Positions 1 to 64,000 of a stretch of 64,000 nt of DNA are shown piece by piece. Source of the DNA: Acinetobacter qingfengensis (GTDB taxonomy: Bacteria; Pseudomonadota; Gammaproteobacteria; Pseudomonadales; Moraxellaceae); NCBI RefSeq assembly GCF_008693185.1, contig NZ_VXKN01000001.1, positions 310,001 to 374,000 on the forward strand, read 5' to 3'. A program made the translations under genes and the position numbers. Below the pieces are notes generated by a model that worked only from the letters and a program-made list of their open reading frames with translations, was not told where the DNA came from and did no database searches. The stretch's first letter is position 1; each line of letters begins with the position of its first letter.

Positions 1-993
1 CGAGTGATTATTGTTGGCAGATCACCTGATCAGGCAGAAAGTTTATCTCAGTCCATTGCGCAACGTGCGCTTGAAGGATTTGTAAAATCTGTTGCAAAAG
101 AATTTAAAAAAGGAATTGCTGCTAATTTGATTTATGTCGATCCAGATGCACCAGACAATCTTGAATCCAGTTTGCGCTTCTTCCTTTCACCGCGTTCAGC
201 GTACGTATCCGGGCAGGTTGTGCGTGTATCTAATGCTGATCACATTGCAATAAACTGGAATCAGCCGCTTGCAGGAAAAACTGCTGTTGTTACAGGTGCC
301 AGTAGAGGTATTGGTGAAGCTATTGCACATATTCTGGCCGATGATGGCGCACATGTCATCTGTCTGGATGTCCCACAACAACAGGCTGATCTAGAACGTG
401 TGGCATTGGAAATTTCCGGCTCGGTATTAACGCTGGATATTACTGCAACAGATGCCGGTGAAAAAATTAAAGCTGCTGCTGCTGAATATGGTGGTCTGGA
501 TATTCTGGTACATAATGCAGGTGTGACAAGGGATAAAACCCTTGCCAATATGAAACCTGAACAATGGGATCTGGTTGTGAATATTAATATTGCTGCGAAT
601 GAAGCAGTTAATGATTATTTATTAAATCATGCGGGTTTTAATGCGAATGGACGCATTATTTGTGTATCCTCAATTAGCGGAATTGCTGGTAATTTGGGAC
701 AAAGTAATTATGCAACATCGAAAGCGGCAGTCATTGGTCTGGTGAAATTCACAGCACCGACTTTAAAAAATGGTGTGACCATTAATGCAGTTGCACCGGG
801 ATTTATTGAAACACAAATGACAGCAGCGATCCCATTTGCAATTCGTGAAGCAGGGCGACGTATGAATTCGATGAGTCAGGGTGGATTACCTGTTGATGTG
901 GCACAAACGATTGCTTATTTTGCTTCACCAGCTTCAAGTGGAGTTAATGGCAATGTCTTGCGGGTGTGTGGACAAAGTCTATTAGGTGCGTAA
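1..993 (+). CDS. 3-oxoacyl-ACP reductase, FabG type (5' partial)
   Basis: Short-chain dehydrogenase/reductase that would reduce 3-oxoacyl thioesters to 3-hydroxyacyl thioesters with NAD(P)H in the cytoplasm. The reading frame is open to the left edge, so the true start lies outside the window; a GTG at 4 is the first possible start but is probably internal. About 85 N-terminal residues precede the SDR fold, which matches the long FabG4-type reductases (about 450 residues) with an extra N-terminal domain. The SDR part shows the cofactor loop GASRGIGEA, the NAG motif, the catalytic serine in VSSISG and the YxxxK signature YATSK. A MaoC-type hydratase follows on the same strand, the usual partner in a beta-oxidation or fatty acid module. 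Family assignment is firm; the substrate is inferred. Confidence 0.85.
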   Translation, partial: RVIIVGRSPDQAESLSQSIAQRALEGFVKSVAKEFKKGIAANLIYVDPDAPDNLESSLRFFLSPRSAYVSGQVVRVSNADHIAINWNQPLAGKTAVVTGASRGIGEAIAHILADDGAHVICLDVPQQQADLERVALEISGSVLTLDITATDAGEKIKAAAAEYGGLDILVHNAGVTRDKTLANMKPEQWDLVVNINIAANEAVNDYLLNHAGFNANGRIICVSSISGIAGNLGQSNYATSKAAVIGLVKFTAPTLKNGVTINAVAPGFIETQMTAAIPFAIREAGRRMNSMSQGGLPVDVAQTIAYFASPASSGVNGNVLRVCGQSLLGA

Positions 994-1090
994 GATTGTT
1001 TTTATACAGTCGAGATAACAGCTCGTTTCTATGACAAACGATCTGTTATCATGTGAAAATAATGTCAGGACACAAAATAAGGCAAAATTT

Positions 1091-1960
1091 ATGAAAATGC
1101 GCCACTTTAGCCAATTGCCAAAAGCTTATATGGCTTATCCGAAAGTGCTACAAGGCTTAATTCAGAAACCCCAGACATCTTCACCAAGTTTGCCACAGGT
1201 TGAATATATAGTAGACCACTTACAAATTGATTCGGTACATTTAGCCAAATATAAAAAAATTTGCCATTATTTCAGTGATGGTTATGTTCCGGCAACTTAT
1301 TTGGCAGTTTTGAGTCAAAGTCTACAAATGCACATGATGACGCAGGAAGATTTTCCTTTTCCAATTCTTGGATTAGTTCATCTACGAAATCAGGTTAAGC
1401 AGCATCGTCCTGTTCAAGTTAATGAAACCATTGAGCTAAGCTGTCGGTTTGGAGAAATTGATCAGCATGATAAAGGGATTGTATTTGATTTTATAGCGAC
1501 TGCTAGAGTTTCAGGTGAAATTGTATTTGAAGGCTTAATGACATATCTTTCCCGACAAAAAGTGACTGCACCACCTGTGGATAAGCAAAAATCGACCAAT
1601 GCGCAACAACCTGTATATCAAGTCATTGAGCAATGGCAACTTGCTGAAAATTTGGGGCGCCAATATGCACAAATTTCAGGTGATTTTAACCTTATCCATT
1701 TACATGCATTAACAGCTAAAATTTTTGGCTTCAAACAAGCGATTGCACATGGTTTATGGAGTAAGGCTCGGGCTTTGGCTGCTCTTGCACCATTACCTAA
1801 TGCCTATCAAGCCGATGTATGGTTTAAATTGCCAATCTTTTTACCATCGCAGGTTGAGTTTTTAACAGATGAATCATCAGAATCAACAAGTCATTTTATG
1901 ATTAGAAATGCCAAAACGCATAAACCACATTTAATGGGTACATTGATCACGCTGAATTAA
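1091..1960 (+). CDS. MaoC-like acyl dehydratase/enoyl-CoA hydratase
   Basis: Predicted hot-dog-fold hydratase acting on 2-enoyl or 3-hydroxyacyl thioesters. The C-terminal half carries the family signature: an ISGDFNLIH stretch followed by GFKQAIAHG, equivalent to the Asp/His hydratase motif. The frame is open from an ATG at 1031, but I prefer the ATG at 1091 (protein MKMRHFSQLP...) because an AAGG lies about 8 bases before it and the extra 20 residues look non-conserved. The product is about 289 residues, suggesting a double hot-dog protein with a degenerate N-terminal half. It lies about 100 bases after the FabG-type reductase on the same strand, so the two probably act on the same acyl intermediates. 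Substrate chain length cannot be read from the sequence. Confidence 0.8.
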   Translation: MKMRHFSQLPKAYMAYPKVLQGLIQKPQTSSPSLPQVEYIVDHLQIDSVHLAKYKKICHYFSDGYVPATYLAVLSQSLQMHMMTQEDFPFPILGLVHLRNQVKQHRPVQVNETIELSCRFGEIDQHDKGIVFDFIATARVSGEIVFEGLMTYLSRQKVTAPPVDKQKSTNAQQPVYQVIEQWQLAENLGRQYAQISGDFNLIHLHALTAKIFGFKQAIAHGLWSKARALAALAPLPNAYQADVWFKLPIFLPSQVEFLTDESSESTSHFMIRNAKTHKPHLMGTLITLN

Positions 1961-1990
1961 ATCATTTAGTAATTCAAATAGTAAAAGAAA

Positions 1991-2022
1991 TCTTCCAGAC
2001 CTAAATGTTCAGGTCTGGAAGT
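1991..2022. terminator. bidirectional hairpin terminator
   Basis: An inverted repeat with arms TTCCAGACCT and AGGTCTGGAA lies between the convergent MaoC-like gene and the 138-residue hypothetical gene. The repeat sits where a shared terminator is expected; the T-tracts on either side are short. Confidence 0.6.
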
Positions 2023-2029
2023 CTTTAAT

Positions 2030-2446
2030 TTAAAAATCAATGGGTTGAAAGTCATCTTGGTTGGCATTATAATCATTTCCAAGTTGATCTTTTTTAGCAG
2101 CAAGATCAGTAACGTATTGATCAAAACGTTGTACCCATGGGCCATAACGCAAAGTAATTAATTTATAAGTATCATCTTCTAAAACTGATAAGTGAAAAAT
2201 ACAGGTTCGATGCCCAAGTTGATCCAGAAAAATACGATAAAAATTACTTGATTTGCCAATAATCACCACGTGATCGCCATCTAACCAGATATATTTTCTA
2301 ACATCAGAATATTCACTCCATAAAGAAGCCCCAAAGGATTCAGGGATACCTTTACGCTGGTTAATTTCAGATTCAATTTCAAAAAGTTGGTCAATACGCT
2401 CTTTAAGCAAAATTGTAGTTTGATCAATATTAAAATCTATCGTCAT
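2030..2446 (-). CDS. conserved hypothetical protein, 138 residues
   Basis: I do not recognise a named family. The protein is acidic and soluble, with no signal peptide or membrane segment. An N-terminal helix-prone region (residues 1-45) is followed by a beta-rich part with IWLDGDHVVIIGKSS and a Trp/Tyr-containing segment (YGPWVQRFDQYV), and an Asp/Gln-rich C-terminus. The frame extends to 2557, but the ATG at 2446 is chosen because AAGGA lies just upstream and the extra 37 residues are not needed. It converges on the MaoC-like gene and is followed by AT-rich DNA. A small cytoplasmic housekeeping protein seems likely, function unknown. Confidence 0.6.
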   Translation of the reverse strand: MTIDFNIDQTTILLKERIDQLFEIESEINQRKGIPESFGASLWSEYSDVRKYIWLDGDHVVIIGKSSNFYRIFLDQLGHRTCIFHLSVLEDDTYKLITLRYGPWVQRFDQYVTDLAAKKDQLGNDYNANQDDFQPIDF

Positions 2447-2716
2447 GTGCTTGGTTTCCTTATGCAATGCTATAACAGTTAAAATCCAGTTTATTTCGTT
2501 ATTTAAACAGTAAATATCTGTAATGTCTACTCTTAAAATCAATGAAAAATAAAGCATTTATGGTGATAAAAGTTTTGTTTTTATCTTTTTAAAAATACAA
2601 ATTCTACAAAGAATAATTGCAGTAAAAAAAATGAATAAATCGGGCATTTTAGCAATTGAGTCAATGCATTATTTTTTCAATAATGAAAGTTTGCTTAAAA
2701 GTGTAAGGATCATGTT

Positions 2717-3985
2717 ATGTCAGGTTTAAAAATCATAAAAAAGATTACACAGGGAAAAAAAGATAATTACCGTGGCATGTGTGATGAGCGATTTCAGGCC
2801 GTAGCGCATGTGCTTAGTCAAATTCAGCCAGATACTACTTTAGGTGGTGCAGCGATTAGTATCTATTTTCGTGGTGAGCAGGTTGCCGAACTCTATACTG
2901 GAGATGCTAAGCCGGATGAACCATGGGATGCTCAGCACATGGCACTGAGTTATTCAACAGGCTCAGCAGTTTTAGCAACTTTGGCACATATTTTAGTGAG
3001 TCAGGGCTTTTTGGATTATGATATGCCGATTGCCAAATATTGGCCGGAATTTGCCCAGTTTGGCAAAGACCAAATCACTTTACGTCATGTTCTTAGTCAC
3101 CAAAGTGGTTTATACGATATTCGCCAGACAATTTCCGATGCACAGAAAATGCTGGACTGGCAAGGAATGTTAAACGCTTATGAGAATGCGGCACCACGTT
3201 TTGAACCGGGATCGGCAACAGCTTATCAAGCTTTAAGTTTTGGCTGGCTGGTAGGTGGAACACTGGAAAAAGTGATGCAGGAATCATTACCAGATTTATT
3301 ACAAAAATATCTTGTAGAGCCTTTGGCCTTGGATGGTGCATATTTTAGTGTTCCTACCGAACAATTGTCTCGGGTTGCCAGACCATTTAAAAAAGAAGAG
3401 GATGAGCGTACACCGAAACCACGTAAGCCATTAAATGCAGATGGTCGTCGTCCTTTAAGTATCACCGAAAAAGTGATTAGTCTAAGCGGTATCAATCCTT
3501 ATGATATTGATGATGCTTTGATTCCTCGTAGTATGGGAAAATTTGATTTTTATAGTGATGAAGCCTTGCAGGCAGTTATTCCTTCAGCAAATGGCGTGTT
3601 TACTGCCAATAGTCTTGCCAAAATCTATGCCATGTTGGCAAATAAAGGCCAATGGAATGGTCGTGAAATGATTAAACCTGAGATTTTTGAGGATTTGTCC
3701 AGTATACAAACGCATGCACGTGACAAGGTTATGCCAATTCCAATGCACTGGCGTTTGGGCTATCATCGTGTATTGACTTTAGGAAAACGTGTCCCCACAG
3801 CATTTGGGCATATTGGATATAATGGTTCTGGTGGATGGTGTGATCCAACTCGTGAGTTAAGTTTTGCTTATATTCATAATTTTAAATCAGGCAATATCAC
3901 TGGTGATTATCGCTTATGGTGGCTAACACAGACGGTATTGCAATGCGCTGATGTGGCGATTGATGGGCGGAATAGCTGGTTCTAG
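2717..3985 (+). CDS. beta-lactamase-fold serine hydrolase family protein (probable class C/EstB-like)
   Basis: Member of the serine beta-lactamase/D-alanyl-D-alanine carboxypeptidase-like superfamily, which includes family VIII esterases. The fold is indicated by the segment around the nucleophile (ALSYSTGSAVLATLA, residues 76-90), the Tyr motif YQALSFGWLVGG starting at Tyr170, and the C-terminal glycine-rich strand FGHIGYNGSGGW that corresponds to the KTG/HxG region. In the usual SxxK tetrad the Lys is essential; here the aligned tetrad reads S80-T-G-S83, so the Lys is missing. It has no obvious signal peptide, so a cytoplasmic location is likely. An ATG at 2717 follows AAGGA at a suitable distance. 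It may be a catalytically altered esterase or a non-enzymatic homologue. Confidence 0.75.
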   Translation: MSGLKIIKKITQGKKDNYRGMCDERFQAVAHVLSQIQPDTTLGGAAISIYFRGEQVAELYTGDAKPDEPWDAQHMALSYSTGSAVLATLAHILVSQGFLDYDMPIAKYWPEFAQFGKDQITLRHVLSHQSGLYDIRQTISDAQKMLDWQGMLNAYENAAPRFEPGSATAYQALSFGWLVGGTLEKVMQESLPDLLQKYLVEPLALDGAYFSVPTEQLSRVARPFKKEEDERTPKPRKPLNADGRRPLSITEKVISLSGINPYDIDDALIPRSMGKFDFYSDEALQAVIPSANGVFTANSLAKIYAMLANKGQWNGREMIKPEIFEDLSSIQTHARDKVMPIPMHWRLGYHRVLTLGKRVPTAFGHIGYNGSGGWCDPTRELSFAYIHNFKSGNITGDYRLWWLTQTVLQCADVAIDGRNSWF

Positions 3986-4055
3986 CGTTACATTTATAGA
4001 TTGAGAAAAATGATGCACTCTGATATTACATAGGCATCATTTTTTTGGTGAATAA

Positions 4056-5537
4056 TTGGTTTTGAAGCTCAACCATGTGTCGTATATATTGATAATGACA
4101 TGCCTGATGTCTGGTACGCAGCTTATTAGGGCTGAACAGCCTTTGAATATAGATTGGTCAAATATTCCGGCACAAAAAAATCCTTATCTGGATGTCCCTG
4201 TTTTGGGTTCATCGCAAGGACTCATCAGTCAGCAACAAGAAAAAGAAATTGGTGAAAAAGTTTTAAGAGAAGTTCGTTTACAGTTAGCCACGATACAAGA
4301 TCCTTGGCTGGAAACCGAAATTCAGCAAATTTTTTCTGGTATATACGCACAAACGGGATTGGGGCAACCCATTGCCGTTGTATTGATTAAAGATTTACAA
4401 ATAAATGCTTTTGCTGTTCCTGGAGGATTATTTGCAATCAATGCCGGTACAATTGTTTCTGCAAAAAATATTGACCAACTGGCTGGTGTTATGGCGCATG
4501 AGATTGCGCATGTGTCACAACGTCATTACAGTAGAAGTATGGAGTCAATAAAGGGGCAAGGTATTCTGGCATTGGTGGGCTTACTTGCGGGGCTTGCAGT
4601 GGCGACTCAATCTGCTGATGCGGGCGCAGCCGTAATGATGGGATCTCAGGCTGCAATGATTGGTAAGCGATTATCTTATAGCCGTGATCAGGAACGTGAA
4701 GCAGACCGTATTGGTATGCAATATATGGTATTGGCTGGTTATGATCCGAATAGTATGGCGGATTTTTTTGAGGTTATGCAACGTTCTTCGACACAGTTAA
4801 GTTATTTACCGGAATTCTGGTTAACCCATCCACTGACCACTTCTAGAATGAGTGAAGCCAGATTACGTGCTCGGCAATTTAATTTTAATTCCAAGCCAGA
4901 TTATGCTCGTCAACAACGTTTTGAGTTAATTAAATGGCGTACCCTGATTTCTTCATCTAATCCAAATTTGACGCAATTAAATATCGCAGCCCAAAACAAT
5001 TCAGCAGCAGCTTTGGCATTGGCAAGTTACCATATTCAGCAAGCGCAGTATCAACAGGCAAAAAAAATACTGGATAAAATACAACCGAGTGAGGTACAAA
5101 AAAATTTATATCATCTTATTTGGTCGGACTGGTATAAAAGTCAAAATCAATTTGATCAGGCACTTGTAGAAATCTTTTCGGATTATCAAATTGCACCTGA
5201 AAATAAGGCATTAGCGATGCAGGTTGCAGAAATTTACATTTTAAAGAATCAACCTGAGCAGGCCAATCAGATTTTAAATCCTTTATCGACTCGATTTCCA
5301 AGAGATGTAATGGTTTGGCAGTTATTGCAACGTGCAGCCAATTTGCAAACTGGCATCATTCGTGAAATTAATGTTTTACGATATCGGGCAGAAGTGCAAT
5401 TTTGGAATGGGCAGGAAGTGAATGCAATTAAAAGTTTGTTGCAAGCACAGCGTTTAGCAAAAGATCAACCTGCATTAAAAGCCAGAATAGATCAGCGCGT
5501 TGCACAAATGCAAGATGCACATGATTTAGACAGTTAA
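4056..5537 (+). CDS. M48 family metalloprotease, BepA-like, with TPR region
   Basis: Predicted periplasmic zinc metallopeptidase with a role in outer membrane protein quality control. The start is a TTG at 4056; a signal peptide occupies about residues 1-26, ending at LIRA before EQPLN. The M48 domain has HEIAH at residues 148-152 (His148, Glu149, His152) and the third ligand Glu215 in REREADRIG-type context (EREADRIG). A hydrophobic stretch at about 169-185 lies between them, as in BepA. Residues about 290-490 are helical repeats with TPR character, which in BepA contact the Bam and Lpt machinery. The length (493) matches the family. It is a single gene with a hairpin plus T-run downstream near 5652. 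Confidence 0.85.
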   Translation: MVLKLNHVSYILIMTCLMSGTQLIRAEQPLNIDWSNIPAQKNPYLDVPVLGSSQGLISQQQEKEIGEKVLREVRLQLATIQDPWLETEIQQIFSGIYAQTGLGQPIAVVLIKDLQINAFAVPGGLFAINAGTIVSAKNIDQLAGVMAHEIAHVSQRHYSRSMESIKGQGILALVGLLAGLAVATQSADAGAAVMMGSQAAMIGKRLSYSRDQEREADRIGMQYMVLAGYDPNSMADFFEVMQRSSTQLSYLPEFWLTHPLTTSRMSEARLRARQFNFNSKPDYARQQRFELIKWRTLISSSNPNLTQLNIAAQNNSAAALALASYHIQQAQYQQAKKILDKIQPSEVQKNLYHLIWSDWYKSQNQFDQALVEIFSDYQIAPENKALAMQVAEIYILKNQPEQANQILNPLSTRFPRDVMVWQLLQRAANLQTGIIREINVLRYRAEVQFWNGQEVNAIKSLLQAQRLAKDQPALKARIDQRVAQMQDAHDLDS

Positions 5538-5651
5538 TTGTATTTAAGTTTATGAAAATTATCAAAAAATAATGTTAATTGGCCGAAAAATCCTAATCTG
5601 CCAAGATCAGGTGTGCATCTATACGTAGAACATGCTAAGATAGGCTGCAAT

Positions 5652-5673
5652 TCGGGTATTGCCCGATTTTTTT
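5652..5673 (+). terminator. probable intrinsic terminator between the M48 protease and hisZ
   Basis: A short stem TCGGG/CCCGA is followed by a run of seven T residues (5667-5673). It could end the protease transcript or act in a hisZ leader, since it is only about 45 bases from the hisZ start. Confidence 0.55.
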
Positions 5674-5716
5674 ATGCGGATTGTTTGTCTAAACTGATTT
5701 TTTTAGGTTTTACCAC

Positions 5717-6883
5717 ATGCCCATTTCAGAGACATGGTTGTTGCCTGATGGCGTAGCAGATGTTCTTCCAGAACAGGCTCAGATCATTGAGCGTTTACGC
5801 CGTCAAGCCTTAGATTTCCTTGCACAGCGTGGTTATCAGTTAGTCTACACACCATTTATTGAATATTTAGAATCTCTTTCTTCACTCAGCGCACTTAATC
5901 ACGATCTGGATTTGGTCACATTTAAAATTATTGATCAGATTTCCGGCCGTTTATTGGGTGTTCGTGCTGATATGACACCACAAGTTGCACGTATTGATGC
6001 ACATGTGCGTCCAATTGCAGGCGTTGCACGTTATTGCTACGCAGGCACTATTTTGCATACCAAACCACAAGGGCTGACGGCTTCCCGGGCACCATTACAA
6101 TTGGGTGCCGAGCTTTATGGTCATGACAGTCTGGATGCCGATCTGGAAATGATCGATACCATGTTGGGTGTGCTTGCAGTTGCAGGATATCAGCAAGGTT
6201 TGCACCTTGATCTTGGGCATGTCGGCTTGTTTAGAAGTCTAGTAAAACTGGCCGGATTGAGTAAGGATCAGGAGCTGGCTCTATCAGATTTGTATCAGCG
6301 CAAAGCTTTGCCGGAATTGAAAGATTATACTGCACAACTTGCTTTTGGCGCAGACTTTTATGAGCTTGGACGTTTGTCTGGTGATTTACAGTCACTTATT
6401 ACAGCACTGTCACCACAGACTTTACAGGATGCAGATTTTAATTACGCATTAGATAGTCTGCAAACAGCAATTGCACAAATACAAATACGTTGGCCACAAG
6501 TTCAGGTCGGTATTGATGTGGTAGAGCTGCGCAGTTATCACTATCATACCGGTCTGATGTTTGCCGTATATGCACCAAATCATGCGATGCCATTGGCTCA
6601 AGGTGGTCGTTATGATGGTATCGGTGAGCATTTTGGTCGAGCACGTCCAGCGACTGGTTTTAGTTGCGATTTATATAAACTGGTTGCTGATCAGTATAAA
6701 GATGTGGAATTGATTGTGGCTCCAGCAGGGCGTGAGCAGCAATTACAAACTGAGATTTCGACCTTGCGTGAACAAGGACATCATGTGATTCAGTTGTTGG
6801 GCGAAGATCAACTGACGTCTGTACCTCAGGCGACACATCAATTGCGATACACAGAACAAGGCTGGAAAGTCGAAAAGATTTAA
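5717..6883 (+). CDS. hisZ: ATP phosphoribosyltransferase regulatory subunit
   Basis: HisZ is a catalytically inactive paralogue of histidyl-tRNA synthetase that pairs with short-form HisG to carry out and feedback-regulate the first step of histidine synthesis. The class II synthetase-like catalytic fold is seen in TPFIEYLESL, the motif 2-like VRADMTPQVARID, and a GGRYDG motif near residue 300. The length (388) fits HisZ; the C-terminal anticodon-binding domain of true HisRS is absent, which separates the two. HisG is not in this window. The neighbour purA follows after 66 bases on the same strand, a hisZ-purA order that I recall as common in Acinetobacter and pseudomonads. Confidence 0.93.
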   Translation: MPISETWLLPDGVADVLPEQAQIIERLRRQALDFLAQRGYQLVYTPFIEYLESLSSLSALNHDLDLVTFKIIDQISGRLLGVRADMTPQVARIDAHVRPIAGVARYCYAGTILHTKPQGLTASRAPLQLGAELYGHDSLDADLEMIDTMLGVLAVAGYQQGLHLDLGHVGLFRSLVKLAGLSKDQELALSDLYQRKALPELKDYTAQLAFGADFYELGRLSGDLQSLITALSPQTLQDADFNYALDSLQTAIAQIQIRWPQVQVGIDVVELRSYHYHTGLMFAVYAPNHAMPLAQGGRYDGIGEHFGRARPATGFSCDLYKLVADQYKDVELIVAPAGREQQLQTEISTLREQGHHVIQLLGEDQLTSVPQATHQLRYTEQGWKVEKI

Positions 6884-6913
6884 AAGCGGCGTGCTGATAT
6901 AAGTCAGCATTGA

Positions 6914-8269
<1,356 letters not shown>

Positions 8270-8290
8270 TTATTAAACAATCGTTTTAAG

Positions 8291-8324
8291 AAACCGAATA
8301 TTAGTCACAATATTCGGTTTTTTT
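8291..8324 (+). terminator. intrinsic terminator after purA
   Basis: The perfect stem ACCGAATATT / AATATTCGGT is followed by a run of T residues. It sits about 20 bases after the purA stop codon. Confidence 0.85.
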
Positions 8325-8771
8325 CTACGTGGATTTAAAGTAGAAAAATTAAAAGATCATATTATTTCATTTTTATATGATTATTTTGGTGCATTCAATA
8401 ATATGCGTTTATTTTGTCTATAACAAAATAAACTTATATATCATTATTTTTAAATGAGCGCTTATCAAAACATTAGCATAATTTATTCTATGTAATATTC
8501 AGGCAACATGATGAAGCAATGGTATGGTAAAGTATTTGTATCTAGAATAATGCACCAAAAAACAACATTTTTAATTAATATCTTGTTTTTAGTTCTTGAC
8601 TAAGAAAATTTTATTCTTTCAATATTATTCTATAAAATATATAAAAAACAATGACTAAATTTTTCATCATCATTCTTGTTGTCGATTAAAAAGCTTAAAT
8701 GGCATAACTATTGCTTTATTAATCAGCAACTGGTCTGACCTGTCTGATATTTAATAAATGCTGGAGTAAAC
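8325..8771. other. AT-rich intergenic region upstream of uraD
   Basis: About 450 bases without a credible gene. It holds a perfect 10-bp inverted repeat at 8407-8433 (arms GTTTATTTTG and CAAAATAAAC, loop of 7) and, close to uraD, a candidate regulator site GGTCTGACC at 8732-8740. The remainder is AT-rich sequence in which I see nothing further. Confidence 0.6.
8731..8741. promoter_or_regulatory. candidate operator upstream of uraD
   Basis: TGGTCTGACCT is nearly palindromic (GGTC-T-GACC) and resembles the TGGTnnnACCA type of site bound by FadR-like GntR regulators. It lies about 30 bases before the uraD start, a position fit for repression of the urate operon. The regulator is not identified. 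Confidence 0.35.
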
Positions 8772-9275
8772 ATGCATTTGCAAGCGTTTAATCAAATTCC
8801 TGAACAAGAAGCAAAGAGCATACTCAAAAATTGTGTACATATTGCTTCATGGGTTAATTTTTTGGTGGCACAACGTCCTTTTCAATCGATTGATGCCTTA
8901 TACCAATCTGCTCAGTATCACACTAAGCAATGGCAATGGTCGGAGGTTTATACAGCATTGGCGCAACATCCACGCATTGGGCAAAAAAAAGCAGCACAAG
9001 AACTATCGCAAAAAGAGCAAAACTTTTCTGCACAGGAACAAGGCAAGCTGGAACTAAGCAATACCACAGCACAGTTATTGCTGGATGGTAATCAGACCTA
9101 TGAAGATCAATTTGGATTTATTTTTTTAATTCGTGCAGCAGGACGTAGTACAGAAGAAATTTTATCTGAATTACATCGCCGTTTAAAAAATTCAGATGAA
9201 GCTGAACATCTTGAAGTGATACAGCAATTGGCTGAAATCGCAGTATTACGCTTAAAACAGGAGATTATCGCATGA
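8772..9275 (+). CDS. uraD: 2-oxo-4-hydroxy-4-carboxy-5-ureidoimidazoline (OHCU) decarboxylase
   Basis: UraD decarboxylates OHCU to S-allantoin, the last step of the urate-to-allantoin route. The all-helical 167-residue protein has the catalytic-site motif HPRIG (residues about 72-76), the conserved FIFLIRAAGRS segment and the C-terminal LRLKQEI helix typical of the family. ATG at 8772 is preceded by CTGGAGTAAAC, a good ribosome binding site. The stop overlaps the start of uraH by four bases (ATGA), so the two are translationally coupled. A urate oxidase gene is not seen in this window, so the step making 5-hydroxyisourate must be encoded elsewhere. Confidence 0.93.
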   Translation: MHLQAFNQIPEQEAKSILKNCVHIASWVNFLVAQRPFQSIDALYQSAQYHTKQWQWSEVYTALAQHPRIGQKKAAQELSQKEQNFSAQEQGKLELSNTTAQLLLDGNQTYEDQFGFIFLIRAAGRSTEEILSELHRRLKNSDEAEHLEVIQQLAEIAVLRLKQEIIA

Positions 9276-9607
9276 GTGGCATTACAACGCATATTCTGGA
9301 TGCCGCATTGGGTCGCCCTGCAATAAATGTTGCAGTGAAATTATTGCAGTTTCAACAGAATCAATATGTTTTAGTCGATCAAAAACTTACAGATGTTGAT
9401 GGTCGTATCAAGGATTTTAAAATTCCTTCACTAACAGTAGGAGATTATCAGTTGGTCTTTGAGATTGCTTCTTATTTTTCTGTGACGCAGCGGGATTGTT
9501 TTTATCCCAAAGTGACCATTGATTTTACGGTAAAAGATATAGCTCAGCATTATCACGTACCACTTTTAATCAGTCCATTTTCCTATTCCACTTATCGTGG
9601 TAGCTAA
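9272..9607 (+). CDS. uraH: 5-hydroxyisourate hydrolase (transthyretin-like)
   Basis: UraH hydrolyses 5-hydroxyisourate to OHCU, the substrate of UraD. The 111-residue protein has the family's N-terminal THILDAALGRPA with catalytic His7, a central Arg in the DVDGRIKDF segment, the histidine of HYHVPLLISP and the C-terminal YRGS tetrapeptide that marks HIU hydrolases and separates them from vertebrate transthyretin. It overlaps uraD by 4 bases and is followed after 48 bases by a purine permease on the same strand. There is no signal peptide, so it is cytoplasmic. Confidence 0.95.
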   Translation: MSGITTHILDAALGRPAINVAVKLLQFQQNQYVLVDQKLTDVDGRIKDFKIPSLTVGDYQLVFEIASYFSVTQRDCFYPKVTIDFTVKDIAQHYHVPLLISPFSYSTYRGS

Positions 9608-9655
9608 GATGCCAAAATATTAAAAACAGCTTTTTGGCTGTTAGGGGATAAAGTA

Positions 9656-11026
9656 ATGAGCAATGAAAAAATTCTTGATTTAGAAACTGGCGTTTCACCT
9701 GAACATGAAAATCTTGGTGTGAGTAAAAATGTAGCCTATGGTTTACAGCACGTGCTAACAATGTATGGAGGAATTATTGCACCGCCATTGATTATCGGGG
9801 CAGCAGCAGGGTTATCTCCAGCAGAAATTGGTATGTTGATTGCTGCTGCATTATTTGTCGGTGGATTAGCAACATTATTACAAACTTTAGGATTTAAGCA
9901 TTTTGGTGCAAAATTGCCAATTGTGCAGGGGGTTTCATTTGCTGGTGTTGCAACGATGCTGGCGATTGTCAATACTGGAGGCGGGTTACCAGTGGTTTAT
10001 GGTGCAGTTATTGCTGCATCTGTCATTGGTTTACTTCTTACGCCTTTTTTTTCAAAAATTATTCACTTTTTTCCACCTGTAGTCACTGGATGTGTGATTA
10101 CCATGATTGGAATTTCTTTAACACCTGTAGCAATTCGCTGGATTATGGGAGGTAACCCAAAAGCTGAAAATTGGGGTTCTCCAGAAAATGTTGGATTAGC
10201 TGCTGTCACACTAATTATTGTGTTGTTTTTTAGCATGATGCGTAATCATTTACTTCGTCGTCTGGCCATTCTGTTTGCAATTATTCTGGGAACACTTATC
10301 GCTGCAATTTTTGGATTTACGGATTTTTCCAAAGTTATGCAAGGGCCTGTGATGGCATTTCCAAGTTTATTTCATTTTGGTGCGCCAGTATTTGATCTTA
10401 CTGCAATTATTGCCATGTTGATTGTCACGTTGGTGATTATGACAGAAACAACTGCTGATTTAATTGCCATTGGTGAAATCGTTGGTACAAAAGTTGATTC
10501 CAAACGTATTGGTAATGGTTTACGGGCAGATATGCTATCCAGTGCAGTTTCGCCGATTTTTGGTTCTTTTATGCAAAGTGCATTTGCACAAAATGTGGGC
10601 TTGGTGGCAATTACTGGAGTCAAAAGCCGTTTTGTTGTAGCAACAGCAGGGGGGATTTTAGTGCTTCTTGGTTTATTACCACTGGTTGGGCGATTTGTTG
10701 CCTCAATTCCAATGCCAGTATTGGGTGGAGCTGGTATTGTTTTATTTGGAACAGTAACTGCCAGCGGTATTCGTACCTTATCTAAAGTGAATTATGACGA
10801 GCATAAAAATCTAATTATTGTTGCTACATCATTGGCCATTGGTATGATTCCAGTTGTAAATGCTGAATTTTATGCTCAATTCCCGGTTTGGGTAAAAACT
10901 CTATTACATTCTGGTATTAGTTCAGCTTGTATTACAGCAATTTTACTCAATGTTCTGTTTAATTTATCATGGTTAAATAGAAAAACAGGGATGAATGTGT
11001 CATCTACATCATCTGCTGGTCACTAG
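9656..11026 (+). CDS. NCS2-family purine permease (probable urate/xanthine:cation symporter)
   Basis: Inner-membrane nucleobase:cation symporter-2 with about 14 hydrophobic segments in 456 residues. The NAT signature QNVGLVAITGVKSR is present in the second half, and the conserved ETTADLIAIGEI segment precedes it. Members of this family transport uracil, xanthine or urate; placement immediately after uraD-uraH argues for urate or xanthine, as in UacT, XanP or PucJ proteins. GGGG lies upstream of the ATG at 9656 (TTAGGGGATAAAGTA). The gene is likely part of the ura operon. Exact substrate is inferred from context only. Confidence 0.88.
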   Translation: MSNEKILDLETGVSPEHENLGVSKNVAYGLQHVLTMYGGIIAPPLIIGAAAGLSPAEIGMLIAAALFVGGLATLLQTLGFKHFGAKLPIVQGVSFAGVATMLAIVNTGGGLPVVYGAVIAASVIGLLLTPFFSKIIHFFPPVVTGCVITMIGISLTPVAIRWIMGGNPKAENWGSPENVGLAAVTLIIVLFFSMMRNHLLRRLAILFAIILGTLIAAIFGFTDFSKVMQGPVMAFPSLFHFGAPVFDLTAIIAMLIVTLVIMTETTADLIAIGEIVGTKVDSKRIGNGLRADMLSSAVSPIFGSFMQSAFAQNVGLVAITGVKSRFVVATAGGILVLLGLLPLVGRFVASIPMPVLGGAGIVLFGTVTASGIRTLSKVNYDEHKNLIIVATSLAIGMIPVVNAEFYAQFPVWVKTLLHSGISSACITAILLNVLFNLSWLNRKTGMNVSSTSSAGH

Positions 11027-11258
11027 TCATTATTGGAAATTCTCAACAATTTGACCTGAATTATTTGTCTATTTTTCTGCCTATTCAGATGATGGATAGG
11101 TTGGGGATTATTTTGTCCACAATTTGCTGGAAAAATAATATAAATCTTTGGTAATGAACTGTATCTTTGATAAAAAAGATGCATATTCATAAGGTTAAAA
11201 TACTTTTAGGCATTTAAATTATCTGAAAGCAATGCCTAAAATTATGGATGATTTATTT

Positions 11259-12563
11259 ATGAAAAAACTTGCATATTCTGCATTTAATATTGCTTTAATC
11301 GGAATGTTATATGGGGCCAGCCACTCTGCATGGGCTAAGGACACCTCTTTAAACCATCTGTTTAATTTACAACAGAATTGTACAATCACAGAAAATTCAG
11401 TTGATCGTATTGGTGCAATGTTTGCCTGTGGTAGTGTACATGGTGCTGTCAAAACTGCTTATTATTCATTAAATAATGCTTATTTTGTGAATGATTTAAC
11501 TCAGGATACTGCGGTTGCTGGAGGATATGTCAAATATGAGACAGCACCTTATTACGGTGTCCAGCTTGCAGTCGGCTATGACTTACAGCGTCGTCTGGAT
11601 GATAAAGGTACACATGCCGAAGTGAGCGAGTTTAAGGAAGATCGTGATGGTCTGGCCGAAGCTTATGTAACATGGAAAAATGATGTTGCACGAGTAACAA
11701 TTGGTAACCAGCGTTTAAATTTACCGTTTGTAGGCGATTATGCAGATTGGCGTGTTTTGCAGGCATTGTATCAAGCGGCTGATTTTCAATTGGGAAATCA
11801 AACCGATTTTCTACGTTTGACTAAAGTCAATAAATTTAAAAGCTTTGCGGCTGATGAATTTACCAAAACTTCTCGCCAAAGTTCGACCATTGAAACAGAT
11901 GGTATGTGGGCAATTGGCGTAGGAAAAAGTTATGCTCTAAATGTAAATACGCAATTAAAAGGACAGATGTGGTTTCAGCGTTATGAAGATTTGACCGATT
12001 TGTTTTATGCAGAGGGGAGTGTATTATTTCCACAACATCATTATAAACCAGAAATTGCATTGCAATATTTATCGGGACAAGATCAGGGTAAAGCCTATGC
12101 TGGTCAGGTAGATAGTCAGGTGATTGGAGCACAGGTTAGTCTAAAACTTAAACCGAGTTTAAATTTAAAATTGGCTTATGATTACATCAAGCCTGAAAAA
12201 AATGTATATAAAAATGGAGCATTGTTAACACCTTATTCATATAACACATCTTCTGGCCCGATCTTTGCTCAGCCATTTTTTACCAGTACGCAGGATTTAG
12301 GTGCGGGTAATGCCTTCATGGCTGCAATTGATGGAAAATGGAATGATCAAACCATTCTGGGCGCAAGATATTCATTTATGGATTTAAAAGACAGTGATCT
12401 ATTAAAAAGCCGGAACCAATCTGAATATTTACTGTATGGAATTTATAACTTTGGTGGAAAGTTGCAAGGCCTCAGTCTAAGTAATTTCGTGGGTGTACAA
12501 ACATCTCCACGCTATGACAAAAATTTCTGGCAAAATCGTTTAAGTTTAAGTTATAAGTTTTAA
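11259..12563 (+). CDS. OprD-family outer membrane porin
   Basis: Predicted 18-stranded outer membrane channel for small substrates. The signal peptide is clear from the ATG at 11259 (MKKLAYSAFN... ending SAWA), so I prefer it over the in-frame ATGs at 11232 and 11244. The mature part alternates hydrophobic and polar residues, is rich in aromatic residues and ends with SLSYKF, whose C-terminal Phe is the outer membrane insertion signal. The length, about 434 residues, fits OprD/Occ porins. It follows the purine permease by about 230 bases on the same strand, and may let urate or allantoin-related compounds cross the outer membrane, but this is only context. A terminator lies just downstream. 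Confidence 0.85.
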   Translation: MKKLAYSAFNIALIGMLYGASHSAWAKDTSLNHLFNLQQNCTITENSVDRIGAMFACGSVHGAVKTAYYSLNNAYFVNDLTQDTAVAGGYVKYETAPYYGVQLAVGYDLQRRLDDKGTHAEVSEFKEDRDGLAEAYVTWKNDVARVTIGNQRLNLPFVGDYADWRVLQALYQAADFQLGNQTDFLRLTKVNKFKSFAADEFTKTSRQSSTIETDGMWAIGVGKSYALNVNTQLKGQMWFQRYEDLTDLFYAEGSVLFPQHHYKPEIALQYLSGQDQGKAYAGQVDSQVIGAQVSLKLKPSLNLKLAYDYIKPEKNVYKNGALLTPYSYNTSSGPIFAQPFFTSTQDLGAGNAFMAAIDGKWNDQTILGARYSFMDLKDSDLLKSRNQSEYLLYGIYNFGGKLQGLSLSNFVGVQTSPRYDKNFWQNRLSLSYKF

Positions 12564-12585
12564 TAACGTTCTATCATTTGATTTG

Positions 12586-12626
12586 TTTTATCAGCCTCAA
12601 TCTTTCATGATTTGAGGCTGATAAAA
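12586..12626. terminator. bidirectional terminator between the porin gene and prpF
   Basis: A perfect 15-bp inverted repeat (arms starting TTTTATCAGCC and ending GGCTGATAAAA) with an 11-base loop has A/T tracts at both ends. It serves the convergent genes on both sides. Confidence 0.9.
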
Positions 12627-12641
12627 AACAAATTAACAGTT

Positions 12642-13877
12642 CTAATGTAGCTCGTTTAAATTGTCGTTATGATTTACCCCCAATAGACCTACATCTTCAA
12701 AAGGAATTCTTACCCAACCTTCCATCAGGATTCTGGCACTGCGACTCATCATGACTTTTTTAACTTGCCATTGTCCTTGAGCATTTTGTATAGCTTCGGC
12801 ACCGACTTTTAGGGTTCCTGATGGATGCCCGAAATGAACAATTGTACGTGGTTGACCACCCGCAGCAAGATTAACTAATGTGCCCGGAATCGCGGCAGCA
12901 GTTCCGATGGCTACAGCCGCAGTTCCCATCATGGCATGATGTAGTTTACCCATAGACAATGCCCGAACCAATAGGTCAATATGTTCTGCTTTAATGGTTT
13001 TACCGCTAGATGAAACATAGGTTTTTGATGGTGAAACAAATGCAATTTTAGGGGTGTGTTGACGATTTTTTGCTTGATCAAGGTGCTGGATTAAGCCCAT
13101 TTTTAAAGCCGCATGCGCACGAATAAGTTCAAAACGGGCAAGGGCGTTTAAATCCTGATTGATTTCCTCCTGTGATTCGGTACCTTGATAATCCAGATCC
13201 TCAGCGTTAAGAAAAATTGTAGGAATTCCTACATTAATTAACGTGACTTGTAAATTACCAACATCCGGTATGTCCAAGGTATCGATTACATTCCCGGTCG
13301 GAAACAAGGTGGAACCATCTTGATCGGCAGCAGCAGGATCCAGAAATTCAATTGCAATTTCCGCTGTTGGAAAAGTCACGCCATCCAGCTCAAAGTCACC
13401 GGTTTCTTGTACTTGTCCATTACATATCGGAATATGGGCGACAATGGTTTTTGCAATATTTTTTTGCCAGATTCTCACTGTACAGCATCCATTTTGTGGA
13501 ATGCGGTGTGCATCAATCAAATGATTGTTAATCGCAAAAGCGCCTACAGCAGCAGTAAGATTTCCACAATTACCACTCCAGTCTACAAACGCCTGATCTA
13601 TTGAAACTTGCCCAAATAAATAATCAACATCATGATCAGGTTGTGTGCTTTTTGAAATAATGACTGTTTTGGAGGTACTTGATGAAGCGCCACCCATACC
13701 ATCAATTTGTTTTTGATATGGATCAGGGCTACCCATAACACGCAATAATATTTGATCTCGTATTTCACCTGCAACCTGAGCGGCTTTAGGTAGATCATCT
13801 AGTTTAAAAAATATGCCTTTGGATGTACCGCCTCGCATATAAGTTGCAGCAATTTTAATTTGTGGTGAAAATGACAT
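12642..13877 (-). CDS. prpF: 2-methylaconitate cis-trans isomerase
   Basis: PrpF isomerises the trans-2-methylaconitate made by AcnD into the cis form used to complete the methylcitrate cycle. The 411-residue protein belongs to the PrpF/diaminopimelate-epimerase fold family: the N-terminal segment YMRGGTSKGIFF, the MGSPDPYQKQIDGMGG motif with the active-site region, and SGNCGNLTAAVGAFAI are characteristic. It is the last gene of the leftward prp operon, 65 bases after acnD. Presence of acnD plus prpF replaces prpD, which is not found here. Confidence 0.95.
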   Translation of the reverse strand: MSFSPQIKIAATYMRGGTSKGIFFKLDDLPKAAQVAGEIRDQILLRVMGSPDPYQKQIDGMGGASSSTSKTVIISKSTQPDHDVDYLFGQVSIDQAFVDWSGNCGNLTAAVGAFAINNHLIDAHRIPQNGCCTVRIWQKNIAKTIVAHIPICNGQVQETGDFELDGVTFPTAEIAIEFLDPAAADQDGSTLFPTGNVIDTLDIPDVGNLQVTLINVGIPTIFLNAEDLDYQGTESQEEINQDLNALARFELIRAHAALKMGLIQHLDQAKNRQHTPKIAFVSPSKTYVSSSGKTIKAEHIDLLVRALSMGKLHHAMMGTAAVAIGTAAAIPGTLVNLAAGGQPRTIVHFGHPSGTLKVGAEAIQNAQGQWQVKKVMMSRSARILMEGWVRIPFEDVGLLGVNHNDNLNELH

Positions 13878-13942
13878 AATTCACTCCATGAAAACGCAAT
13901 AAATAAATGATGCAAATATGGTATGAATTTGCATCACTTGGT

Positions 13943-16540
13943 TTAGGCGGCATTTTGATTCTGCAAAAAGTCTTGTGCAAAGCGTTGTAATACACCGCCT
14001 GCTTCATAGACCGACACTTCCTCAAGGGTATCCAGACGACTGGTCACTGGCACTTCAACCACTTCGCCATTGGTACGATGAATCACTAAAATGAGATCAT
14101 TACGTGGTGACAGTTCACCTTTGACATCATAAGTTTCTGTGCCATCAAGTTGCAGAGTTTTACGCGTGGTACCGGGTTTAAACTGTAACGGCAATACTCC
14201 CATACCAATTAGATTGGTACGGTGAATCCGCTCAAACCCTTCGGCCACAATGACTTCCACCCCAGCCAGACGTACGCCTTTGGCTGCCCAATCACGGCTG
14301 GAACCTTGTCCATAATCCGCACCGGCAATGATAATTAATGGCTGTTTGCGGTTCATATAGGTTTCAATCGCTTCCCACATACGCAACACTTGACCTTCTG
14401 GTTCAACCCGTGCCAGAGAACCTTGCTTTACCGTACCATCAGCATTTAACACCATTTCATTAAATGTTTTGGGATTGGCCAGTGTCGCACGTTGTGCAGT
14501 CAAGTGGTCGCCCCGATGGGTAGCATAAGAGTTAAAATCTTCTTCCGGCACGCCCATTTTGGCAAGATATTCGCCTGCGGCACTGTTAAGCACAATGGCA
14601 TTGGACGGTGATAAATGATCGGTAGTAATATTATCAGGCAAAATTGCCAATGGACGCATTCCGGTTAAAGTACGTGGTGCAGCCAGTGCGCCTTCCCAAT
14701 AGGGTGGACGACGAATATAGGTGCTTTGCGGACGCCAGTCATACAGTGGACTTTCAGCCTGTTCAAATTCACCCAGATCAAACATCGGAATATAGACTTT
14801 ACGGAATTGTTCAGGTTTTACCGATTGTTTAACCAAAGCATCAATTTCTTCATCAGATGGCCAGATGTCTTTCAGATAAACTGGATTGCCCTGTTGATCC
14901 GTGCCTAAAGCATCTTTTTCGATGTCAAAACGGATTGTTCCTGCAATGGCATAGGCTACAACCAACGGCGGTGAAGCCAAAAATGCCTGTTTGGCATAGG
15001 GGTGGATACGTCCGTCAAAGTTACGGTTGCCTGACAGTACCGCAGTGGCATAGAGGTCACGATCAATAATTTCTTGCTGGATCACAGGATCAAGTGCGCC
15101 CGACATACCGTTACAGGTGGTACAAGCATAGGCGACAATCCCAAAACCCAATTTTTCCAGATCGTTAAGTACGCCTGCTTCTTCCAAATACAATGCGGCT
15201 GCTTTGGAACCCGGTGCAAAGGAGGATTTTACCCAGGGTTTACGCAGCAGTCCAAGCGCATTGGCTTTACGTGCCAATAGGCCTGCGGCTACGGTATTGC
15301 GTGGGTTTGAGGTATTGGTACATGAGGTAATCGCTGCAATGATAATCGCACCATCAGGCATTAATCCGTCGCTACGGTTTTCGACTACACCAGCAATCCC
15401 TTTTTCTTTCAGATCAGCCGTGGAAACACGGGCATGTGGATTGGAAGGTCCAGCAATGTTTCGCGTGACTTTGGATAGGTCAAATTGTAAAACACGAGGA
15501 TAGACCGCCTGTGTCATATCACTTGCCCAAAGACCAATTTGCTTGGCATATTGTTCAACCAATTTCACCTGTTCTACTTCACGACCAGTTAAAGTCAGAT
15601 AATCAAGGGTATTTTGATCGATATAGAACATGGCCGCAGTTGCACCATATTCCGGAGTCATATTGGAAATTGTGGCACGATCGCCAATCGACATGGTATC
15701 GGCACCTTCACCAAAAAATTCCAGATAAGCACCGACCACACGTTCTTTACGCAAGAATTCGGTTAAGGCCAAAACAATATCGGTTGCAGTAATGCCAGCC
15801 TGACGTTGTCCTTGCAATTCCACACCAATAATATCCGGTAGACGCATCCATGAGGCTCGACCCAACATGACATTTTCTGCTTCTAGCCCACCAACACCAA
15901 CAGAAATCACGCCTAATGCATCGGTATGTGGTGTGTGTGAATCGGTTCCCACACAGGTATCAGGAAATGCCACGCCCTCACGATTTTGAATGACAGGCGA
16001 CATTTTTTCCAGATTGATCTGGTGCATAATGCCGTTACCTGCCGGAATCACATCAACATTTTTAAATGCGGTTTTGGTCCATTCGATAAAGTGAAAGCGG
16101 TCTTCATTGCGACGATCTTCAACCGCACGGTTTTTGACAAATGCATCCGGATCAAACCCGCCATATTCAACTGCCAGCGAATGGTCGACAATCAATTGTG
16201 TCGGTACCACCGGATTGACTTTGGACGGATCACCGCCTTGATCGGCAATCGCATCACGTAAACCGGCCAAATCAACCAAAGCAGTTTGTCCCAAAATATC
16301 ATGACAGACCACACGTGCCGGATACCATGGAAAATCCATATCCTGCCGACGTTCAATCAATTGTTTTAAATAATCGCTCAGGTTGTCACTATCCGCTTTA
16401 CGCACCAATTGTTCGGCCAGAACTTTTGAGGTATAGGGCAAAGTTTGATATGACCCTGCCTGAATATCTTCAACTGCCTGCTGAACATCAAAATAATCCA
16501 ATGACGTACCTGGCAAGTTTTTTCTATACTGGGTGTTCAT
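13943..16540 (-). CDS. acnD: 2-methylcitrate dehydratase, Fe/S-dependent (AcnD)
   Basis: AcnD dehydrates 2-methylcitrate in the methylcitrate cycle. It is an aconitase-superfamily enzyme of 865 residues. The [4Fe-4S] ligands are seen in AAITSCTNTSNP and CTTCNGMSG, with the DSHTPHTDALG motif before them and the swivel-domain motif ADYGQGSSRDWAAKG near the C-terminus. Its start codon shares one base with the prpC stop (TAATG), so translation is coupled. Adjacent prpF distinguishes it from a general aconitase A. Confidence 0.95.
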   Translation of the reverse strand: MNTQYRKNLPGTSLDYFDVQQAVEDIQAGSYQTLPYTSKVLAEQLVRKADSDNLSDYLKQLIERRQDMDFPWYPARVVCHDILGQTALVDLAGLRDAIADQGGDPSKVNPVVPTQLIVDHSLAVEYGGFDPDAFVKNRAVEDRRNEDRFHFIEWTKTAFKNVDVIPAGNGIMHQINLEKMSPVIQNREGVAFPDTCVGTDSHTPHTDALGVISVGVGGLEAENVMLGRASWMRLPDIIGVELQGQRQAGITATDIVLALTEFLRKERVVGAYLEFFGEGADTMSIGDRATISNMTPEYGATAAMFYIDQNTLDYLTLTGREVEQVKLVEQYAKQIGLWASDMTQAVYPRVLQFDLSKVTRNIAGPSNPHARVSTADLKEKGIAGVVENRSDGLMPDGAIIIAAITSCTNTSNPRNTVAAGLLARKANALGLLRKPWVKSSFAPGSKAAALYLEEAGVLNDLEKLGFGIVAYACTTCNGMSGALDPVIQQEIIDRDLYATAVLSGNRNFDGRIHPYAKQAFLASPPLVVAYAIAGTIRFDIEKDALGTDQQGNPVYLKDIWPSDEEIDALVKQSVKPEQFRKVYIPMFDLGEFEQAESPLYDWRPQSTYIRRPPYWEGALAAPRTLTGMRPLAILPDNITTDHLSPSNAIVLNSAAGEYLAKMGVPEEDFNSYATHRGDHLTAQRATLANPKTFNEMVLNADGTVKQGSLARVEPEGQVLRMWEAIETYMNRKQPLIIIAGADYGQGSSRDWAAKGVRLAGVEVIVAEGFERIHRTNLIGMGVLPLQFKPGTTRKTLQLDGTETYDVKGELSPRNDLILVIHRTNGEVVEVPVTSRLDTLEEVSVYEAGGVLQRFAQDFLQNQNAA

Positions 16541-17697
16541 TAATCACGCTCTGCAATAGCAATAAATTCTAGGTTTTCCGGACCGGTATAATCTGCACTT
16601 GGACGAATAATCTTACCGTCCTGACGCTGCTCCAGCACATGTGCCGACCAACCTGCGGTACGTGCAATCACAAATAAAGGCGTAAACATTTCTGTCGGTA
16701 CGCCCATCAAGTGATAGCTCACTGCACTAAACCAGTCCAAATTTGGAAACATGTTTTTGGCCTCTTTCATGACCGTTTCCAATCGTTCGGCAATGCGATA
16801 CATTTTTTTATTGTTGTGTGCTTCGGCCAGATCAAACGCCACTTTTTTAATTACATCATTACGTGGATCGGCAATGGTATAGACAGGGTGGCCAAAACCA
16901 ATCACCACTTCTTTATTTTCCACCCGACGACGAATATCTGCTTCGGCTTCATCTGGATTGCCATAACGCTGCTGAATTACAAATGCCACTTCATTGGCAC
17001 CGCCATGCTTGGGACCACGTAGTGCACCAATCGCACCGGCAATACAGGAATACATGTCCGAACCTGTTCCGGCAATCACACGGGAAGTAAAGGTTGAGGC
17101 ATTAAATTCATGTTCTGCATACAAAATCAAGGAAGTATGCATAGCCTGAATCCATTGCTCATTGGGTTTTTCGCCATGCAATAAATGTAGAAAATGCGCA
17201 CCAATCGAGTCATCATCGGTTTCGACATCGATACGCTTGCCGTTATGGCTAAAGTGATACCAATACAACAACATTGAACCAAGTGATGCCATCAGTTTAT
17301 CGGCAATATCCCGTGCTGCGGCATAGCTGCGTTCTTCAGCTTCTGGTCTTAGACAGCCTAAAACCGATACACCGGTACGCATCACATCCATCGGGTGTGA
17401 TAATGGCGGTAACTGTTCCAAAGCAGTTTTTAATGCTGCCGGCAAACCACGTAAACCTTTGAGTTTGGCTTTATAGGCTTTAAGTTCTGAACTGGTCGGC
17501 AATTTGCCATGCACCAGTAAATAAGCAACTTCTTCAAATTCACAGTTGACAGCCAAATCTAAAATATCATAACCACGATAATGTAGGTCATTACCACTGC
17601 GTCCTACTGTACATAATGCAGTAGAGCCTGCAACCTGACCACTGAGTGCGACTGATTTTTTCGGTTTAAATCCTGCAACCTGTTCTAACTGACTCAT
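16540..17697 (-). CDS. prpC: 2-methylcitrate synthase
   Basis: PrpC condenses propionyl-CoA with oxaloacetate. The 385-residue protein has the citrate synthase fold with the active-site histidines in [14 protein letters not shown] and in [16 protein letters not shown], plus [14 protein letters not shown], and the Asp region in [13 protein letters not shown]. The short bacterial type length and the position between prpB and acnD identify it as the methylcitrate enzyme. A clear AAGGAAAA site precedes the ATG at 17697. The stop overlaps the acnD start. Confidence 0.96.
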
Positions 17698-17773
17698 AAT
17701 TTTTTCCTTTCTTCCTGATGGGTAAATTTATCTTTGATGACCTCATGTCATACAATTTTTAAATCCAAATCTG

Positions 17774-18658
17774 CTACTTGGTCTGATTAAACAATGCATC
17801 CAGATGCTGTTCAAATTGATGATAATTAATGCGCTCATACAATTCCTGACGGGTTTGCATGCTATCCACCACATTTTTTTGTGTACCATCACGACGTAAT
17901 ACCTGATAGACATTTTCCGCAGCTTTATTCATGGCACGAAATGCCGACAATGGATAAAGTGCCAAACTGACATCAGCAGAAGCCAATTCCTCTGTAGTAA
18001 AGAGTGGCGTTGAACCAAACTCGGTGATATTGGCGAGAATCGGTACATGCGTCGCCTGCGCAAATTGACGATACATCGCAAGCTCGGTAATCGCTTCGGG
18101 AAATAGCATATCCGCACCCGCTTCCACGTATGCACCCGCACGATCAATTGCTGCCTGTAAACCTTCGACTGCCAGTGCATCGGTACGTGCCATCACCACA
18201 AATCGATCATCAGCACGGGCATCAACAGCCGCCTTAATCCGATCGACCATTTCCTGTGTTGACACAATGGCTTTATTTGGACGATGACCACAGCGTTTTG
18301 CACCGACCTGATCTTCAATATGCATGGCAGCTGCGCCAAACTTAATCAAAGATTTGGTGGTACGTGCGATATTAAATGCCGATGCACCAAATCCGGTATC
18401 CGCATCCACCAGTAAAGGGACATCACATACATCGGTAATACGACGTACATCGGTCAGTACATCATCCAGATTACTGATGCCCAAATCAGGTAAACCCAAA
18501 GAACCTGCGGCAACGCCACCACCAGACAAATAAATGGCTTTATAACCAGCACGTTTTGCCAAAAGTGCATGATTGGCATTAATTGTACCGACGACCTGTA
18601 AAGGGTGTTCTGCGGCAACCGCATCACGAAAGCGTTGACCTGCGGATAATGTTGACAT
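17774..18658 (-). CDS. prpB: 2-methylisocitrate lyase
   Basis: PrpB cleaves 2-methylisocitrate to pyruvate and succinate, ending the methylcitrate cycle. It is an isocitrate lyase/PEP mutase family TIM barrel of 294 residues. Visible motifs are [18 protein letters not shown], the metal-binding [23 protein letters not shown] with the catalytic KRCGH, and [11 protein letters not shown]. It starts 3 bases after the GntR gene stop, and the ribosome binding site (AAGGA) lies around that stop. First structural gene of the operon. Confidence 0.96.
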
Positions 18659-18661
18659 CCT

Positions 18662-19348
18662 TTATTCTCCTTGAGATGACATCCAGTGTTGTTCAATGTT
18701 TTTATATGACTGTGCAATATGCCGACGCATTAATAACTCAGCCAGCTCACCATCACCATCGGCAATGGCATCCAAAATTCGAATATGTTCATTTAAAGCT
18801 TTGGGCGGACGATTAGGCGTATTGGAAAACTGTATGCGATACATACGAATCAAGTGATACAACTCATCACAAAGCATTTTTTCCAGCGTTTTATTACCGC
18901 TATTTTTGATAATGCAATAATGAAAATCGTCCTGACCTTCTTGTTTGTAGTAGCCTTCACCGGCTTTAAATGTTTTATCTTCAGCATGTTTTTTCAATAC
19001 ATCTCTTAATGCCAAAATCTGCTGTTTATCAATTCGTTGTGCTGCTAGACGACAGGCCAATCCTTCCAGATTTTCCCGAATTTGATAAAGTTCGGACAAT
19101 TGTTGATGTGAAAGAGATACGACTCGCGCTCCTACATGGGCTGTGCGTTCAACCAATTTTTGACCTTCAAGACGGTGAATCGCTTCCCGCAAAGGGCCAC
19201 GACTAATGCCGTGAATGCGAGATAATTCAGGTTCTGAAATTTTACTTCCAGGAGCCAGATCACCATTGATAATGGCATTCTGAATTTTATAAAACACTTG
19301 ATCAGCAAGTGTCATCTCCTGTAAGAGGCCAGTTTGATGAATGGTCAT
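18662..19348 (-). CDS. GntR-family regulator (FCD type) of the prp operon
   Basis: A 228-residue transcriptional regulator with an N-terminal winged helix-turn-helix (residues about 12-80, including ISEPELSRIHGISRGPLREA) and a C-terminal all-helical FCD ligand domain. Metal- or ligand-contacting histidines of FCD proteins are represented by DDFHYCI and the LNEHIRILDAI helix. It is the first gene of the prp cluster and is only 3 bases from prpB, so it most likely controls the operon, including itself, in response to a methylcitrate-cycle intermediate. AAGGAAAAT precedes the start. Two inverted candidate operators lie just upstream. Confidence 0.9.
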   Translation of the reverse strand: MTIHQTGLLQEMTLADQVFYKIQNAIINGDLAPGSKISEPELSRIHGISRGPLREAIHRLEGQKLVERTAHVGARVVSLSHQQLSELYQIRENLEGLACRLAAQRIDKQQILALRDVLKKHAEDKTFKAGEGYYKQEGQDDFHYCIIKNSGNKTLEKMLCDELYHLIRMYRIQFSNTPNRPPKALNEHIRILDAIADGDGELAELLMRRHIAQSYKNIEQHWMSSQGE

Positions 19349-19358
19349 ATTTTCCTTA

Positions 19359-19430
19359 TTGTCTACAATATTGCTGAATATGGATTAAAATAATGCAAAA
19401 ATAAGCAAATAACAATAAATATTGTAGACA
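19359..19430. promoter_or_regulatory. paired candidate GntR operators in the prp promoter region
   Basis: A perfect 13-base inverted repeat, TGTCTACAATATT at 19360-19372 and AATATTGTAGACA at 19418-19430, is separated by 45 bases. The left copy sits within TTGTCTACAA (19359-19368), a TTGTnnACAA palindrome of the kind bound by FCD-type GntR proteins. The pair ends about 10 bases before the GntR start codon. Confidence 0.65.
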
Positions 19431-19600
19431 GTTTTTTAAAAGATCACCAAAATTCGACTAAAGTTTAAACTTTAAGTTATACTTAGAAAACGATTATTTT
19501 TTGGCATGTATGCTTCAAACTAAAATTTGATAAAAGATTTGAATGTATGACGTAGAGATTATTTTTTAAAGTAAAAACAGAATAGTGAATAGCACAAGAT
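19431..19600. other. intergenic region between the prp and copper loci
   Basis: Upstream part of a roughly 320-base gap without genes. It contains a perfect 16-base palindrome TAAAGTTTAAACTTTA at 19459-19474. Nothing else is evident before the terminator that ends the neighbouring leftward copper genes. Confidence 0.5.
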
Positions 19601-19635
19601 CTAAAAAAAACAAAAACCTCTCAAGCATGAGAGGC
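19600..19635 (-). terminator. intrinsic terminator of the copper locus
   Basis: On the minus strand the stem CCTCTCA/TGAGAGG with a 4-base loop is followed by a T-rich tract reading into positions 19616-19602. Confidence 0.85.
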
Positions 19636-19669
19636 TGTCAAAAATTAATAACTACACACCAAATTATTG

Positions 19670-19948
19670 TCAATGTGCATGTGAAGCAGGAGAGGCTGTC
19701 ATCATTGCATGTTCAGCAGAAGACATGTGCATTTCTTCTGCGGACATATTCATATCATGGCTTGCCGCATGAGTTGAATGCTCTTGTTTTTGCGTCGTTT
19801 GCTGTTTCATTTTTTGGCTTGGCATGTAATCAGGTTCATTGCCGATGGCTAAGTATAGAATAGCCAAAAATGCTGCGGCACACACAGTTGCAATTAACAC
19901 ACCTTTCCAGCCAAAAATAGATTTTGAGGTAGAATTTTCATCAGTCAT
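19670..19948 (-). CDS. small Met/His-rich membrane-anchored protein (probable copper-binding)
   Basis: A 92-residue protein with one membrane segment (about residues 15-36) and a hydrophilic tail crowded with metal-binding residues: Met42, 47, 66, 68, 73, 75, 82, 83 and His57, 60, 64, 74, 80, 90, 92, including HDMNMS and EEMHMS. Such Met/His clusters bind Cu(I)/Cu(II) in periplasmic copper proteins. It lies downstream of an OprC-like copper TonB receptor on the same strand with an 84-base gap, so it may take copper from the receptor or buffer it. I do not recognise a named family; the copper role is inferred from composition and neighbours. Confidence 0.65.
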   Translation of the reverse strand: MTDENSTSKSIFGWKGVLIATVCAAAFLAILYLAIGNEPDYMPSQKMKQQTTQKQEHSTHAASHDMNMSAEEMHMSSAEHAMMTASPASHAH

Positions 19949-20032
19949 GTTATTCGTCCTAAAAAGTAAAAGTAATTAAAAATTTGATTGGAATCATGCC
20001 TGAATATTCATGATTCGCAAATAGAAAACGGC

Positions 20033-22060
20033 TTAAAATTTCATATTGATCCTAGCCCAAACATTACGTCCGGGTTGGTTAAATTGTGCTGTTGCAATCA
20101 TTCCAGCACCTGCATCACCTAATTTGTTTAAATGCTCGGTGTAGGTTTTATCGAATAAATTATCAATACCCATTGAAACATCAACATGTGCATTAATGCT
20201 ATAGGCAGCATTTAAGGAAATAATACTAAAACCTGCACTTTTATTGAGATCATAACCGACAATATTTCCTTGATTTAGACTGACACGATTTTGCTGAGCA
20301 ACCATGCGCCATAATAAACCCAGAGAAAAATCATCACGTTGGTAACGTAAATTAAAGCGTCCTTCAAGTGGTGCAATTTGTGGCAGGGCAGTATGATCAC
20401 TACGATTATCACCCCATGCATACATTGCACTCATGTCGGCATGAATTTGTTCATTCAATTGATAGCCAACACCAGCTTCAGCACCTGCAATCAAGGCATC
20501 GATATTACGGGAGAATTTTTGTGAAGTACTTTGATAATCAATGAGAATGTAATTATTGATCCAGCCAGTATAAGCAGATACCCAACTATTCCAAGGTCCA
20601 GATTTAATTTCATGACCAAGATCAAGTTGCAGCGTTTGTTCAGGCTTTAATAGATTAAATGTGGTTGCTCGGTTAGAAGTACGCATTAATTCCCAATAAT
20701 CCGGCATACGTTCAACATAACCTAAACCAATATAATTTTTAATTTGGCGATCTTCTGTCTGATTTTCCAGCCGAATAAATGCGCTGGGTAAATTTTCGGA
20801 ACGCGATTGACGGGTTTGTAAGTCATCAACCTTGACATGATCCAGTCGTATGCCGCTTACCAGTTTATTATCGGGGTTAAATGTATGACTAAATTCGGTA
20901 AAAGCACCATAACTTTGAAATTTAGCATCTTCTGTATAGTCACGATTCATGGTAGACATGGCTGAACTTTTCATATCACCACCATGACGATTATGTTGAC
21001 TATCAATACCTGTTAATACTTGCCATTTGTTCCATTCACTGGTCATCACCAGACGGCTATTTAAGGTTTGCCGAGTGACACGCATTGACATTTCATTGGG
21101 TATTGCCATTCCCATCATGGTGACAATAGGCGCAGCTCTTAACTGATAATTGTCCATGACATGGTCATTGTCATTGTAGTCAACTTGCGCCTGTAATTTT
21201 TTGATATGTGAGGTTAAATTACTTTTTTCCAAATGCAGACCCAAACTCTGGCGTTTAAACTGAGTTCCATCCATGCTGCGTCCGGCATAGGCAGCTTCAC
21301 CATCTGCCACACCCGCTTTAAGTTCAAACCATGTATCTGCATCAGGTGTCCATCCGAATGCCAAATCTGTGTTCCAGCGTAACCAGCTTGAATGAACACG
21401 TTGATCTTGGCCATCTTCATAATCACTTGCACGGGAACGATTAGCATTTAATCTGGTATAAAATTCTGCATTACCAAGAGCAGTTTCAATATTTTGATCT
21501 AGACGACCATAAGATCCCATGACAATGCTAGCTTGTCCCTGATACATTTTGCCTTGTTCAAATTTAGGTGCGATACGTTCAAACATCACTGTTGCCGCAG
21601 AACCCGGCGTTGCATATTGAACGGTTTGCGGGCCTTTAATCACCGTAATTTGGTCATAGCTTTCAGGTGAAATATAAGAGGCCGGATTATCCATACGTGA
21701 CGGACATGCCCCCAGATTTTCCGTACCATCTGTTAACATTTTAATTCGGGAGCCAAACATTCCTCGAAAAGTTACATCACTATTTATTCCTGAGCTGGCA
21801 ACAGCATTAAATCCCATCATACTTTTTAGATAAGCAGCACCATCAGCAGCAGGAATCGGCTGAATTGGTTGCTTAGGATCAGCTACAATCATCAAGCCAT
21901 TGACTACATGATCTGTTTGTGCCGTGATCACCAACGGCGCCAATTGTATGGCGGTGTCTTGAGTAGATTCAGCAGCATGACTAACTTGTAGCCATAACAG
22001 GCTACACAGCGCAGCATTTAGCGGCTGGATTTTCAAATAAAAATTCATGGTAATACTCAA
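20033..22060 (-). CDS. TonB-dependent copper receptor, OprC/NosA-like
   Basis: Outer membrane active transporter of 675 residues, with a signal peptide (about 1-29), a plug domain (about 40-165) and a 22-strand barrel ending in WARINMKF. The plug has DVTFRGMFGSRIKMLTDG and VIKGPQTVQYATPG, typical of TonB receptors. The copper-binding CxxxM-HxM motif known in P. aeruginosa OprC is conserved: Cys119-x3-Met123 in GACPSRMDNP and His300-x-Met302 in NDHVMDN, with similar spacing between the halves. Two neighbours in the same direction are a DUF2946-like protein and a Met/His-rich membrane protein, both consistent with copper. Family and metal are well supported. Confidence 0.9.
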   Translation of the reverse strand: MSITMNFYLKIQPLNAALCSLLWLQVSHAAESTQDTAIQLAPLVITAQTDHVVNGLMIVADPKQPIQPIPAADGAAYLKSMMGFNAVASSGINSDVTFRGMFGSRIKMLTDGTENLGACPSRMDNPASYISPESYDQITVIKGPQTVQYATPGSAATVMFERIAPKFEQGKMYQGQASIVMGSYGRLDQNIETALGNAEFYTRLNANRSRASDYEDGQDQRVHSSWLRWNTDLAFGWTPDADTWFELKAGVADGEAAYAGRSMDGTQFKRQSLGLHLEKSNLTSHIKKLQAQVDYNDNDHVMDNYQLRAAPIVTMMGMAIPNEMSMRVTRQTLNSRLVMTSEWNKWQVLTGIDSQHNRHGGDMKSSAMSTMNRDYTEDAKFQSYGAFTEFSHTFNPDNKLVSGIRLDHVKVDDLQTRQSRSENLPSAFIRLENQTEDRQIKNYIGLGYVERMPDYWELMRTSNRATTFNLLKPEQTLQLDLGHEIKSGPWNSWVSAYTGWINNYILIDYQSTSQKFSRNIDALIAGAEAGVGYQLNEQIHADMSAMYAWGDNRSDHTALPQIAPLEGRFNLRYQRDDFSLGLLWRMVAQQNRVSLNQGNIVGYDLNKSAGFSIISLNAAYSINAHVDVSMGIDNLFDKTYTEHLNKLGDAGAGMIATAQFNQPGRNVWARINMKF

Positions 22061-22156
22061 AATATAAAAATTTAAATAAATAGAGCATATACATTGATAT
22101 TTTTTCGTCCTGTAGCAATGGAATGAAAAAATACAATGATGCTTTAATGCTAAGTT

Positions 22157-22609
22157 TTATATTGTGAGTAAAGCAGGAGGTGCTCGACCTTGTGGTAAAA
22201 GAAATAATCTTTGCAGTACAAAATAGACATAGTTCAACTGTCGTTTAAAAAATAACAATCGAATTTGAATGCGTTCCAGAACTTCTTTTATTCCTAACTC
22301 AGGTGGTAAAACCAGATGGGCGTAAACCGTACAATATTGACATTGATGACCTAAACTATGATGTTCATGAGTAGAAGATTGAGCATCTGTAATGGATTGA
22401 GCATGATGATGCTCATGTGCAGAAGGTTGTACAGAGGAATAATCGTGTGCTGTGATATGTTGTACTGAATTATTATACATTAAGGCACGAGAAATCACTT
22501 CGCACACAGGCGAAACCTGAAATTGAGCTGGAAGCAAAGGTTGGAGAAAGACTACAACCTGCAAAAATACTGCAAAAAAACCAAGCAGTATGCCACTACG
22601 ATGAATCAA
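22157..22609 (-). CDS. DUF2946-like small exported/membrane protein
   Basis: A predicted protein of about 150 residues with an N-terminal hydrophobic segment (signal or anchor), a His-rich middle (HEHHHAQ and THEHH), a CQYC motif and a C-terminal RAPPA sequence. The CxxC preceded by His and the terminal RAPP are typical of DUF2946 proteins, which often sit beside copper TonB receptors. The frame is open to 22705 but has no ATG start; I chose the TTG at 22609, which puts the hydrophobic segment at the N-terminus as in the family. Other TTG codons at 22621 and 22705 are possible. It precedes the OprC-like gene by about 100 bases. Confidence 0.65.
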   Translation of the reverse strand: MIHRSGILLGFFAVFLQVVVFLQPLLPAQFQVSPVCEVISRALMYNNSVQHITAHDYSSVQPSAHEHHHAQSITDAQSSTHEHHSLGHQCQYCTVYAHLVLPPELGIKEVLERIQIRLLFFKRQLNYVYFVLQRLFLLPQGRAPPALLTI

Positions 22610-22782
22610 GTAACATCTCAATGCATAAAAGTCATCACACACTAACCGAATATTGATATTGTGTAAAGTTTGTAAATAACAAGATATCTGATAGATTCCT
22701 AACAATTACACTCAAATTCAACTCACTCAATATTTGAATCCGTTATAATGCCAAGCAAATGTGTATTTGATAGTGAAATATT

Positions 22783-23508
22783 GTGCAGCTTGATAAACTA
22801 TTGCAATCTCAGGGATTTGGTTCACGTAAACATTGCCAGCAATTGATTCGGCAAGGGCAGGTGAAAATTAATGATGAAATCATTACGGATAGCAAGTTTA
22901 AAACAGTCACAACATCACTGAAATTTACAGTTTTTCAAGAAGAATATCAGTATCGGGAAAAAGTTTATCTGGCGATTTATAAGCCGCAACACTATGAATG
23001 TTCTCATCAGCCACAGCAGCATCACAGTATTTTTGATCTTTTATCGGATCAATTAATCTCGCGAGGTGTACAAACAATTGGACGACTTGATCAGGATACT
23101 ACCGGATTACTTTTACTCACGGATGATGGACAATTTTTGCATCAACTCACACATCCCAAAAAACACGTCAACAAATATTATGTGATTGAAACAACAGAAG
23201 ACATCACGCCAGAACAAATTGAACAATTACAATGCGGGGTAAACTTACATCAGGAAAAAGGTGTTTTTGCAACCCAAGATATTGAAGTATTGAATCATCG
23301 CCAGTGTAGGATGGCAATTGATCAAGGCATTTATCATCAGGTAAAACGGATGTTTGCAGCAGTCGGTAACCATGTGGTACAACTGCATCGTGATCAGATT
23401 GGTAGTTTAAAATTGTCAGATTTACCTTTACAGGAAGGTGAATGGTGTTACTTAAATGAAGCTGAAATACGCGCTGCCTCAGCACCGCATAAGCTGCAAG
23501 ATTTTTAA
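22783..23508 (+). CDS. rsuA: 16S rRNA pseudouridine(516) synthase, RsuA family
   Basis: Enzyme that isomerises a uridine in 16S rRNA to pseudouridine. The 241-residue protein has an N-terminal S4 RNA-binding domain (residues 1-50, SRKHCQQLIRQGQVKIN) and the RsuA-type catalytic domain with GRLDQDTTGLLLLTDDG, in which Asp103 is the catalytic residue. HPKKHVNKYYV and QVKRMFAAVGN are further family motifs. The start is a GTG at 22783. The domain order and size fit RsuA (small subunit) rather than RluB or RluF, but I cannot fully rule those out. Confidence 0.88.
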   Translation: MQLDKLLQSQGFGSRKHCQQLIRQGQVKINDEIITDSKFKTVTTSLKFTVFQEEYQYREKVYLAIYKPQHYECSHQPQQHHSIFDLLSDQLISRGVQTIGRLDQDTTGLLLLTDDGQFLHQLTHPKKHVNKYYVIETTEDITPEQIEQLQCGVNLHQEKGVFATQDIEVLNHRQCRMAIDQGIYHQVKRMFAAVGNHVVQLHRDQIGSLKLSDLPLQEGEWCYLNEAEIRAASAPHKLQDF

Positions 23509-23535
23509 ATACTGATCTAGAATAAATGTTGGCTA

Positions 23536-23976
23536 TTAGATAAAACAGTGATAAGTACTGAACTCTTCGTCACGAACAAAACCTAAAGATTCGTATAAAC
23601 GGCGTGCTTCCACATTATCTTCAGCAGTTTGCAGACTGATCCTTAAAGATTTATGTTGTCTGGCAAATAAAATTGCTGTATCTACTAATTGATGTGCAGC
23701 ACCCTGACGGCGGTAAGCTGGGGTGACATAAGTATCATCAATAATGTAGTATTCGGCACATTCGGCTGTAGAAAACCCTAGATATAATACGATAAAACCA
23801 GTAAGCTCATCGTCTTTTTGGCTGACGAAAATGACACTTTCCTGATTTTTAAAGCGCTTGTATAAAAATTCTTGAGTTTGCTTTAGATTAGAAGAACTGC
23901 CATAAAATTGTCGATATTCATCAAACAGTGTAGCCAAAGGCGTTAAATCCTGTTCAGTCGCACGTCTAACGATCAT
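23536..23976 (-). CDS. GNAT-family N-acetyltransferase
   Basis: A 146-residue acetyl-CoA-dependent acetyltransferase. The CoA pyrophosphate-binding loop is RRQGAAHQLV after the VTPAYRR strand, and the C-terminal part has NVEARRLYESLGF, a standard GNAT motif B ending. Residue 1 starts MIVRRATEQDLTPLA, the usual first strand and helix. The substrate is unknown. It lies about 98 bases downstream of a lone DinJ-type antitoxin gene on the same strand. It looks like a general metabolite or protein acetyltransferase rather than a TacT toxin. Confidence 0.85.
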   Translation of the reverse strand: MIVRRATEQDLTPLATLFDEYRQFYGSSSNLKQTQEFLYKRFKNQESVIFVSQKDDELTGFIVLYLGFSTAECAEYYIIDDTYVTPAYRRQGAAHQLVDTAILFARQHKSLRISLQTAEDNVEARRLYESLGFVRDEEFSTYHCFI

Positions 23977-24074
23977 AAAGCATATCCTTCAAAAATTGTT
24001 ATCAAGAGTTATGCAGGATATACAAAAAAATTTTGAAGATAAAACAGACAATTGTGAAAAAATGCTACGAAAAA

Positions 24075-24344
24075 TTATTGTGAATTCTGTTTTTGATTAA
24101 GAATTTGATCCAGTTCCAGAAATAAATCCTGATGATTTTCATCTTGCACTTCTTCACGAGCTGGAATCGGTGCAAAAGTCATTTTATTTTCGATACTAAA
24201 AGGGATAGATTGTGTCATGACCACTTGCCGAAAAAACATGCGCACGGCCTGTGCTGGTGTCAATCCCAATTGTTTGAAAACAGCAAATGCCTGTTTCTTT
24301 TCTTCGCTATCTAGGCGTATTTGATAAACCTCAGTTTTTGCCAT
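24075..24344 (-). CDS. RelB/DinJ-family antitoxin, apparently without toxin
   Basis: An 89-residue ribbon-helix-helix protein. The N-terminal strand and helices, YQIRLDSEEKKQAFAVFKQL and GLTPAQAVRMFFRQVV, match DinJ/RelB antitoxins that neutralise YafQ- or RelE-type RNases and autoregulate. The ATG at 24344 is chosen over an upstream in-frame start at 24377 because GGGGAAA lies just before it and the family begins at that point. No RelE/YafQ-like frame follows in the next 98 bases; the next gene is a GNAT enzyme. It is probably an orphan regulator or remnant. Confidence 0.8.
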   Translation of the reverse strand: MAKTEVYQIRLDSEEKKQAFAVFKQLGLTPAQAVRMFFRQVVMTQSIPFSIENKMTFAPIPAREEVQDENHQDLFLELDQILNQKQNSQ

Positions 24345-24489
24345 GATAAATTTCCCCAAAATATGATTTACTAACACAGCACGTTGTCATTACATTGTGA
24401 CGAAAAATATCTTACTAAAAAAAAAGGTATTTTTCCAGTGCTTGTTTTATCAACAATTTTAGAATTTAATATTAAGTAATGCATATAAA

Positions 24490-24515
24490 AATAGGCGCTA
24501 TATCCAGCACCTATT
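24490..24515 (-). terminator. intrinsic terminator after the DegS-like gene
   Basis: On the minus strand AATAGGTGCT pairs with AGCGCCTATT (one G-U pair) across a 6-base loop, followed by a T run at 24490-24486. Confidence 0.75.
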
Positions 24516-24542
24516 TATGTATTTGGTTAAATTTGGTAATGA

Positions 24543-25730
24543 CTATTGTTGTAATTGCTGTGGTACACGAATAAATGGTCCAGTTTTACTTGCGGGGCGT
24601 TCAACAATTTTAATCTTGAGTGTCAATTCCTGATCATCACGTTTCACAATTGCTGGTATTTCACTATTTGGTTTTTGCATTGCGATATAGGCGATTAACT
24701 GATTGGCGTTATTAATCGTTTGCCCATTAACTGACAGAATGATATCACTTGTTTTGATCCCTGCCAGTGCTGCCGGCCCTTTAGGCAATACCCCCATGAC
24801 CTGAACACCGTTTTGGGTTTGAGTATCGAATTCATTATTTTGATCCAAACTACGTACTTCAATGCCTAACCAACCACGAATGACTCGTCCATCTTGTAAA
24901 ATTGAATCAAGTACTTGTTTGCAGATTTCTGCCGGAATTGCAAAACCAATGCCTAGAGAACCTCCGGTTTTTGAGAAGATTGCGGTATTCACACCAATAA
25001 GGTTACCGGCAACATCAATTAATGCTCCACCAGAATTTCCGGGATTAATTGCGGCATCAGTTTGAATAAAATCTTCATAGGTATTGATGCCCAAACCAGT
25101 TCGACCAGTCGCAGAAATGATACCCTGTGTTACGGTTTGACCTACACCAAACGGGTTTCCAATCGCAAGCACAACGTCTCCAACTTCGTTACCACTCAGT
25201 TTAAATGGTAATACTGGTAGTTTGTCCAGATTAATCTTGATCACGGCAAGGTCTGTTTCAGGATCAGTACCAACCACTTGCGCTTTAGCTTTGCGGCCGT
25301 CATGTAAACCCACCACAATTTCTTCAGCTTGTGCAATCACATGGTTGTTGGTGAGAATATAACCATCGGGACGAACGATAACGCCAGAACCTAAACTATT
25401 TTGTTGTTCAGGTTGTAGGTTTTCAGGAAGTTGATCACCAAAAAATTCTCTTAAAAATTGCTCATTAATTGGGAGCGATTCCTGTTTTTGTGTTTTTTGT
25501 AAGGTAAAAATATTTACTACAGCAGGTGCGGCAACCTTTACTGCACCACTATAAGAAACCACGCCACCGGTACGGCTGGTATCAATCAGGGGTTCAATTT
25601 TTTCGGCTGGCATTTTTACGCCATCAGCAGCGACAGGTGCTTTTGGTACTTGCATTTTTTGCCATGTCACAAAACCAATAACCACTAAAACCAGAAGTAT
25701 CCAAGGTAACACCACTAACAAACGGCGCAC
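24543..25730 (-). CDS. DegS/AlgW-like periplasmic serine protease
   Basis: A trypsin-like HtrA protease of 395 residues anchored by an N-terminal membrane helix (residues about 5-23). The catalytic triad is visible: His in LTNNHVIAQAEE, Asp in DPETDLAVIKI and Ser in NPGNSGGALIDV. One PDZ domain follows (about 290-375, GVQVMGVLPKGPAALAGI), the DegS/AlgW layout rather than DegP, which has two. In the family, DegS-type enzymes sense misfolded outer membrane proteins through the PDZ domain and cleave an anti-sigma factor. The start is a GTG at 25730, with GGAATAG upstream. Whether it controls a sigma-E system here cannot be told. Confidence 0.88.
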   Translation of the reverse strand: MRRLLVVLPWILLVLVVIGFVTWQKMQVPKAPVAADGVKMPAEKIEPLIDTSRTGGVVSYSGAVKVAAPAVVNIFTLQKTQKQESLPINEQFLREFFGDQLPENLQPEQQNSLGSGVIVRPDGYILTNNHVIAQAEEIVVGLHDGRKAKAQVVGTDPETDLAVIKINLDKLPVLPFKLSGNEVGDVVLAIGNPFGVGQTVTQGIISATGRTGLGINTYEDFIQTDAAINPGNSGGALIDVAGNLIGVNTAIFSKTGGSLGIGFAIPAEICKQVLDSILQDGRVIRGWLGIEVRSLDQNNEFDTQTQNGVQVMGVLPKGPAALAGIKTSDIILSVNGQTINNANQLIAYIAMQKPNSEIPAIVKRDDQELTLKIKIVERPASKTGPFIRVPQQLQQ

Positions 25731-25899
25731 AGTCTATTCCTCAAAATTCTTTTTACAGTCAATATAATAGGGTAGTTATGATGACCCTATGCAAATTGTA
25801 ATTGTTTCTACGTTAAGTTGAAGTCTATTTTGTAATGCTTTAGTAAAAAATAATTTGTGTTAGCATATTTTTGATTATAAATGTATGGAATATATCAAT

Positions 25900-26658
25900 A
25901 TGGCACAATTGCAGCAGCTTATCCAATGGTGCGATCAAACATTACAATCTGCACAATTTAAGGACTATTGTCCAAATGGCCTACAAATTGAAGGCAAGCA
26001 GGAGGTACAGTATCTGGTAAGTAGTGTTACTGCTTCTCTACAGGCTGTTGAGGCTGCTCTAGATTTAAAAGCGGATGCACTTATTGTTCATCATGGTTAT
26101 TTCTGGAAAGGTGAGCCCAGTCCATTAACTGGTTTAAAAGGAAAAAGAATCAAGCAACTGTTGCAGGCAGACATTTCTTTGATTGCTTATCATTTACCAT
26201 TGGATGCACATCCACAATTGGGTAATAATGCTGCATTAGCAGCCTTGCTTGGAATTAAAATCACTGGTGCCCTTGATCCTTCTGAGTCTCATCCAATTGG
26301 TAATGTTGGTACGTTGGCACAGCCATTATCCAGCGAACAATTTGTAAAGTTATTAACGGATAAACTTGGACAGGTGCCTATTCATATCGATACTCATAAG
26401 TCGGTAATTAAAAAAATTGGCTTTTGTACTGGGGCAGCACAGGACTTTTTATATAAAGCTGCTACATTGACGTGTGATGCTTATTTGTCAGGTGAAATAA
26501 GCGAGAGAACATTCCATGAAGCACATGAATATGGTCTGGATTATTTTGCTGCTGGACACCATGCGACAGAGCGATTCGGTATACAACATCTTGGAAAAGC
26601 ACTTGCAAAGCAATTTGATTTGCAATATGACTATATAGAGTTAAATAACCCGATTTAA
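25900..26658 (+). CDS. Nif3-like dinuclear metal-centre protein (YbgI family)
   Basis: A hexameric-type metal-binding protein, also called the GTP cyclohydrolase I type 2/NIF3 family; function is not settled. Metal ligands appear in LIVHHGYFWKG, in AYHLPLDAHPQLGNN, and in the C-terminal AAGHHATERFG. The 252-residue product from ATG at 25900 (MAQLQQLIQW...) fits the family size, with GGA about ten bases upstream. An in-frame ATG at 25885 would add five residues. The gene stands alone between a divergent degS-like gene and sodB. Confidence 0.9.
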   Translation: MAQLQQLIQWCDQTLQSAQFKDYCPNGLQIEGKQEVQYLVSSVTASLQAVEAALDLKADALIVHHGYFWKGEPSPLTGLKGKRIKQLLQADISLIAYHLPLDAHPQLGNNAALAALLGIKITGALDPSESHPIGNVGTLAQPLSSEQFVKLLTDKLGQVPIHIDTHKSVIKKIGFCTGAAQDFLYKAATLTCDAYLSGEISERTFHEAHEYGLDYFAAGHHATERFGIQHLGKALAKQFDLQYDYIELNNPI

Positions 26659-26824
26659 TGAATTTGAATTGATGATTGAATTGGATCGCGTTGTTTGGCT
26701 TTATGTATATTTCTTATGCGCTTATTGTGTATTGTTATTTAAACAAATGCACCAAATGCGTTTTTATGAATTACAATACTTTTGCTAAATATCAACTACC
26801 CAGCTAATATGCAAGGAAATTGAA

Positions 26825-27451
26825 ATGACAACCATTACTTTACCCGCATTACCTTATGCGTATGATGCGCTTGAGCCACATATTTCTAAAGAAACTTTAG
26901 AATTCCATCATGATAAACATCATCAGACTTACGTCACTAATCTAAATAATCTAATCAAGGAAACTGAACTTGAAGGGAAAACTTTAGAGGAAATTATTAC
27001 TGCATCAGCAGGTGATACATCTAAAGCAGGTATTTTCAATAATGCCGCACAAGTTTGGAATCACACTTTTTACTGGAATTCACTGACACCAAATGGTGGT
27101 GGTAAACCTACTGGTGCAATTGCAGTAAAAATTGATGAAGCCTTTGGCTCATACGAAAAATTTGCAGAAGAATTTGCCAATGCGGCTGCAACACAATTTG
27201 GTTCAGGTTGGGCTTGGTTAGTTGCTGACGAGATTAATGGTAATTTATCTATCCTAAAAACTGCTAATGCGGATACTCCACTTGCACATGGCAAAATTGC
27301 TGTATTAACTATCGATGTATGGGAACATGCTTATTACATCGATTTCCGTAATGCACGTCCAAAATACATCGCGACATTCCTTGAGAGTCTTGTAAACTGG
27401 GATTATGCAAATGCCAAACTTGCAGGTCAGGAAGCTGGTGTAGAAAAATAA
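26825..27451 (+). CDS. sodB: superoxide dismutase [Fe]
   Basis: SodB converts superoxide to oxygen and hydrogen peroxide in the cytoplasm. The 208-residue protein shows the metal ligands: His near residue 27 in [11 protein letters not shown], His in [13 protein letters not shown], and Asp/His in [14 protein letters not shown]. The [11 protein letters not shown] sequence is typical of the iron type. AAGGAAATTGAA precedes the ATG at 26825. A strong terminator follows, so it is a single gene. Confidence 0.95.
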
Positions 27452-27462
27452 TTTGTTTTAAT

Positions 27463-27500
27463 AGGTTCCGGTTTTGACATAAACCGGAGCCTTATTTTTA
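27463..27500 (+). terminator. intrinsic terminator after sodB
   Basis: Arms AGGTTCCGGTTT and AAACCGGAGCCT (11 pairs, one mismatch) with a 6-base loop, followed by TATTTTTA. Directly after the sodB stop. Confidence 0.88.
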
Positions 27501-27713
27501 TCTTACTATTGCAAAGTATTACCTAATTATCATGAATAAATTGCTTGTTTATCTTATGGTTTCATTTACAAAAATTTAAATAGATCTTTAGTACTTGTCA
27601 TATATTTTTCTTTTAGAGTTGATAGACTTATTTTAGTGGGTTTTTACGGTTATTCAATTGGCTGGAAAGTATCATTTTTTTATAGAAAATGGTTTTATTT
27701 CCCCAAAAAAACT
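27501..27713. other. AT-rich region upstream of the dat leader
   Basis: About 210 bases with no gene. The sequence is very AT-rich. It should contain the start of transcription for dat; a TATGAT at 27715-27720 is a plausible -10 box, but its -35 box is not convincing. Confidence 0.4.
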
Positions 27714-27720
27714 GTATGAT

Positions 27721-27836
27721 CGGCTGCCTAGGACTAAGATAGAGAACACAGCAATTATCCTAAACTAGCTATTGGCATAAGTCTTTATAAATGAAGACTT
27801 ATTTTTTTCTACCCTTATCAGAGATGGTAATCCGAT
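27721..27836 (+). promoter_or_regulatory. dat leader region, candidate transcription attenuator
   Basis: From a possible -10 TATGAT (27715-27720), about 110 bases of untranslated RNA would precede dat. It contains a complete intrinsic terminator 35 bases before the start codon. The segment AGGACT at 27730-27735 can pair with AGTCTT at 27780-27785, the left arm of that terminator, giving a possible antiterminator. No leader peptide is obvious. The ligand or factor, if any, is unknown. Confidence 0.45.
27777..27809 (+). terminator. intrinsic terminator-like hairpin inside the dat leader
   Basis: Perfect 9-bp stem ATAAGTCTT / AAGACTTAT with an 8-base loop (27786-27793), followed by seven T residues. 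It lies between the presumed promoter and dat, not after a gene. Confidence 0.75.
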
Positions 27837-29213
27837 ATGAGCGTATCTTTAAACGATCCAACTGCAACTGCCAAAACTAACGAATATTACTTGACTCGCC
27901 AAAGTCAGATGGAATCAAATGTTCGTAGTTATCCTCGTAAATTACCTTTAGCGATTGCGAAAGCGAAGGGCTGTTGGATCACCGATGTTGAGGGCAATGA
28001 ATACCTCGACTGTCTAGCTGGTGCAGGCACTTTGGCCCTTGGTCACAACCATCCTGCTGTTATTCAAAGTATTCAGGACACACTGGCAAGCGGTTTGCCA
28101 TTACATACACTGGATTTGACGACACCGTTAAAAGATGCCTTTACAGAAAATCTTTTGTCGTTTCTTCCTGGTGGAAAACAAGAGTACTGCTTACAATTCT
28201 GTGGTCCATCCGGTGCAGACGCAACCGAAGCAGCCATCAAACTTGCTAAAACCTATACTGGTCGTGCAAATGTGATCAGTTTTTCAGGTGGTTATCATGG
28301 TATGACACATGGTTCCTTGGCCATGACAGGTAATTTAAGTGCCAAAAATGCCGTGAATGGTTTAATGCCAGGCGTACAATTTATGCCTTATCCGCATGAA
28401 TATCGATGCCCACTAGGGATCGGCGGTGAAGCTGGTGTAAATGCCTTAACGTATTATTTTGAACAATTCATTGAAGATGTAGAAAGCGGTGTAACCCGTC
28501 CTGCGGCAGTTATTCTCGAAGCCATTCAGGGTGAAGGTGGTGTGGTTGTTGCACCAACAAAATGGCTGAAAAAAATTCGTGAAGTCACTGAGAAACATAA
28601 TATTGTCTTGATTCTCGATGAAGTTCAGGCCGGTTTTGCACGTTCTGGAAAAATGTTTGCCTTTGAACATACAGGCATTGAACCTGATGTTGTGGTGATG
28701 TCTAAAGCGGTAGGTGGTAGCTTGCCACTTGCAGTATTGGCAATTAAACGTAAATTCGATGCATGGCAACCTGCTGGTCACACCGGAACTTTCCGTGGTA
28801 ACCAATTGGCGATGGGTACAGGCTTAGCGACTTTAACGGCTATCAAACAAGATAAACTTGCTGAAAATGCCCAAGAGCGTGGTGAGTTTTTACAAGCTGA
28901 GTTAAAAAAACTGGCACAAGATTTTCATTGTATTGGCCATGTGCGTGGTCGTGGTTTGATGATCGGCATTGAAATTATTGACGAAAATCAACCAGCAGAT
29001 CATTTAGGTGCTTATCCTGCGGATTCTCAGTTGGCAGCAGCAATTCAAACAGCATGTTTTAACAATAAGTTAATGCTGGAAAAAGGCGGACGTAATGGTA
29101 CAGTTATCCGTTTACTTTGCCCATTAATTATCACTCAGGAAGAATGCGAAGAAGTCCTTAAACGCTTCAAAAAAGCTGTGGCTGAAGCATTAGTTGCAGT
29201 GCGAGGCAAATAA
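27837..29213 (+). CDS. dat: L-2,4-diaminobutyrate:2-oxoglutarate aminotransferase
   Basis: Dat makes L-2,4-diaminobutyrate from aspartate semialdehyde and glutamate, the first step to 1,3-diaminopropane. It is a class III aminotransferase of 458 residues. The PLP-binding lysine lies in [14 protein letters not shown], the aspartate contacting the PLP ring in [14 protein letters not shown], and the phosphate-binding glycine loop in [16 protein letters not shown]. ddc follows only 3 bases after its stop, so the two form an operon. The Dat/Ddc pair is a hallmark of Acinetobacter. Upstream lies a leader containing a terminator. Confidence 0.96.
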
Positions 29214-29216
29214 TAC

Positions 29217-30752
29217 ATGGTAGATTTTGCAAAGCACCGTCAAGCACTACTTTGCAATGATGCACAATCCATTGCTGACTATCAGTCAGCAATGGAACAG
29301 GCTGTTAAAGCAGTTGCTGCATGGTTGCAAAATGACAAAATGTACACAGGCGGCAGCATTAAACAGCTCCGTTCTGTCATTGCATTTCAGCCTTCAAAAG
29401 AAGGGATGGGACTTGAAGGTGCATTAAAGCGTTCAGTAGAATTATTTCTGAATAAAAGCCTGAAGGTACATCATCCACATTCTCTGGCACATTTACATTG
29501 TCCAACCATGGTCACCAGTCAGATTGCTGAAGTCCTAATTAATGCCACCAACCAGTCTATGGATTCATGGGATCAAAGTCCGGCCGGTTCATTGATGGAA
29601 GTTCAGTTGATTGACTGGTTGCGCCAGAAAGTTGGTTTTGGTGCGGGTCAGGCTGGTGTATTTACTTCTGGTGGTACACAATCTAATTTAATGGGTGTAT
29701 TACTGGCACGTGACTGGGCGATTGCCAAACACTGGAAAAATGCCGATGGTCAGGAATGGTCAGTACAACGTGATGGCTTGCCAGTAGAAGCATTAAGTAA
29801 AGTCAAAGTTATATGTTCTGAAAATGCCCATTTCTCCGTGCAGAAGAATATGGCAATGATGGGAATGGGCTTTCAGTCTGTGGTGACTGTTCCAGTAAAT
29901 GACAAGGCACAAATTGATGTTGATGCTTTGGAAAAAACAATGGCACATTTGACTGCTGAAGGTAAAATTATTGCCTGTGTCGTTGCAACTGCCGGAACCA
30001 CCGATGCTGGTGCAATTGATCCAATCCAAAAAATTCGTGCATTAACAACACAGTATGGTGCATGGATGCATGTCGATGCAGCATGGGGTGGCGCATTAAT
30101 TTTATCGAATGATTATCGTCATTGGTTAGATGGTATTGAAACTGTAGACTCAGTCACACTGGATTTTCACAAGCACTATTTCCAAAGCATTAGCTGTGGT
30201 GCATTTCTGCTTAAAGATGAAGCTAATTACCGTTTTATGCATTATGAAGCGGAATATTTGAATTCAGCTTACGATGAAGAGCATGGTGTTCCTAATCTGG
30301 TTTCTAAATCTTTACAAACCACACGCCGTTTTGATGCATTGAAACTGTGGATGACGATTGAAGCATTAGGTGAAGAACTTTATGGTTCAATGATTGATCA
30401 TGGCGTCAATCTAACGCGTGATGTTGCTGCTTATATTCAGGCAACAGAAGATTTAGAGCTTTTGGTTGAACCACAATTTGCTTCGGTATTATTCCGTGTT
30501 GTTCCAAAGGATTATCCTGAAGAATTTATTGATAGCCTGAACCAGAATGTTGCAGATGAGTTATTTGCACGTGGTGAAGCAAATATTGGAGTAACCAAAG
30601 TTGGTGCGGTACAATCACTGAAGATGACCACATTAAGTCCTGTGGCAACACTGGATAATGTGAAAAATCTTTTGGCACTTGTATTGACTGAGGCAAATCG
30701 TATCAAAGATGCAATCGTTGCTGGTCGTTATACACCAGCAATTGATGAATAG
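29217..30752 (+). CDS. ddc: L-2,4-diaminobutyrate decarboxylase
   Basis: Ddc decarboxylates L-2,4-diaminobutyrate to 1,3-diaminopropane, a major polyamine of the genus. It is a group II PLP-dependent decarboxylase of 511 residues. The PLP lysine is in LDFHKHYFQ, the PLP-stacking histidine region in [12 protein letters not shown], and the ring-nitrogen aspartate in [10 protein letters not shown]. The ATG at 29217 is 3 bases after the dat stop; translation is probably coupled. Two hairpins follow the stop codon, the second a strong terminator. Confidence 0.96.
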
Positions 30753-30779
30753 GTTAAAAAGCTGATCAATTGCTTGGTA

Positions 30780-30822
30780 ATTTCACTGATTTAGTGGTGT
30801 GAAGCCGAAAAATCAGTGAAAT
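30780..30822. repeat. 13-bp perfect inverted repeat after ddc
   Basis: Arms ATTTCACTGATTT (30780-30792) and AAATCAGTGAAAT (30810-30822) are separated by 17 bases. There is no T-run after it, so it is not a plain terminator. It may stabilise the 3' end of the dat-ddc transcript or bind a protein. Confidence 0.7.
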
Positions 30823-30830
30823 AGGTCTTG

Positions 30831-30870
30831 AGGATTAAATTCTGCATTTTGTAGGATTTAATCCTTTTTT
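30831..30870 (+). terminator. intrinsic terminator of dat-ddc
   Basis: Arms AGGATTAAAT and ATTTAATCCT (10 perfect pairs) with a 15-base loop, followed by six T residues. Confidence 0.88.
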
Positions 30871-31195
30871 GATTCCACAGATTTTAAGTATTTTTATTTT
30901 GATCCTAACCCTGAGTATGAGTCTTATATAGCGTACGACATCATTGCTTTGCTTACAGTGATTGATCCTTCATCTCATGTTGCGTTATATTTTTTACTTA
31001 GAACGACTAAGTTATACAAATCATGCCTTGTACCAACTAAAAAGTTCTACATCATGTACGGTTGCATTTCAAGTATCTGTGAAATGTTAATACGCTTTAA
31101 TTTTATAAATCATATATTGCATAACAAGGGATTTATCTGTACTTTAACAATATTATGGTTAAAAATCATACAAATGTAAGATATTTCTTGCAATT

Positions 31196-31215
31196 ATGTA
31201 AGCTAAAGCTTACAT
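31196..31215. promoter_or_regulatory. candidate operator, 9+9 palindrome
   Basis: ATGTAAGCT-AA-AGCTTACAT is a 20-base dyad. Another ATGTAAG lies 22 bases upstream at 31174-31180, i.e. about two helical turns, in the same orientation as the left half. It lies about 100 bases upstream of a weak promoter for the small membrane protein gene. Confidence 0.45.
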
Positions 31216-31357
31216 CGTTGTAATCCATAGACTATTCGTTTAATTTTATTATTTTTTATAATGGCATTATGTATCGAGTTGACTTGATCAATATTAAAGA
31301 GAATGGCATATAGAATTAAGATAACTATTCTCAATAATAATTTTGATACATATTGGC

Positions 31358-31393
31358 ATCTCTTCCTCTTTTTGGAGGAGGAGAGGAAGAGAT
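31358..31393. repeat. 11-bp hairpin close to the small membrane protein start
   Basis: Perfect arms ATCTCTTCCTC (31358-31368) and GAGGAAGAGAT (31383-31393) with a 14-base purine-rich loop. It ends 27 bases before the ATG at 31421, so it would lie in the 5' untranslated RNA if the promoter upstream is used. Confidence 0.7.
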
Positions 31394-31420
31394 ACCACTT
31401 TAATCGTTGGGGAAATGAAG

Positions 31421-31750
31421 ATGCTAAAATTTAAAGATATCCTGTTTTTCTTGTTTATTACCATTAGTTTTTTTGTTTTACTGATCTTTTTTAACTATAT
31501 CGGCTTTATAGAGTCAATCAACTTATTTTTAACGTCTTTCCTTTATGGAATAGTAAATAGTATGTACGCATCACAATTAAAATATGAAAAAGTTTATTTA
31601 TTACTAACAGTACCTTTTCTTGTTCTAATTTTGTTCTTAGGTAAATCTAATGAAATATTCCTGATTTGTTCAGGAATATTTATGGCGACTTCTCTGATAT
31701 TTATGAGTAGAAATCTCAAGATTTTTAGTAATTTTACAAAAACGGAGTGA
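31421..31750 (+). CDS. small membrane protein with about four helices, unknown function
   Basis: A 109-residue, very hydrophobic protein with four predicted membrane segments (about residues 9-26, 31-47, 56-73 and 76-94) and a short charged C-terminus. No family is recognised. The ATG at 31421 is preferred to an upstream frame start at 31343 because GGGGAAATGAAG precedes it at a good distance. Its 3' end overlaps the 3' end of the convergent BLUF gene by 17 bases. A link with light sensing is only a guess from position. Confidence 0.65.
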   Translation: MLKFKDILFFLFITISFFVLLIFFNYIGFIESINLFLTSFLYGIVNSMYASQLKYEKVYLLLTVPFLVLILFLGKSNEIFLICSGIFMATSLIFMSRNLKIFSNFTKTE

Positions 31751-32210
31751 TTCCCCGATTATTAAAACCTGTACGGGTTCTATTTTTTCTATTGGTTTGA
31801 TTCACTGTAATTAGTGTTTCTATAAAATTGCTGAGATGATGCAAGTCCAGCTTTTGAGGGTCAAATTTTTCAATTCCATTTTCTTTAAAATAGTGGTCAA
31901 TCATTGAATCTTTTTCAACATATTTCATTGACCATTTTTTAAATCTAAATTTTTCAATTTCAATAATGCATAAGCGTTTTACACAATGATGTCGAATATC
32001 TTTCTCAATATTCCTATACAAGGATTCTATTGTGGATTGCTCACCTTCAAGGCATTGAAAAAAGGCATTATCTGCATAGTAAAGTACACCATATATCTCA
32101 TTTTCCTGATTGAATTTTCTAGCTAAAGTAAGAATATCGATAATGTCTTCTAATAAATTTTCATCATCATTAATCTTTCTCTTGCTGGCATAACAAAGCA
32201 TAACTTTCAT
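31734..32210 (-). CDS. BLUF-domain blue-light photoreceptor
   Basis: A 158-residue short BLUF protein, which binds FAD and senses blue light. The key residues are all present: Tyr7 in MLCYAS, Asn34 in ARKFNQENEIYG, Gln52 in FFQCLEGE, and Trp93/Met95 in KKWSMKY. The fold ends near residue 100; the rest is a helical C-terminal extension with basic ending, typical of short BLUF proteins such as Acinetobacter BlsA, which act by binding partner proteins. There is no output domain such as EAL. The partner is unknown; the convergent neighbour encodes a small membrane protein. Several paralogues are usual in the genus, so I give no gene symbol. Confidence 0.93.
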   Translation of the reverse strand: MKVMLCYASKRKINDDENLLEDIIDILTLARKFNQENEIYGVLYYADNAFFQCLEGEQSTIESLYRNIEKDIRHHCVKRLCIIEIEKFRFKKWSMKYVEKDSMIDHYFKENGIEKFDPQKLDLHHLSNFIETLITVNQTNRKNRTRTGFNNRGITPFL

Positions 32211-32356
32211 TTGGATGAAGTCACTATTTGGAGGAGGAATCTATCAATGTATCACGCACAGCAAGAATTGATAGATTTTTTGGAATTTTATGTTGGTTAA
32301 ATTTATTGGTTTCCACAAATCTTTTCTTATTAATATTTTAGATTGGATTAAAAATA

Positions 32357-32385
32357 AACCCATTTGCAAAACATGCAAATGGGTT
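32357..32385 (-). terminator. intrinsic terminator after purB
   Basis: A perfect 12-bp stem (AACCCATTTGCA/TGCAAATGGGTT) with a 5-base loop is followed on the minus strand by TATTTTT. It lies about 30 bases past the purB stop. Confidence 0.88.
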
Positions 32386-32416
32386 ATGGTAGCTACTCGC
32401 AACTCGTTGTAATTTC

Positions 32417-33820
<1,404 letters not shown>

Positions 33821-33837
33821 TCAGTCAAACGCTGTGA

Positions 33838-34599
33838 TTAAGTTTCAATATCAGCAAACTTGAGCTGCTGATGTTGGAGTTGTGCAAAATAACGAAGTTC
33901 TTTAATAATTTTAGTTTTGGAAAAAACCAGCTTCCATGGATTTCCACCCAGTTTGCGCCAGTAGTGTGCGGCCTGTAGACCTGTGAATAATAATGCCCGA
34001 ATCATATCAACTTCATGAGGGTTTTTGAAAGATTCCGGATTACCTTTAACCATGATTCTGGGTTTTAGTGTACTGGCTGTTTCAGTATATAGTTGTGCAA
34101 AGGCAGCAATAATACTGGGGTGGTGATATTGATAGTCAAAAAAAGCCAATTGGCGAATAATATTCTGTTGTGTCTGATTAATCTTTTTGCAAAATTCTGC
34201 CTGACGATAGACTTTGGCAGAAAGATTAAGTAAACCCATTGCATAATTTAATGGAAATTTGGCATTTTTAATGCCAAGGCGGGGAATACGGGACTTTGGG
34301 CTGGCATCATAAGGTGCAATCAGACATTGTTCTAATGTGTGTAAACCTAGATGGATATCGCCTAATGTCGGAAAAAAAATCTGGCTATTTAAATTTGGAT
34401 TATCATTTGCCCGAATATTTAATGCAGCTCTGATTGAAATATCGCGGTAATGGTTGCCTAATTCACCAATACGGCTTGAACTGGAAGTGGCAACAACATG
34501 TACGAGTTGAGCTGCCTGAAATACTGCGGCCAATGCCAGAACCTGATGCTGTTGCTGCGAGAACTCAACTTCTGGCATAAAAGGCTGCATGGTGTCCAT
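33838..34599 (-). CDS. hflD: lysogenisation regulator HflD homologue
   Basis: HflD is a peripheral membrane protein that, in E. coli, binds and reduces phage lambda CII activity; the cellular role in other bacteria is unclear. The family's N-terminal signature QVLALAAVFQAAQLVH is present at about residues 19-34, with helical content throughout. The length of 253 is longer than the E. coli protein (about 210) with a C-terminal extension. It starts 3 bases after the mnmA stop and precedes purB, which is the conserved order mnmA-hflD-purB. Assignment is firm; function is inferred. Confidence 0.92.
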   Translation of the reverse strand: MDTMQPFMPEVEFSQQQHQVLALAAVFQAAQLVHVVATSSSSRIGELGNHYRDISIRAALNIRANDNPNLNSQIFFPTLGDIHLGLHTLEQCLIAPYDASPKSRIPRLGIKNAKFPLNYAMGLLNLSAKVYRQAEFCKKINQTQQNIIRQLAFFDYQYHHPSIIAAFAQLYTETASTLKPRIMVKGNPESFKNPHEVDMIRALLFTGLQAAHYWRKLGGNPWKLVFSKTKIIKELRYFAQLQHQQLKFADIET

Positions 34600-34602
34600 A
34601 AT

Positions 34603-35742
34603 TTATCTCTGTAAATATTGCGGTAATGGTGCATTTATACTGCGAATAACACCACCACCCAAACAGGTTTGCTGTTGATAAAATACCACAGATTGCCCAG
34701 GTGTTGCAGCACGTTGTGGCTCATCAAATACTACGAGAACACCTGAAGGAAATTCATCATGACGATAAATGGTACATGCCTGATCAGATTGACGGTAGCG
34801 TGTTTTGGCTGTGCAACGTAAACCAGATGACGGAATATCTTGTTCGCCTGCGATCCAGTAAATTTCTTCACTATCTAGTTGGGTCGATAACATTAATGAA
34901 TGTTCATGACCTTGTCCAATAACAAGACGATTATTGGCGATATCTTTATGTAGTACAAACCATGCACCTTCAGCAGCATTTTTCATGCCACCAATACCAA
35001 TACCACCACGTTGGCCAAGCGTGTAATACATCAACCCATGGTGTTGCCCAATCACTGTACCATCTTCAAGAACGATTTCACCGGGCTGAGCAGGTAAATA
35101 TTGTTTTAAAAAATCATTAAAACGGCGTTCACCAATAAAACAAATACCTGTCGAATCTTTTTTAGTCGCCGTTGATAGACCTAATTTTTGGGCAATTTCA
35201 CGAACTTGGGGTTTCTCTAGTTCTCCTACAGGAAAAAGCGTTTTATCAATTTCTCGACCATGTACGGCATGTAAAAAGTATGTTTGATCTTTATTATTAT
35301 CAAGACCTCTTAGTAAAGGCGCATAAGTTTCACCCTGACTATTCTGGCTGCTTATACCACGGCGGCAATAATGTCCGGTAGCAATTAAATCTGCACCTAA
35401 ATTTACGGCATAATCTAAAAAGGCACGAAACTTAATTTCTTTATTACATAGAATATCAGGATTAGGTGTGCGTCCAGCAGAATATTCTGCAAGAAAGTGT
35501 TCAAAAACACGATCCCAGTATTCCATGGAAAAGTTGACTGTGTGTAGTTTAATACCTAAACGATCTGCGACAGCTTGTGCATCAGCAAGATCTTGCATTG
35601 CTGTGCAATATTCCGTGCCGTCATCTTCCTCCCAGTTCTTCATAAACAGACCTTCTACATGATAGCCCTGTTCGAGGAGTAAAGCTGCCGAAACGGATGA
35701 ATCTACACCGCCTGACATGCCAACGATGACATTTTTTTGCAT
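34603..35742 (-). CDS. mnmA: tRNA-specific 2-thiouridylase
   Basis: MnmA thiolates U34 in tRNA-Lys, Glu and Gln. The 379-residue PP-loop ATPase has the N-terminal [13 protein letters not shown] motif (ATP binding, residues about 9-21), the active-site cysteines in [12 protein letters not shown] and in [12 protein letters not shown], and [10 protein letters not shown] at the central region. It starts about 7 bases after the Nudix hydrolase gene, so they are co-transcribed. Length is normal. Confidence 0.97.
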
Positions 35743-35748
35743 ACGAGA

Positions 35749-36234
35749 TTAAGCTTCCAAATTTGAGGTTAAAGAATGAAAAGGGTGTTCGTGAATGATG
35801 TTTAGCGGATATTTTTGTCCAGCAATCGTATCTTGTATAGCTTGGAGAACCAAAGGACTGCGTGCACGACCAGAATTTTGTAACTCATCAAAACTTAACC
35901 AGACTGCTTGTAGAATATCCTGATCAAGTGATTGCTGCGTATTTTGTAGTGCTTTGGCTAAAAAGCAAAAACGAAAATAAGTACGATCTGGAAACATTGG
36001 TGGCGTATAAGTATAAATTCCCAGAAAATCAGTAATTTTGACCTGCCAAGCGGTTTCTTCCAGTGTTTCACGTAATGCAGCTTCAATCAGCGTTTCACCA
36101 GCTTCTACATGACCAGCCGGCTGGTTATAAACAGGATGAGAAAAACCTTCACTGTGTTCTTCAACCAGTAAAAAACGTCCGTCCTGCTGAACAACGGTAG
36201 CAACTGTAACATGCGCAGACCATGACATCTTCAT
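35749..36234 (-). CDS. Nudix hydrolase (NudJ-like)
   Basis: Hydrolyses nucleoside di/triphosphate-X substrates; in E. coli NudJ is a phosphatase with broad specificity. The 161-residue protein has a Nudix box from GHVEAGETLIEA to RETLEETAW, with Glu residues for metal binding in the REXXEE core. The usual Gly after EEx is replaced by Ala, as I also recall in pseudomonad homologues. First gene of the block Nudix-mnmA-hflD-purB on the minus strand. Substrate unknown. Confidence 0.88.
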   Translation of the reverse strand: MKMSWSAHVTVATVVQQDGRFLLVEEHSEGFSHPVYNQPAGHVEAGETLIEAALRETLEETAWQVKITDFLGIYTYTPPMFPDRTYFRFCFLAKALQNTQQSLDQDILQAVWLSFDELQNSGRARSPLVLQAIQDTIAGQKYPLNIIHEHPFHSLTSNLEA

Positions 36235-36356
36235 TCCACCCTGAGAATAATTGCGCTATATGATACGCAATTTAGTTTGCAAAGGCCAATTGAAATCTGA
36301 ATTTCAGGCTATTTTTGCGTTTAAATGGTTAAAAATACAGGATTCGTAAAGATAAA

Positions 36357-36917
36357 TCAGGTTTTGAGGGTTTGTTGATGCTGTTGCATCACTTTGACAT
36401 AATGCCGAGCCGAATAGGATAAAAATGCCAGCTCTTTTTCTGTAAGTGGGCGAATTTGTTGCACGGGATTGCCTAGATATAGATAACCGCTTTTAAGTGT
36501 TTTTCGAGGTGGAACTAAACTGCCTGCGCCAATCATGACATCATCTTCAATCGTGACATCATCCAGTACTACACTATTAATGCCAATGAGTACCCGATTT
36601 CCAATGTTACAACCATGTAAGGTTACATGATGGCCAATGGTAACTTCTTCGCCAATAATCAGTGGTGAACCTTGGGGGTTAGTTGCTGTTTTATGACTGA
36701 CGTGTAACATACAATGATCCTGTACATTACTACATTTCCCAATGTGGATATGATTGACATCGGCACGAATTACGGCAAAAGGCCAGACAGATACATTTTT
36801 TGCCAGTTGTACATCGCCAATCACTACGGAGAGTGAATCAATATAGCAACTGCCATCAATTTTTGGCTGAATACCTAAGAAATTACGAACATTGTCTGAC
36901 ATGATCTTTTTATCCAT
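36357..36917 (-). CDS. gamma-carbonic anhydrase family protein
   Basis: A left-handed beta-helix protein with hexapeptide repeats (for example VTIGHHVTLHGC, IGNRVLIG, IEDDVMIGAGS). The three zinc-ligand histidines of the gamma class are seen in DHCMLHVSH and IGHHVTLHGC. These YrdA-type proteins are often inactive as carbonic anhydrases or have unknown function. The frame is open to 36962; plausible starts are ATG at 36917 (MDKKIMSDN) and ATG at 36902 (MSDNVRNF); no strong ribosome binding site decides. It starts about 60 bases after the PBP gene on the same strand. Confidence 0.85.
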   Translation of the reverse strand: MDKKIMSDNVRNFLGIQPKIDGSCYIDSLSVVIGDVQLAKNVSVWPFAVIRADVNHIHIGKCSNVQDHCMLHVSHKTATNPQGSPLIIGEEVTIGHHVTLHGCNIGNRVLIGINSVVLDDVTIEDDVMIGAGSLVPPRKTLKSGYLYLGNPVQQIRPLTEKELAFLSYSARHYVKVMQQHQQTLKT

Positions 36918-36980
36918 AAAAAAACATTCATCAAATGATGAATGCTTTTCTATAAAGATCAATGGCTTTGTTAAATTATT

Positions 36981-38141
36981 TTAAAAAAGATTACTGAAAA
37001 ATAATTTAATATGGTCAATTAGACGAGCAAAAAAGCCTGCTTCTTCAATCGGTTTTAAAACAACCAATGGGCTTTCACTGATGACTTTACCATCAAGAAT
37101 GGCTGAAATTTTTCCGACAACTTGACCTTGCTTTAATGGTGCTTCAAGTTTTGGGTTGATGTCAAGTTTTGTGGTAATTTTACCACCTTGACCTTTCGCC
37201 AAAGTCACTGAAAATGGATCCATCACACCAACTTCAGCTTTGTCTTCTGTCCCAAACCAGACTGGTGTTGTTGCCAATGCCTGTTTTGCAGGGCGAATAT
37301 TTACAGTTTCAAAATTACTAAATCCCCAGTTAAGTAATTGGCGACTTTGATCTGCACGCCCCTGAATAGAATTGGCGCCAAAAATCACTGTAATTAAACG
37401 CATCGGACCACGTTTACTGGAAGCTGTCAAGCAATAACCTGCTTCGCTGGTATGTCCTGTTTTCAAGCCATCTACACTTGGATCTGTATAAAGCAAAGCA
37501 TTACGATTGCCTTGCTTGATTCCGTTAAAGGTAAATTCTTTTTCTGAGTAAATTGGATAATATTTTGAGCTATCCCGAATAATATGGCGTGCCAGATTAG
37601 CCAAATCCAGTGCACTGGAATAGTGACCTTGGGCAGGCATACCAGTTGCATTTTCAAAATGGGTATTTTTCATTCCCAGACGTTCAGCTTCCTGATTCAT
37701 CATGTGGGCAAAGGTGCCTTCATTGCCAGCAATGTGTTCCGCCAGTGCTTTAGATGCATCATTACCTGATTGCACGATAATGCCCCGCAACATTTCCAGT
37801 ACTGTAGCTGTTCCATTAAGTGGAACATACATACATGATTCCGTACTGCTACCACGGCACCACGCAGACTCATTCATACGAACTTTTTCATTTTCGGTAA
37901 GTTCGCCTTTTAATAGTTTTTGCTCAATGATATAACTGGTCATCATTTTGGTCATTGAGGCAGGCGCCAGATGCTCATTCTGGTTCTTCTGTGCCAAAAT
38001 TTGCCCTGAGTCATAATCCATGACCACATAAGCTTTGTTATCTAGTTCTGGCGGAGAGGCAATGACCGTTGCTGCATAAGTGAAACTAAAAGAGCTACTT
38101 GTAATTAAAAATAATGCAGCAGATGCAATGTGGCGTGTCAT
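36981..38141 (-). CDS. D-alanyl-D-alanine carboxypeptidase (PBP5/6 type)
   Basis: Periplasmic serine-type DD-carboxypeptidase that trims the terminal D-Ala from peptidoglycan. The 386-residue protein has a signal peptide (1 to about 24), the SxxK motif S62-M-T-K65, the SxN motif S125-G-N127 and KTG at 227-229. The C-terminal domain ends with the amphipathic helix FFARLIDHIKLFFSNLF, which anchors PBP5-type enzymes to the inner membrane. All motifs of PBP5/6 (dacA/dacC) are present. I leave the symbol blank because dacA and dacC cannot be separated here. Confidence 0.93.
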   Translation of the reverse strand: MTRHIASAALFLITSSSFSFTYAATVIASPPELDNKAYVVMDYDSGQILAQKNQNEHLAPASMTKMMTSYIIEQKLLKGELTENEKVRMNESAWCRGSSTESCMYVPLNGTATVLEMLRGIIVQSGNDASKALAEHIAGNEGTFAHMMNQEAERLGMKNTHFENATGMPAQGHYSSALDLANLARHIIRDSSKYYPIYSEKEFTFNGIKQGNRNALLYTDPSVDGLKTGHTSEAGYCLTASSKRGPMRLITVIFGANSIQGRADQSRQLLNWGFSNFETVNIRPAKQALATTPVWFGTEDKAEVGVMDPFSVTLAKGQGGKITTKLDINPKLEAPLKQGQVVGKISAILDGKVISESPLVVLKPIEEAGFFARLIDHIKLFFSNLF

Positions 38142-38202
38142 TATTTGGATTTCCAGTTAAGGGTTGTGAGATAGATAGGTTGACGGGTTCTTATTCTAGA
38201 GG

Positions 38203-38243
38203 AGCCTGAACGACAAACCAATTGGTTTATCGTTTTTCAGGCT
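38203..38243. repeat. 41-base hairpin, no T-run
   Basis: Imperfect stem built from outer arms AGCCTGAA/TTCAGGCT and an inner self-complementary AAACCAATTGGTTT. On the minus strand it lies between the small exported protein gene and the carboxypeptidase gene and has no T-run after it. It could be a 3' end stabiliser or processing site. Confidence 0.65.
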
Positions 38244-38260
38244 AAAAAATAGTTAAAAAC

Positions 38261-38659
38261 TTATTTTTTCTTTTTATCCCAATTTACAATACTTAGACAA
38301 ACTTGACGATTATCTTCCTTGGACGCATTTGCAACTTCTTGACGAGCTTGCTGTAAAATAGGTTGATAATAATCTTCCTGATTTAATGCACTTAACGCCA
38401 ATTCTGGATCCTTAAAACCAGGTAGATACGCTCCCAAAATTTTATGAATTCCCTGATTAAGATTTTTGTTTTCACCAATCAGTTCGGGGCATACTTCTTT
38501 AAATACCTGTAAATTAGCAATCTCGACCAGACTGCTTTGAGAAGATTCTTCGAGATTGGTTTTATCTAGGGTAGGACTAGTGGTATTTTTTGCATAGCCA
38601 GTTATAGCAACACCGGACATCAGTGTGATTGCTAAAATAGAATTTAAAATTTTGGACAT
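38261..38659 (-). CDS. small exported protein, MCR_0457-like
   Basis: A 132-residue protein with a cleavable signal peptide (about 1-24, ending in ITGYAK) and an unusually Ser/Thr/Asn-rich linker, followed by a helical domain with two cysteines (EVCPELIG and RQVCLSIV) that may form a disulfide in the periplasm. It resembles small exported proteins seen only in Moraxellaceae, as far as I recall the MCR_0457 family. No activity is known. ATG at 38659 is used because it starts the signal peptide; an upstream start at 38674 adds 5 residues. Confidence 0.65.
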   Translation of the reverse strand: MSKILNSILAITLMSGVAITGYAKNTTSPTLDKTNLEESSQSSLVEIANLQVFKEVCPELIGENKNLNQGIHKILGAYLPGFKDPELALSALNQEDYYQPILQQARQEVANASKEDNRQVCLSIVNWDKKKK

Positions 38660-38801
38660 TAGTACATATTCCAATTAAGGTAAGTCAATTCAGTGGGGTG
38701 GATTTGCTTGAAATCCTGAGGAATTCAGACAGATCCTGTAAATTCCCCTACAATACTGAAGCCACTTTTTGATTGCTATATAATTTTTGTAGAGTTTTTT
38801 C

Positions 38802-39578
38802 ATGAATATCTTGATTGCCAATGATGATGGTGTATTTGCACCCGGAATTATTGCTTTGGCGAATGCCCTAAAAGAAATTGCCCATGTGACCATTGTTGCA
38901 CCAGAAAGTGAGCGAAGTGGTTATTCTTCTGCTTTAACGCTGGATCGACCATTACGCGCAGTCCAAATTTCTCCAGATACCTGGGCTATAAATGGGACAC
39001 CGGCTGATTGTGTCTATTTGTCCATGAACGGTTTGTTTCAGGATCGGGAGTTTGATTTGGTGGTTAGTGGAATCAATAGTGGTGCTAACTTGGGAGATGA
39101 TGTGCTGTATTCGGGCACGGTGGGTGCAGCTTTTGAAGGTCGATTAATGCGACAACCTGCTATTGCTGTATCGTTATGTGGACAAAATGTACGTACTTAT
39201 GAAAAACCTGAAGACTATGCCAAAGCTGCGTATTGGGTTAAATCTTTCATTCAACAGGGCATACCTAATTTACCACCACGGCATATTTTAAATGTAAATA
39301 TTCCTGATGTTGAACATTATGCCGGTGTACAAGTTACGCATTTAGGGCGTCGCCAACAATCCAAGCCTGTGACCAGTCATGTTGACCCACGAGGTAGGCA
39401 AGTATACTGGATTGGTCTATCTGGAGAAGCGGTTACTGAGCGAAGTAAGGTGAGTGGTATTCCATCAGATTTCTATGCAATTGCCAATGACTATATCAGT
39501 GTGACACCAATTCAAATGGACAGTACAAATTATGAGGTTTTGCTTGATTTGGCAAAATCGGTGGATTATGCGATTTAA
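38802..39578 (+). CDS. surE: 5'/3'-nucleotidase SurE
   Basis: SurE is a stress-survival acid phosphatase acting on nucleoside monophosphates. The N-terminal metal-binding [10 protein letters not shown] (Asp8, Asp9), [16 protein letters not shown] with the Ser/Asn ligands, and [23 protein letters not shown] are signature sequences. The length of 258 fits. It is followed by an NlpD-like gene, the surE-nlpD order often seen in gammaproteobacteria; pcm and rpoS are missing from it, and rpoS is generally absent in Acinetobacter. Confidence 0.95.
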
Positions 39579-39738
39579 CTTACTGATTGCTTGCAAAAAA
39601 GCTAAAAATATATGTAAAAATGTTGTTGCTTTGTGTTTTTGCACGAAATAAATATTAGTGCTAAAACACATTTTGTTATGCTAGCACGGATTTTACACCG
39701 TATTTGCAAGATTTATATGATTTCTGGATGGTTGATTG

Positions 39739-40545
39739 ATGTCTAATAAAAAGGCTTTTTATTCTGTAACGCTGATCAGTGCAACTTTACTGATGGTGGG
39801 TTGTGCATCACAACCGACCGTATCATCATCACGGCAGTTTTATATACCTGAATATTATACTGTGCAACCAGGTGATAGTTTAAGTAAAATCGCTGCTCGT
39901 TATAATTTGGATTACACAGAAATTGCTCGTTTGAATAATATCAACACAATGGATAAAATTTATGTCAGTCAATCATTGCGACTGAGAGGATCAGCACAAT
40001 CCACACCACGTTTGGTGCAAACTCGTCCAATTGAGCAACCGATCCAGATTCAGCGACAAAGTGTGGCACAACAAGCACAAAATCATAGTGTACCAGAGCA
40101 AGCTCCTGTAGTGCAGCCACAAATTCAAACTGGATCAACCTCAACGCCCACTGTTACAACACCGTCTAGTAGCAGTCAGATTCGCTGGGTATTACCAAGT
40201 AAAGGCCCGATTTTGCAGCGTTTTAATTTGAATCAGGACATTAAAGGTCTGTTTTTTGGTGGAAATAGCGGCGATCCGATTTATGCTGCTGCTGCGGGTG
40301 AAGTGGTATATGCTGATGATGGTTTAAAGGAGTATGGTAAATTAATTCTGATTCGTCATACCAATGGTTATATTACTGCGTATGCACACAACAGTAAATT
40401 ATTGACCAAAGTTGGGGATAAAGTACAAGCAGGTCAGAAAATTGCAGAAATGGGTAATACTGGTACGAATCGAACATGGTTGCAATTTCAGATTCGTCTG
40501 GATGGAAAACCGATTGACCCCTCAACTTTACTACCGATAAGTTGA
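39739..40545 (+). CDS. NlpD-like lipoprotein, LysM plus degenerate M23 domain
   Basis: Outer membrane lipoprotein that, in other species, activates cell-division amidases. The lipobox is LLMVGC with the lipidated Cys at residue 22 from the ATG at 39739 (a TTG directly before it is possible). A LysM domain (about 38-82, YTVQPGDSLSKIAARYNL) is followed by a Gln-rich linker and a LytM/M23 domain (about 150-268). The catalytic zinc ligands are lost: the HxGxD region reads IKGLFFGG and the HxH region reads TWLQFQIR. It is therefore an activator, not an endopeptidase. The linker of about 60 residues is low complexity. Confidence 0.88.
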   Translation: MSNKKAFYSVTLISATLLMVGCASQPTVSSSRQFYIPEYYTVQPGDSLSKIAARYNLDYTEIARLNNINTMDKIYVSQSLRLRGSAQSTPRLVQTRPIEQPIQIQRQSVAQQAQNHSVPEQAPVVQPQIQTGSTSTPTVTTPSSSSQIRWVLPSKGPILQRFNLNQDIKGLFFGGNSGDPIYAAAAGEVVYADDGLKEYGKLILIRHTNGYITAYAHNSKLLTKVGDKVQAGQKIAEMGNTGTNRTWLQFQIRLDGKPIDPSTLLPIS

Positions 40546-40606
40546 TGTTATAAAAATTATTTTATTATATAATGATAAATATTTTAACAAAAAAGTGTTG
40601 AGTACA

Positions 40607-41521
40607 ATGTTAGATAATCTTCGGGCAATGGGTGTATTTGCTTGTATTGTTGAACGGGGGTCTTTTAGTGGGGCAGCAAGAGAGCTTGGAATTACGACCA
40701 GTGCAGTCAGTCAACAAATTCGTTCTCTTGAACAGGAAATGAATACGACATTACTGCACCGTTCAACCCGAAAAATCAGTTTGACAGAAGCCGGGCAAGT
40801 TTTTTTTCAAAGTTGTCAGGAAATGATGGCAGCGGCAGAGCGTGGCAAAATACGAATTGTCGAATTACAGGACCACTTGATTGGTGAGTTACGGATTGCA
40901 ACAACACCGGAACTTGGTTCAATGCATATTATTCCAGCCTTATCACGCTGGATGATGGCACATACTGCATTAACTGTACATATACAAGCTGATAATCATT
41001 ATATTGATCTGGCTGAAAATCGTATTGATATTGCCATTCGTATGAGTCCAAAAATTGAAGAAAATGATGCTTTCGAATTTCATCCTATGGCTCGAGTGCA
41101 GCAGGTACTGGTTGCGTCTCCAACTTATTTGAATCAATATTCCAATATTGATCATCCCAAGGATTTAATTCATCATCAGCTTTTACCTGTCATGTTGATG
41201 CAGGATTATTCAACACTGGATTTAACGCATGTAAAAAGTAACGAAACCCTTCAAATTAAAATGCCAATCAAGATCCAGACCAATAATGTTTTGGTAATGA
41301 AATCATTGTGTTTGAATGGTCATGGTATTGCCCGGATTTTATATCTGGATGCACAGCATGAAATTTGCCAGCATGATTTAATAGAAGTATTGCCTTGTTG
41401 GCAGCTTCCTGAATATACCCTATATGCCATGACATCAAAACGTGAGCATCAACCAGTTAAAATTCAGCGTTGTCTGGATGCTTTAAAAACTTATTTTTCT
41501 CAACTTCCCGGTGGCCGTTAA
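40607..41521 (+). CDS. LysR-family transcriptional regulator
   Basis: A 304-residue DNA-binding regulator with a winged helix-turn-helix at residues 1-65 (SFSGAARELGITTSAVSQQIRSLE) and a periplasmic-binding-like effector domain. The effector ligand and targets are unknown. A GTG at 40595 is an alternative start; the ATG at 40607 begins with MLDNLRAMGVF, which fits the family. It is convergent with metK, so it does not obviously regulate a divergent neighbour. Confidence 0.9.
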   Translation: MLDNLRAMGVFACIVERGSFSGAARELGITTSAVSQQIRSLEQEMNTTLLHRSTRKISLTEAGQVFFQSCQEMMAAAERGKIRIVELQDHLIGELRIATTPELGSMHIIPALSRWMMAHTALTVHIQADNHYIDLAENRIDIAIRMSPKIEENDAFEFHPMARVQQVLVASPTYLNQYSNIDHPKDLIHHQLLPVMLMQDYSTLDLTHVKSNETLQIKMPIKIQTNNVLVMKSLCLNGHGIARILYLDAQHEICQHDLIEVLPCWQLPEYTLYAMTSKREHQPVKIQRCLDALKTYFSQLPGGR

Positions 41522-41549
41522 GTTAGATTATGTTTTGAAAGGGGATAAA

Positions 41550-41579
41550 AAACTTGCAACATGAAGATGCTGCAAGTTT
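41550..41579 (-). terminator. terminator between the LysR gene and metK
   Basis: Arms AAACTTGCA and TGCAAGTTT, 9 perfect pairs. On the minus strand it is followed by TTTTTTATCC, so it ends metK; on the plus strand its T-run is weak. Confidence 0.8.
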
Positions 41580-41590
41580 CTCTGTTTGAA

Positions 41591-42757
41591 TTACAAACCA
41601 GCGGCATGCCGTAGAGCATCTGCTTTATCTGTTAATTCCCAAGTAAAGGCATTGGCTGCACCCTGACGACCAAAATGGCCATAAGTTGCAGTTTTTTGGT
41701 ACATTGGTTGCAATAAATTTAACATACGTGTAATGCCGTATGGACGTAAATCAAAGTATTCACGAATTAATGTAATAATCATCTCATCAGAAACTTTGCC
41801 AGTATTGAATGTGTTAATTGAAATAGAAGTTGGTTCAGCCACACCAATGGCATAACTGACCTGAATTTCACATTTTTCGGCCAGACCGGCAGCAACTACG
41901 TTTTTTGCTACATAACGACCTGCATAAGCAGCAGAACGATCCACTTTGGATGGATCCTTACCAGAGAAAGCACCACCGCCATGTCGTGCCATACCGCCAT
42001 AAGTATCTACAATAATTTTACGACCAGTCAAACCACAATCACCGACCGGACCACCAATTACAAATAAACCGGTTGGGTTGATATGAAATTTGGTATCAGC
42101 ATGAAACATTTCCACAGGAATAATTTTCTTAATAATTTCTTCGATGACCGCTTCTTTTAAATCTTTTTGTGCAATTTCGGGGTCATGCTGAGTCGATAAA
42201 ACTACAGCATCAAGGCGTACAGGTTTACCATTTTCGTAGGCAAAGGTAACCTGACTCTTGGCATCGGGACGTAACCATGCCAATTTACCATTACGGCGTA
42301 GTTCTGCCTGACGTTCCATTAAGCGATGTGCATACAAAATCGGTGCTGGCATTAATACATCTGTTTCAGAACTTGCATAACCAAACATCAATCCCTGATC
42401 ACCTGCACCTTGATCTTCAGGTTTCTGACGATCAACACCCTGTGCAATTTCAGGAGATTGTTTACCAATCATGTTAATCACGGCACAGGTTGAACCGTCA
42501 AAACCCAGATTGGAATGATGGTAACCAATACCATTAACCGTTTGGCGTACAATATTTTCCACATCAACATTTGCTGTGGTTGTGACTTCACCTGCCAGAA
42601 CAACAGCGCCGGTTTTAACCAATGTTTCGCATGCGACACGAGCATATTTGTCTTGTTCTAAAATAGCATCCAAAATAGCATCACTAATTTGATCGGCCAT
42701 TTTGTCTGGATGACCTTCACTTACCGATTCAGAGGTAAATACAGCATATTCTCGCAT
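41591..42757 (-). CDS. metK: S-adenosylmethionine synthase
   Basis: MetK makes SAM from methionine and ATP. The 388-residue protein has the N-terminal [21 protein letters not shown] (ATP/metal binding), [33 protein letters not shown] and the C-terminal region expected. Length is typical. It stands alone with a terminator downstream; I found no SAM riboswitch upstream of it (42758-42996), as expected in gammaproteobacteria. Confidence 0.97.
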
Positions 42758-42961
42758 GAATATTCCAAATGTTGATTTTACAAAATGGCGATATACTACT
42801 ACTTTCGTCCGAATTTAACTAGGGTAATGCAAACATTGATATATATGTATTATTGATTAACTTTATGAAAAATATGAATTATTTAAAAGTTTTTGTGGAA
42901 TGATTTTTTTTCATTTTGATATGAAAAATGATTGAAACAGATCTAAAAATTATTTTAGAAC

Positions 42962-42988
42962 ATCAGGCTCATAAAGTATGAGCCTGAT
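42962..42988 (-). terminator. hairpin after purD
   Basis: Perfect 11-bp stem ATCAGGCTCAT/ATGAGCCTGAT with a 5-base loop. On the minus strand the following sequence is AT-rich with a weak T-run. Confidence 0.7.
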
Positions 42989-42996
42989 ATATTTAA

Positions 42997-44280
42997 TTAA
43001 TTTTGTTCACGAGCAATGGCACGATAACCAATATCACGGCGATATTGCATACCACTGAAAGTGATATCCCCACAAACAGTTAAAGCATTTGTTTGTGCTT
43101 CAAGTACACTATTTCCCAAAGCCGTTACACAAAGCACACGGCCGCCGGCAGTAATGACCTGACCCTCTGCATTGTTTGCTGTTCCTGCATGAAAAACTTT
43201 GGTATCCGCAAGATTTGAACCCAAGCCAGAAATGACATCACCTTTACGAACTGTTTCTGGGTATCCTTCGGCAGCCAAAACAATACCGATAGATTTTCGT
43301 TCATCCCATTGTGCTTCTTTGGGTAAATTCCCAGCCAATCCTGCTTCTACTAAATCAATCAATGAAGACTGTAGGCGCATCATGATTGGCTGAGTTTCCG
43401 GATCACCAAAACGACAGTTGAATTCGATGACGCGAGGTTGTCCACTTTTGTCAATCATCAATCCTGCATAAAGGAAACCCGTATAGACATGACCATCTTT
43501 TTTCATACCCTCTACAGTTGGGCGCATAATTTCTGTCATGGCACGTTCAAAGACATCATCAGTGACAACAGGAGCAGGTGAATATGCACCCATACCTCCA
43601 GTATTTGGTCCCTGATCACCTTCAAAAATACGTTTATGATCTTGTGAAGTTGCCATTGGTAGGATATTGTCACCATCAATCATGCAAATAAAGGATGCTT
43701 CTTCTCCCTCTAAAAATTGCTCAATGACAACACGAGAACCTGCATCACCAAATTTGTTGCCGGCTAGCATGTCATCAATTGCTGCAAAAGCTTCATCATT
43801 GTTCATGGCAACAATGACACCCTTACCCGCAGCTAGACCATCTGCTTTAATAACAATTGGCGCACCATGTTGTGTAACATAGGCTTTGGCTGCATCAACA
43901 TCGGTAAAAACATCATAAAAAGCCGTTGGAATATTGTGTTTTTTCAGGAAGTGTTTGGCAAAAGCTTTGGAACCTTCCAGTTGCGCTGCATATTGGGTAG
44001 GACCCCAGATTTTGATATTGGCGGCACGGCAGGCATCTACAACACCATTGACTAAAGGTGCTTCTGGGCCAACAATAATCAAGTTGATGGCGTTGTTCTG
44101 TGCAAATGCAATAATGGCAGAATTGTCCAGAATATCCAGAAGGATATTTTCACATTTGGCTTCGAGTGCCGTACCGGCATTTCCCGGTGCAACATATACT
44201 TTTTTTACTTTTTCATCCTGTGCAATTTTCCAGGATAAGGCGTGTTCACGACCACCGCTACCCAAAACCAAAATATTCAT
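42997..44280 (-). CDS. purD: phosphoribosylamine-glycine ligase
   Basis: PurD makes GAR from phosphoribosylamine, glycine and ATP in de novo purine synthesis. An ATP-grasp enzyme of about 427 residues with NILVLGSGGREHAL, the ATP-grasp segment KADGLAAGKGVIVA, and the metal-binding region IEFNCRFGDPETQ. ATG at 44280 is chosen (a frame start at 44292 is four residues longer) because GGAG lies about six bases before it. It follows purH on the same strand with a terminator-like hairpin between, and both are purine genes. Confidence 0.96.
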   Translation of the reverse strand: MNILVLGSGGREHALSWKIAQDEKVKKVYVAPGNAGTALEAKCENILLDILDNSAIIAFAQNNAINLIIVGPEAPLVNGVVDACRAANIKIWGPTQYAAQLEGSKAFAKHFLKKHNIPTAFYDVFTDVDAAKAYVTQHGAPIVIKADGLAAGKGVIVAMNNDEAFAAIDDMLAGNKFGDAGSRVVIEQFLEGEEASFICMIDGDNILPMATSQDHKRIFEGDQGPNTGGMGAYSPAPVVTDDVFERAMTEIMRPTVEGMKKDGHVYTGFLYAGLMIDKSGQPRVIEFNCRFGDPETQPIMMRLQSSLIDLVEAGLAGNLPKEAQWDERKSIGIVLAAEGYPETVRKGDVISGLGSNLADTKVFHAGTANNAEGQVITAGGRVLCVTALGNSVLEAQTNALTVCGDITFSGMQYRRDIGYRAIAREQN

Positions 44281-44304
44281 AAAATTCTCCAATTTATAGT
44301 AAAA

Positions 44305-44350
44305 AACCTTCTCAAGCGCTTATAAATACATTAAAAGTGTTGAGAAGGTT
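44305..44350 (-). terminator. terminator-like hairpin between purH and purD
   Basis: Arms AACCTTCTCA and TGAGAAGGTT pair perfectly; inner bases extend the stem. On the minus strand it is followed by TTTTTTAC, so purH can end here and purD may have its own promoter or depend on read-through. Confidence 0.75.
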
Positions 44351-44387
44351 GCTTTTAGCTAATGTTTAAACGTGAATAAGTTTCAGT

Positions 44388-45962
44388 TTAGTGACGGAAG
44401 TGGCGCATTCCTGTAAATACCATGGCGATACCATGTTCATTTGCTGCTGCAATAACTTCTTGGTCGCGCATGGAACCACCTGGCTGAATGATACATTTGA
44501 TTCCAGCTTTTGCTGCATTGTCAATACCATCCCGGAAAGGAAAGAAGGCATCAGATGCCATCACAGCACCTTCAACAACAAGACCGGCATGTTCTGCTTT
44601 AATTGCTGCAATACGTGCTGAGTTGACACGGCTCATTTGACCTGCACCGACACCGATAGTTTGACGATTTTTTGCATATACAATCGCATTGGATTTGACG
44701 TATTTAGCCACTTTCCATGCAAAAATTAAATCATCAATTTCTTGTTCAGTTGGTGTGCGTGTTGTTACAACTTTCAGGTCAGCTGCTTTAATCATGCCTA
44801 AATCCTGATCCTGAACCAGTAAGCCACCATTTACACGTTTAAAGTCCAGTTGCGCAGCGCGTTCATTAATTGATGGTAATTCACCACAAATTAGAACTCG
44901 GACATTTTTCTTGGCACCAGTTACTTCAAGTACCCCATCAGCAATTGCCGGTGCGATAATCACTTCAACAAACTGACGCTCTACAATCGCTTGTGCTGTT
45001 GCAACATCTAACTCACGGTTAAATGCAATAATTCCACCAAAAGCAGATTCAGGGTCAGTCGTATAAGCCAAGTCGTAAGCTGTTTTAATTCCATCCAGTG
45101 ATACGGCAACACCACATGGATTGGCATGTTTTACAATTACACAGGCAGGTTTTGCAAATGATTTGACGCATTCCAGTGCTGCATCAGTATCGGCAATATT
45201 GTTGTAGGATAATTCTTTACCCTGTAATTGTTTTGCAGTAGAAACGGAGGCTTCTTTTGCTGCCGAGTCAACATAGAATGCAGCGGATTGATGTGGATTT
45301 TCGCCGTAACGTAAATCTTGTGCTTTGTTAAGTTGCAGATTGAATGTACGGGCAAATTGATCTGCTTCACCTTCTTTTTTGCCAACGCGGGCACCTAGAT
45401 ACTGGGCGATCATGCCATCGTATTGTGCAGTATGTTCAAAGGCTTTAACTGCTAAATCAAAACGTGTTGCCTGTGATAATTCACCACTGGTTTTAAGTTC
45501 TGCTACTACAGCATCATAATCACTTGCGTTGACAATAATGCCGACAGATGCATGGTTTTTCGCAGCAGCACGAACCATGGTTGGCCCGCCAATATCAATG
45601 TTTTCAATGGCATCAGCCAGAGAGCAATCTGCTTTGGCAACAGTGGCTGCAAATGGGTATAAATTTACAATCACCAGATCAATCGGGTCAATCTGATGTT
45701 GCTGCATTACAGCCTCATCAAGACCGCGGCGTGCCAGAATGCCACCATGAATTTTTGGATGCAGGGTTTTAACTCGACCGTCCATCATTTCAGGAAAACC
45801 AGTATGTTCTGATACTTCTACTACTGCAATTTGATTTTCTTTCAGTAGTTTATAAGTTCCACCAGTAGAAAGGATTTCGATCCCTAGTTGCGCCAATGCT
45901 CTGGCGAAGTCAACAATACCTGTTTTATCAGATACAGAAATTAAAGCACGAGAAACTGTCAT
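44388..45962 (-). CDS. purH: bifunctional AICAR transformylase/IMP cyclohydrolase
   Basis: PurH carries out the last two steps to IMP. The N-terminal IMP cyclohydrolase domain (about residues 1-200) has [12 protein letters not shown] and STGGTYKLL, and the C-terminal AICAR transformylase domain has [14 protein letters not shown] with the Lys-His active-site pair, plus [18 protein letters not shown]. The length of 524 is normal. purD follows. fis lies about 75 bases upstream on the same strand, and a terminator separates it. Confidence 0.97.
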
Positions 45963-46009
45963 AGCAATCAGATTTTTTTAGCAGTTAATATAAAAAAGGC
46001 ATAAAAAAA

Positions 46010-46029
46010 ATGCCCGCAACAGCGAGCAT
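46010..46029 (-). terminator. intrinsic terminator after fis
   Basis: On the minus strand ATGCTCGC pairs with GCGGGCAT (one G-U) around TGTT, followed by a long T-run through 46003. Confidence 0.85.
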
Positions 46030-46037
46030 TTTATCAT

Positions 46038-46307
46038 TTATTCGGCCATAAGTCCGTGCGCTTTTAACTTTTTACGCAAAGTCCCACGGTTAAGCCCTAA
46101 GATTTCAGCAGCACGTGTTTGATTACCACGCGTGTATTCAAGTACTACTGATAATAAAGGCTTCTCCATTTCAGCCAATACTAAATCGTAAACTTGAGAA
46201 GGCTGTTCGCCTTGTAGTTGCGCGAAGTAATGGCGAACTGCACGATCGACGTGAATACGTAAGGCAACGTCAGACTGCGCAGTAAAAATAGGAGATTTGC
46301 TATTCAT
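46038..46307 (-). CDS. fis: DNA-binding protein Fis
   Basis: Fis is a nucleoid-associated protein and transcription factor. The 89-residue protein has the C-terminal helix-turn-helix QTRAAEILGLNRGTLRKKL, identical in character to Fis, and an N-terminal dimer core. The length is slightly below the E. coli 98 residues. It precedes purH on the same strand. dusB, its usual upstream partner in enterobacteria, is not present; about 430 bases of non-coding DNA precede it. Its long upstream region may carry its own promoters. Confidence 0.93.
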   Translation of the reverse strand: MNSKSPIFTAQSDVALRIHVDRAVRHYFAQLQGEQPSQVYDLVLAEMEKPLLSVVLEYTRGNQTRAAEILGLNRGTLRKKLKAHGLMAE

Positions 46308-46737
46308 GCTAAAAACCCAAAATATTAGACCACGATATATTGATACAGTGGCAAGTTAGTCAAAGTCGAAGATAGTATTTTTAAAAATTAAAAAAACTAT
46401 CAAAAATTAAGTAAGAAGTTAAATTGCCCTTGGGCACTTCAATGAACAATAAAATCGTTCAAAAAATATCCTAAAACAAAACTCACAAAAAAACTACCTC
46501 ATTACCAATATATCCATTGGTAAAAATAGTTTTGTTAAGTAATAAATTGTGACTAGAGCGACACAGAGGATAAGTAAACTTCAATGGCGCATATAATAGC
46601 ATTTTCTATGAAAAAGTGAGTAAATAAACTGCAATTTTTTCTTAAATTTTTTTCTGTATTTTTGGTTTAAATTGTTTTATAGTGCGAAACTTTTTTTGTT
46701 GCTGTGGTTAATAGATTAGTATTTTGTGTAAAAAGAA
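46308..46737. other. AT-rich intergenic region upstream of fis
   Basis: About 430 bases without a recognisable gene. Notable is a hairpin at 46490-46533 that, on the minus strand, ends in a T-run and so looks like a terminator about 210 bases past the stop of the zinc-finger gene. Nothing else is evident. Confidence 0.5.
46490..46533 (-). terminator. intrinsic terminator-like hairpin in the region upstream of fis
   Basis: Outer arms AAAACTA/TAGTTTT and inner arms TTACCAAT/ATTGGTAA form an interrupted stem with a 6-base loop. On the minus strand it is followed by TTTGTGAG, making a T-run of about seven. It could end a 3' extension of the upstream gene or a small RNA. Confidence 0.55.
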
Positions 46738-47250
46738 TTACCTAATGGTCTGGTAAATAATCAGTAAAAAGAAGATCGATAGCAGAATTAAAATAATTTT
46801 AATAGGTAAAAACTGTTGATTTAAGTTAATAATTTTATTATATTTTTTTTGAATGATGAGTGGGTTATATGGTGTTTGAAGTATATTCTCTTTTCGTGAT
46901 TCATCTGGTGTGGGATTAATACGATTAAGATTATTCAGGTAAGTTTGTAAATTCAGTTTTGAACCTTCTACACGATAATGCATAAATTCGCTCACATATT
47001 GCTGATGCCTGTTATGTATTTTTTTTGTACAGGTTTCACTTGTCGAAGGTGTTGTTGCTTCTGGTACAGAAATTACACGCTCATCCATTTCTGTGGATAT
47101 AGATTGTCTTGGGTCAAGAATAAAGTTGGATAAGGCATTAAAAATATGCTGACATTGCGCACATTTGACCCGACCATCAGAAATATTAATTTGGGATAAT
47201 GATAATCGGTAAATGGTTTGGCAACTTGGACATTGACTTAAGTAGCGCAT
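46738..47250 (-). CDS. zinc-finger (MJ0042-type) membrane protein
   Basis: A 170-residue protein with an N-terminal zinc ribbon: Cys7, Cys10, Cys30 and Cys33 in CPSC and CAQC. A single hydrophobic helix lies near the C-terminus (about 150-168). Members of this group in pseudomonads usually have a further periplasmic DUF3426 domain after the helix; it is absent here, so the protein ends at the helix. Role unknown, perhaps membrane-tethered regulation. ATG at 47250 begins MRYLSQCPSC. Confidence 0.7.
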   Translation of the reverse strand: MRYLSQCPSCQTIYRLSLSQINISDGRVKCAQCQHIFNALSNFILDPRQSISTEMDERVISVPEATTPSTSETCTKKIHNRHQQYVSEFMHYRVEGSKLNLQTYLNNLNRINPTPDESRKENILQTPYNPLIIQKKYNKIINLNQQFLPIKIILILLSIFFLLIIYQTIR

Positions 47251-47395
47251 GGATTTTTCATTGCGAACATTACATGTTCACCTAATCTGGGGTTCGTGCT
47301 TAGAGTATAAAAACATTTCGGTATAAAAAACAGCTTGTAGAAAGAATAAAAAACTTAATAAGATAGCAAAACAGCTATCAATAAAAGGAGTAGCT

Positions 47396-48214
47396 ATGAG
47401 CAACGTTGCATTACCTACTCAAGTAAAACTCATTATCTTTGATATTGATGGAACTTTACATATCGATGGTCAGCCGATAGAGGGTGCAAATTTACTGATC
47501 GAACAATTACGTGCGCAAAATTACATGATTCGGTTTATGACCAATACAACTACACAAAATCAGGAAATGTTATTGCAACATTTGTATCAAGCGAACATTC
47601 AGGCACAAAGTCATGAAATTTTAAGTGCTTCCGAAGCAAGCCGGATTTATTTACGCGAACAACAGCAAATTTTACAGCGTAAAATAAAAGTCTGGCCAGT
47701 GGTACATGCAAATATAGTGCAAGATTTTTCTGAGTTTATACATGAAACCCAGCAACCTGATTTTGTTGTAATTGGCGATATAGGCGAAGCTTGGGATTAT
47801 AATTTAATTAATCAAATCTTTTATGCATTAAATCAGGGGGCAAAACTGGTTGCTTTGCATAAAAATCGATTTTGGCAAACCCGCCATGGTTTAAAAGTTG
47901 ACATCGGTTTATTTATTGCTGGTCTGGAATACGTGTCCAGACAAGATGCCTTAATTATTGGTAAACCTGCGGTGGCATTTTTTCAGCAAGTTTTGCGCTC
48001 GGCACAATGTGATGAAAGCCAAGCCATCTTAATCGGTGATGATATTGACAGTGATGTTGGTGGTGCCCAGCGTGCGGGTATTTTTGGTATTTTAGTGAAA
48101 ACTGGTAAATACCGACAAGCTTATCATGAGCAATCAAAGATTCGTCCAGATCTTGTCATTGAGTCAGTCGCAGATTTATCGTCGTATTTTCAAGAAAAAA
48201 TTAATGTTGGTTGA
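47396..48214 (+). CDS. HAD-IIA family hydrolase (NagD/LHPP-like)
   Basis: A phosphatase of the haloacid dehalogenase superfamily, 272 residues, with the DxD motif IIFDIDGTLHIDG and the cap region typical of subclass IIA. Motif II is seen in RFMTNTT and motif IV in LIGDDIDSDVGGAQRAG. These enzymes act on sugar phosphates, phosphoglycolate or pyrophosphate; the closest type seems TIGR01458/LHPP. AAAGGAG lies directly before the ATG at 47396. The 3' end overlaps the convergent thiM gene by 14 bases. Confidence 0.87.
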   Translation: MSNVALPTQVKLIIFDIDGTLHIDGQPIEGANLLIEQLRAQNYMIRFMTNTTTQNQEMLLQHLYQANIQAQSHEILSASEASRIYLREQQQILQRKIKVWPVVHANIVQDFSEFIHETQQPDFVVIGDIGEAWDYNLINQIFYALNQGAKLVALHKNRFWQTRHGLKVDIGLFIAGLEYVSRQDALIIGKPAVAFFQQVLRSAQCDESQAILIGDDIDSDVGGAQRAGIFGILVKTGKYRQAYHEQSKIRPDLVIESVADLSSYFQEKINVG

Positions 48215-49025
48215 ACTGAACCTCTGTGAAATATTCTGGACGAAATTGCGATAACGCATCCAAAAAAGTGATTTGAAAGCGACCAAGTGCTGTAGAAGTT
48301 TGTTCAGCTTGCTGTGCTGCATAAGCAAATTGTGCATGAGCAGCTATTGCAGCCAAGGTGCTATCATCAGTTACTGCATGATAGGCAGCACATACTGCAC
48401 CTAAAGCACAACCCATCGCTGTAACTTTTGGTTGTAGTGAACTTCCGCCTTGAATGGCAATTACACCATAACGTTGGCTTAAGATAAAATCTGTGGTGCC
48501 TGAAATGGCAATACATTGATTATTTTGTTGAATTAAAGTTGCAGCATGCTGCAATACATTTTCTGGAGATAGCGTGGTATCGACCCCTTTTCCTGTGGTT
48601 TGGTAACCAGCCAAAGCAGCAATTTCAGATGCGTTACCGCGAATAATTCGAGGTGAATATGTCAGTAATTGATCAACTGTTTCACTTCGCCATTTCAGAA
48701 TTGTACCGTAACCTACTGGATCAAGTATCCACGGCGTTTGTGCTAGTGTTGCGCCTTGTGCAGCCTTAAACATGGCTTGAGTTTGTTCAGTGTTTGGCGT
48801 ACCCGTATTGATACTTAATGCCGCAGCAATTCTGGCAAAATTCTCTGCTTCTAATGGATTGTCAATCATTGCAGGAGAAGCACCGATTGCCAGTAAAACA
48901 TTGGCGACAAAATTACTGGCAACAGTATTGGTAATGCAATGCACCAATGGTTGTGTTTGCTGTAATTGTTGCCAGATGCTGGTTAATTCTTCAATAATCT
49001 GATTGTGTTGCATAGAATTATTCAT
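48201..49025 (-). CDS. thiM: hydroxyethylthiazole kinase
   Basis: ThiM phosphorylates hydroxyethylthiazole for thiamine salvage. The 274-residue ribokinase-like protein has CITNTVASNFVANVLLAIGASPAM, WILDPVGYG, and IRGNASEIAALAG, plus the GCALGAVCAAY anion-hole motif. Two starts are possible, ATG at 49025 and ATG at 49013 (MQHNQIIEE); AAAGG abuts the first, so the second may be used. It starts 3 bases after an unrecognised Cys-rich gene on the same strand. No TPP riboswitch was seen upstream; salvage partners thiD/thiE are not adjacent. Confidence 0.93.
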   Translation of the reverse strand: MNNSMQHNQIIEELTSIWQQLQQTQPLVHCITNTVASNFVANVLLAIGASPAMIDNPLEAENFARIAAALSINTGTPNTEQTQAMFKAAQGATLAQTPWILDPVGYGTILKWRSETVDQLLTYSPRIIRGNASEIAALAGYQTTGKGVDTTLSPENVLQHAATLIQQNNQCIAISGTTDFILSQRYGVIAIQGGSSLQPKVTAMGCALGAVCAAYHAVTDDSTLAAIAAHAQFAYAAQQAEQTSTALGRFQITFLDALSQFRPEYFTEVQFNQH

Positions 49026-49028
49026 CCT

Positions 49029-50204
49029 TTAACGAATAAAATAATGATCCTGATGTTTGCAGCGCAAACAGCTAAAAGACACATAATTTTCTGCACTATA
49101 TTCAATATGTAAATCTTTACTACCACAATGAATACAGTGCCGTTCGGTGAAAAAACGTAGTCGAGGCAAAATATCTTGCCAGCATTTCCAGATCGGTTGA
49201 ATAAATACTTTTTGTTCAAATTTTAGAAAACGGTCAATAAAAATATACGTCATTTGTGAGTAAGGCAAATCAATGGGGCGGGCAAGGCTTGCAGTTTCCC
49301 AGTGTTGTTGTTGTCCACGTTCACGATAACCTTGTAAAGTTTTGCGTAAACGATTGGTATTGACATAATTTTTATTGGTATTGTCCAGTAATTGCTGATC
49401 GTATAAATAATTTAATCCACGATCAATCAGGTGATAGATTTGGCTGACAGCCAGATCACGGAGTAGCTCTTTACAATAATCCACAAACTGTTGATTGGCA
49501 TAAAATAATATTTGCCATTTTTGGCAGCGATATTGACAATAATTAACCAACTCATGTGCCAGTAAAGTGATTAAGGTATCCTTAACTTCCTCACTGTCTT
49601 TGTATGGCACGCCTTGAGTAAAATCTTGATAGAACCATTGACGTAATTGCTGAGTCAAGCTCAATAGGCTTGGTTCACGATAGCCTTGTAAACGTAAATT
49701 TGGAAAAAATTGTTGCTCTGAATTTCCCAGAGAGAGTAAATAATAACGTTCGATAAAGGTTTTTTTAAGTTGTTTGAACAATTGATAACTAGGTGTAATC
49801 TGCAATGGATAATAATGTTCGAAATCAATAAATTCAGTATGTGGTCGTTGATCATCCACAGTACCATCCAATAAGCTCAATAAAAAAAGTTTATGTAATA
49901 AACTCAGGTCATTTAGCAGAATTTCGACATTATCCTGACGTTCCCGTTTTTTTGTCCATTCGTTTTTACGCTCCTGAAAACGGGTCGCCTGAATTTCTTT
50001 TTGGCGTTTTTGTAAACAATGTTTGCAATGACAGGTATGTGGTGTATCTGCATAAAAAATACAATGTTCACAATGGCTGCATTGATGAAAGTTTAAATTC
50101 TGCTGAAAATATTCGCCTTCAATCCAGTACATGGCTGCCTGACAAATTGGGCAGAGTTGACTTTGATCCAGTTGTTTCTGATAAATTTGTGTAAGTTCTG
50201 GCAT
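49029..50204 (-). CDS. Cys-rich zinc-ribbon protein of unknown function, upstream of thiM
   Basis: I do not recognise a family for this 391-residue protein. It has an N-terminal Cys/His-rich region (CPIC at 18-21; Cys42, 45, 48 in CSHCEHC; Cys58, 60, 63 in CHCKHC), a long helical middle rich in Tyr and Gln, and a C-terminal zinc ribbon (Cys357, Cys360, Cys379, Cys382 in CIHC and CLRC). The pattern suggests two or more structural zinc sites flanking a helical domain, perhaps for nucleic acid or protein binding. It lies directly upstream of thiM with a 3-base gap, so the two are co-transcribed. No signal peptide or membrane segment. Confidence 0.7.
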   Translation of the reverse strand: MPELTQIYQKQLDQSQLCPICQAAMYWIEGEYFQQNLNFHQCSHCEHCIFYADTPHTCHCKHCLQKRQKEIQATRFQERKNEWTKKRERQDNVEILLNDLSLLHKLFLLSLLDGTVDDQRPHTEFIDFEHYYPLQITPSYQLFKQLKKTFIERYYLLSLGNSEQQFFPNLRLQGYREPSLLSLTQQLRQWFYQDFTQGVPYKDSEEVKDTLITLLAHELVNYCQYRCQKWQILFYANQQFVDYCKELLRDLAVSQIYHLIDRGLNYLYDQQLLDNTNKNYVNTNRLRKTLQGYRERGQQQHWETASLARPIDLPYSQMTYIFIDRFLKFEQKVFIQPIWKCWQDILPRLRFFTERHCIHCGSKDLHIEYSAENYVSFSCLRCKHQDHYFIR

Positions 50205-50416
50205 GATAGGGCAATAACAGCAGCAAGAGTTTAGAAAAGTTTACCTCAAATTTAAGCGAAAGAAGATTTTATCTGGATAAAAACTATATTGAATTATTTG
50301 GATTTTAGTTTTTTAATAAATTGTTGAGTAAGTAGTTTGATATGGGCTTTAAATTGTTTGATTTGCCCAGATATACACCTTCATTAAATTGACTATAAAA
50401 TTAGGATGACGACAAT

Positions 50417-53026
50417 ATGAACATTGCTGTAAATGCGTCTGGTGTAACAGAAACCATTTATTTAAAAGATTACACGCCTCCTGCATTTGCAGTGCAAGAT
50501 ATTCATCTGGATATTCGGGTGTTTGATGATCATAGTATTGTGCGATCTACTTTGCAGGTACAACGGCAACATCCGGGTGATTTGATACTGTTGGGGCGTG
50601 ACCTGCAATTACAACGTATTGTGGTGAATGGACAGCAGCTTGCAGAAAATCAATATCAATTAGATGCTGAGCAACTCATCATTGCTGAACTTCCAGATCA
50701 GGCAATCATTGAAACTGAAGTGATTATTCATCCTGAAAGTAATACGCAACTTGAAGGTTTATATCAGGCGGGTAGCGATTTATTTGTGACACAAAACGAA
50801 CCGGAAGGCTTTCGTAAAATTACCTTTTATCCGGATCGTCCGGATGTGTTGTCGGTATTCACCACCCGTGTAGAAGCAGATTTAAAATATCCAGTACTAC
50901 TTGCCAATGGCAATTTACTGGAAACAGGGACAGTTGGAAGTGATCGTCATTATGCAATCTGGCAGGATCCTACCCAAAAACCAAGTTACTTGTTTGCCTG
51001 TGTCATTGGAAATTTGCAAGTGTTAAAAGATCGTTACACCACGATTGAAGGTCGAGATGTTGCGCTAGAAATTTATGCTGTAGAAAAAGATATTCCAAAA
51101 TGCCAGATTGCTATGCAAGCTTTAAAAGATTCGATGCGCTGGGATGAGGAACATTATGGTCGTGCTTACGATTTGGATAATTACATGATCGTGGCAACCA
51201 GTGCATTTAATATGGGGGCAATGGAAAATAAAGGTTTAAATATTTTTAATACCTCCTGTGTGTTGGCTGATCCTGAAGTGACAACTGATGCAGCAATTAT
51301 GCGAGTCCAATCTGTAATTGCACATGAATATTTCCATAACTGGACAGGAAACCGGATTACTTGCCGTGACTGGTTCCAATTATGTTTAAAAGAAGGATTA
51401 ACCGTTTTTCGTGATCAATCTTTTTCTGAAGATTTACAATCACCTGCGGTACAACGTATTGATGATGTGTCTGTATTGAAATCACACCAGTTTCCTGAAG
51501 ATGCCGGACCGTTATCACATCCGCCACGTCCGGATCATTTCGTGGAAATCAATAACTTTTATACAGCCACAGTTTATGAAAAAGGCGCTGAAATTTCCCG
51601 AATGATGGCCACCTTGCTCGGCAAAGAAAAGTTTCGTCAGGGTACTGATGAATATTTTTATCGTCATGATGGGCAAGCGGTAACAGTTGAAGAATGGGTG
51701 GCTGCTTTAAGTGCAGGCTCTGGTGTAGATTTGTCTGCATTTTTAACCTGGTACAATCAACCTGGTACACCGACTTTGGCTGTTCAGGCAGCACATGATG
51801 CACAGGCAAAAACATTAACTTTACATTTTAAGCAAAGTATCAAGTCACATCATAAGTATCCATCTCTTAAAGCAGTCCCGATTCCTGTTGCACTGGCTTT
51901 ATTTGATGCTGAATCTGGGGAGCAATTTACACTGGACTGTACTGATTTATTTGAAAATCAGGTTAAAGATGGTGTGTATTTATTTACACAGGAACAGGCA
52001 ACAATTACTTTTCAGCAGATTGCCCAGAAACCAGTGATTTCTTTACTTAGAAATTTTTCTGCGCCTGTTAATCTGGATTTTGATTATTCTGATGCTGAAT
52101 TGGCATTTTTATTGCGTCATGAAACCAATGGATTTAATCAATGGCAGGCAACACAAGCGTTGTTAGAACGTATTTTACTACAGGATCATTCGGTAGACGT
52201 ATATTTGCAGGCGATGCAACAGGTCTTGCCGCAGTTGGCGCCACAAGATCCTTTATTGGCATCACGTTTACTTGATGTCCCGACAGAAAGTTATCTGGCC
52301 AGTCGTATTGACCAAAATTATCAGCCAGAGTTCGTTGCGGAAAAACGAGAAGCTTTGTTAAACAAACTGGCGCAATTCATGGGTGATTTCTGGAAAGAAA
52401 TCTATCAGGATTTTGATCCGGATCAACAGCAAGAGTTTAGTCAAGCGATGGGTGTACGTGCTTTACGCAATATTGCACTCAGTATGTTGGCACGTCATGG
52501 CGACACTTGTGCATTTGATTGGGCATTTAATTTATATCAACACACCACCAATATGACAGAGCGTTTGGGTGCAATGCGTGTTCTGGTATGGAATAATGCA
52601 CCTCAGGCAGAACAAGTTTTGGCAGATTTTTATCAACGTTTCAAAGATGAAGCATTGGCACTCGATCAATGGTTTATGATTCAGGCAGCACATCCTCAAG
52701 CAGATCAACAGCAGATTGCACAATTGACCGCACATGCTGATTATGATTTGGGAACACCAAATCGAATACGTGCAGTGACTGGTGGGCTGGCATCACGGCC
52801 TGTAAATTTATGGCAAAATGTTGGTGTAGAACATTTTATCGGGTTAGCAAAACTTATGGATGAAAAAAATCCAATTGTTGGTGCCCGTATGATTCAGGTG
52901 CTTTCTCGTTGGTATACATTGGCTGAACCTCGTCAGCATGAAGTGAAAGCAGCTTTACAACAACTACAAGCTGAAGTGAAATCCAAAAATGTAGTGGAAA
53001 CGGTGAATAGTATGTTGGCTATTTAA
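50417..53026 (+). CDS. pepN: aminopeptidase N
   Basis: PepN is a zinc aminopeptidase of the M1 family, removing N-terminal residues from peptides in the cytoplasm. The GAMENKG exopeptidase motif and HEYFHNWTGNRITCRDWFQL zinc motif, followed by LKEGLTVFRDQ with the third ligand Glu, are present. The length of 869 fits PepN. Start ATG at 50417 is preceded by GGATGACGACAAT, a possible Shine-Dalgarno; it is a single gene, ending at a terminator. Confidence 0.97.
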   Translation: MNIAVNASGVTETIYLKDYTPPAFAVQDIHLDIRVFDDHSIVRSTLQVQRQHPGDLILLGRDLQLQRIVVNGQQLAENQYQLDAEQLIIAELPDQAIIETEVIIHPESNTQLEGLYQAGSDLFVTQNEPEGFRKITFYPDRPDVLSVFTTRVEADLKYPVLLANGNLLETGTVGSDRHYAIWQDPTQKPSYLFACVIGNLQVLKDRYTTIEGRDVALEIYAVEKDIPKCQIAMQALKDSMRWDEEHYGRAYDLDNYMIVATSAFNMGAMENKGLNIFNTSCVLADPEVTTDAAIMRVQSVIAHEYFHNWTGNRITCRDWFQLCLKEGLTVFRDQSFSEDLQSPAVQRIDDVSVLKSHQFPEDAGPLSHPPRPDHFVEINNFYTATVYEKGAEISRMMATLLGKEKFRQGTDEYFYRHDGQAVTVEEWVAALSAGSGVDLSAFLTWYNQPGTPTLAVQAAHDAQAKTLTLHFKQSIKSHHKYPSLKAVPIPVALALFDAESGEQFTLDCTDLFENQVKDGVYLFTQEQATITFQQIAQKPVISLLRNFSAPVNLDFDYSDAELAFLLRHETNGFNQWQATQALLERILLQDHSVDVYLQAMQQVLPQLAPQDPLLASRLLDVPTESYLASRIDQNYQPEFVAEKREALLNKLAQFMGDFWKEIYQDFDPDQQQEFSQAMGVRALRNIALSMLARHGDTCAFDWAFNLYQHTTNMTERLGAMRVLVWNNAPQAEQVLADFYQRFKDEALALDQWFMIQAAHPQADQQQIAQLTAHADYDLGTPNRIRAVTGGLASRPVNLWQNVGVEHFIGLAKLMDEKNPIVGARMIQVLSRWYTLAEPRQHEVKAALQQLQAEVKSKNVVETVNSMLAI

Positions 53027-53050
53027 ATACGATTCATTTTTATTTAACAT

Positions 53051-53085
53051 AAACTCAGTCAGTATTTTGCTGGCTGAGTTTTTTA
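53051..53085 (+). terminator. intrinsic terminator after pepN
   Basis: Arms AAACTCAGTCAG and CTGGCTGAGTTT (11-12 pairs, one G-U) with a 7-base loop and a T-run ending in TATT. Confidence 0.87.
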
Positions 53086-53100
53086 TTAGAGATATAAATC

Positions 53101-53514
53101 ATGTCACAACAATATCAATATGCTGGGTTCTGGATTCGTATGGGTGCATCAATCATTGATGCAATTATTATTATGCTGGTAACGATACCTATTGGACTTC
53201 TTTTGAATGAAGATTATTTTACCAGTACAGAATTTAATTGGGTCGATGCTTTTTTTCAATTATTGAGTGCTGCTTTTATTGTCTATTGCTGGGTGAAATT
53301 TGCAGGAACACCAGGTAAACGTTTATTGAAACTTAAAGTGCTTGATGCCCAAACTGGTCATCACTTGACACTAGGACAAAGTATTTTACGCTATTTGGGT
53401 TATATTCCGGCAACATTAATTTTTTGCTTGGGGTTATTGTGGGTTATATGGGACCCAAAGAAACAAGGATGGCATGATAAAATTGCCAATACTGTTGTGG
53501 TAAAAGAAATTTAG
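53101..53514 (+). CDS. RDD-family membrane protein
   Basis: A 137-residue protein with an RDD domain: conserved Arg13-region ([18 protein letters not shown]) starts the first helix and is followed by two or three membrane segments. A basic [18 protein letters not shown] loop is also typical of the family. RDD proteins are membrane proteins of mixed or unknown function, some implicated in ion transport. It follows pepN after a terminator, so it has its own promoter or depends on read-through. Confidence 0.8.
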
Positions 53515-53528
53515 TAATTGATATTTTG

Positions 53529-53556
53529 AGTGCAGGATAATATTTGCTCCTGCACT
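53529..53556. terminator. bidirectional hairpin between the RDD gene and the 79-residue gene
   Basis: Arms AGTGCAGGA and TCCTGCACT, 9 perfect pairs with a 10-base loop. It lies between convergent genes; T-runs are modest. Confidence 0.7.
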
Positions 53557-53567
53557 TTGGCTATAGG

Positions 53568-53807
53568 CTAACAGCCTTTAATACGAATTTGCGGGGTCAA
53601 AATTTGTTGTAGCTCTTTGCGCGTATAACCACGAGAGAGTAGTAGACGTTTTAAACCAGAAATTAAATCTTGATCTTGAGTGGTAAGCAAAATTTGAAAA
53701 AGTTGTTCGCAAGATTTGCCCGCATAATCATTTTCGACACAATGTACCTGATTTAAATGGCGGTTGTGCTGTTGATTAGACAAGATAAAGCGTTGCAAAA
53801 TACTCAT
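53568..53807 (-). CDS. small hypothetical protein, 79 residues
   Basis: A short polar, helical protein with no recognised family. It ends with GYTRKELQQILTPQIRIKGC and has two other Cys (CVEN, CEQL). No membrane segment or signal. It starts at ATG 53807 and is followed by the bidirectional hairpin. A small helical regulator is possible but not supported. Confidence 0.5.
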   Translation of the reverse strand: MSILQRFILSNQQHNRHLNQVHCVENDYAGKSCEQLFQILLTTQDQDLISGLKRLLLSRGYTRKELQQILTPQIRIKGC

Positions 53808-53990
53808 ACAAATAAACTGTTGTGACCTAACATAATGCGCACTATACGCTTTTATCTAAAAAATTCAATTCTTTAGAAATATAAAGTTATAAAAATTCAA
53901 GTATTTGATTATAAATATATTATTTTAAAAATAGTGATATTTGTCACAGTATTTTTGTATAAAATTTAATCAAATAAAAAGCTTGAAAAA

Positions 53991-55091
53991 TCATGATTGC
54001 ACATTTTTATTTATTTGTTGTTGGAGTGCCCAGTTTCGGTGCTCTAGTACGAGATCATTGTGTTCGGTATTTTGTTGTTGTAATGCAGAGCATATTGCGG
54101 CAGAAAAGGGTGCATTGCCTAGCGCAATCGCTACATTGCGTTTAAAACTCTGAAATCCGGTACGGCGGATGGCACTACCTTCTGTTTTTGCCAGAAATGT
54201 TGATTCATCCCATTGCCAAAAGTCCATTAAATGCGTTTGATCAAGTTGATGACGAGTATGAAAATCTTCTAGGGTGGTCACTTTTGCATAGCGATTCCAG
54301 GGACAGATTAGCTGACAATCATCACATCCAAAGATACGATTCCCAATCATTGGACGTAAAGCCAGTGGAATACTGCCTTTGTATTCAATAGTAAGGTAGG
54401 CAATGCATTTACGGGCATCTAGCATATAAGGTTCGACAATTGCCTGAGTTGGACAAATATCAATACAGGCAGAACATGAGCCACAGTGTCGTGTTGCCGG
54501 AGCATCAAAAGGTAATTGCAGACTACAGAATAATTCACCGAGTACAAAAAAAGAACCAGATTGGCGATTGATCAGTAAAGTATGTTTACCTGTCCAGCCC
54601 ATTCCGGCATTTTCTGCCAGTGTTTTTTCAAAAATTGGTGCTGAGTCACTAAAAGGTCTTGAACTAAATGGGCCAATTTTAGCCTCTATGCATTGCGCCA
54701 GCTGTTTTAAGCGGCCACGCATAACTTTATGGTAATCCCGTCCACGTGCATATCGTGCAATAATACCAATATCCGGAGTATCTGGAATATAACGTGGCTG
54801 AGGTTTATCCTGTAGGTAATTGAGACGGACGCAAATGATACTTTGGGTATTAGGCACCAATAACGTTGGATCAGCTCGTTTATCCAGATTTTCTGTCAGA
54901 TAATGCATATCTGCATGATAGCCTTGATCTAGATAGCGTTTAAAATGTTCAAGTTGATCTTTGGTATCAGGTTTGGCAATCACGCAGTCATTAAAACCAA
55001 GTGCAAGTGCTTGAGTTTTAATCCACGTTTTGAGTGCCTGAGGATTTTCCCGTAAAGATAAATCCAGAGTTTTGACAGAATTTTTCGACAT
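53991..55091 (-). CDS. queG: epoxyqueuosine reductase
   Basis: QueG reduces epoxyqueuosine to queuosine in tRNA, using cobalamin and two [4Fe-4S] clusters. The two cluster motifs CGSCSACIDICPTQAI and CDDCQLICPWN are clear, along with the N-terminal YHADMHYL and DPTLLVPN. The product from ATG at 55091 (MSKNSVKTL) has 366 residues; a TTG at 55109 would add six. It starts only 19 bases from the divergent nnr start. Confidence 0.96.
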   Translation of the reverse strand: MSKNSVKTLDLSLRENPQALKTWIKTQALALGFNDCVIAKPDTKDQLEHFKRYLDQGYHADMHYLTENLDKRADPTLLVPNTQSIICVRLNYLQDKPQPRYIPDTPDIGIIARYARGRDYHKVMRGRLKQLAQCIEAKIGPFSSRPFSDSAPIFEKTLAENAGMGWTGKHTLLINRQSGSFFVLGELFCSLQLPFDAPATRHCGSCSACIDICPTQAIVEPYMLDARKCIAYLTIEYKGSIPLALRPMIGNRIFGCDDCQLICPWNRYAKVTTLEDFHTRHQLDQTHLMDFWQWDESTFLAKTEGSAIRRTGFQSFKRNVAIALGNAPFSAAICSALQQQNTEHNDLVLEHRNWALQQQINKNVQS

Positions 55092-55110
55092 GCAGAATAA
55101 AAGAGGCAAG

Positions 55111-56610
55111 ATGAAAACAATAGATGGGAAGGAAGTTTACCATAGTCAGGACATTCGGGCATGGGAACAACGTTGGTTTGCTGCCGGAAATAGCAGTTAT
55201 GGGTTAATGCAGCAGGCAGCTTTGGCGATTGATCAGGCAATACAGAATTACTTAAACCAGAATTCCATGACACACCGGCGAATATTGGTTTGGTGTGGTG
55301 CTGGAAATAATGGTGGTGATGGTTATTTGACTGCCTTTTACTTGCAGCAGGCGGGTTATCATGTTGCAATTTTTGCAGCTTATCAACCTATTAGCATAGA
55401 AACCAAATGTGCCGAACAGCAAGCAAGAGCGCAGCAAATTCAAATATATTCGGATTTCCCACTGAATGATTATGATATACACATTGATGCTTTATTCGGT
55501 AATGGTTTGAATCGTGAATTGAACGATCAAGCGCAGCAATATATCAAGCAATTCAATCAGGTGAGTGGTATTAAAATTGCGCTTGATTTACCAAGCGGTT
55601 TACATCCGGATCATGGAATACCTATGCCGGTTGCCACCAAAGTTGATCTCACTTTAACGGTTATGGCTTTAAAAACTGGACTATTGATTGCTCAGGCACA
55701 AGCCTACGTGGGGGACTTGTACGAATTACCATTGATTCCTAAAGATGGACAATTAATCGCAACCGCCTATTTCAATAAGACCAAGCCAGTACTGGCATCT
55801 AGACTGGCTTTTCAACATAAAGGTGATTTTGGTCATGTTTTAGTGATTGGCGGACATCCCAAAATGGGAGGGGCAGTGATGATGTCTGGTGAAGCTGCGA
55901 TTGCGACAGGAGCAGGTAAGGTAACAATCATGTGTGATCCACATCATCACACTGCCATTTTAGCCAGAAGTCCAAATATTATGTTGCAGGATATCACGCA
56001 GCTTAATGAAGTCGCATTTAACGAATTTTTACAGTCTATTGACAGCGTATGTTTTGGTATGGGATTTGGTCGGGATCAATGGGCTGCACAATTTTTTCAG
56101 CCAATTTTGCAACAATTATTAAAGCAAACACATCTAAAAGCTCTGGTACTTGATGCTGATGCACTCTGGTTTTTGGCAGATTTGCCAGAACAAGTGCATT
56201 TACCAGAACACTGCATTGCTACGCCACATTCCGGTGAAGCTGCCCGATTACTGCATTGCTCTGTTGCTGAGATTGAATCAGATCGTATTACTGCAATTCA
56301 TCAGTTACAACGATGTTATGGCGGACAATGGATTTTGAAAGGTGCGGGTTCACTGAGTTTACAAAACAATCGTCTGGAAATTTGTGCTTTTGGTAATCCT
56401 GGTATGGCAACAGCAGGAATGGGGGATGTTTTATCCGGCATGATGGCAGGACTGAAAGCACAATTTTCCAAAGTAATTTCTATTGCAGAAATTGTCAGTT
56501 TACACGCTTTGGCTGGAGATCGTCTTGCTCAACATGGGATGCGTGGACTACAGGCACATCACATGTCACAAGCAATTTATCAGGTGGTAAATGGTGTAAA
56601 TTTTGACTGA
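55111..56610 (+). CDS. nnr: bifunctional NAD(P)H-hydrate epimerase/dehydratase
   Basis: This fusion enzyme repairs damaged NAD(P)H hydrates: the N-terminal YjeF_N domain (about 1-210) epimerises and the C-terminal ADP-dependent kinase-like domain (about 225-495) dehydrates. Motifs seen are GAGNNGGDGYL in the first domain and GMATAGMGDVLSGMMAG in the second. ATG at 55111 is preceded by AGAGGCA. The partner queG is divergent with 19 bases between start codons, as in other gammaproteobacteria where queG and nnr are neighbours. Confidence 0.95.
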   Translation: MKTIDGKEVYHSQDIRAWEQRWFAAGNSSYGLMQQAALAIDQAIQNYLNQNSMTHRRILVWCGAGNNGGDGYLTAFYLQQAGYHVAIFAAYQPISIETKCAEQQARAQQIQIYSDFPLNDYDIHIDALFGNGLNRELNDQAQQYIKQFNQVSGIKIALDLPSGLHPDHGIPMPVATKVDLTLTVMALKTGLLIAQAQAYVGDLYELPLIPKDGQLIATAYFNKTKPVLASRLAFQHKGDFGHVLVIGGHPKMGGAVMMSGEAAIATGAGKVTIMCDPHHHTAILARSPNIMLQDITQLNEVAFNEFLQSIDSVCFGMGFGRDQWAAQFFQPILQQLLKQTHLKALVLDADALWFLADLPEQVHLPEHCIATPHSGEAARLLHCSVAEIESDRITAIHQLQRCYGGQWILKGAGSLSLQNNRLEICAFGNPGMATAGMGDVLSGMMAGLKAQFSKVISIAEIVSLHALAGDRLAQHGMRGLQAHHMSQAIYQVVNGVNFD

Positions 56611-56720
56611 TTAATTGCCCCCAAAGTGATATACAAGTTGATGGTAGAATAGGAAGTAGGCTTTGATTTATGATTTTTAGCCTCACATTGTAGTTTTGAT
56701 CAATAAAAAGGATGAATATC

Positions 56721-57122
56721 ATGCGCATGTTACATACCATGTTACGAGTAGGCAATCTAGAACGATCTCTAAAGTTCTATACTGAAGTACTCGGTATGCA
56801 ATTATTACGTCAGCGGGAGTATCAGGAAGGGCGCTTTACCCTTGCATTTGTAGGCTATGGAGATGAAGCAAATCATACAGTACTGGAATTAACCCATAAT
56901 TGGGATACTGACCATTATGATTTGGGCAATGCGTATGGACATATTGCAATCGCTGTGGATGACGCATATACGGCCTGTGACGAGATTAAGGCGCGTGGTG
57001 GCAAAGTTGTTCGTGAAGCTGGACCAATGAAAGGTGGTGTGACAGTTATTGCTTTTGTTGAAGATCCGGATGGTTATAAAGTCGAATTAATTCAGCAAGA
57101 TGAAAATGCAACAAATAACTAA
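56721..57122 (+). CDS. gloA: lactoylglutathione lyase (glyoxalase I)
   Basis: GloA converts the hemithioacetal of methylglyoxal and glutathione to S-lactoylglutathione. The 133-residue protein has all four metal ligands at the positions of the E. coli Ni enzyme: His5, Glu56, His74 and Glu122. Its start at ATG 56721 ([10 protein letters not shown]) fits this numbering and has AAGGATGAATATC upstream; the in-frame ATG at 56712 would move the ligands. Single gene with its own flanking spaces. Confidence 0.95.
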
Positions 57123-57187
57123 AATTTCTTGCAGGAGTATGGTAGGATTTTCGATAAATTATTGCTTATAAATCGTGAATTCTGTAG

Positions 57188-57222
57188 GCTCAGTATCTTA
57201 GTAATGGAATACTGGGCTTTTT
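57188..57222 (+). terminator. intrinsic terminator after gloA
   Basis: Arms GCTCAGTAT and ATACTGGGC (9 pairs, one G-U) with a 12-base loop, followed by six T residues. Lies 16 bases before the next gene start. Confidence 0.82.
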
Positions 57223-57237
57223 TATTGGGTGATTATC

Positions 57238-58236
57238 ATGTTGAAATTACTGGCAATTGACCGCTTTACCCTGTTATTGGTGCTTATGGTTGTTTTAGCA
57301 ACGATTTTGCCCATTCATGGACAAGCAGCAATAATATTTAATTTACTGACAACCATTGCTATTGCAATTTTGTTCTTTTTGCATGGTGCTAAACTCTCTA
57401 GAGAAGCTGTAGTGCAGGGCATTATGCATTGGAAGTTACATGCTGTGGTATTTGCATTTACATTTTTACTTTTTCCGGTCATCGGATTATTGGCCAAACC
57501 TGTTTTATTACCTATGCTTGGGCAGCAATTATATTGGGGCTTTCTGTTTATGTGCTTTTTGCCATCTACAGTACAATCCTCGATAGCCTTTACTTCTGTC
57601 GCCAAAGGTAATACGGCTGCTGCGGTGTGTAGTGCTTCATTTTCCAATATTATTGGCATGTTCATTACGCCTGTTCTTGTAAGTTTTTTTATTCTCGGTC
57701 AGACCCAGCATGATTTTGATCCAACATCATCAATCATCAAAATTGTCGCACTTTTACTGATTCCTTTTATTTTAGGGCAGGTGTTACGTCCTTGGGTATT
57801 TCCACAAATGGCAAAAAAACCAAGTATTGTGAAAGCATTTGATCAGGGCAGTATTTTGATGGTGGTTTACGGTGCGTTTAGTAGTGCAGTGATTGCCGGA
57901 CTTTGGCATCAGGTTGATGGGTTAACTTTATTTTATCTGGTCATGGCCTGTTCGGTATTATTGACGATTGTGATGTTGCTAGCACAATTTCTACCTAAAT
58001 TACTTGGGTTTAATCGTCCAGATCAGGTAACAATTTTCTTCTGTAGCTCTAAAAAAACACTGGCATCTGGTGTACCGATGGCACAAATTCTATTTATTGG
58101 TCAGCCACTCGGTTTAATTGTCTTACCAATCATGATTTTTCATCAAATTCAGTTAATGGTATGTGGTGTGATTGCTGCCAAATGGTCTCGGCAAGAAAAT
58201 GATACACCATCAACGATGTTAAAGTCCGAAAGTTAA
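57238..58236 (+). CDS. bile acid:sodium symporter-like transporter
   Basis: A 332-residue inner membrane protein with about nine to ten hydrophobic segments, fitting the SBF-like/BASS superfamily (PF13593-type, YfeH/RCH1-like). Segment CSSKKTLASGVPMAQ, with the conserved KKTLASG, is characteristic of this branch. The substrate is unknown. ATG at 57238 is used (GTG at 57229 alternative) because GGGTG precedes it at a proper distance. It stands alone after the gloA terminator. Confidence 0.85.
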   Translation: MLKLLAIDRFTLLLVLMVVLATILPIHGQAAIIFNLLTTIAIAILFFLHGAKLSREAVVQGIMHWKLHAVVFAFTFLLFPVIGLLAKPVLLPMLGQQLYWGFLFMCFLPSTVQSSIAFTSVAKGNTAAAVCSASFSNIIGMFITPVLVSFFILGQTQHDFDPTSSIIKIVALLLIPFILGQVLRPWVFPQMAKKPSIVKAFDQGSILMVVYGAFSSAVIAGLWHQVDGLTLFYLVMACSVLLTIVMLLAQFLPKLLGFNRPDQVTIFFCSSKKTLASGVPMAQILFIGQPLGLIVLPIMIFHQIQLMVCGVIAAKWSRQENDTPSTMLKSES

Positions 58237-58248
58237 CTTGGAAATCAT

Positions 58249-58277
58249 TTGGCGAATAGGGATAAATCCTTTATAAT
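58249..58277 (+). promoter_or_regulatory. promoter of rpmE
   Basis: TTGGCG (58249-58254) and a perfect TATAAT (58272-58277) are separated by 17 bases. It is the clearest sigma-70 promoter in the window and would start transcription about 160 bases before rpmE. Confidence 0.7.
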
Positions 58278-58283
58278 TCTGTC

Positions 58284-58445
58284 CACTTGTTGTGCTTAGC
58301 TCTGACAATGATTGTCTCGGTGGGCCAAAAGAAATGGTCTGTGATCGTGTTAATCTGCTGAATATATTTAGCCTTTTCCTCAAATTTTGAGAGTGATTAA
58401 TTGCGATGATGGCTTAAGCCTTTCTTATTTTAGGAGTAATCGACA
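58284..58445 (+). promoter_or_regulatory. long 5' leader of rpmE
   Basis: The presumed transcript has a leader of about 160 bases with local dyads, including CTCAAATTTTGAG and GGCTTAAGCC near 58410-58420. Ribosomal protein L31 leaders in other bacteria carry autoregulatory structures, so this is a candidate. The ribosome binding site is TAGGAG. No folding was computed. Confidence 0.4.
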
Positions 58446-58670
58446 ATGCGTGCCGATATTCATCCAGCATACAAAAATATTGTAGCAACTTGCTCATGTG
58501 GCAATGTAATTGAAACACGTTCTGCATTAGGTAAAGATACTATTTATCTTGATGTATGTTCAGCTTGCCATCCATTCTATACAGGTAAACAAAAATCTGT
58601 AGATACTGGTGGTCGTATTGACAAGTTCAAACAACGTTTTGCTGGTATGTCACGTAGCATTAAACGCTAA
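58446..58670 (+). CDS. rpmE: 50S ribosomal protein L31 (zinc-binding form)
   Basis: L31 is a small protein of the large ribosomal subunit. The 74-residue sequence has the four cysteines of the zinc-binding (C+) type: Cys16, Cys18, Cys38, Cys41 in CSCG and CSACH. A TTTTAGGAGTAATCGACA site precedes the ATG. A promoter and about 160 bases of leader lie upstream, and a strong terminator follows. Confidence 0.97.
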
Positions 58671-58683
58671 GCGACTGCAAAAG

Positions 58684-58706
58684 AAAACGGGCAAATTGCC
58701 CGTTTT
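58684..58706 (+). terminator. intrinsic terminator after rpmE
   Basis: Arms AAAACGGGCA and TGCCCGTTTT, 10 perfect pairs with a 3-base loop and a T-run. It lies between rpmE and the convergent FimX-like gene. Confidence 0.9.
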
Positions 58707-58729
58707 TTATTGTCGTAGAAAGTGCTGAA

Positions 58730-60892
58730 TTAACTTGCACTATCCACAAATTCAGATTGTTTTGCCTGAAAATAATTTCCTTGTAAATAACGAATATCTA
58801 CATTCCATGCATTGGCAAATATTGTCATATCATTGAGTTCACCAATTAAGAATTTGACATCAGGCATGTGGGTTCTGAAATCGTCCAGACGTTCCTGTAA
58901 TTCTACCAAGCCATCATCTGTTAATAATAGTTGACTGTATTTTGTATTTAATTGTGCATATTGAATACCTAGTCTAGGTAAAATGACCTTACTAAACTCG
59001 GTTGTACCAAAATCTTCAATTGCAAGATCAATTCCCTGATCACGAACCTTTTGACAGAATTTAAGTGTATCTTCCATACATAAAACAATATCACTTTCTT
59101 TTAAATGTAAGATAAGGGGATGTGTATATTTAGAATTAATTAAACTAACCAGTTTGGCAAATAAATTTATCAAATCTTGATCATTAAAGCAGATAGAATG
59201 TAGGGAAACAATAATTTTTGCTTTTGGACGTTGCGGTAAAAAGTTATGTAAATGTTTACAAGCTTCTACCAATACCCAACGATGTGCCTTGATTGCAATG
59301 GCGGGATTTTGTCTAAATAACTCATCGCAACCTTTAAAATTAATAGTATTTTCACCATGCCTAAAATATGCACTTACTTCATATAGATGGGTATCAATAT
59401 CTTCTTTATCATATATTTGTTGATAACGTAGCTGAATCTGATTCTGTTGTAATTGCTGTTCAAGGGATCTGACTAAGGTAGTATCACCATTTTCATCAAT
59501 CATCAAGGATGATGAAGGTTGTTCAGTTGTTTCATTGATAAACTCTGATACAGCAGTTGTTGTTTCAGATTCTGTAGGATGAGCACCAAGAGCTGATTCA
59601 GATATTTGCGAGTCAATAAGAGGGGTATCTGAATGATTAGTAACTTCAGATTGTTGTAAAGCTTGATTAATATATTGATTTAATTGACTTTCTGAGATCC
59701 GTTGATTTATCGTGGTGCTTGTCAAGCGTATGGAGATAGCAAATTGATGTTGATTTACCTGAATACTTTTTGGCAAATGTGGTTGAATTTGATCAAGATA
59801 TTTCTGCACCGCTTCATGATTAGGGTTACTAATACATAACACGAAAATATGCTCAGCAATATGATAAAGAGCATGTGGACTGAGTTTATTGAGTTGTTGT
59901 TGTAATGATACAAAGAATTGCCCAGGAGCATTCCATTCTAATTTGAATAAGGATTCAGGTAAATCGTTCAAAACAAAAAAAACTAAACAGATATTTTGAT
60001 TTGTTGACAATAAGGTTTGAATATATGGGAAAAAATTAGAGTCACGGTGCAGTAATGATTGTTCATCATGCATAGATTTGCTTTGATGCTCCAAGTCATG
60101 ATTAATATTATCAGTAAGAACAATCAATTGTAGGTCATTTTCATTTTCAAAATTAATGTGTGAAAACTGAAGTTTTAATTTTTTTTCTTGGCATTGTGAA
60201 TTTGTTGTATCAATTGTAATCGGCGATTCACTAAAATCTCCGGCAGCAAAACGTTTATAAGCTTTTTTAAATTGTGAAGTATCTTGCGGACATAATACAT
60301 CCATAATCGGCAAGCCAATAAAGTCATCAGCAGATTGTTGACCAAAAAGGGTAATATATTGTTGGTTTACGGATACATGAACACCTTCATGAAATACTGC
60401 TACAGCATAATCTGTATTTTTAACCAGACTTTGACTTTGTTGTTGTAGCTTATCAACTTCATCAGATAATTTTTGTTTCTGTCTTAAAATGCGGGTAAAT
60501 ACTGCGGCTCTAACCAACATGATTGAAATATAATCATAATTTTCTGGATGTAGAATACTGAATACACCCAACTTGTAAACATCTAATGCTTCAGGACTAC
60601 GTACATCTATTGTACTTAAAAGCAATACTGGAACATTTTTTTGTTTTTCTCTCAACATTTTGATAGCTTGCTCATAACTAAAATCATAAGCATGATGAAA
60701 AACAATCGCATCCCATTGTAGATTAATCATTTTTTCAAAACTACTTAAGTCATCAAGTAGTTTTCCCTGTGATTGATAGCCAGCGTCTTTTAATGCAAGT
60801 TGGATGTGATTAAAGTTATTTTGTTGATGATCTACCATTAACAAACGTATCACATGATTGTATTTGATCTGGTTAGCTTGTAATAAGTTCAT
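58730..60892 (-). CDS. FimX-like degenerate GGDEF/EAL c-di-GMP effector
   Basis: A 720-residue protein with four regions: a degenerate receiver domain (about 14-135, VFHH where the phospho-Asp would be), a PAS-like domain (about 155-265), a degenerate GGDEF-like domain (about 285-415, with AEHIF where GGDEF would be) and an EAL-like domain (about 490-712). EAL key sites are altered: EVS at 505-507 for EAL, EDFG at 626-629 and QGNYF at 704-708. This layout matches FimX, which binds c-di-GMP and controls type IV pilus assembly with PilZ and PilB. The start ATG at 60892 overlaps the stop of the upstream PilZ-type gene by 4 bases (ATGA), so the two are coupled. Confidence 0.88.
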   Translation of the reverse strand: MNLLQANQIKYNHVIRLLMVDHQQNNFNHIQLALKDAGYQSQGKLLDDLSSFEKMINLQWDAIVFHHAYDFSYEQAIKMLREKQKNVPVLLLSTIDVRSPEALDVYKLGVFSILHPENYDYISIMLVRAAVFTRILRQKQKLSDEVDKLQQQSQSLVKNTDYAVAVFHEGVHVSVNQQYITLFGQQSADDFIGLPIMDVLCPQDTSQFKKAYKRFAAGDFSESPITIDTTNSQCQEKKLKLQFSHINFENENDLQLIVLTDNINHDLEHQSKSMHDEQSLLHRDSNFFPYIQTLLSTNQNICLVFFVLNDLPESLFKLEWNAPGQFFVSLQQQLNKLSPHALYHIAEHIFVLCISNPNHEAVQKYLDQIQPHLPKSIQVNQHQFAISIRLTSTTINQRISESQLNQYINQALQQSEVTNHSDTPLIDSQISESALGAHPTESETTTAVSEFINETTEQPSSSLMIDENGDTTLVRSLEQQLQQNQIQLRYQQIYDKEDIDTHLYEVSAYFRHGENTINFKGCDELFRQNPAIAIKAHRWVLVEACKHLHNFLPQRPKAKIIVSLHSICFNDQDLINLFAKLVSLINSKYTHPLILHLKESDIVLCMEDTLKFCQKVRDQGIDLAIEDFGTTEFSKVILPRLGIQYAQLNTKYSQLLLTDDGLVELQERLDDFRTHMPDVKFLIGELNDMTIFANAWNVDIRYLQGNYFQAKQSEFVDSAS

Positions 60893-62646
60893 TTGAGAGA
60901 TTCCCACAAATCTTGTGTATTGGCACTGTAAGCATGTTGCTCAATATAATGTTGCAGCAGGGTTCGTTTTGGTGGTTCCAGTACATCAAATTCAAAACGA
61001 GCACAATTTGATGTAAGGATACTCCCTGTTTTTAAAAAAATCCGAATTTCTTCTTGTGCTAAACGTAGTAACAGATTTTGATTTTCAGAAAAAATTTGTG
61101 AGCTTTGTAATATAATCGTATACTGATTTGTATGATTAACTAAAATTATTGCAGGATGATAAACATATTCCTGTTGTTTTGAGACAATACGAACGGCTGC
61201 AGGACACATGTGCTGAGTGAATAGTTCAATACCGAATTGCACAATTTCATGATCCATTGATTTAATCCAGCGAACAATTCCACTGGTCCATGGATCATCA
61301 CTACGTTCTCTGAAGAGAATAAAGCGTCCTGTTCTCAGGTGATTGGCAGAAGCAGATGTCCATTGCAAACACATGCCTTCATCACTGCGATTAACTAAAT
61401 TGGCAGTATAAATTTTACTGATTTCTGCATTGAATCTTTGAGCGTATGTCCTAGATGAAATTTGGATTTCGTGATGAGATAAGCCATGTTCATCTAAACG
61501 TAGCTGACGTCCATCAAAATTGGATGTATCATTTAACAGTAGTAAAGTTTCCTTGAAGTGCTTGGCTTTGGATAGAAAAAAGTGGGCTGAAGTAATGCCT
61601 AATAATAATTCCACTTCGCCTTCTTGACTATAACGAGTGCTTTTGCGCACATTATTTTCATCCAGTATCGACAAAATATGAAATTTGAGTACAGAGCTTA
61701 AATTTTTTTCTTCTATTTCAGAGTGACACTTTTTGCTGTTGCCCAATGTTTCGGTAATATAATTTTTAAGTTGATAGGTATCCAGAAAGTAGGACTCAGC
61801 ATGATGGCTAGGTCTTTCCATGTAGGGTTTAGGTGGCTGATCTTGGTAAAAGTTTAGCTCATATTTACTCTGATGTTGAGGATGATTGGAAATGTTAACA
61901 AGATCGACCCAATAAGGGATACACAACATGAGTTGGCGAGTTTCTGCCTGACGTAATTTATGGCTATTTAGAATGTGTAGTAATAAAAGCTCTTTAAAAG
62001 CTTGTTCAAGTGTCTGAATATGTAGGTGAATCAGTTTATTCGACTCAATTTTTTCATCTGTAATACCTTTAGCCTTGGCTAGATGATAAATAGAGTAAGC
62101 AAGTAACCAGAAACGTTTTGGAATATCCAAATAAATTAAATGTAGTGAATGCAATAATTGAGTGAGATGGTATAGGGCATTTAATGCAGCAGTCTTTTGA
62201 ATATTTAATAATTTTTTCTTGAGGTTAAATTCAAGAATAGAAAATTTTCTGGTTTCCAGTTGTCGCTGGGTGCGTTTAAAGATTTCACTGTAAATTAATG
62301 CATATAATGATTTAATTTCCAGCACTAATTCTGCAATTTGTTGATCTCTCTTGGTTTCTAGTAAGGACTGATTGAGATAGTGCTTTTCCAGTGAAATCAG
62401 AATCTGAGCCAATATTGGTTCGATTATTCCTAATAATTGGCAACGGATTGTATCTTCACAATTAAGATTGCGTAATTCCAATAAAGTAACAAAAATTTGT
62501 TTGGCTGCTTCACCAAGCTCTAGTTCAACAAGTTCCTGTAACCACTGTCGTACTACATTTTCCTTAGCGTAATTTTGGATATAGGTAAGTTGCTGGATAT
62601 CAAGTATTACTGTATCGCTAAAAAGTTTATCTAACTTGATTGTCAT
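60889..62646 (-). CDS. large PilZ-type protein, co-operonic with FimX-like gene
   Basis: A 585-residue protein with a long helical N-terminal part (about 1-330) and a PilZ-like C-terminal domain: N419-R-S421-D-E-G424 fits the [DN]xSxxG motif of c-di-GMP binding, followed by beta strands GRFILFRERS and WTSGIVRWIKS. The paired RxxxR usually sits just before; here R334-x3-R338 is much further upstream and RTYAQR at 399-404 has one residue too many, so ligand binding is uncertain. Downstream FimX-like gene overlap suggests joint function in twitching or pilus control. Function is inferred. Confidence 0.75.
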   Translation of the reverse strand: MTIKLDKLFSDTVILDIQQLTYIQNYAKENVVRQWLQELVELELGEAAKQIFVTLLELRNLNCEDTIRCQLLGIIEPILAQILISLEKHYLNQSLLETKRDQQIAELVLEIKSLYALIYSEIFKRTQRQLETRKFSILEFNLKKKLLNIQKTAALNALYHLTQLLHSLHLIYLDIPKRFWLLAYSIYHLAKAKGITDEKIESNKLIHLHIQTLEQAFKELLLLHILNSHKLRQAETRQLMLCIPYWVDLVNISNHPQHQSKYELNFYQDQPPKPYMERPSHHAESYFLDTYQLKNYITETLGNSKKCHSEIEEKNLSSVLKFHILSILDENNVRKSTRYSQEGEVELLLGITSAHFFLSKAKHFKETLLLLNDTSNFDGRQLRLDEHGLSHHEIQISSRTYAQRFNAEISKIYTANLVNRSDEGMCLQWTSASANHLRTGRFILFRERSDDPWTSGIVRWIKSMDHEIVQFGIELFTQHMCPAAVRIVSKQQEYVYHPAIILVNHTNQYTIILQSSQIFSENQNLLLRLAQEEIRIFLKTGSILTSNCARFEFDVLEPPKRTLLQHYIEQHAYSANTQDLWESLK

Positions 62647-62673
62647 TCTTGCAAGACCCCGAAAATTTTCATC

Positions 62674-63681
62674 TCAGAAAATATTTAATGGTGTTTTATG
62701 TAATTCACCATGAATCTCTCTGACTAATTTTGGTACTAGGTAACCTGGTAGTTCTTTTAAAATTGCTTGATAAATTTTTTGTGCATGTATATCACTAATC
62801 AAAAAATGACCGGATCCACTGACTTTATCCAATACATGCAGATAATAAGGTAGCACACGTGCATGAAACAGTCGATAGCTTAAATCACTTAAAATCAAAG
62901 AATTGTCGTTAATTCCTTTTAATAATACTGATTGATTGAACAGCATCACATTTTTTTTGATCAAGTTACTCATAGCATCATCAAATGCCTGATCCAGCTC
63001 TTGTGGGTGGTTGCTGTGTACAACCATCACCAGCTTTAAATGAGTATTTTGTAAAATATCGAGAAAATCTTGATCAATGCGTTGCGGAATAACGACGGGT
63101 AGCCGGCTATGAATTCTTAGGGTTTTAATTTGTGATAATTCTTCAAAATGTTGTATCCATCGTGCGAGTTTTTCATTGGATACAGATAGAGGATCACCAC
63201 CACTTAAAATAATTTCGTTAACATCGGGATGCTCCAGTAAATATTTTTTGATTGGGAGCCAGTCTTTTTCTTTGGGTAAATTTTCCTGATAAGGAAAATG
63301 ACGTCTGAAACAATAACGACAATGAATGGCGCATGCCCCAGTTAATGTAAGTAATAATCTGGATTTATATTTATGTAAAATGCCCGGTAGTGCATTGGCG
63401 TCCCGCTCACCCAGAGGATCTAAGCTAAATCCTTGTAATGCCTGCATTTCCAGATGGTGTGGTAATACTTGTAATAATAATGGGTCATGTGGGTTTCCGA
63501 TCTGTATTTTTTCAACAAATTGGCGTGGTACACGAAGTTTAAACTGTTTGTTGGCCAATAGGGCCTGATGATCCAGTTGCTCAGGAGAAAGCTCAAGCAG
63601 TGAAATTAACTCAAATGGATCAGTAATTAGATCATTGAGTTGTGATTGCCAGTTTTTCTCTTGGAATAAATAGTTTATCAT
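62674..63681 (-). CDS. epmB: EF-P beta-lysylation protein EpmB (lysine 2,3-aminomutase)
   Basis: EpmB converts (S)-lysine to (R)-beta-lysine, which EpmA attaches to Lys34 of EF-P. It is a 335-residue radical SAM enzyme with the cluster motif C117-x3-C121-x2-C124 (CAIHCRYCFRR) and the PLP-binding lysine region near the C-terminus. It is divergent from efp with about 70 bases between, the common arrangement. EpmA is not in this window. Shorter than clostridial lysine aminomutase, as EpmB is. Confidence 0.95.
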   Translation of the reverse strand: MINYLFQEKNWQSQLNDLITDPFELISLLELSPEQLDHQALLANKQFKLRVPRQFVEKIQIGNPHDPLLLQVLPHHLEMQALQGFSLDPLGERDANALPGILHKYKSRLLLTLTGACAIHCRYCFRRHFPYQENLPKEKDWLPIKKYLLEHPDVNEIILSGGDPLSVSNEKLARWIQHFEELSQIKTLRIHSRLPVVIPQRIDQDFLDILQNTHLKLVMVVHSNHPQELDQAFDDAMSNLIKKNVMLFNQSVLLKGINDNSLILSDLSYRLFHARVLPYYLHVLDKVSGSGHFLISDIHAQKIYQAILKELPGYLVPKLVREIHGELHKTPLNIF

Positions 63682-63752
63682 GCGACACGATTTTGATAAT
63701 GCGATATGGCATTATATTATAGTTGAGTTGTTAAATTTGGAGTGTGCCAGAC

Positions 63753-64000
63753 ATGGCCAATTATTCTACAAACGAATTTAAGCCAGGCTTAAAAGTAATG
63801 CTTGATAGTAATCCATGTTCAATCATGGAAAATGAATACGTCAAGCCGGGTAAAGGACAAGCATTTAACCGTGTAAAATTGCGTAACCTGAAAACTGGTA
63901 AAGTTCTGGAAAAAACTTTTAAATCCGGTGATTCACTGGAAGCTGCAGATATCGTTGAAGTTGAAATGAACTATTTGTACAACGATGGTGAAATGTGGCA
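63753..64000 (+). CDS. efp: elongation factor P (3' partial)
   Basis: EF-P relieves ribosome stalling at polyproline stretches. Reading from the ATG at 63753 gives [12 protein letters not shown]... with no stop before the window ends, so the last part is missing. The loop PGKGQAF carries Lys34, the residue modified by EpmA/EpmB, matching the numbering of E. coli. The frame continues through [15 protein letters not shown], typical of the KOW domain boundary. It is divergent from epmB, whose product supplies the modification. Confidence 0.95.

Follow-up and report, generated by a model that had tools for sequence, protein, structure and literature searches.

The dat mRNA of Acinetobacter qingfengensis may carry a two-part cis-acting leader, with an attenuator-type hairpin first and a translational operator behind it at the start codon, and this leader would place the gene under feedback from its own pathway; we give this reading a probability of about one half. 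The window, the whole 64,000-nt stretch that we analyzed and to which all coordinates refer, contains the putative diaminobutyrate aminotransferase gene dat (27837-29213, + strand, 458 aa) and, next in the operon, the putative diaminobutyrate decarboxylase gene ddc (29217-30752, + strand, 511 aa). Both are open reading frames whose names come from an earlier note on this DNA. That note had also described the dat leader as a possible attenuator or riboswitch switched by a segment AGGACT; a cis-acting leader survives our analysis in its general form, but the AGGACT switch does not.

Upstream of dat lies sodB (26825-27451), with its own terminator at 27463-27492. Ahead of sodB (26780-26824), an ACCCAGC motif and GCAAGGAA are kept in the six rows shown of the sodB alignment, and a second superoxide-dismutase-like gene (G000:C2:402869-403453) has 49% identity to the sodB of the window. 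Relatives of dat are present in 173 of 175 genomes of the genus, and a search for ddc relatives succeeded in 10 of 10 genomes. Among 10 genomes compared outside the main Acinetobacter group, six have ddc 4.5 to 8.4 kb away from dat (G247, G184, G216, G234, G220 and G148); in the other four (G225, G256, G180 and G213), the distance is about 0.75 kb in two, and ddc follows within about 250 bases in two. The leader model described below matches at dat only.

We read the dat upstream regions of 162 of the 173 genomes with dat (150 loci plus 12 more; 11 were not included). A TAT[CTG]AT box that starts 119-135 nt before the ATG is present in 149 of 150 Acinetobacter upstream regions. In the window, this conserved -10-like box is TATGAT (27715-27720, + strand), 122 bases upstream of the dat ATG, and it is likely part of the dat promoter. 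Because the box is so widely kept, transcription of dat likely starts near 27726-27729. A scan for consensus promoters did not list the TATGAT promoter and found no other + strand promoter in the dat upstream region. Only 28 bases separate the T tract of the terminator-like hairpin from the ATG, and they are occupied by the conserved start-codon element; hence RNA polymerase very probably cannot reach dat without crossing the hairpin.

The hairpin itself (27777-27802, + strand) was found as the earlier note had claimed, well past the sodB terminator. Its perfect 9-bp stem pairs ATAAGTCTT (27777-27785) with AAGACTTAT (27794-27802), and the predicted fold adds T27786-G27793 and A27787-T27792 to give 11 bp around a TAAA loop. 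With a predicted energy of -9.3 kcal/mol and a T6 tract (27803-27808, + strand) directly behind it, this is a stable stem-loop immediately before a U run, as expected of an intrinsic terminator. From the end of the stem to the dat ATG there are 34 bases, in agreement with the distance of about 35 bases given previously. Its hairpin-plus-T-tract score of 14.2 was matched by one of 1000 dinucleotide shuffles of the 125 bases upstream. A simple terminator scanner that needs three G-C pairs did not report the hairpin, which has two, and the dat leader as a whole folds no better than shuffles (z -0.99 and -0.66).

Having a terminator-like hairpin upstream does not in itself set dat apart, since nine of the 43 ORFs in the window, dat included, have an upstream score of at least 8 and three of the others outscore dat. 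Strong hairpins of this kind precede the ORFs at 44388-45962 (-), 39736-40545 (+) and 5717-6883 (+), at 47, 65 and 50 bases from the start, respectively. What is unusual at dat is that the hairpin sits inside a conserved leader with scarcely any room for a promoter behind it.

The dat leaders are homologous across the genus and fall into two main types. The window clade (L002, L003, L004, L009, L010, L033 and, among named genomes, L326) has a 5′ hairpin with arms UAGGA/UCCUA followed by the terminator. The terminator stem of the clade reads AAGTC/GACTT in some members and AAGTT/AACTT in others (among them L009, L010 and L033), so that pairing is kept through changes on both sides. Predicted hairpin energies are -9.3 to -10.5 kcal/mol in three members, -5.6 in L326 and -4.9 in L009, L010 and L033, where the T tract is also poorer. 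A mixed alignment of both leader types and an RNAalifold run on the clade were set aside; because the alignment misplaced the 3′ arm of the terminator, we read the window clade by hand and by hairpin scoring.

In the window, the predicted 5′ hairpin (P1; 27729-27762, + strand) pairs UAGGA at 27729-27733 with UCCUA at 27758-27762 and is extended by UAA/UUA. Its arms UAGGA/UCCUA are identical in seven of seven clade members, and we place it as the counterpart of the covarying P1 of the main type. The AGGACT segment (27730-27735, + strand), proposed as a rival partner for the terminator, can pair with 27780-27785 as stated and is more likely part of the left arm of P1. This pairing spans 6 bp in the window, 8 bp in L003 and L004, 5 bp in L326 and 4 bp in L009 and L033, and it is shifted in L010, where its 6 bp include two G-U pairs. 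Forcing it in the window gives -4.7 kcal/mol against -16.3 kcal/mol for P1 plus the terminator, a cost of 11.6 kcal/mol, and in seven of seven clade members it lies 6.8 to 12.8 kcal/mol above the most stable fold predicted for the leader as far as the T tract. In the longer L003 leader, the AGGACT pairing is the predicted best structure. A conserved, mutually exclusive antiterminator is thus not apparent within the clade: the pairing is reduced or shifted in three of seven members and costly in all seven. Within the clade, the stem is kept, and the rival pairing is not kept in the form found in the window in L009, L010 and L033.

The strong terminator is a trait of part of the window clade. 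Leaders of the main type have a 5′ hairpin CUAGUUA/UAACUAG, in which four of seven pairs show changes on both sides; a control in which the partners were slid by one column also gave four such pairs, but with far fewer paired cells. Their downstream hairpin is conserved, imperfect (AAAG-CACC-GAGUC-AAAG-GAC..GUC-ACCC-GACUU-AUUU-CUUU), weak (-4.6 to -5.9 kcal/mol, and -2.7 in Comamonas) and a poor terminator. In L008 and others, it comprises three short helices with two 4x4 internal loops of near-constant sequence, and it yields no covariation evidence because the two inner helices are invariant in the 40 representatives. We also considered a shorter hairpin, AAGUC-ACCC-GACUU, as the main-type terminator and rejected it as not general; L012, L055 and L176 break it and keep the GAGUC/GACUU pair.

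We scored hairpins in chosen leaders (seven from the clade, 24 of the main type and 18 from other genera, with 20 shuffles each). The hairpin ends 34-38 bases before the ATG in all seven clade leaders and in 22 of the 24 main-type leaders (35-38 bases in the main type); in L176 and L289, the best hairpin lies elsewhere. Among the 18 leaders from other genera, six have their best hairpin at -36 to -37 or at -34. Their energies in kcal/mol, with the number of shuffles out of 20 that scored as well, are -13.3 (0) for L184, -11.6 (1) for L191, -8.2 (1) for L201, -6.5 (0) for L204, -5.3 (2) for L193 and -3.9 (7) for L178. The best hairpin of the remaining 12 lies elsewhere, and L177, L181, L192 and L222 show nothing clear above the shuffles. 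A T-rich stretch shortly before the ACCC of the start-codon element also occurs in main-type Acinetobacter leaders and in many of those from other genera, but not in Neisseria.

The start-codon element, ACCCTTATCAGAGATGGTAATCCGATATGAGCGT (27811-27844, + strand), is conserved far more widely than the strong terminator. Both GATGGTAATYCGATATGAG and GATGGTAAT[TC]CGATATGAG occur exactly in 150 of 150 Acinetobacter dat upstream regions. At -36 to -1, 28 of 36 columns are invariant at dat (29 genomes), compared to 4 of 36 at sodB (29 genomes) and 0 of 36 at each of two other control genes (29 and 17 genomes). The set of 17 results from dropping nine of 26 loci that lacked an ATG near the expected start; the second sodB match (L365) and a partial one (L395) were excluded from the comparison, and the dat set of 29 does not contain the control genomes G079 and G128.

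The consensus ACCCnTATCnGAGATGGTAATYCGATATGAG is near-invariant at dat in Acinetobacter and much of Moraxella, and it also occurs at dat in Neisseria, Wohlfahrtiimonas and Comamonas. In the named genomes, the pattern GAGATGGTAATYNGATATGAG was found in at least 119 stretches, each time at the start of a dat-like ORF. The matches listed and the window together give 120 ORFs, of which 102 are full length and 18 are cut by the end of the stretch; an ESN motif lies near the N-terminus in 118 of these 120, and the remaining two are cut short. The listed carriers comprise Acinetobacter and Moraxella, including bovoculi, catarrhalis, macacae, oculi and cuniculi, together with two Wohlfahrtiimonas, Comamonas avium, Neisseria iguanae and Neisseria weixii. 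The pattern is present in only four of 390 genomes of the order, all within the family of the window. The element is missing from dat in L182, L203 and the loci of genera g9 and g10, and is partial in L186.

To follow the leader as a whole, we used a covariance model of 40 main-type representatives out of 43 picked; L137 was excluded because its -10 box was not recognized. The model gave one match in each of 111 of 249 family genomes. Twenty of the 111 matches come from two other genera, and by coordinates each of the 20 is immediately upstream of dat; matches within the genus were compared to dat coordinates by spot checks. The upstream leader differs in most members of those two genera, and the start-codon element is kept in most. 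Wohlfahrtiimonas and Comamonas have both the main-type hairpin region and the element, with the 5′ hairpin of Wohlfahrtiimonas written in other letters, and Neisseria has only the start-codon element. We note that Wohlfahrtiimonas, Comamonas avium and two Neisseria species appear to have received dat together with its leader or start element (L226, L290, L305, L231 and L235).

The fourfold degenerate sites of dat are just 30-55% identical to those of the window in the 14 loci measured, so selection rather than recent origin keeps the element. The persistence of the element alongside dat in foreign hosts suggests that its effector probably comes from the pathway of dat itself or is the ribosome; a small RNA or repressor specific to one host is hard to reconcile with its presence in Neisseria, Comamonas and Wohlfahrtiimonas.

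When the closing pair is imposed, the element is predicted to fold into a hairpin at 27816-27837 (+ strand). UAUC (27816-27819) would pair with GAUA (27834-27837) and GA (27821-27822) with UC (27831-27832), which places the ribosome-contact bases GAUGGUAA (27823-27830) in the loop and lets the AUG begin in the 3′ arm. Under this constraint the hairpin is possible in all variants; under free folding, several variants, including that of the window (row L224), prefer another small hairpin around the ribosome site. The distant variants L180, L186, L191 and L193 re-form the predicted hairpin with different arms. In an arm-swap test on 13 arm pairs, 1163 of 20,000 permutations did as well, a result that is only suggestive. 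Because the hairpin is weak and mostly invariant, its support from covariation is thin, and we regard the predicted structure as suggestive. An alternative hairpin at the ribosome site, ACC/GGU plus AUC/GAU, may also form; it fits the indels and is nearly invariant. We did not adopt it, and L180 is better explained by the start-codon hairpin.

Two positions, 27815 and 27832, vary in step, with A accompanied by T, and T or C accompanied by C. On a tree of 102 full-length dat genes, at least six changes are required at 27815, at least four at 27832 and at least six jointly, from which it follows that all four changes at 27832 can coincide with a change at 27815. The common combinations have predicted energies of -5.2, -3.1 and -2.7 kcal/mol, and the unseen combinations A/C and T/T would give -7.1 and -1.2 kcal/mol, respectively; only Wohlfahrtiimonas departs, with C and T at -0.8 kcal/mol. 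On these modeled energies, the coupling looks like selection for a hairpin of middling strength. The two sites are 17 nt apart, and recombination could also have carried them together as one block.

The element can also be likened to a long, imperfect complement of the 16S rRNA tail: TGAGATGGTAATCC and TAAGGAGGTGATCC are identical at 10 of 14 positions, and AGAGATGGTAATCC of the window itself is identical to the complement at 9 of 14. The sequence GGATCACCTCCTTA, which we take to be the usual 16S tail, has a single occurrence in this genome. AAGGA, found in the rows of sodB and g869, is absent from the element; L191 and L193 carry GGAG there.

The earlier note had seen no leader peptide, and we likewise found no conserved short ORF: among + strand starts present in at least 10 of 117 distinct Acinetobacter leaders, only an AUG at -13 is universal. 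The frame that this out-of-frame AUG begins (27824-27880), MVIRYER, overlaps with the start of dat in each of the 117 distinct leaders and is stopped or altered in L180, L185 and L191. Candidate leader peptides and an antisense ORF showed no conservation beyond the constant bases and were rejected.

Several other explanations bear on these observations. The leader could be without regulatory function, a constitutive, leaky terminator in one clade being combined with an unusual fixed translation start that pairs imperfectly with the 16S end and initiates at a constant rate. The single occurrence of the usual 16S tail in this genome would be in keeping with that view, as would the lack of the AAGGA seen at sodB and g869 in an element where L191 and L193 have GGAG, and the weakness of the main-type hairpin. 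However, a ribosome site alone would not be expected to fix about 30 bases on both sides or to produce coupled changes at 27815 and 27832, and three other start regions in the genus are not so conserved; we consider an unregulated leader unlikely, if plausible. By analogy to a phage coat protein at its operator, the Dat protein might instead bind the start-codon hairpin and repress its own translation. The retention of the element sequence with dat in foreign hosts and the predicted placement of the start codon in the stem speak for such autoregulation, which we rate as rather unlikely in this specific form. Ddc would be a less likely regulator than Dat, because it is encoded far from dat in six of the 10 genomes above and because there is one leader match per genome, at dat.

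Control could also act at the level of DNA, the element being an operator for a DNA-binding regulator. In main-type leaders, the start codon does lie within an inverted repeat, CATATC and GATATG; Moraxella, Neisseria and the window (CTTATC) do not preserve this repeat, Neisseria and Comamonas would also need a regulator to match, and the element lies about 100 bases inside the expected transcript, which together make a DNA operator very unlikely. The least probable of these explanations, in our view, is that of the earlier note, in which AGGACT would pair with the left arm of the terminator and ligand level would thereby set read-through. The pairing does exist, it would preclude P1 as well as the terminator, it belongs to the predicted best structure of the longer L003 leader, and a terminator-acting spermidine riboswitch is known (PMC10853860). 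Against it stand its reduction to 4 bp in L009 and L033 and its shift in L010, the lack of such a segment in the main type and the energy penalty in all seven clade members. We do not accept AGGACT as a switch because of this cost and because the same bases form P1.

We return to the two-part leader. The dat mRNA would start near 27727, and the first part of its leader would consist of the 5′ hairpin, the attenuator-type hairpin and the U-rich tract behind it. In the window clade, the intrinsic terminator would end part of the transcripts as an RNA of about 80 nt. RNA that reads through would expose the conserved start-codon hairpin, with GAUGGUAA in the loop and the AUG in the stem, and this hairpin would limit translation of dat. 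A pathway-linked effector, whether 1,3-diaminopropane, diaminobutyrate or Dat, may shift one or both hairpins and so set 1,3-diaminopropane synthesis by feedback. The distribution of the two parts fits a leader that would act on transcription read-through in some lineages and on translation wherever the element is present. We infer the start site, the states of the hairpins in the cell, the regulation and the effector from the sequence. A bolder version, in which the 34-nt element is itself a very small riboswitch or RNA sensor that responds to 1,3-diaminopropane or diaminobutyrate, accompanies dat from one bacterial class to another and is backed in some lineages by a separate terminator hairpin, strikes us as speculative and improbable.

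Structured mRNA leaders are a known kind of regulatory element; as a family, the dat leader appears undescribed within the literature searched and Rfam. Rfam 15 gave no gathering-level match in the window, and relaxed searches returned nothing relevant at E values up to 5 (27400-27900) or up to 1 (four other loci). By title or abstract, we found no paper on the dat leader, and our literature search found nothing on control of 1,3-diaminopropane synthesis. The terms ddc, diaminobutyrate, diaminopropane and riboswitch are absent from the main texts of PMC11472050 and PMC12802169.

Known systems offer partial parallels. Attenuators of amino-acid operons are of the terminator/antiterminator type. 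The dat leader resembles them in that a complete terminator lies downstream of the likely promoter and ahead of the first gene, and differs in having neither a conserved leader peptide nor a conserved antiterminator. In the MS2/R17 coat-protein operator, a small hairpin holds the ribosome site and start codon, and the bound repressor or the fold limits initiation; the predicted dat start-codon hairpin would work in a similar way in outline. The preQ1-I and other riboswitches are about 35 nt long and overlap the ribosome site. In size and in this overlap the dat element is similar, but it has no Rfam match and no established pseudoknot.

The closest case by pathway is the Spermidine-I riboswitch, a SAM-I variant reported in Bacillus, Trichococcus and relatives, where polyamine-synthesis genes are switched off through an intrinsic terminator (PMC10853860). 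Both are leaders of polyamine-synthesis genes with an intrinsic terminator. The Spermidine-I aptamer is a SAM-I variant, whereas the dat leader has no SAM-type Rfam match, and the conserved part of the dat leader surrounds the start codon rather than lying upstream of the terminator. Because the spermidine riboswitch is known, product feedback on polyamine genes has precedent (PMC10853860).

1,3-Diaminopropane is described as Acinetobacter-specific among polyamine makers (PMC10267138), and mutants of dat and of ddc grow poorly and no longer show surface motility (PMC7997844). With an RNA element that is specific to dat, recurs across genera and offers defined bases for mutation, the control of 1,3-diaminopropane synthesis becomes directly testable. 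If it is true that the element senses the product of the pathway, it would be a further polyamine-sensing RNA beside the spermidine riboswitch (PMC10853860).
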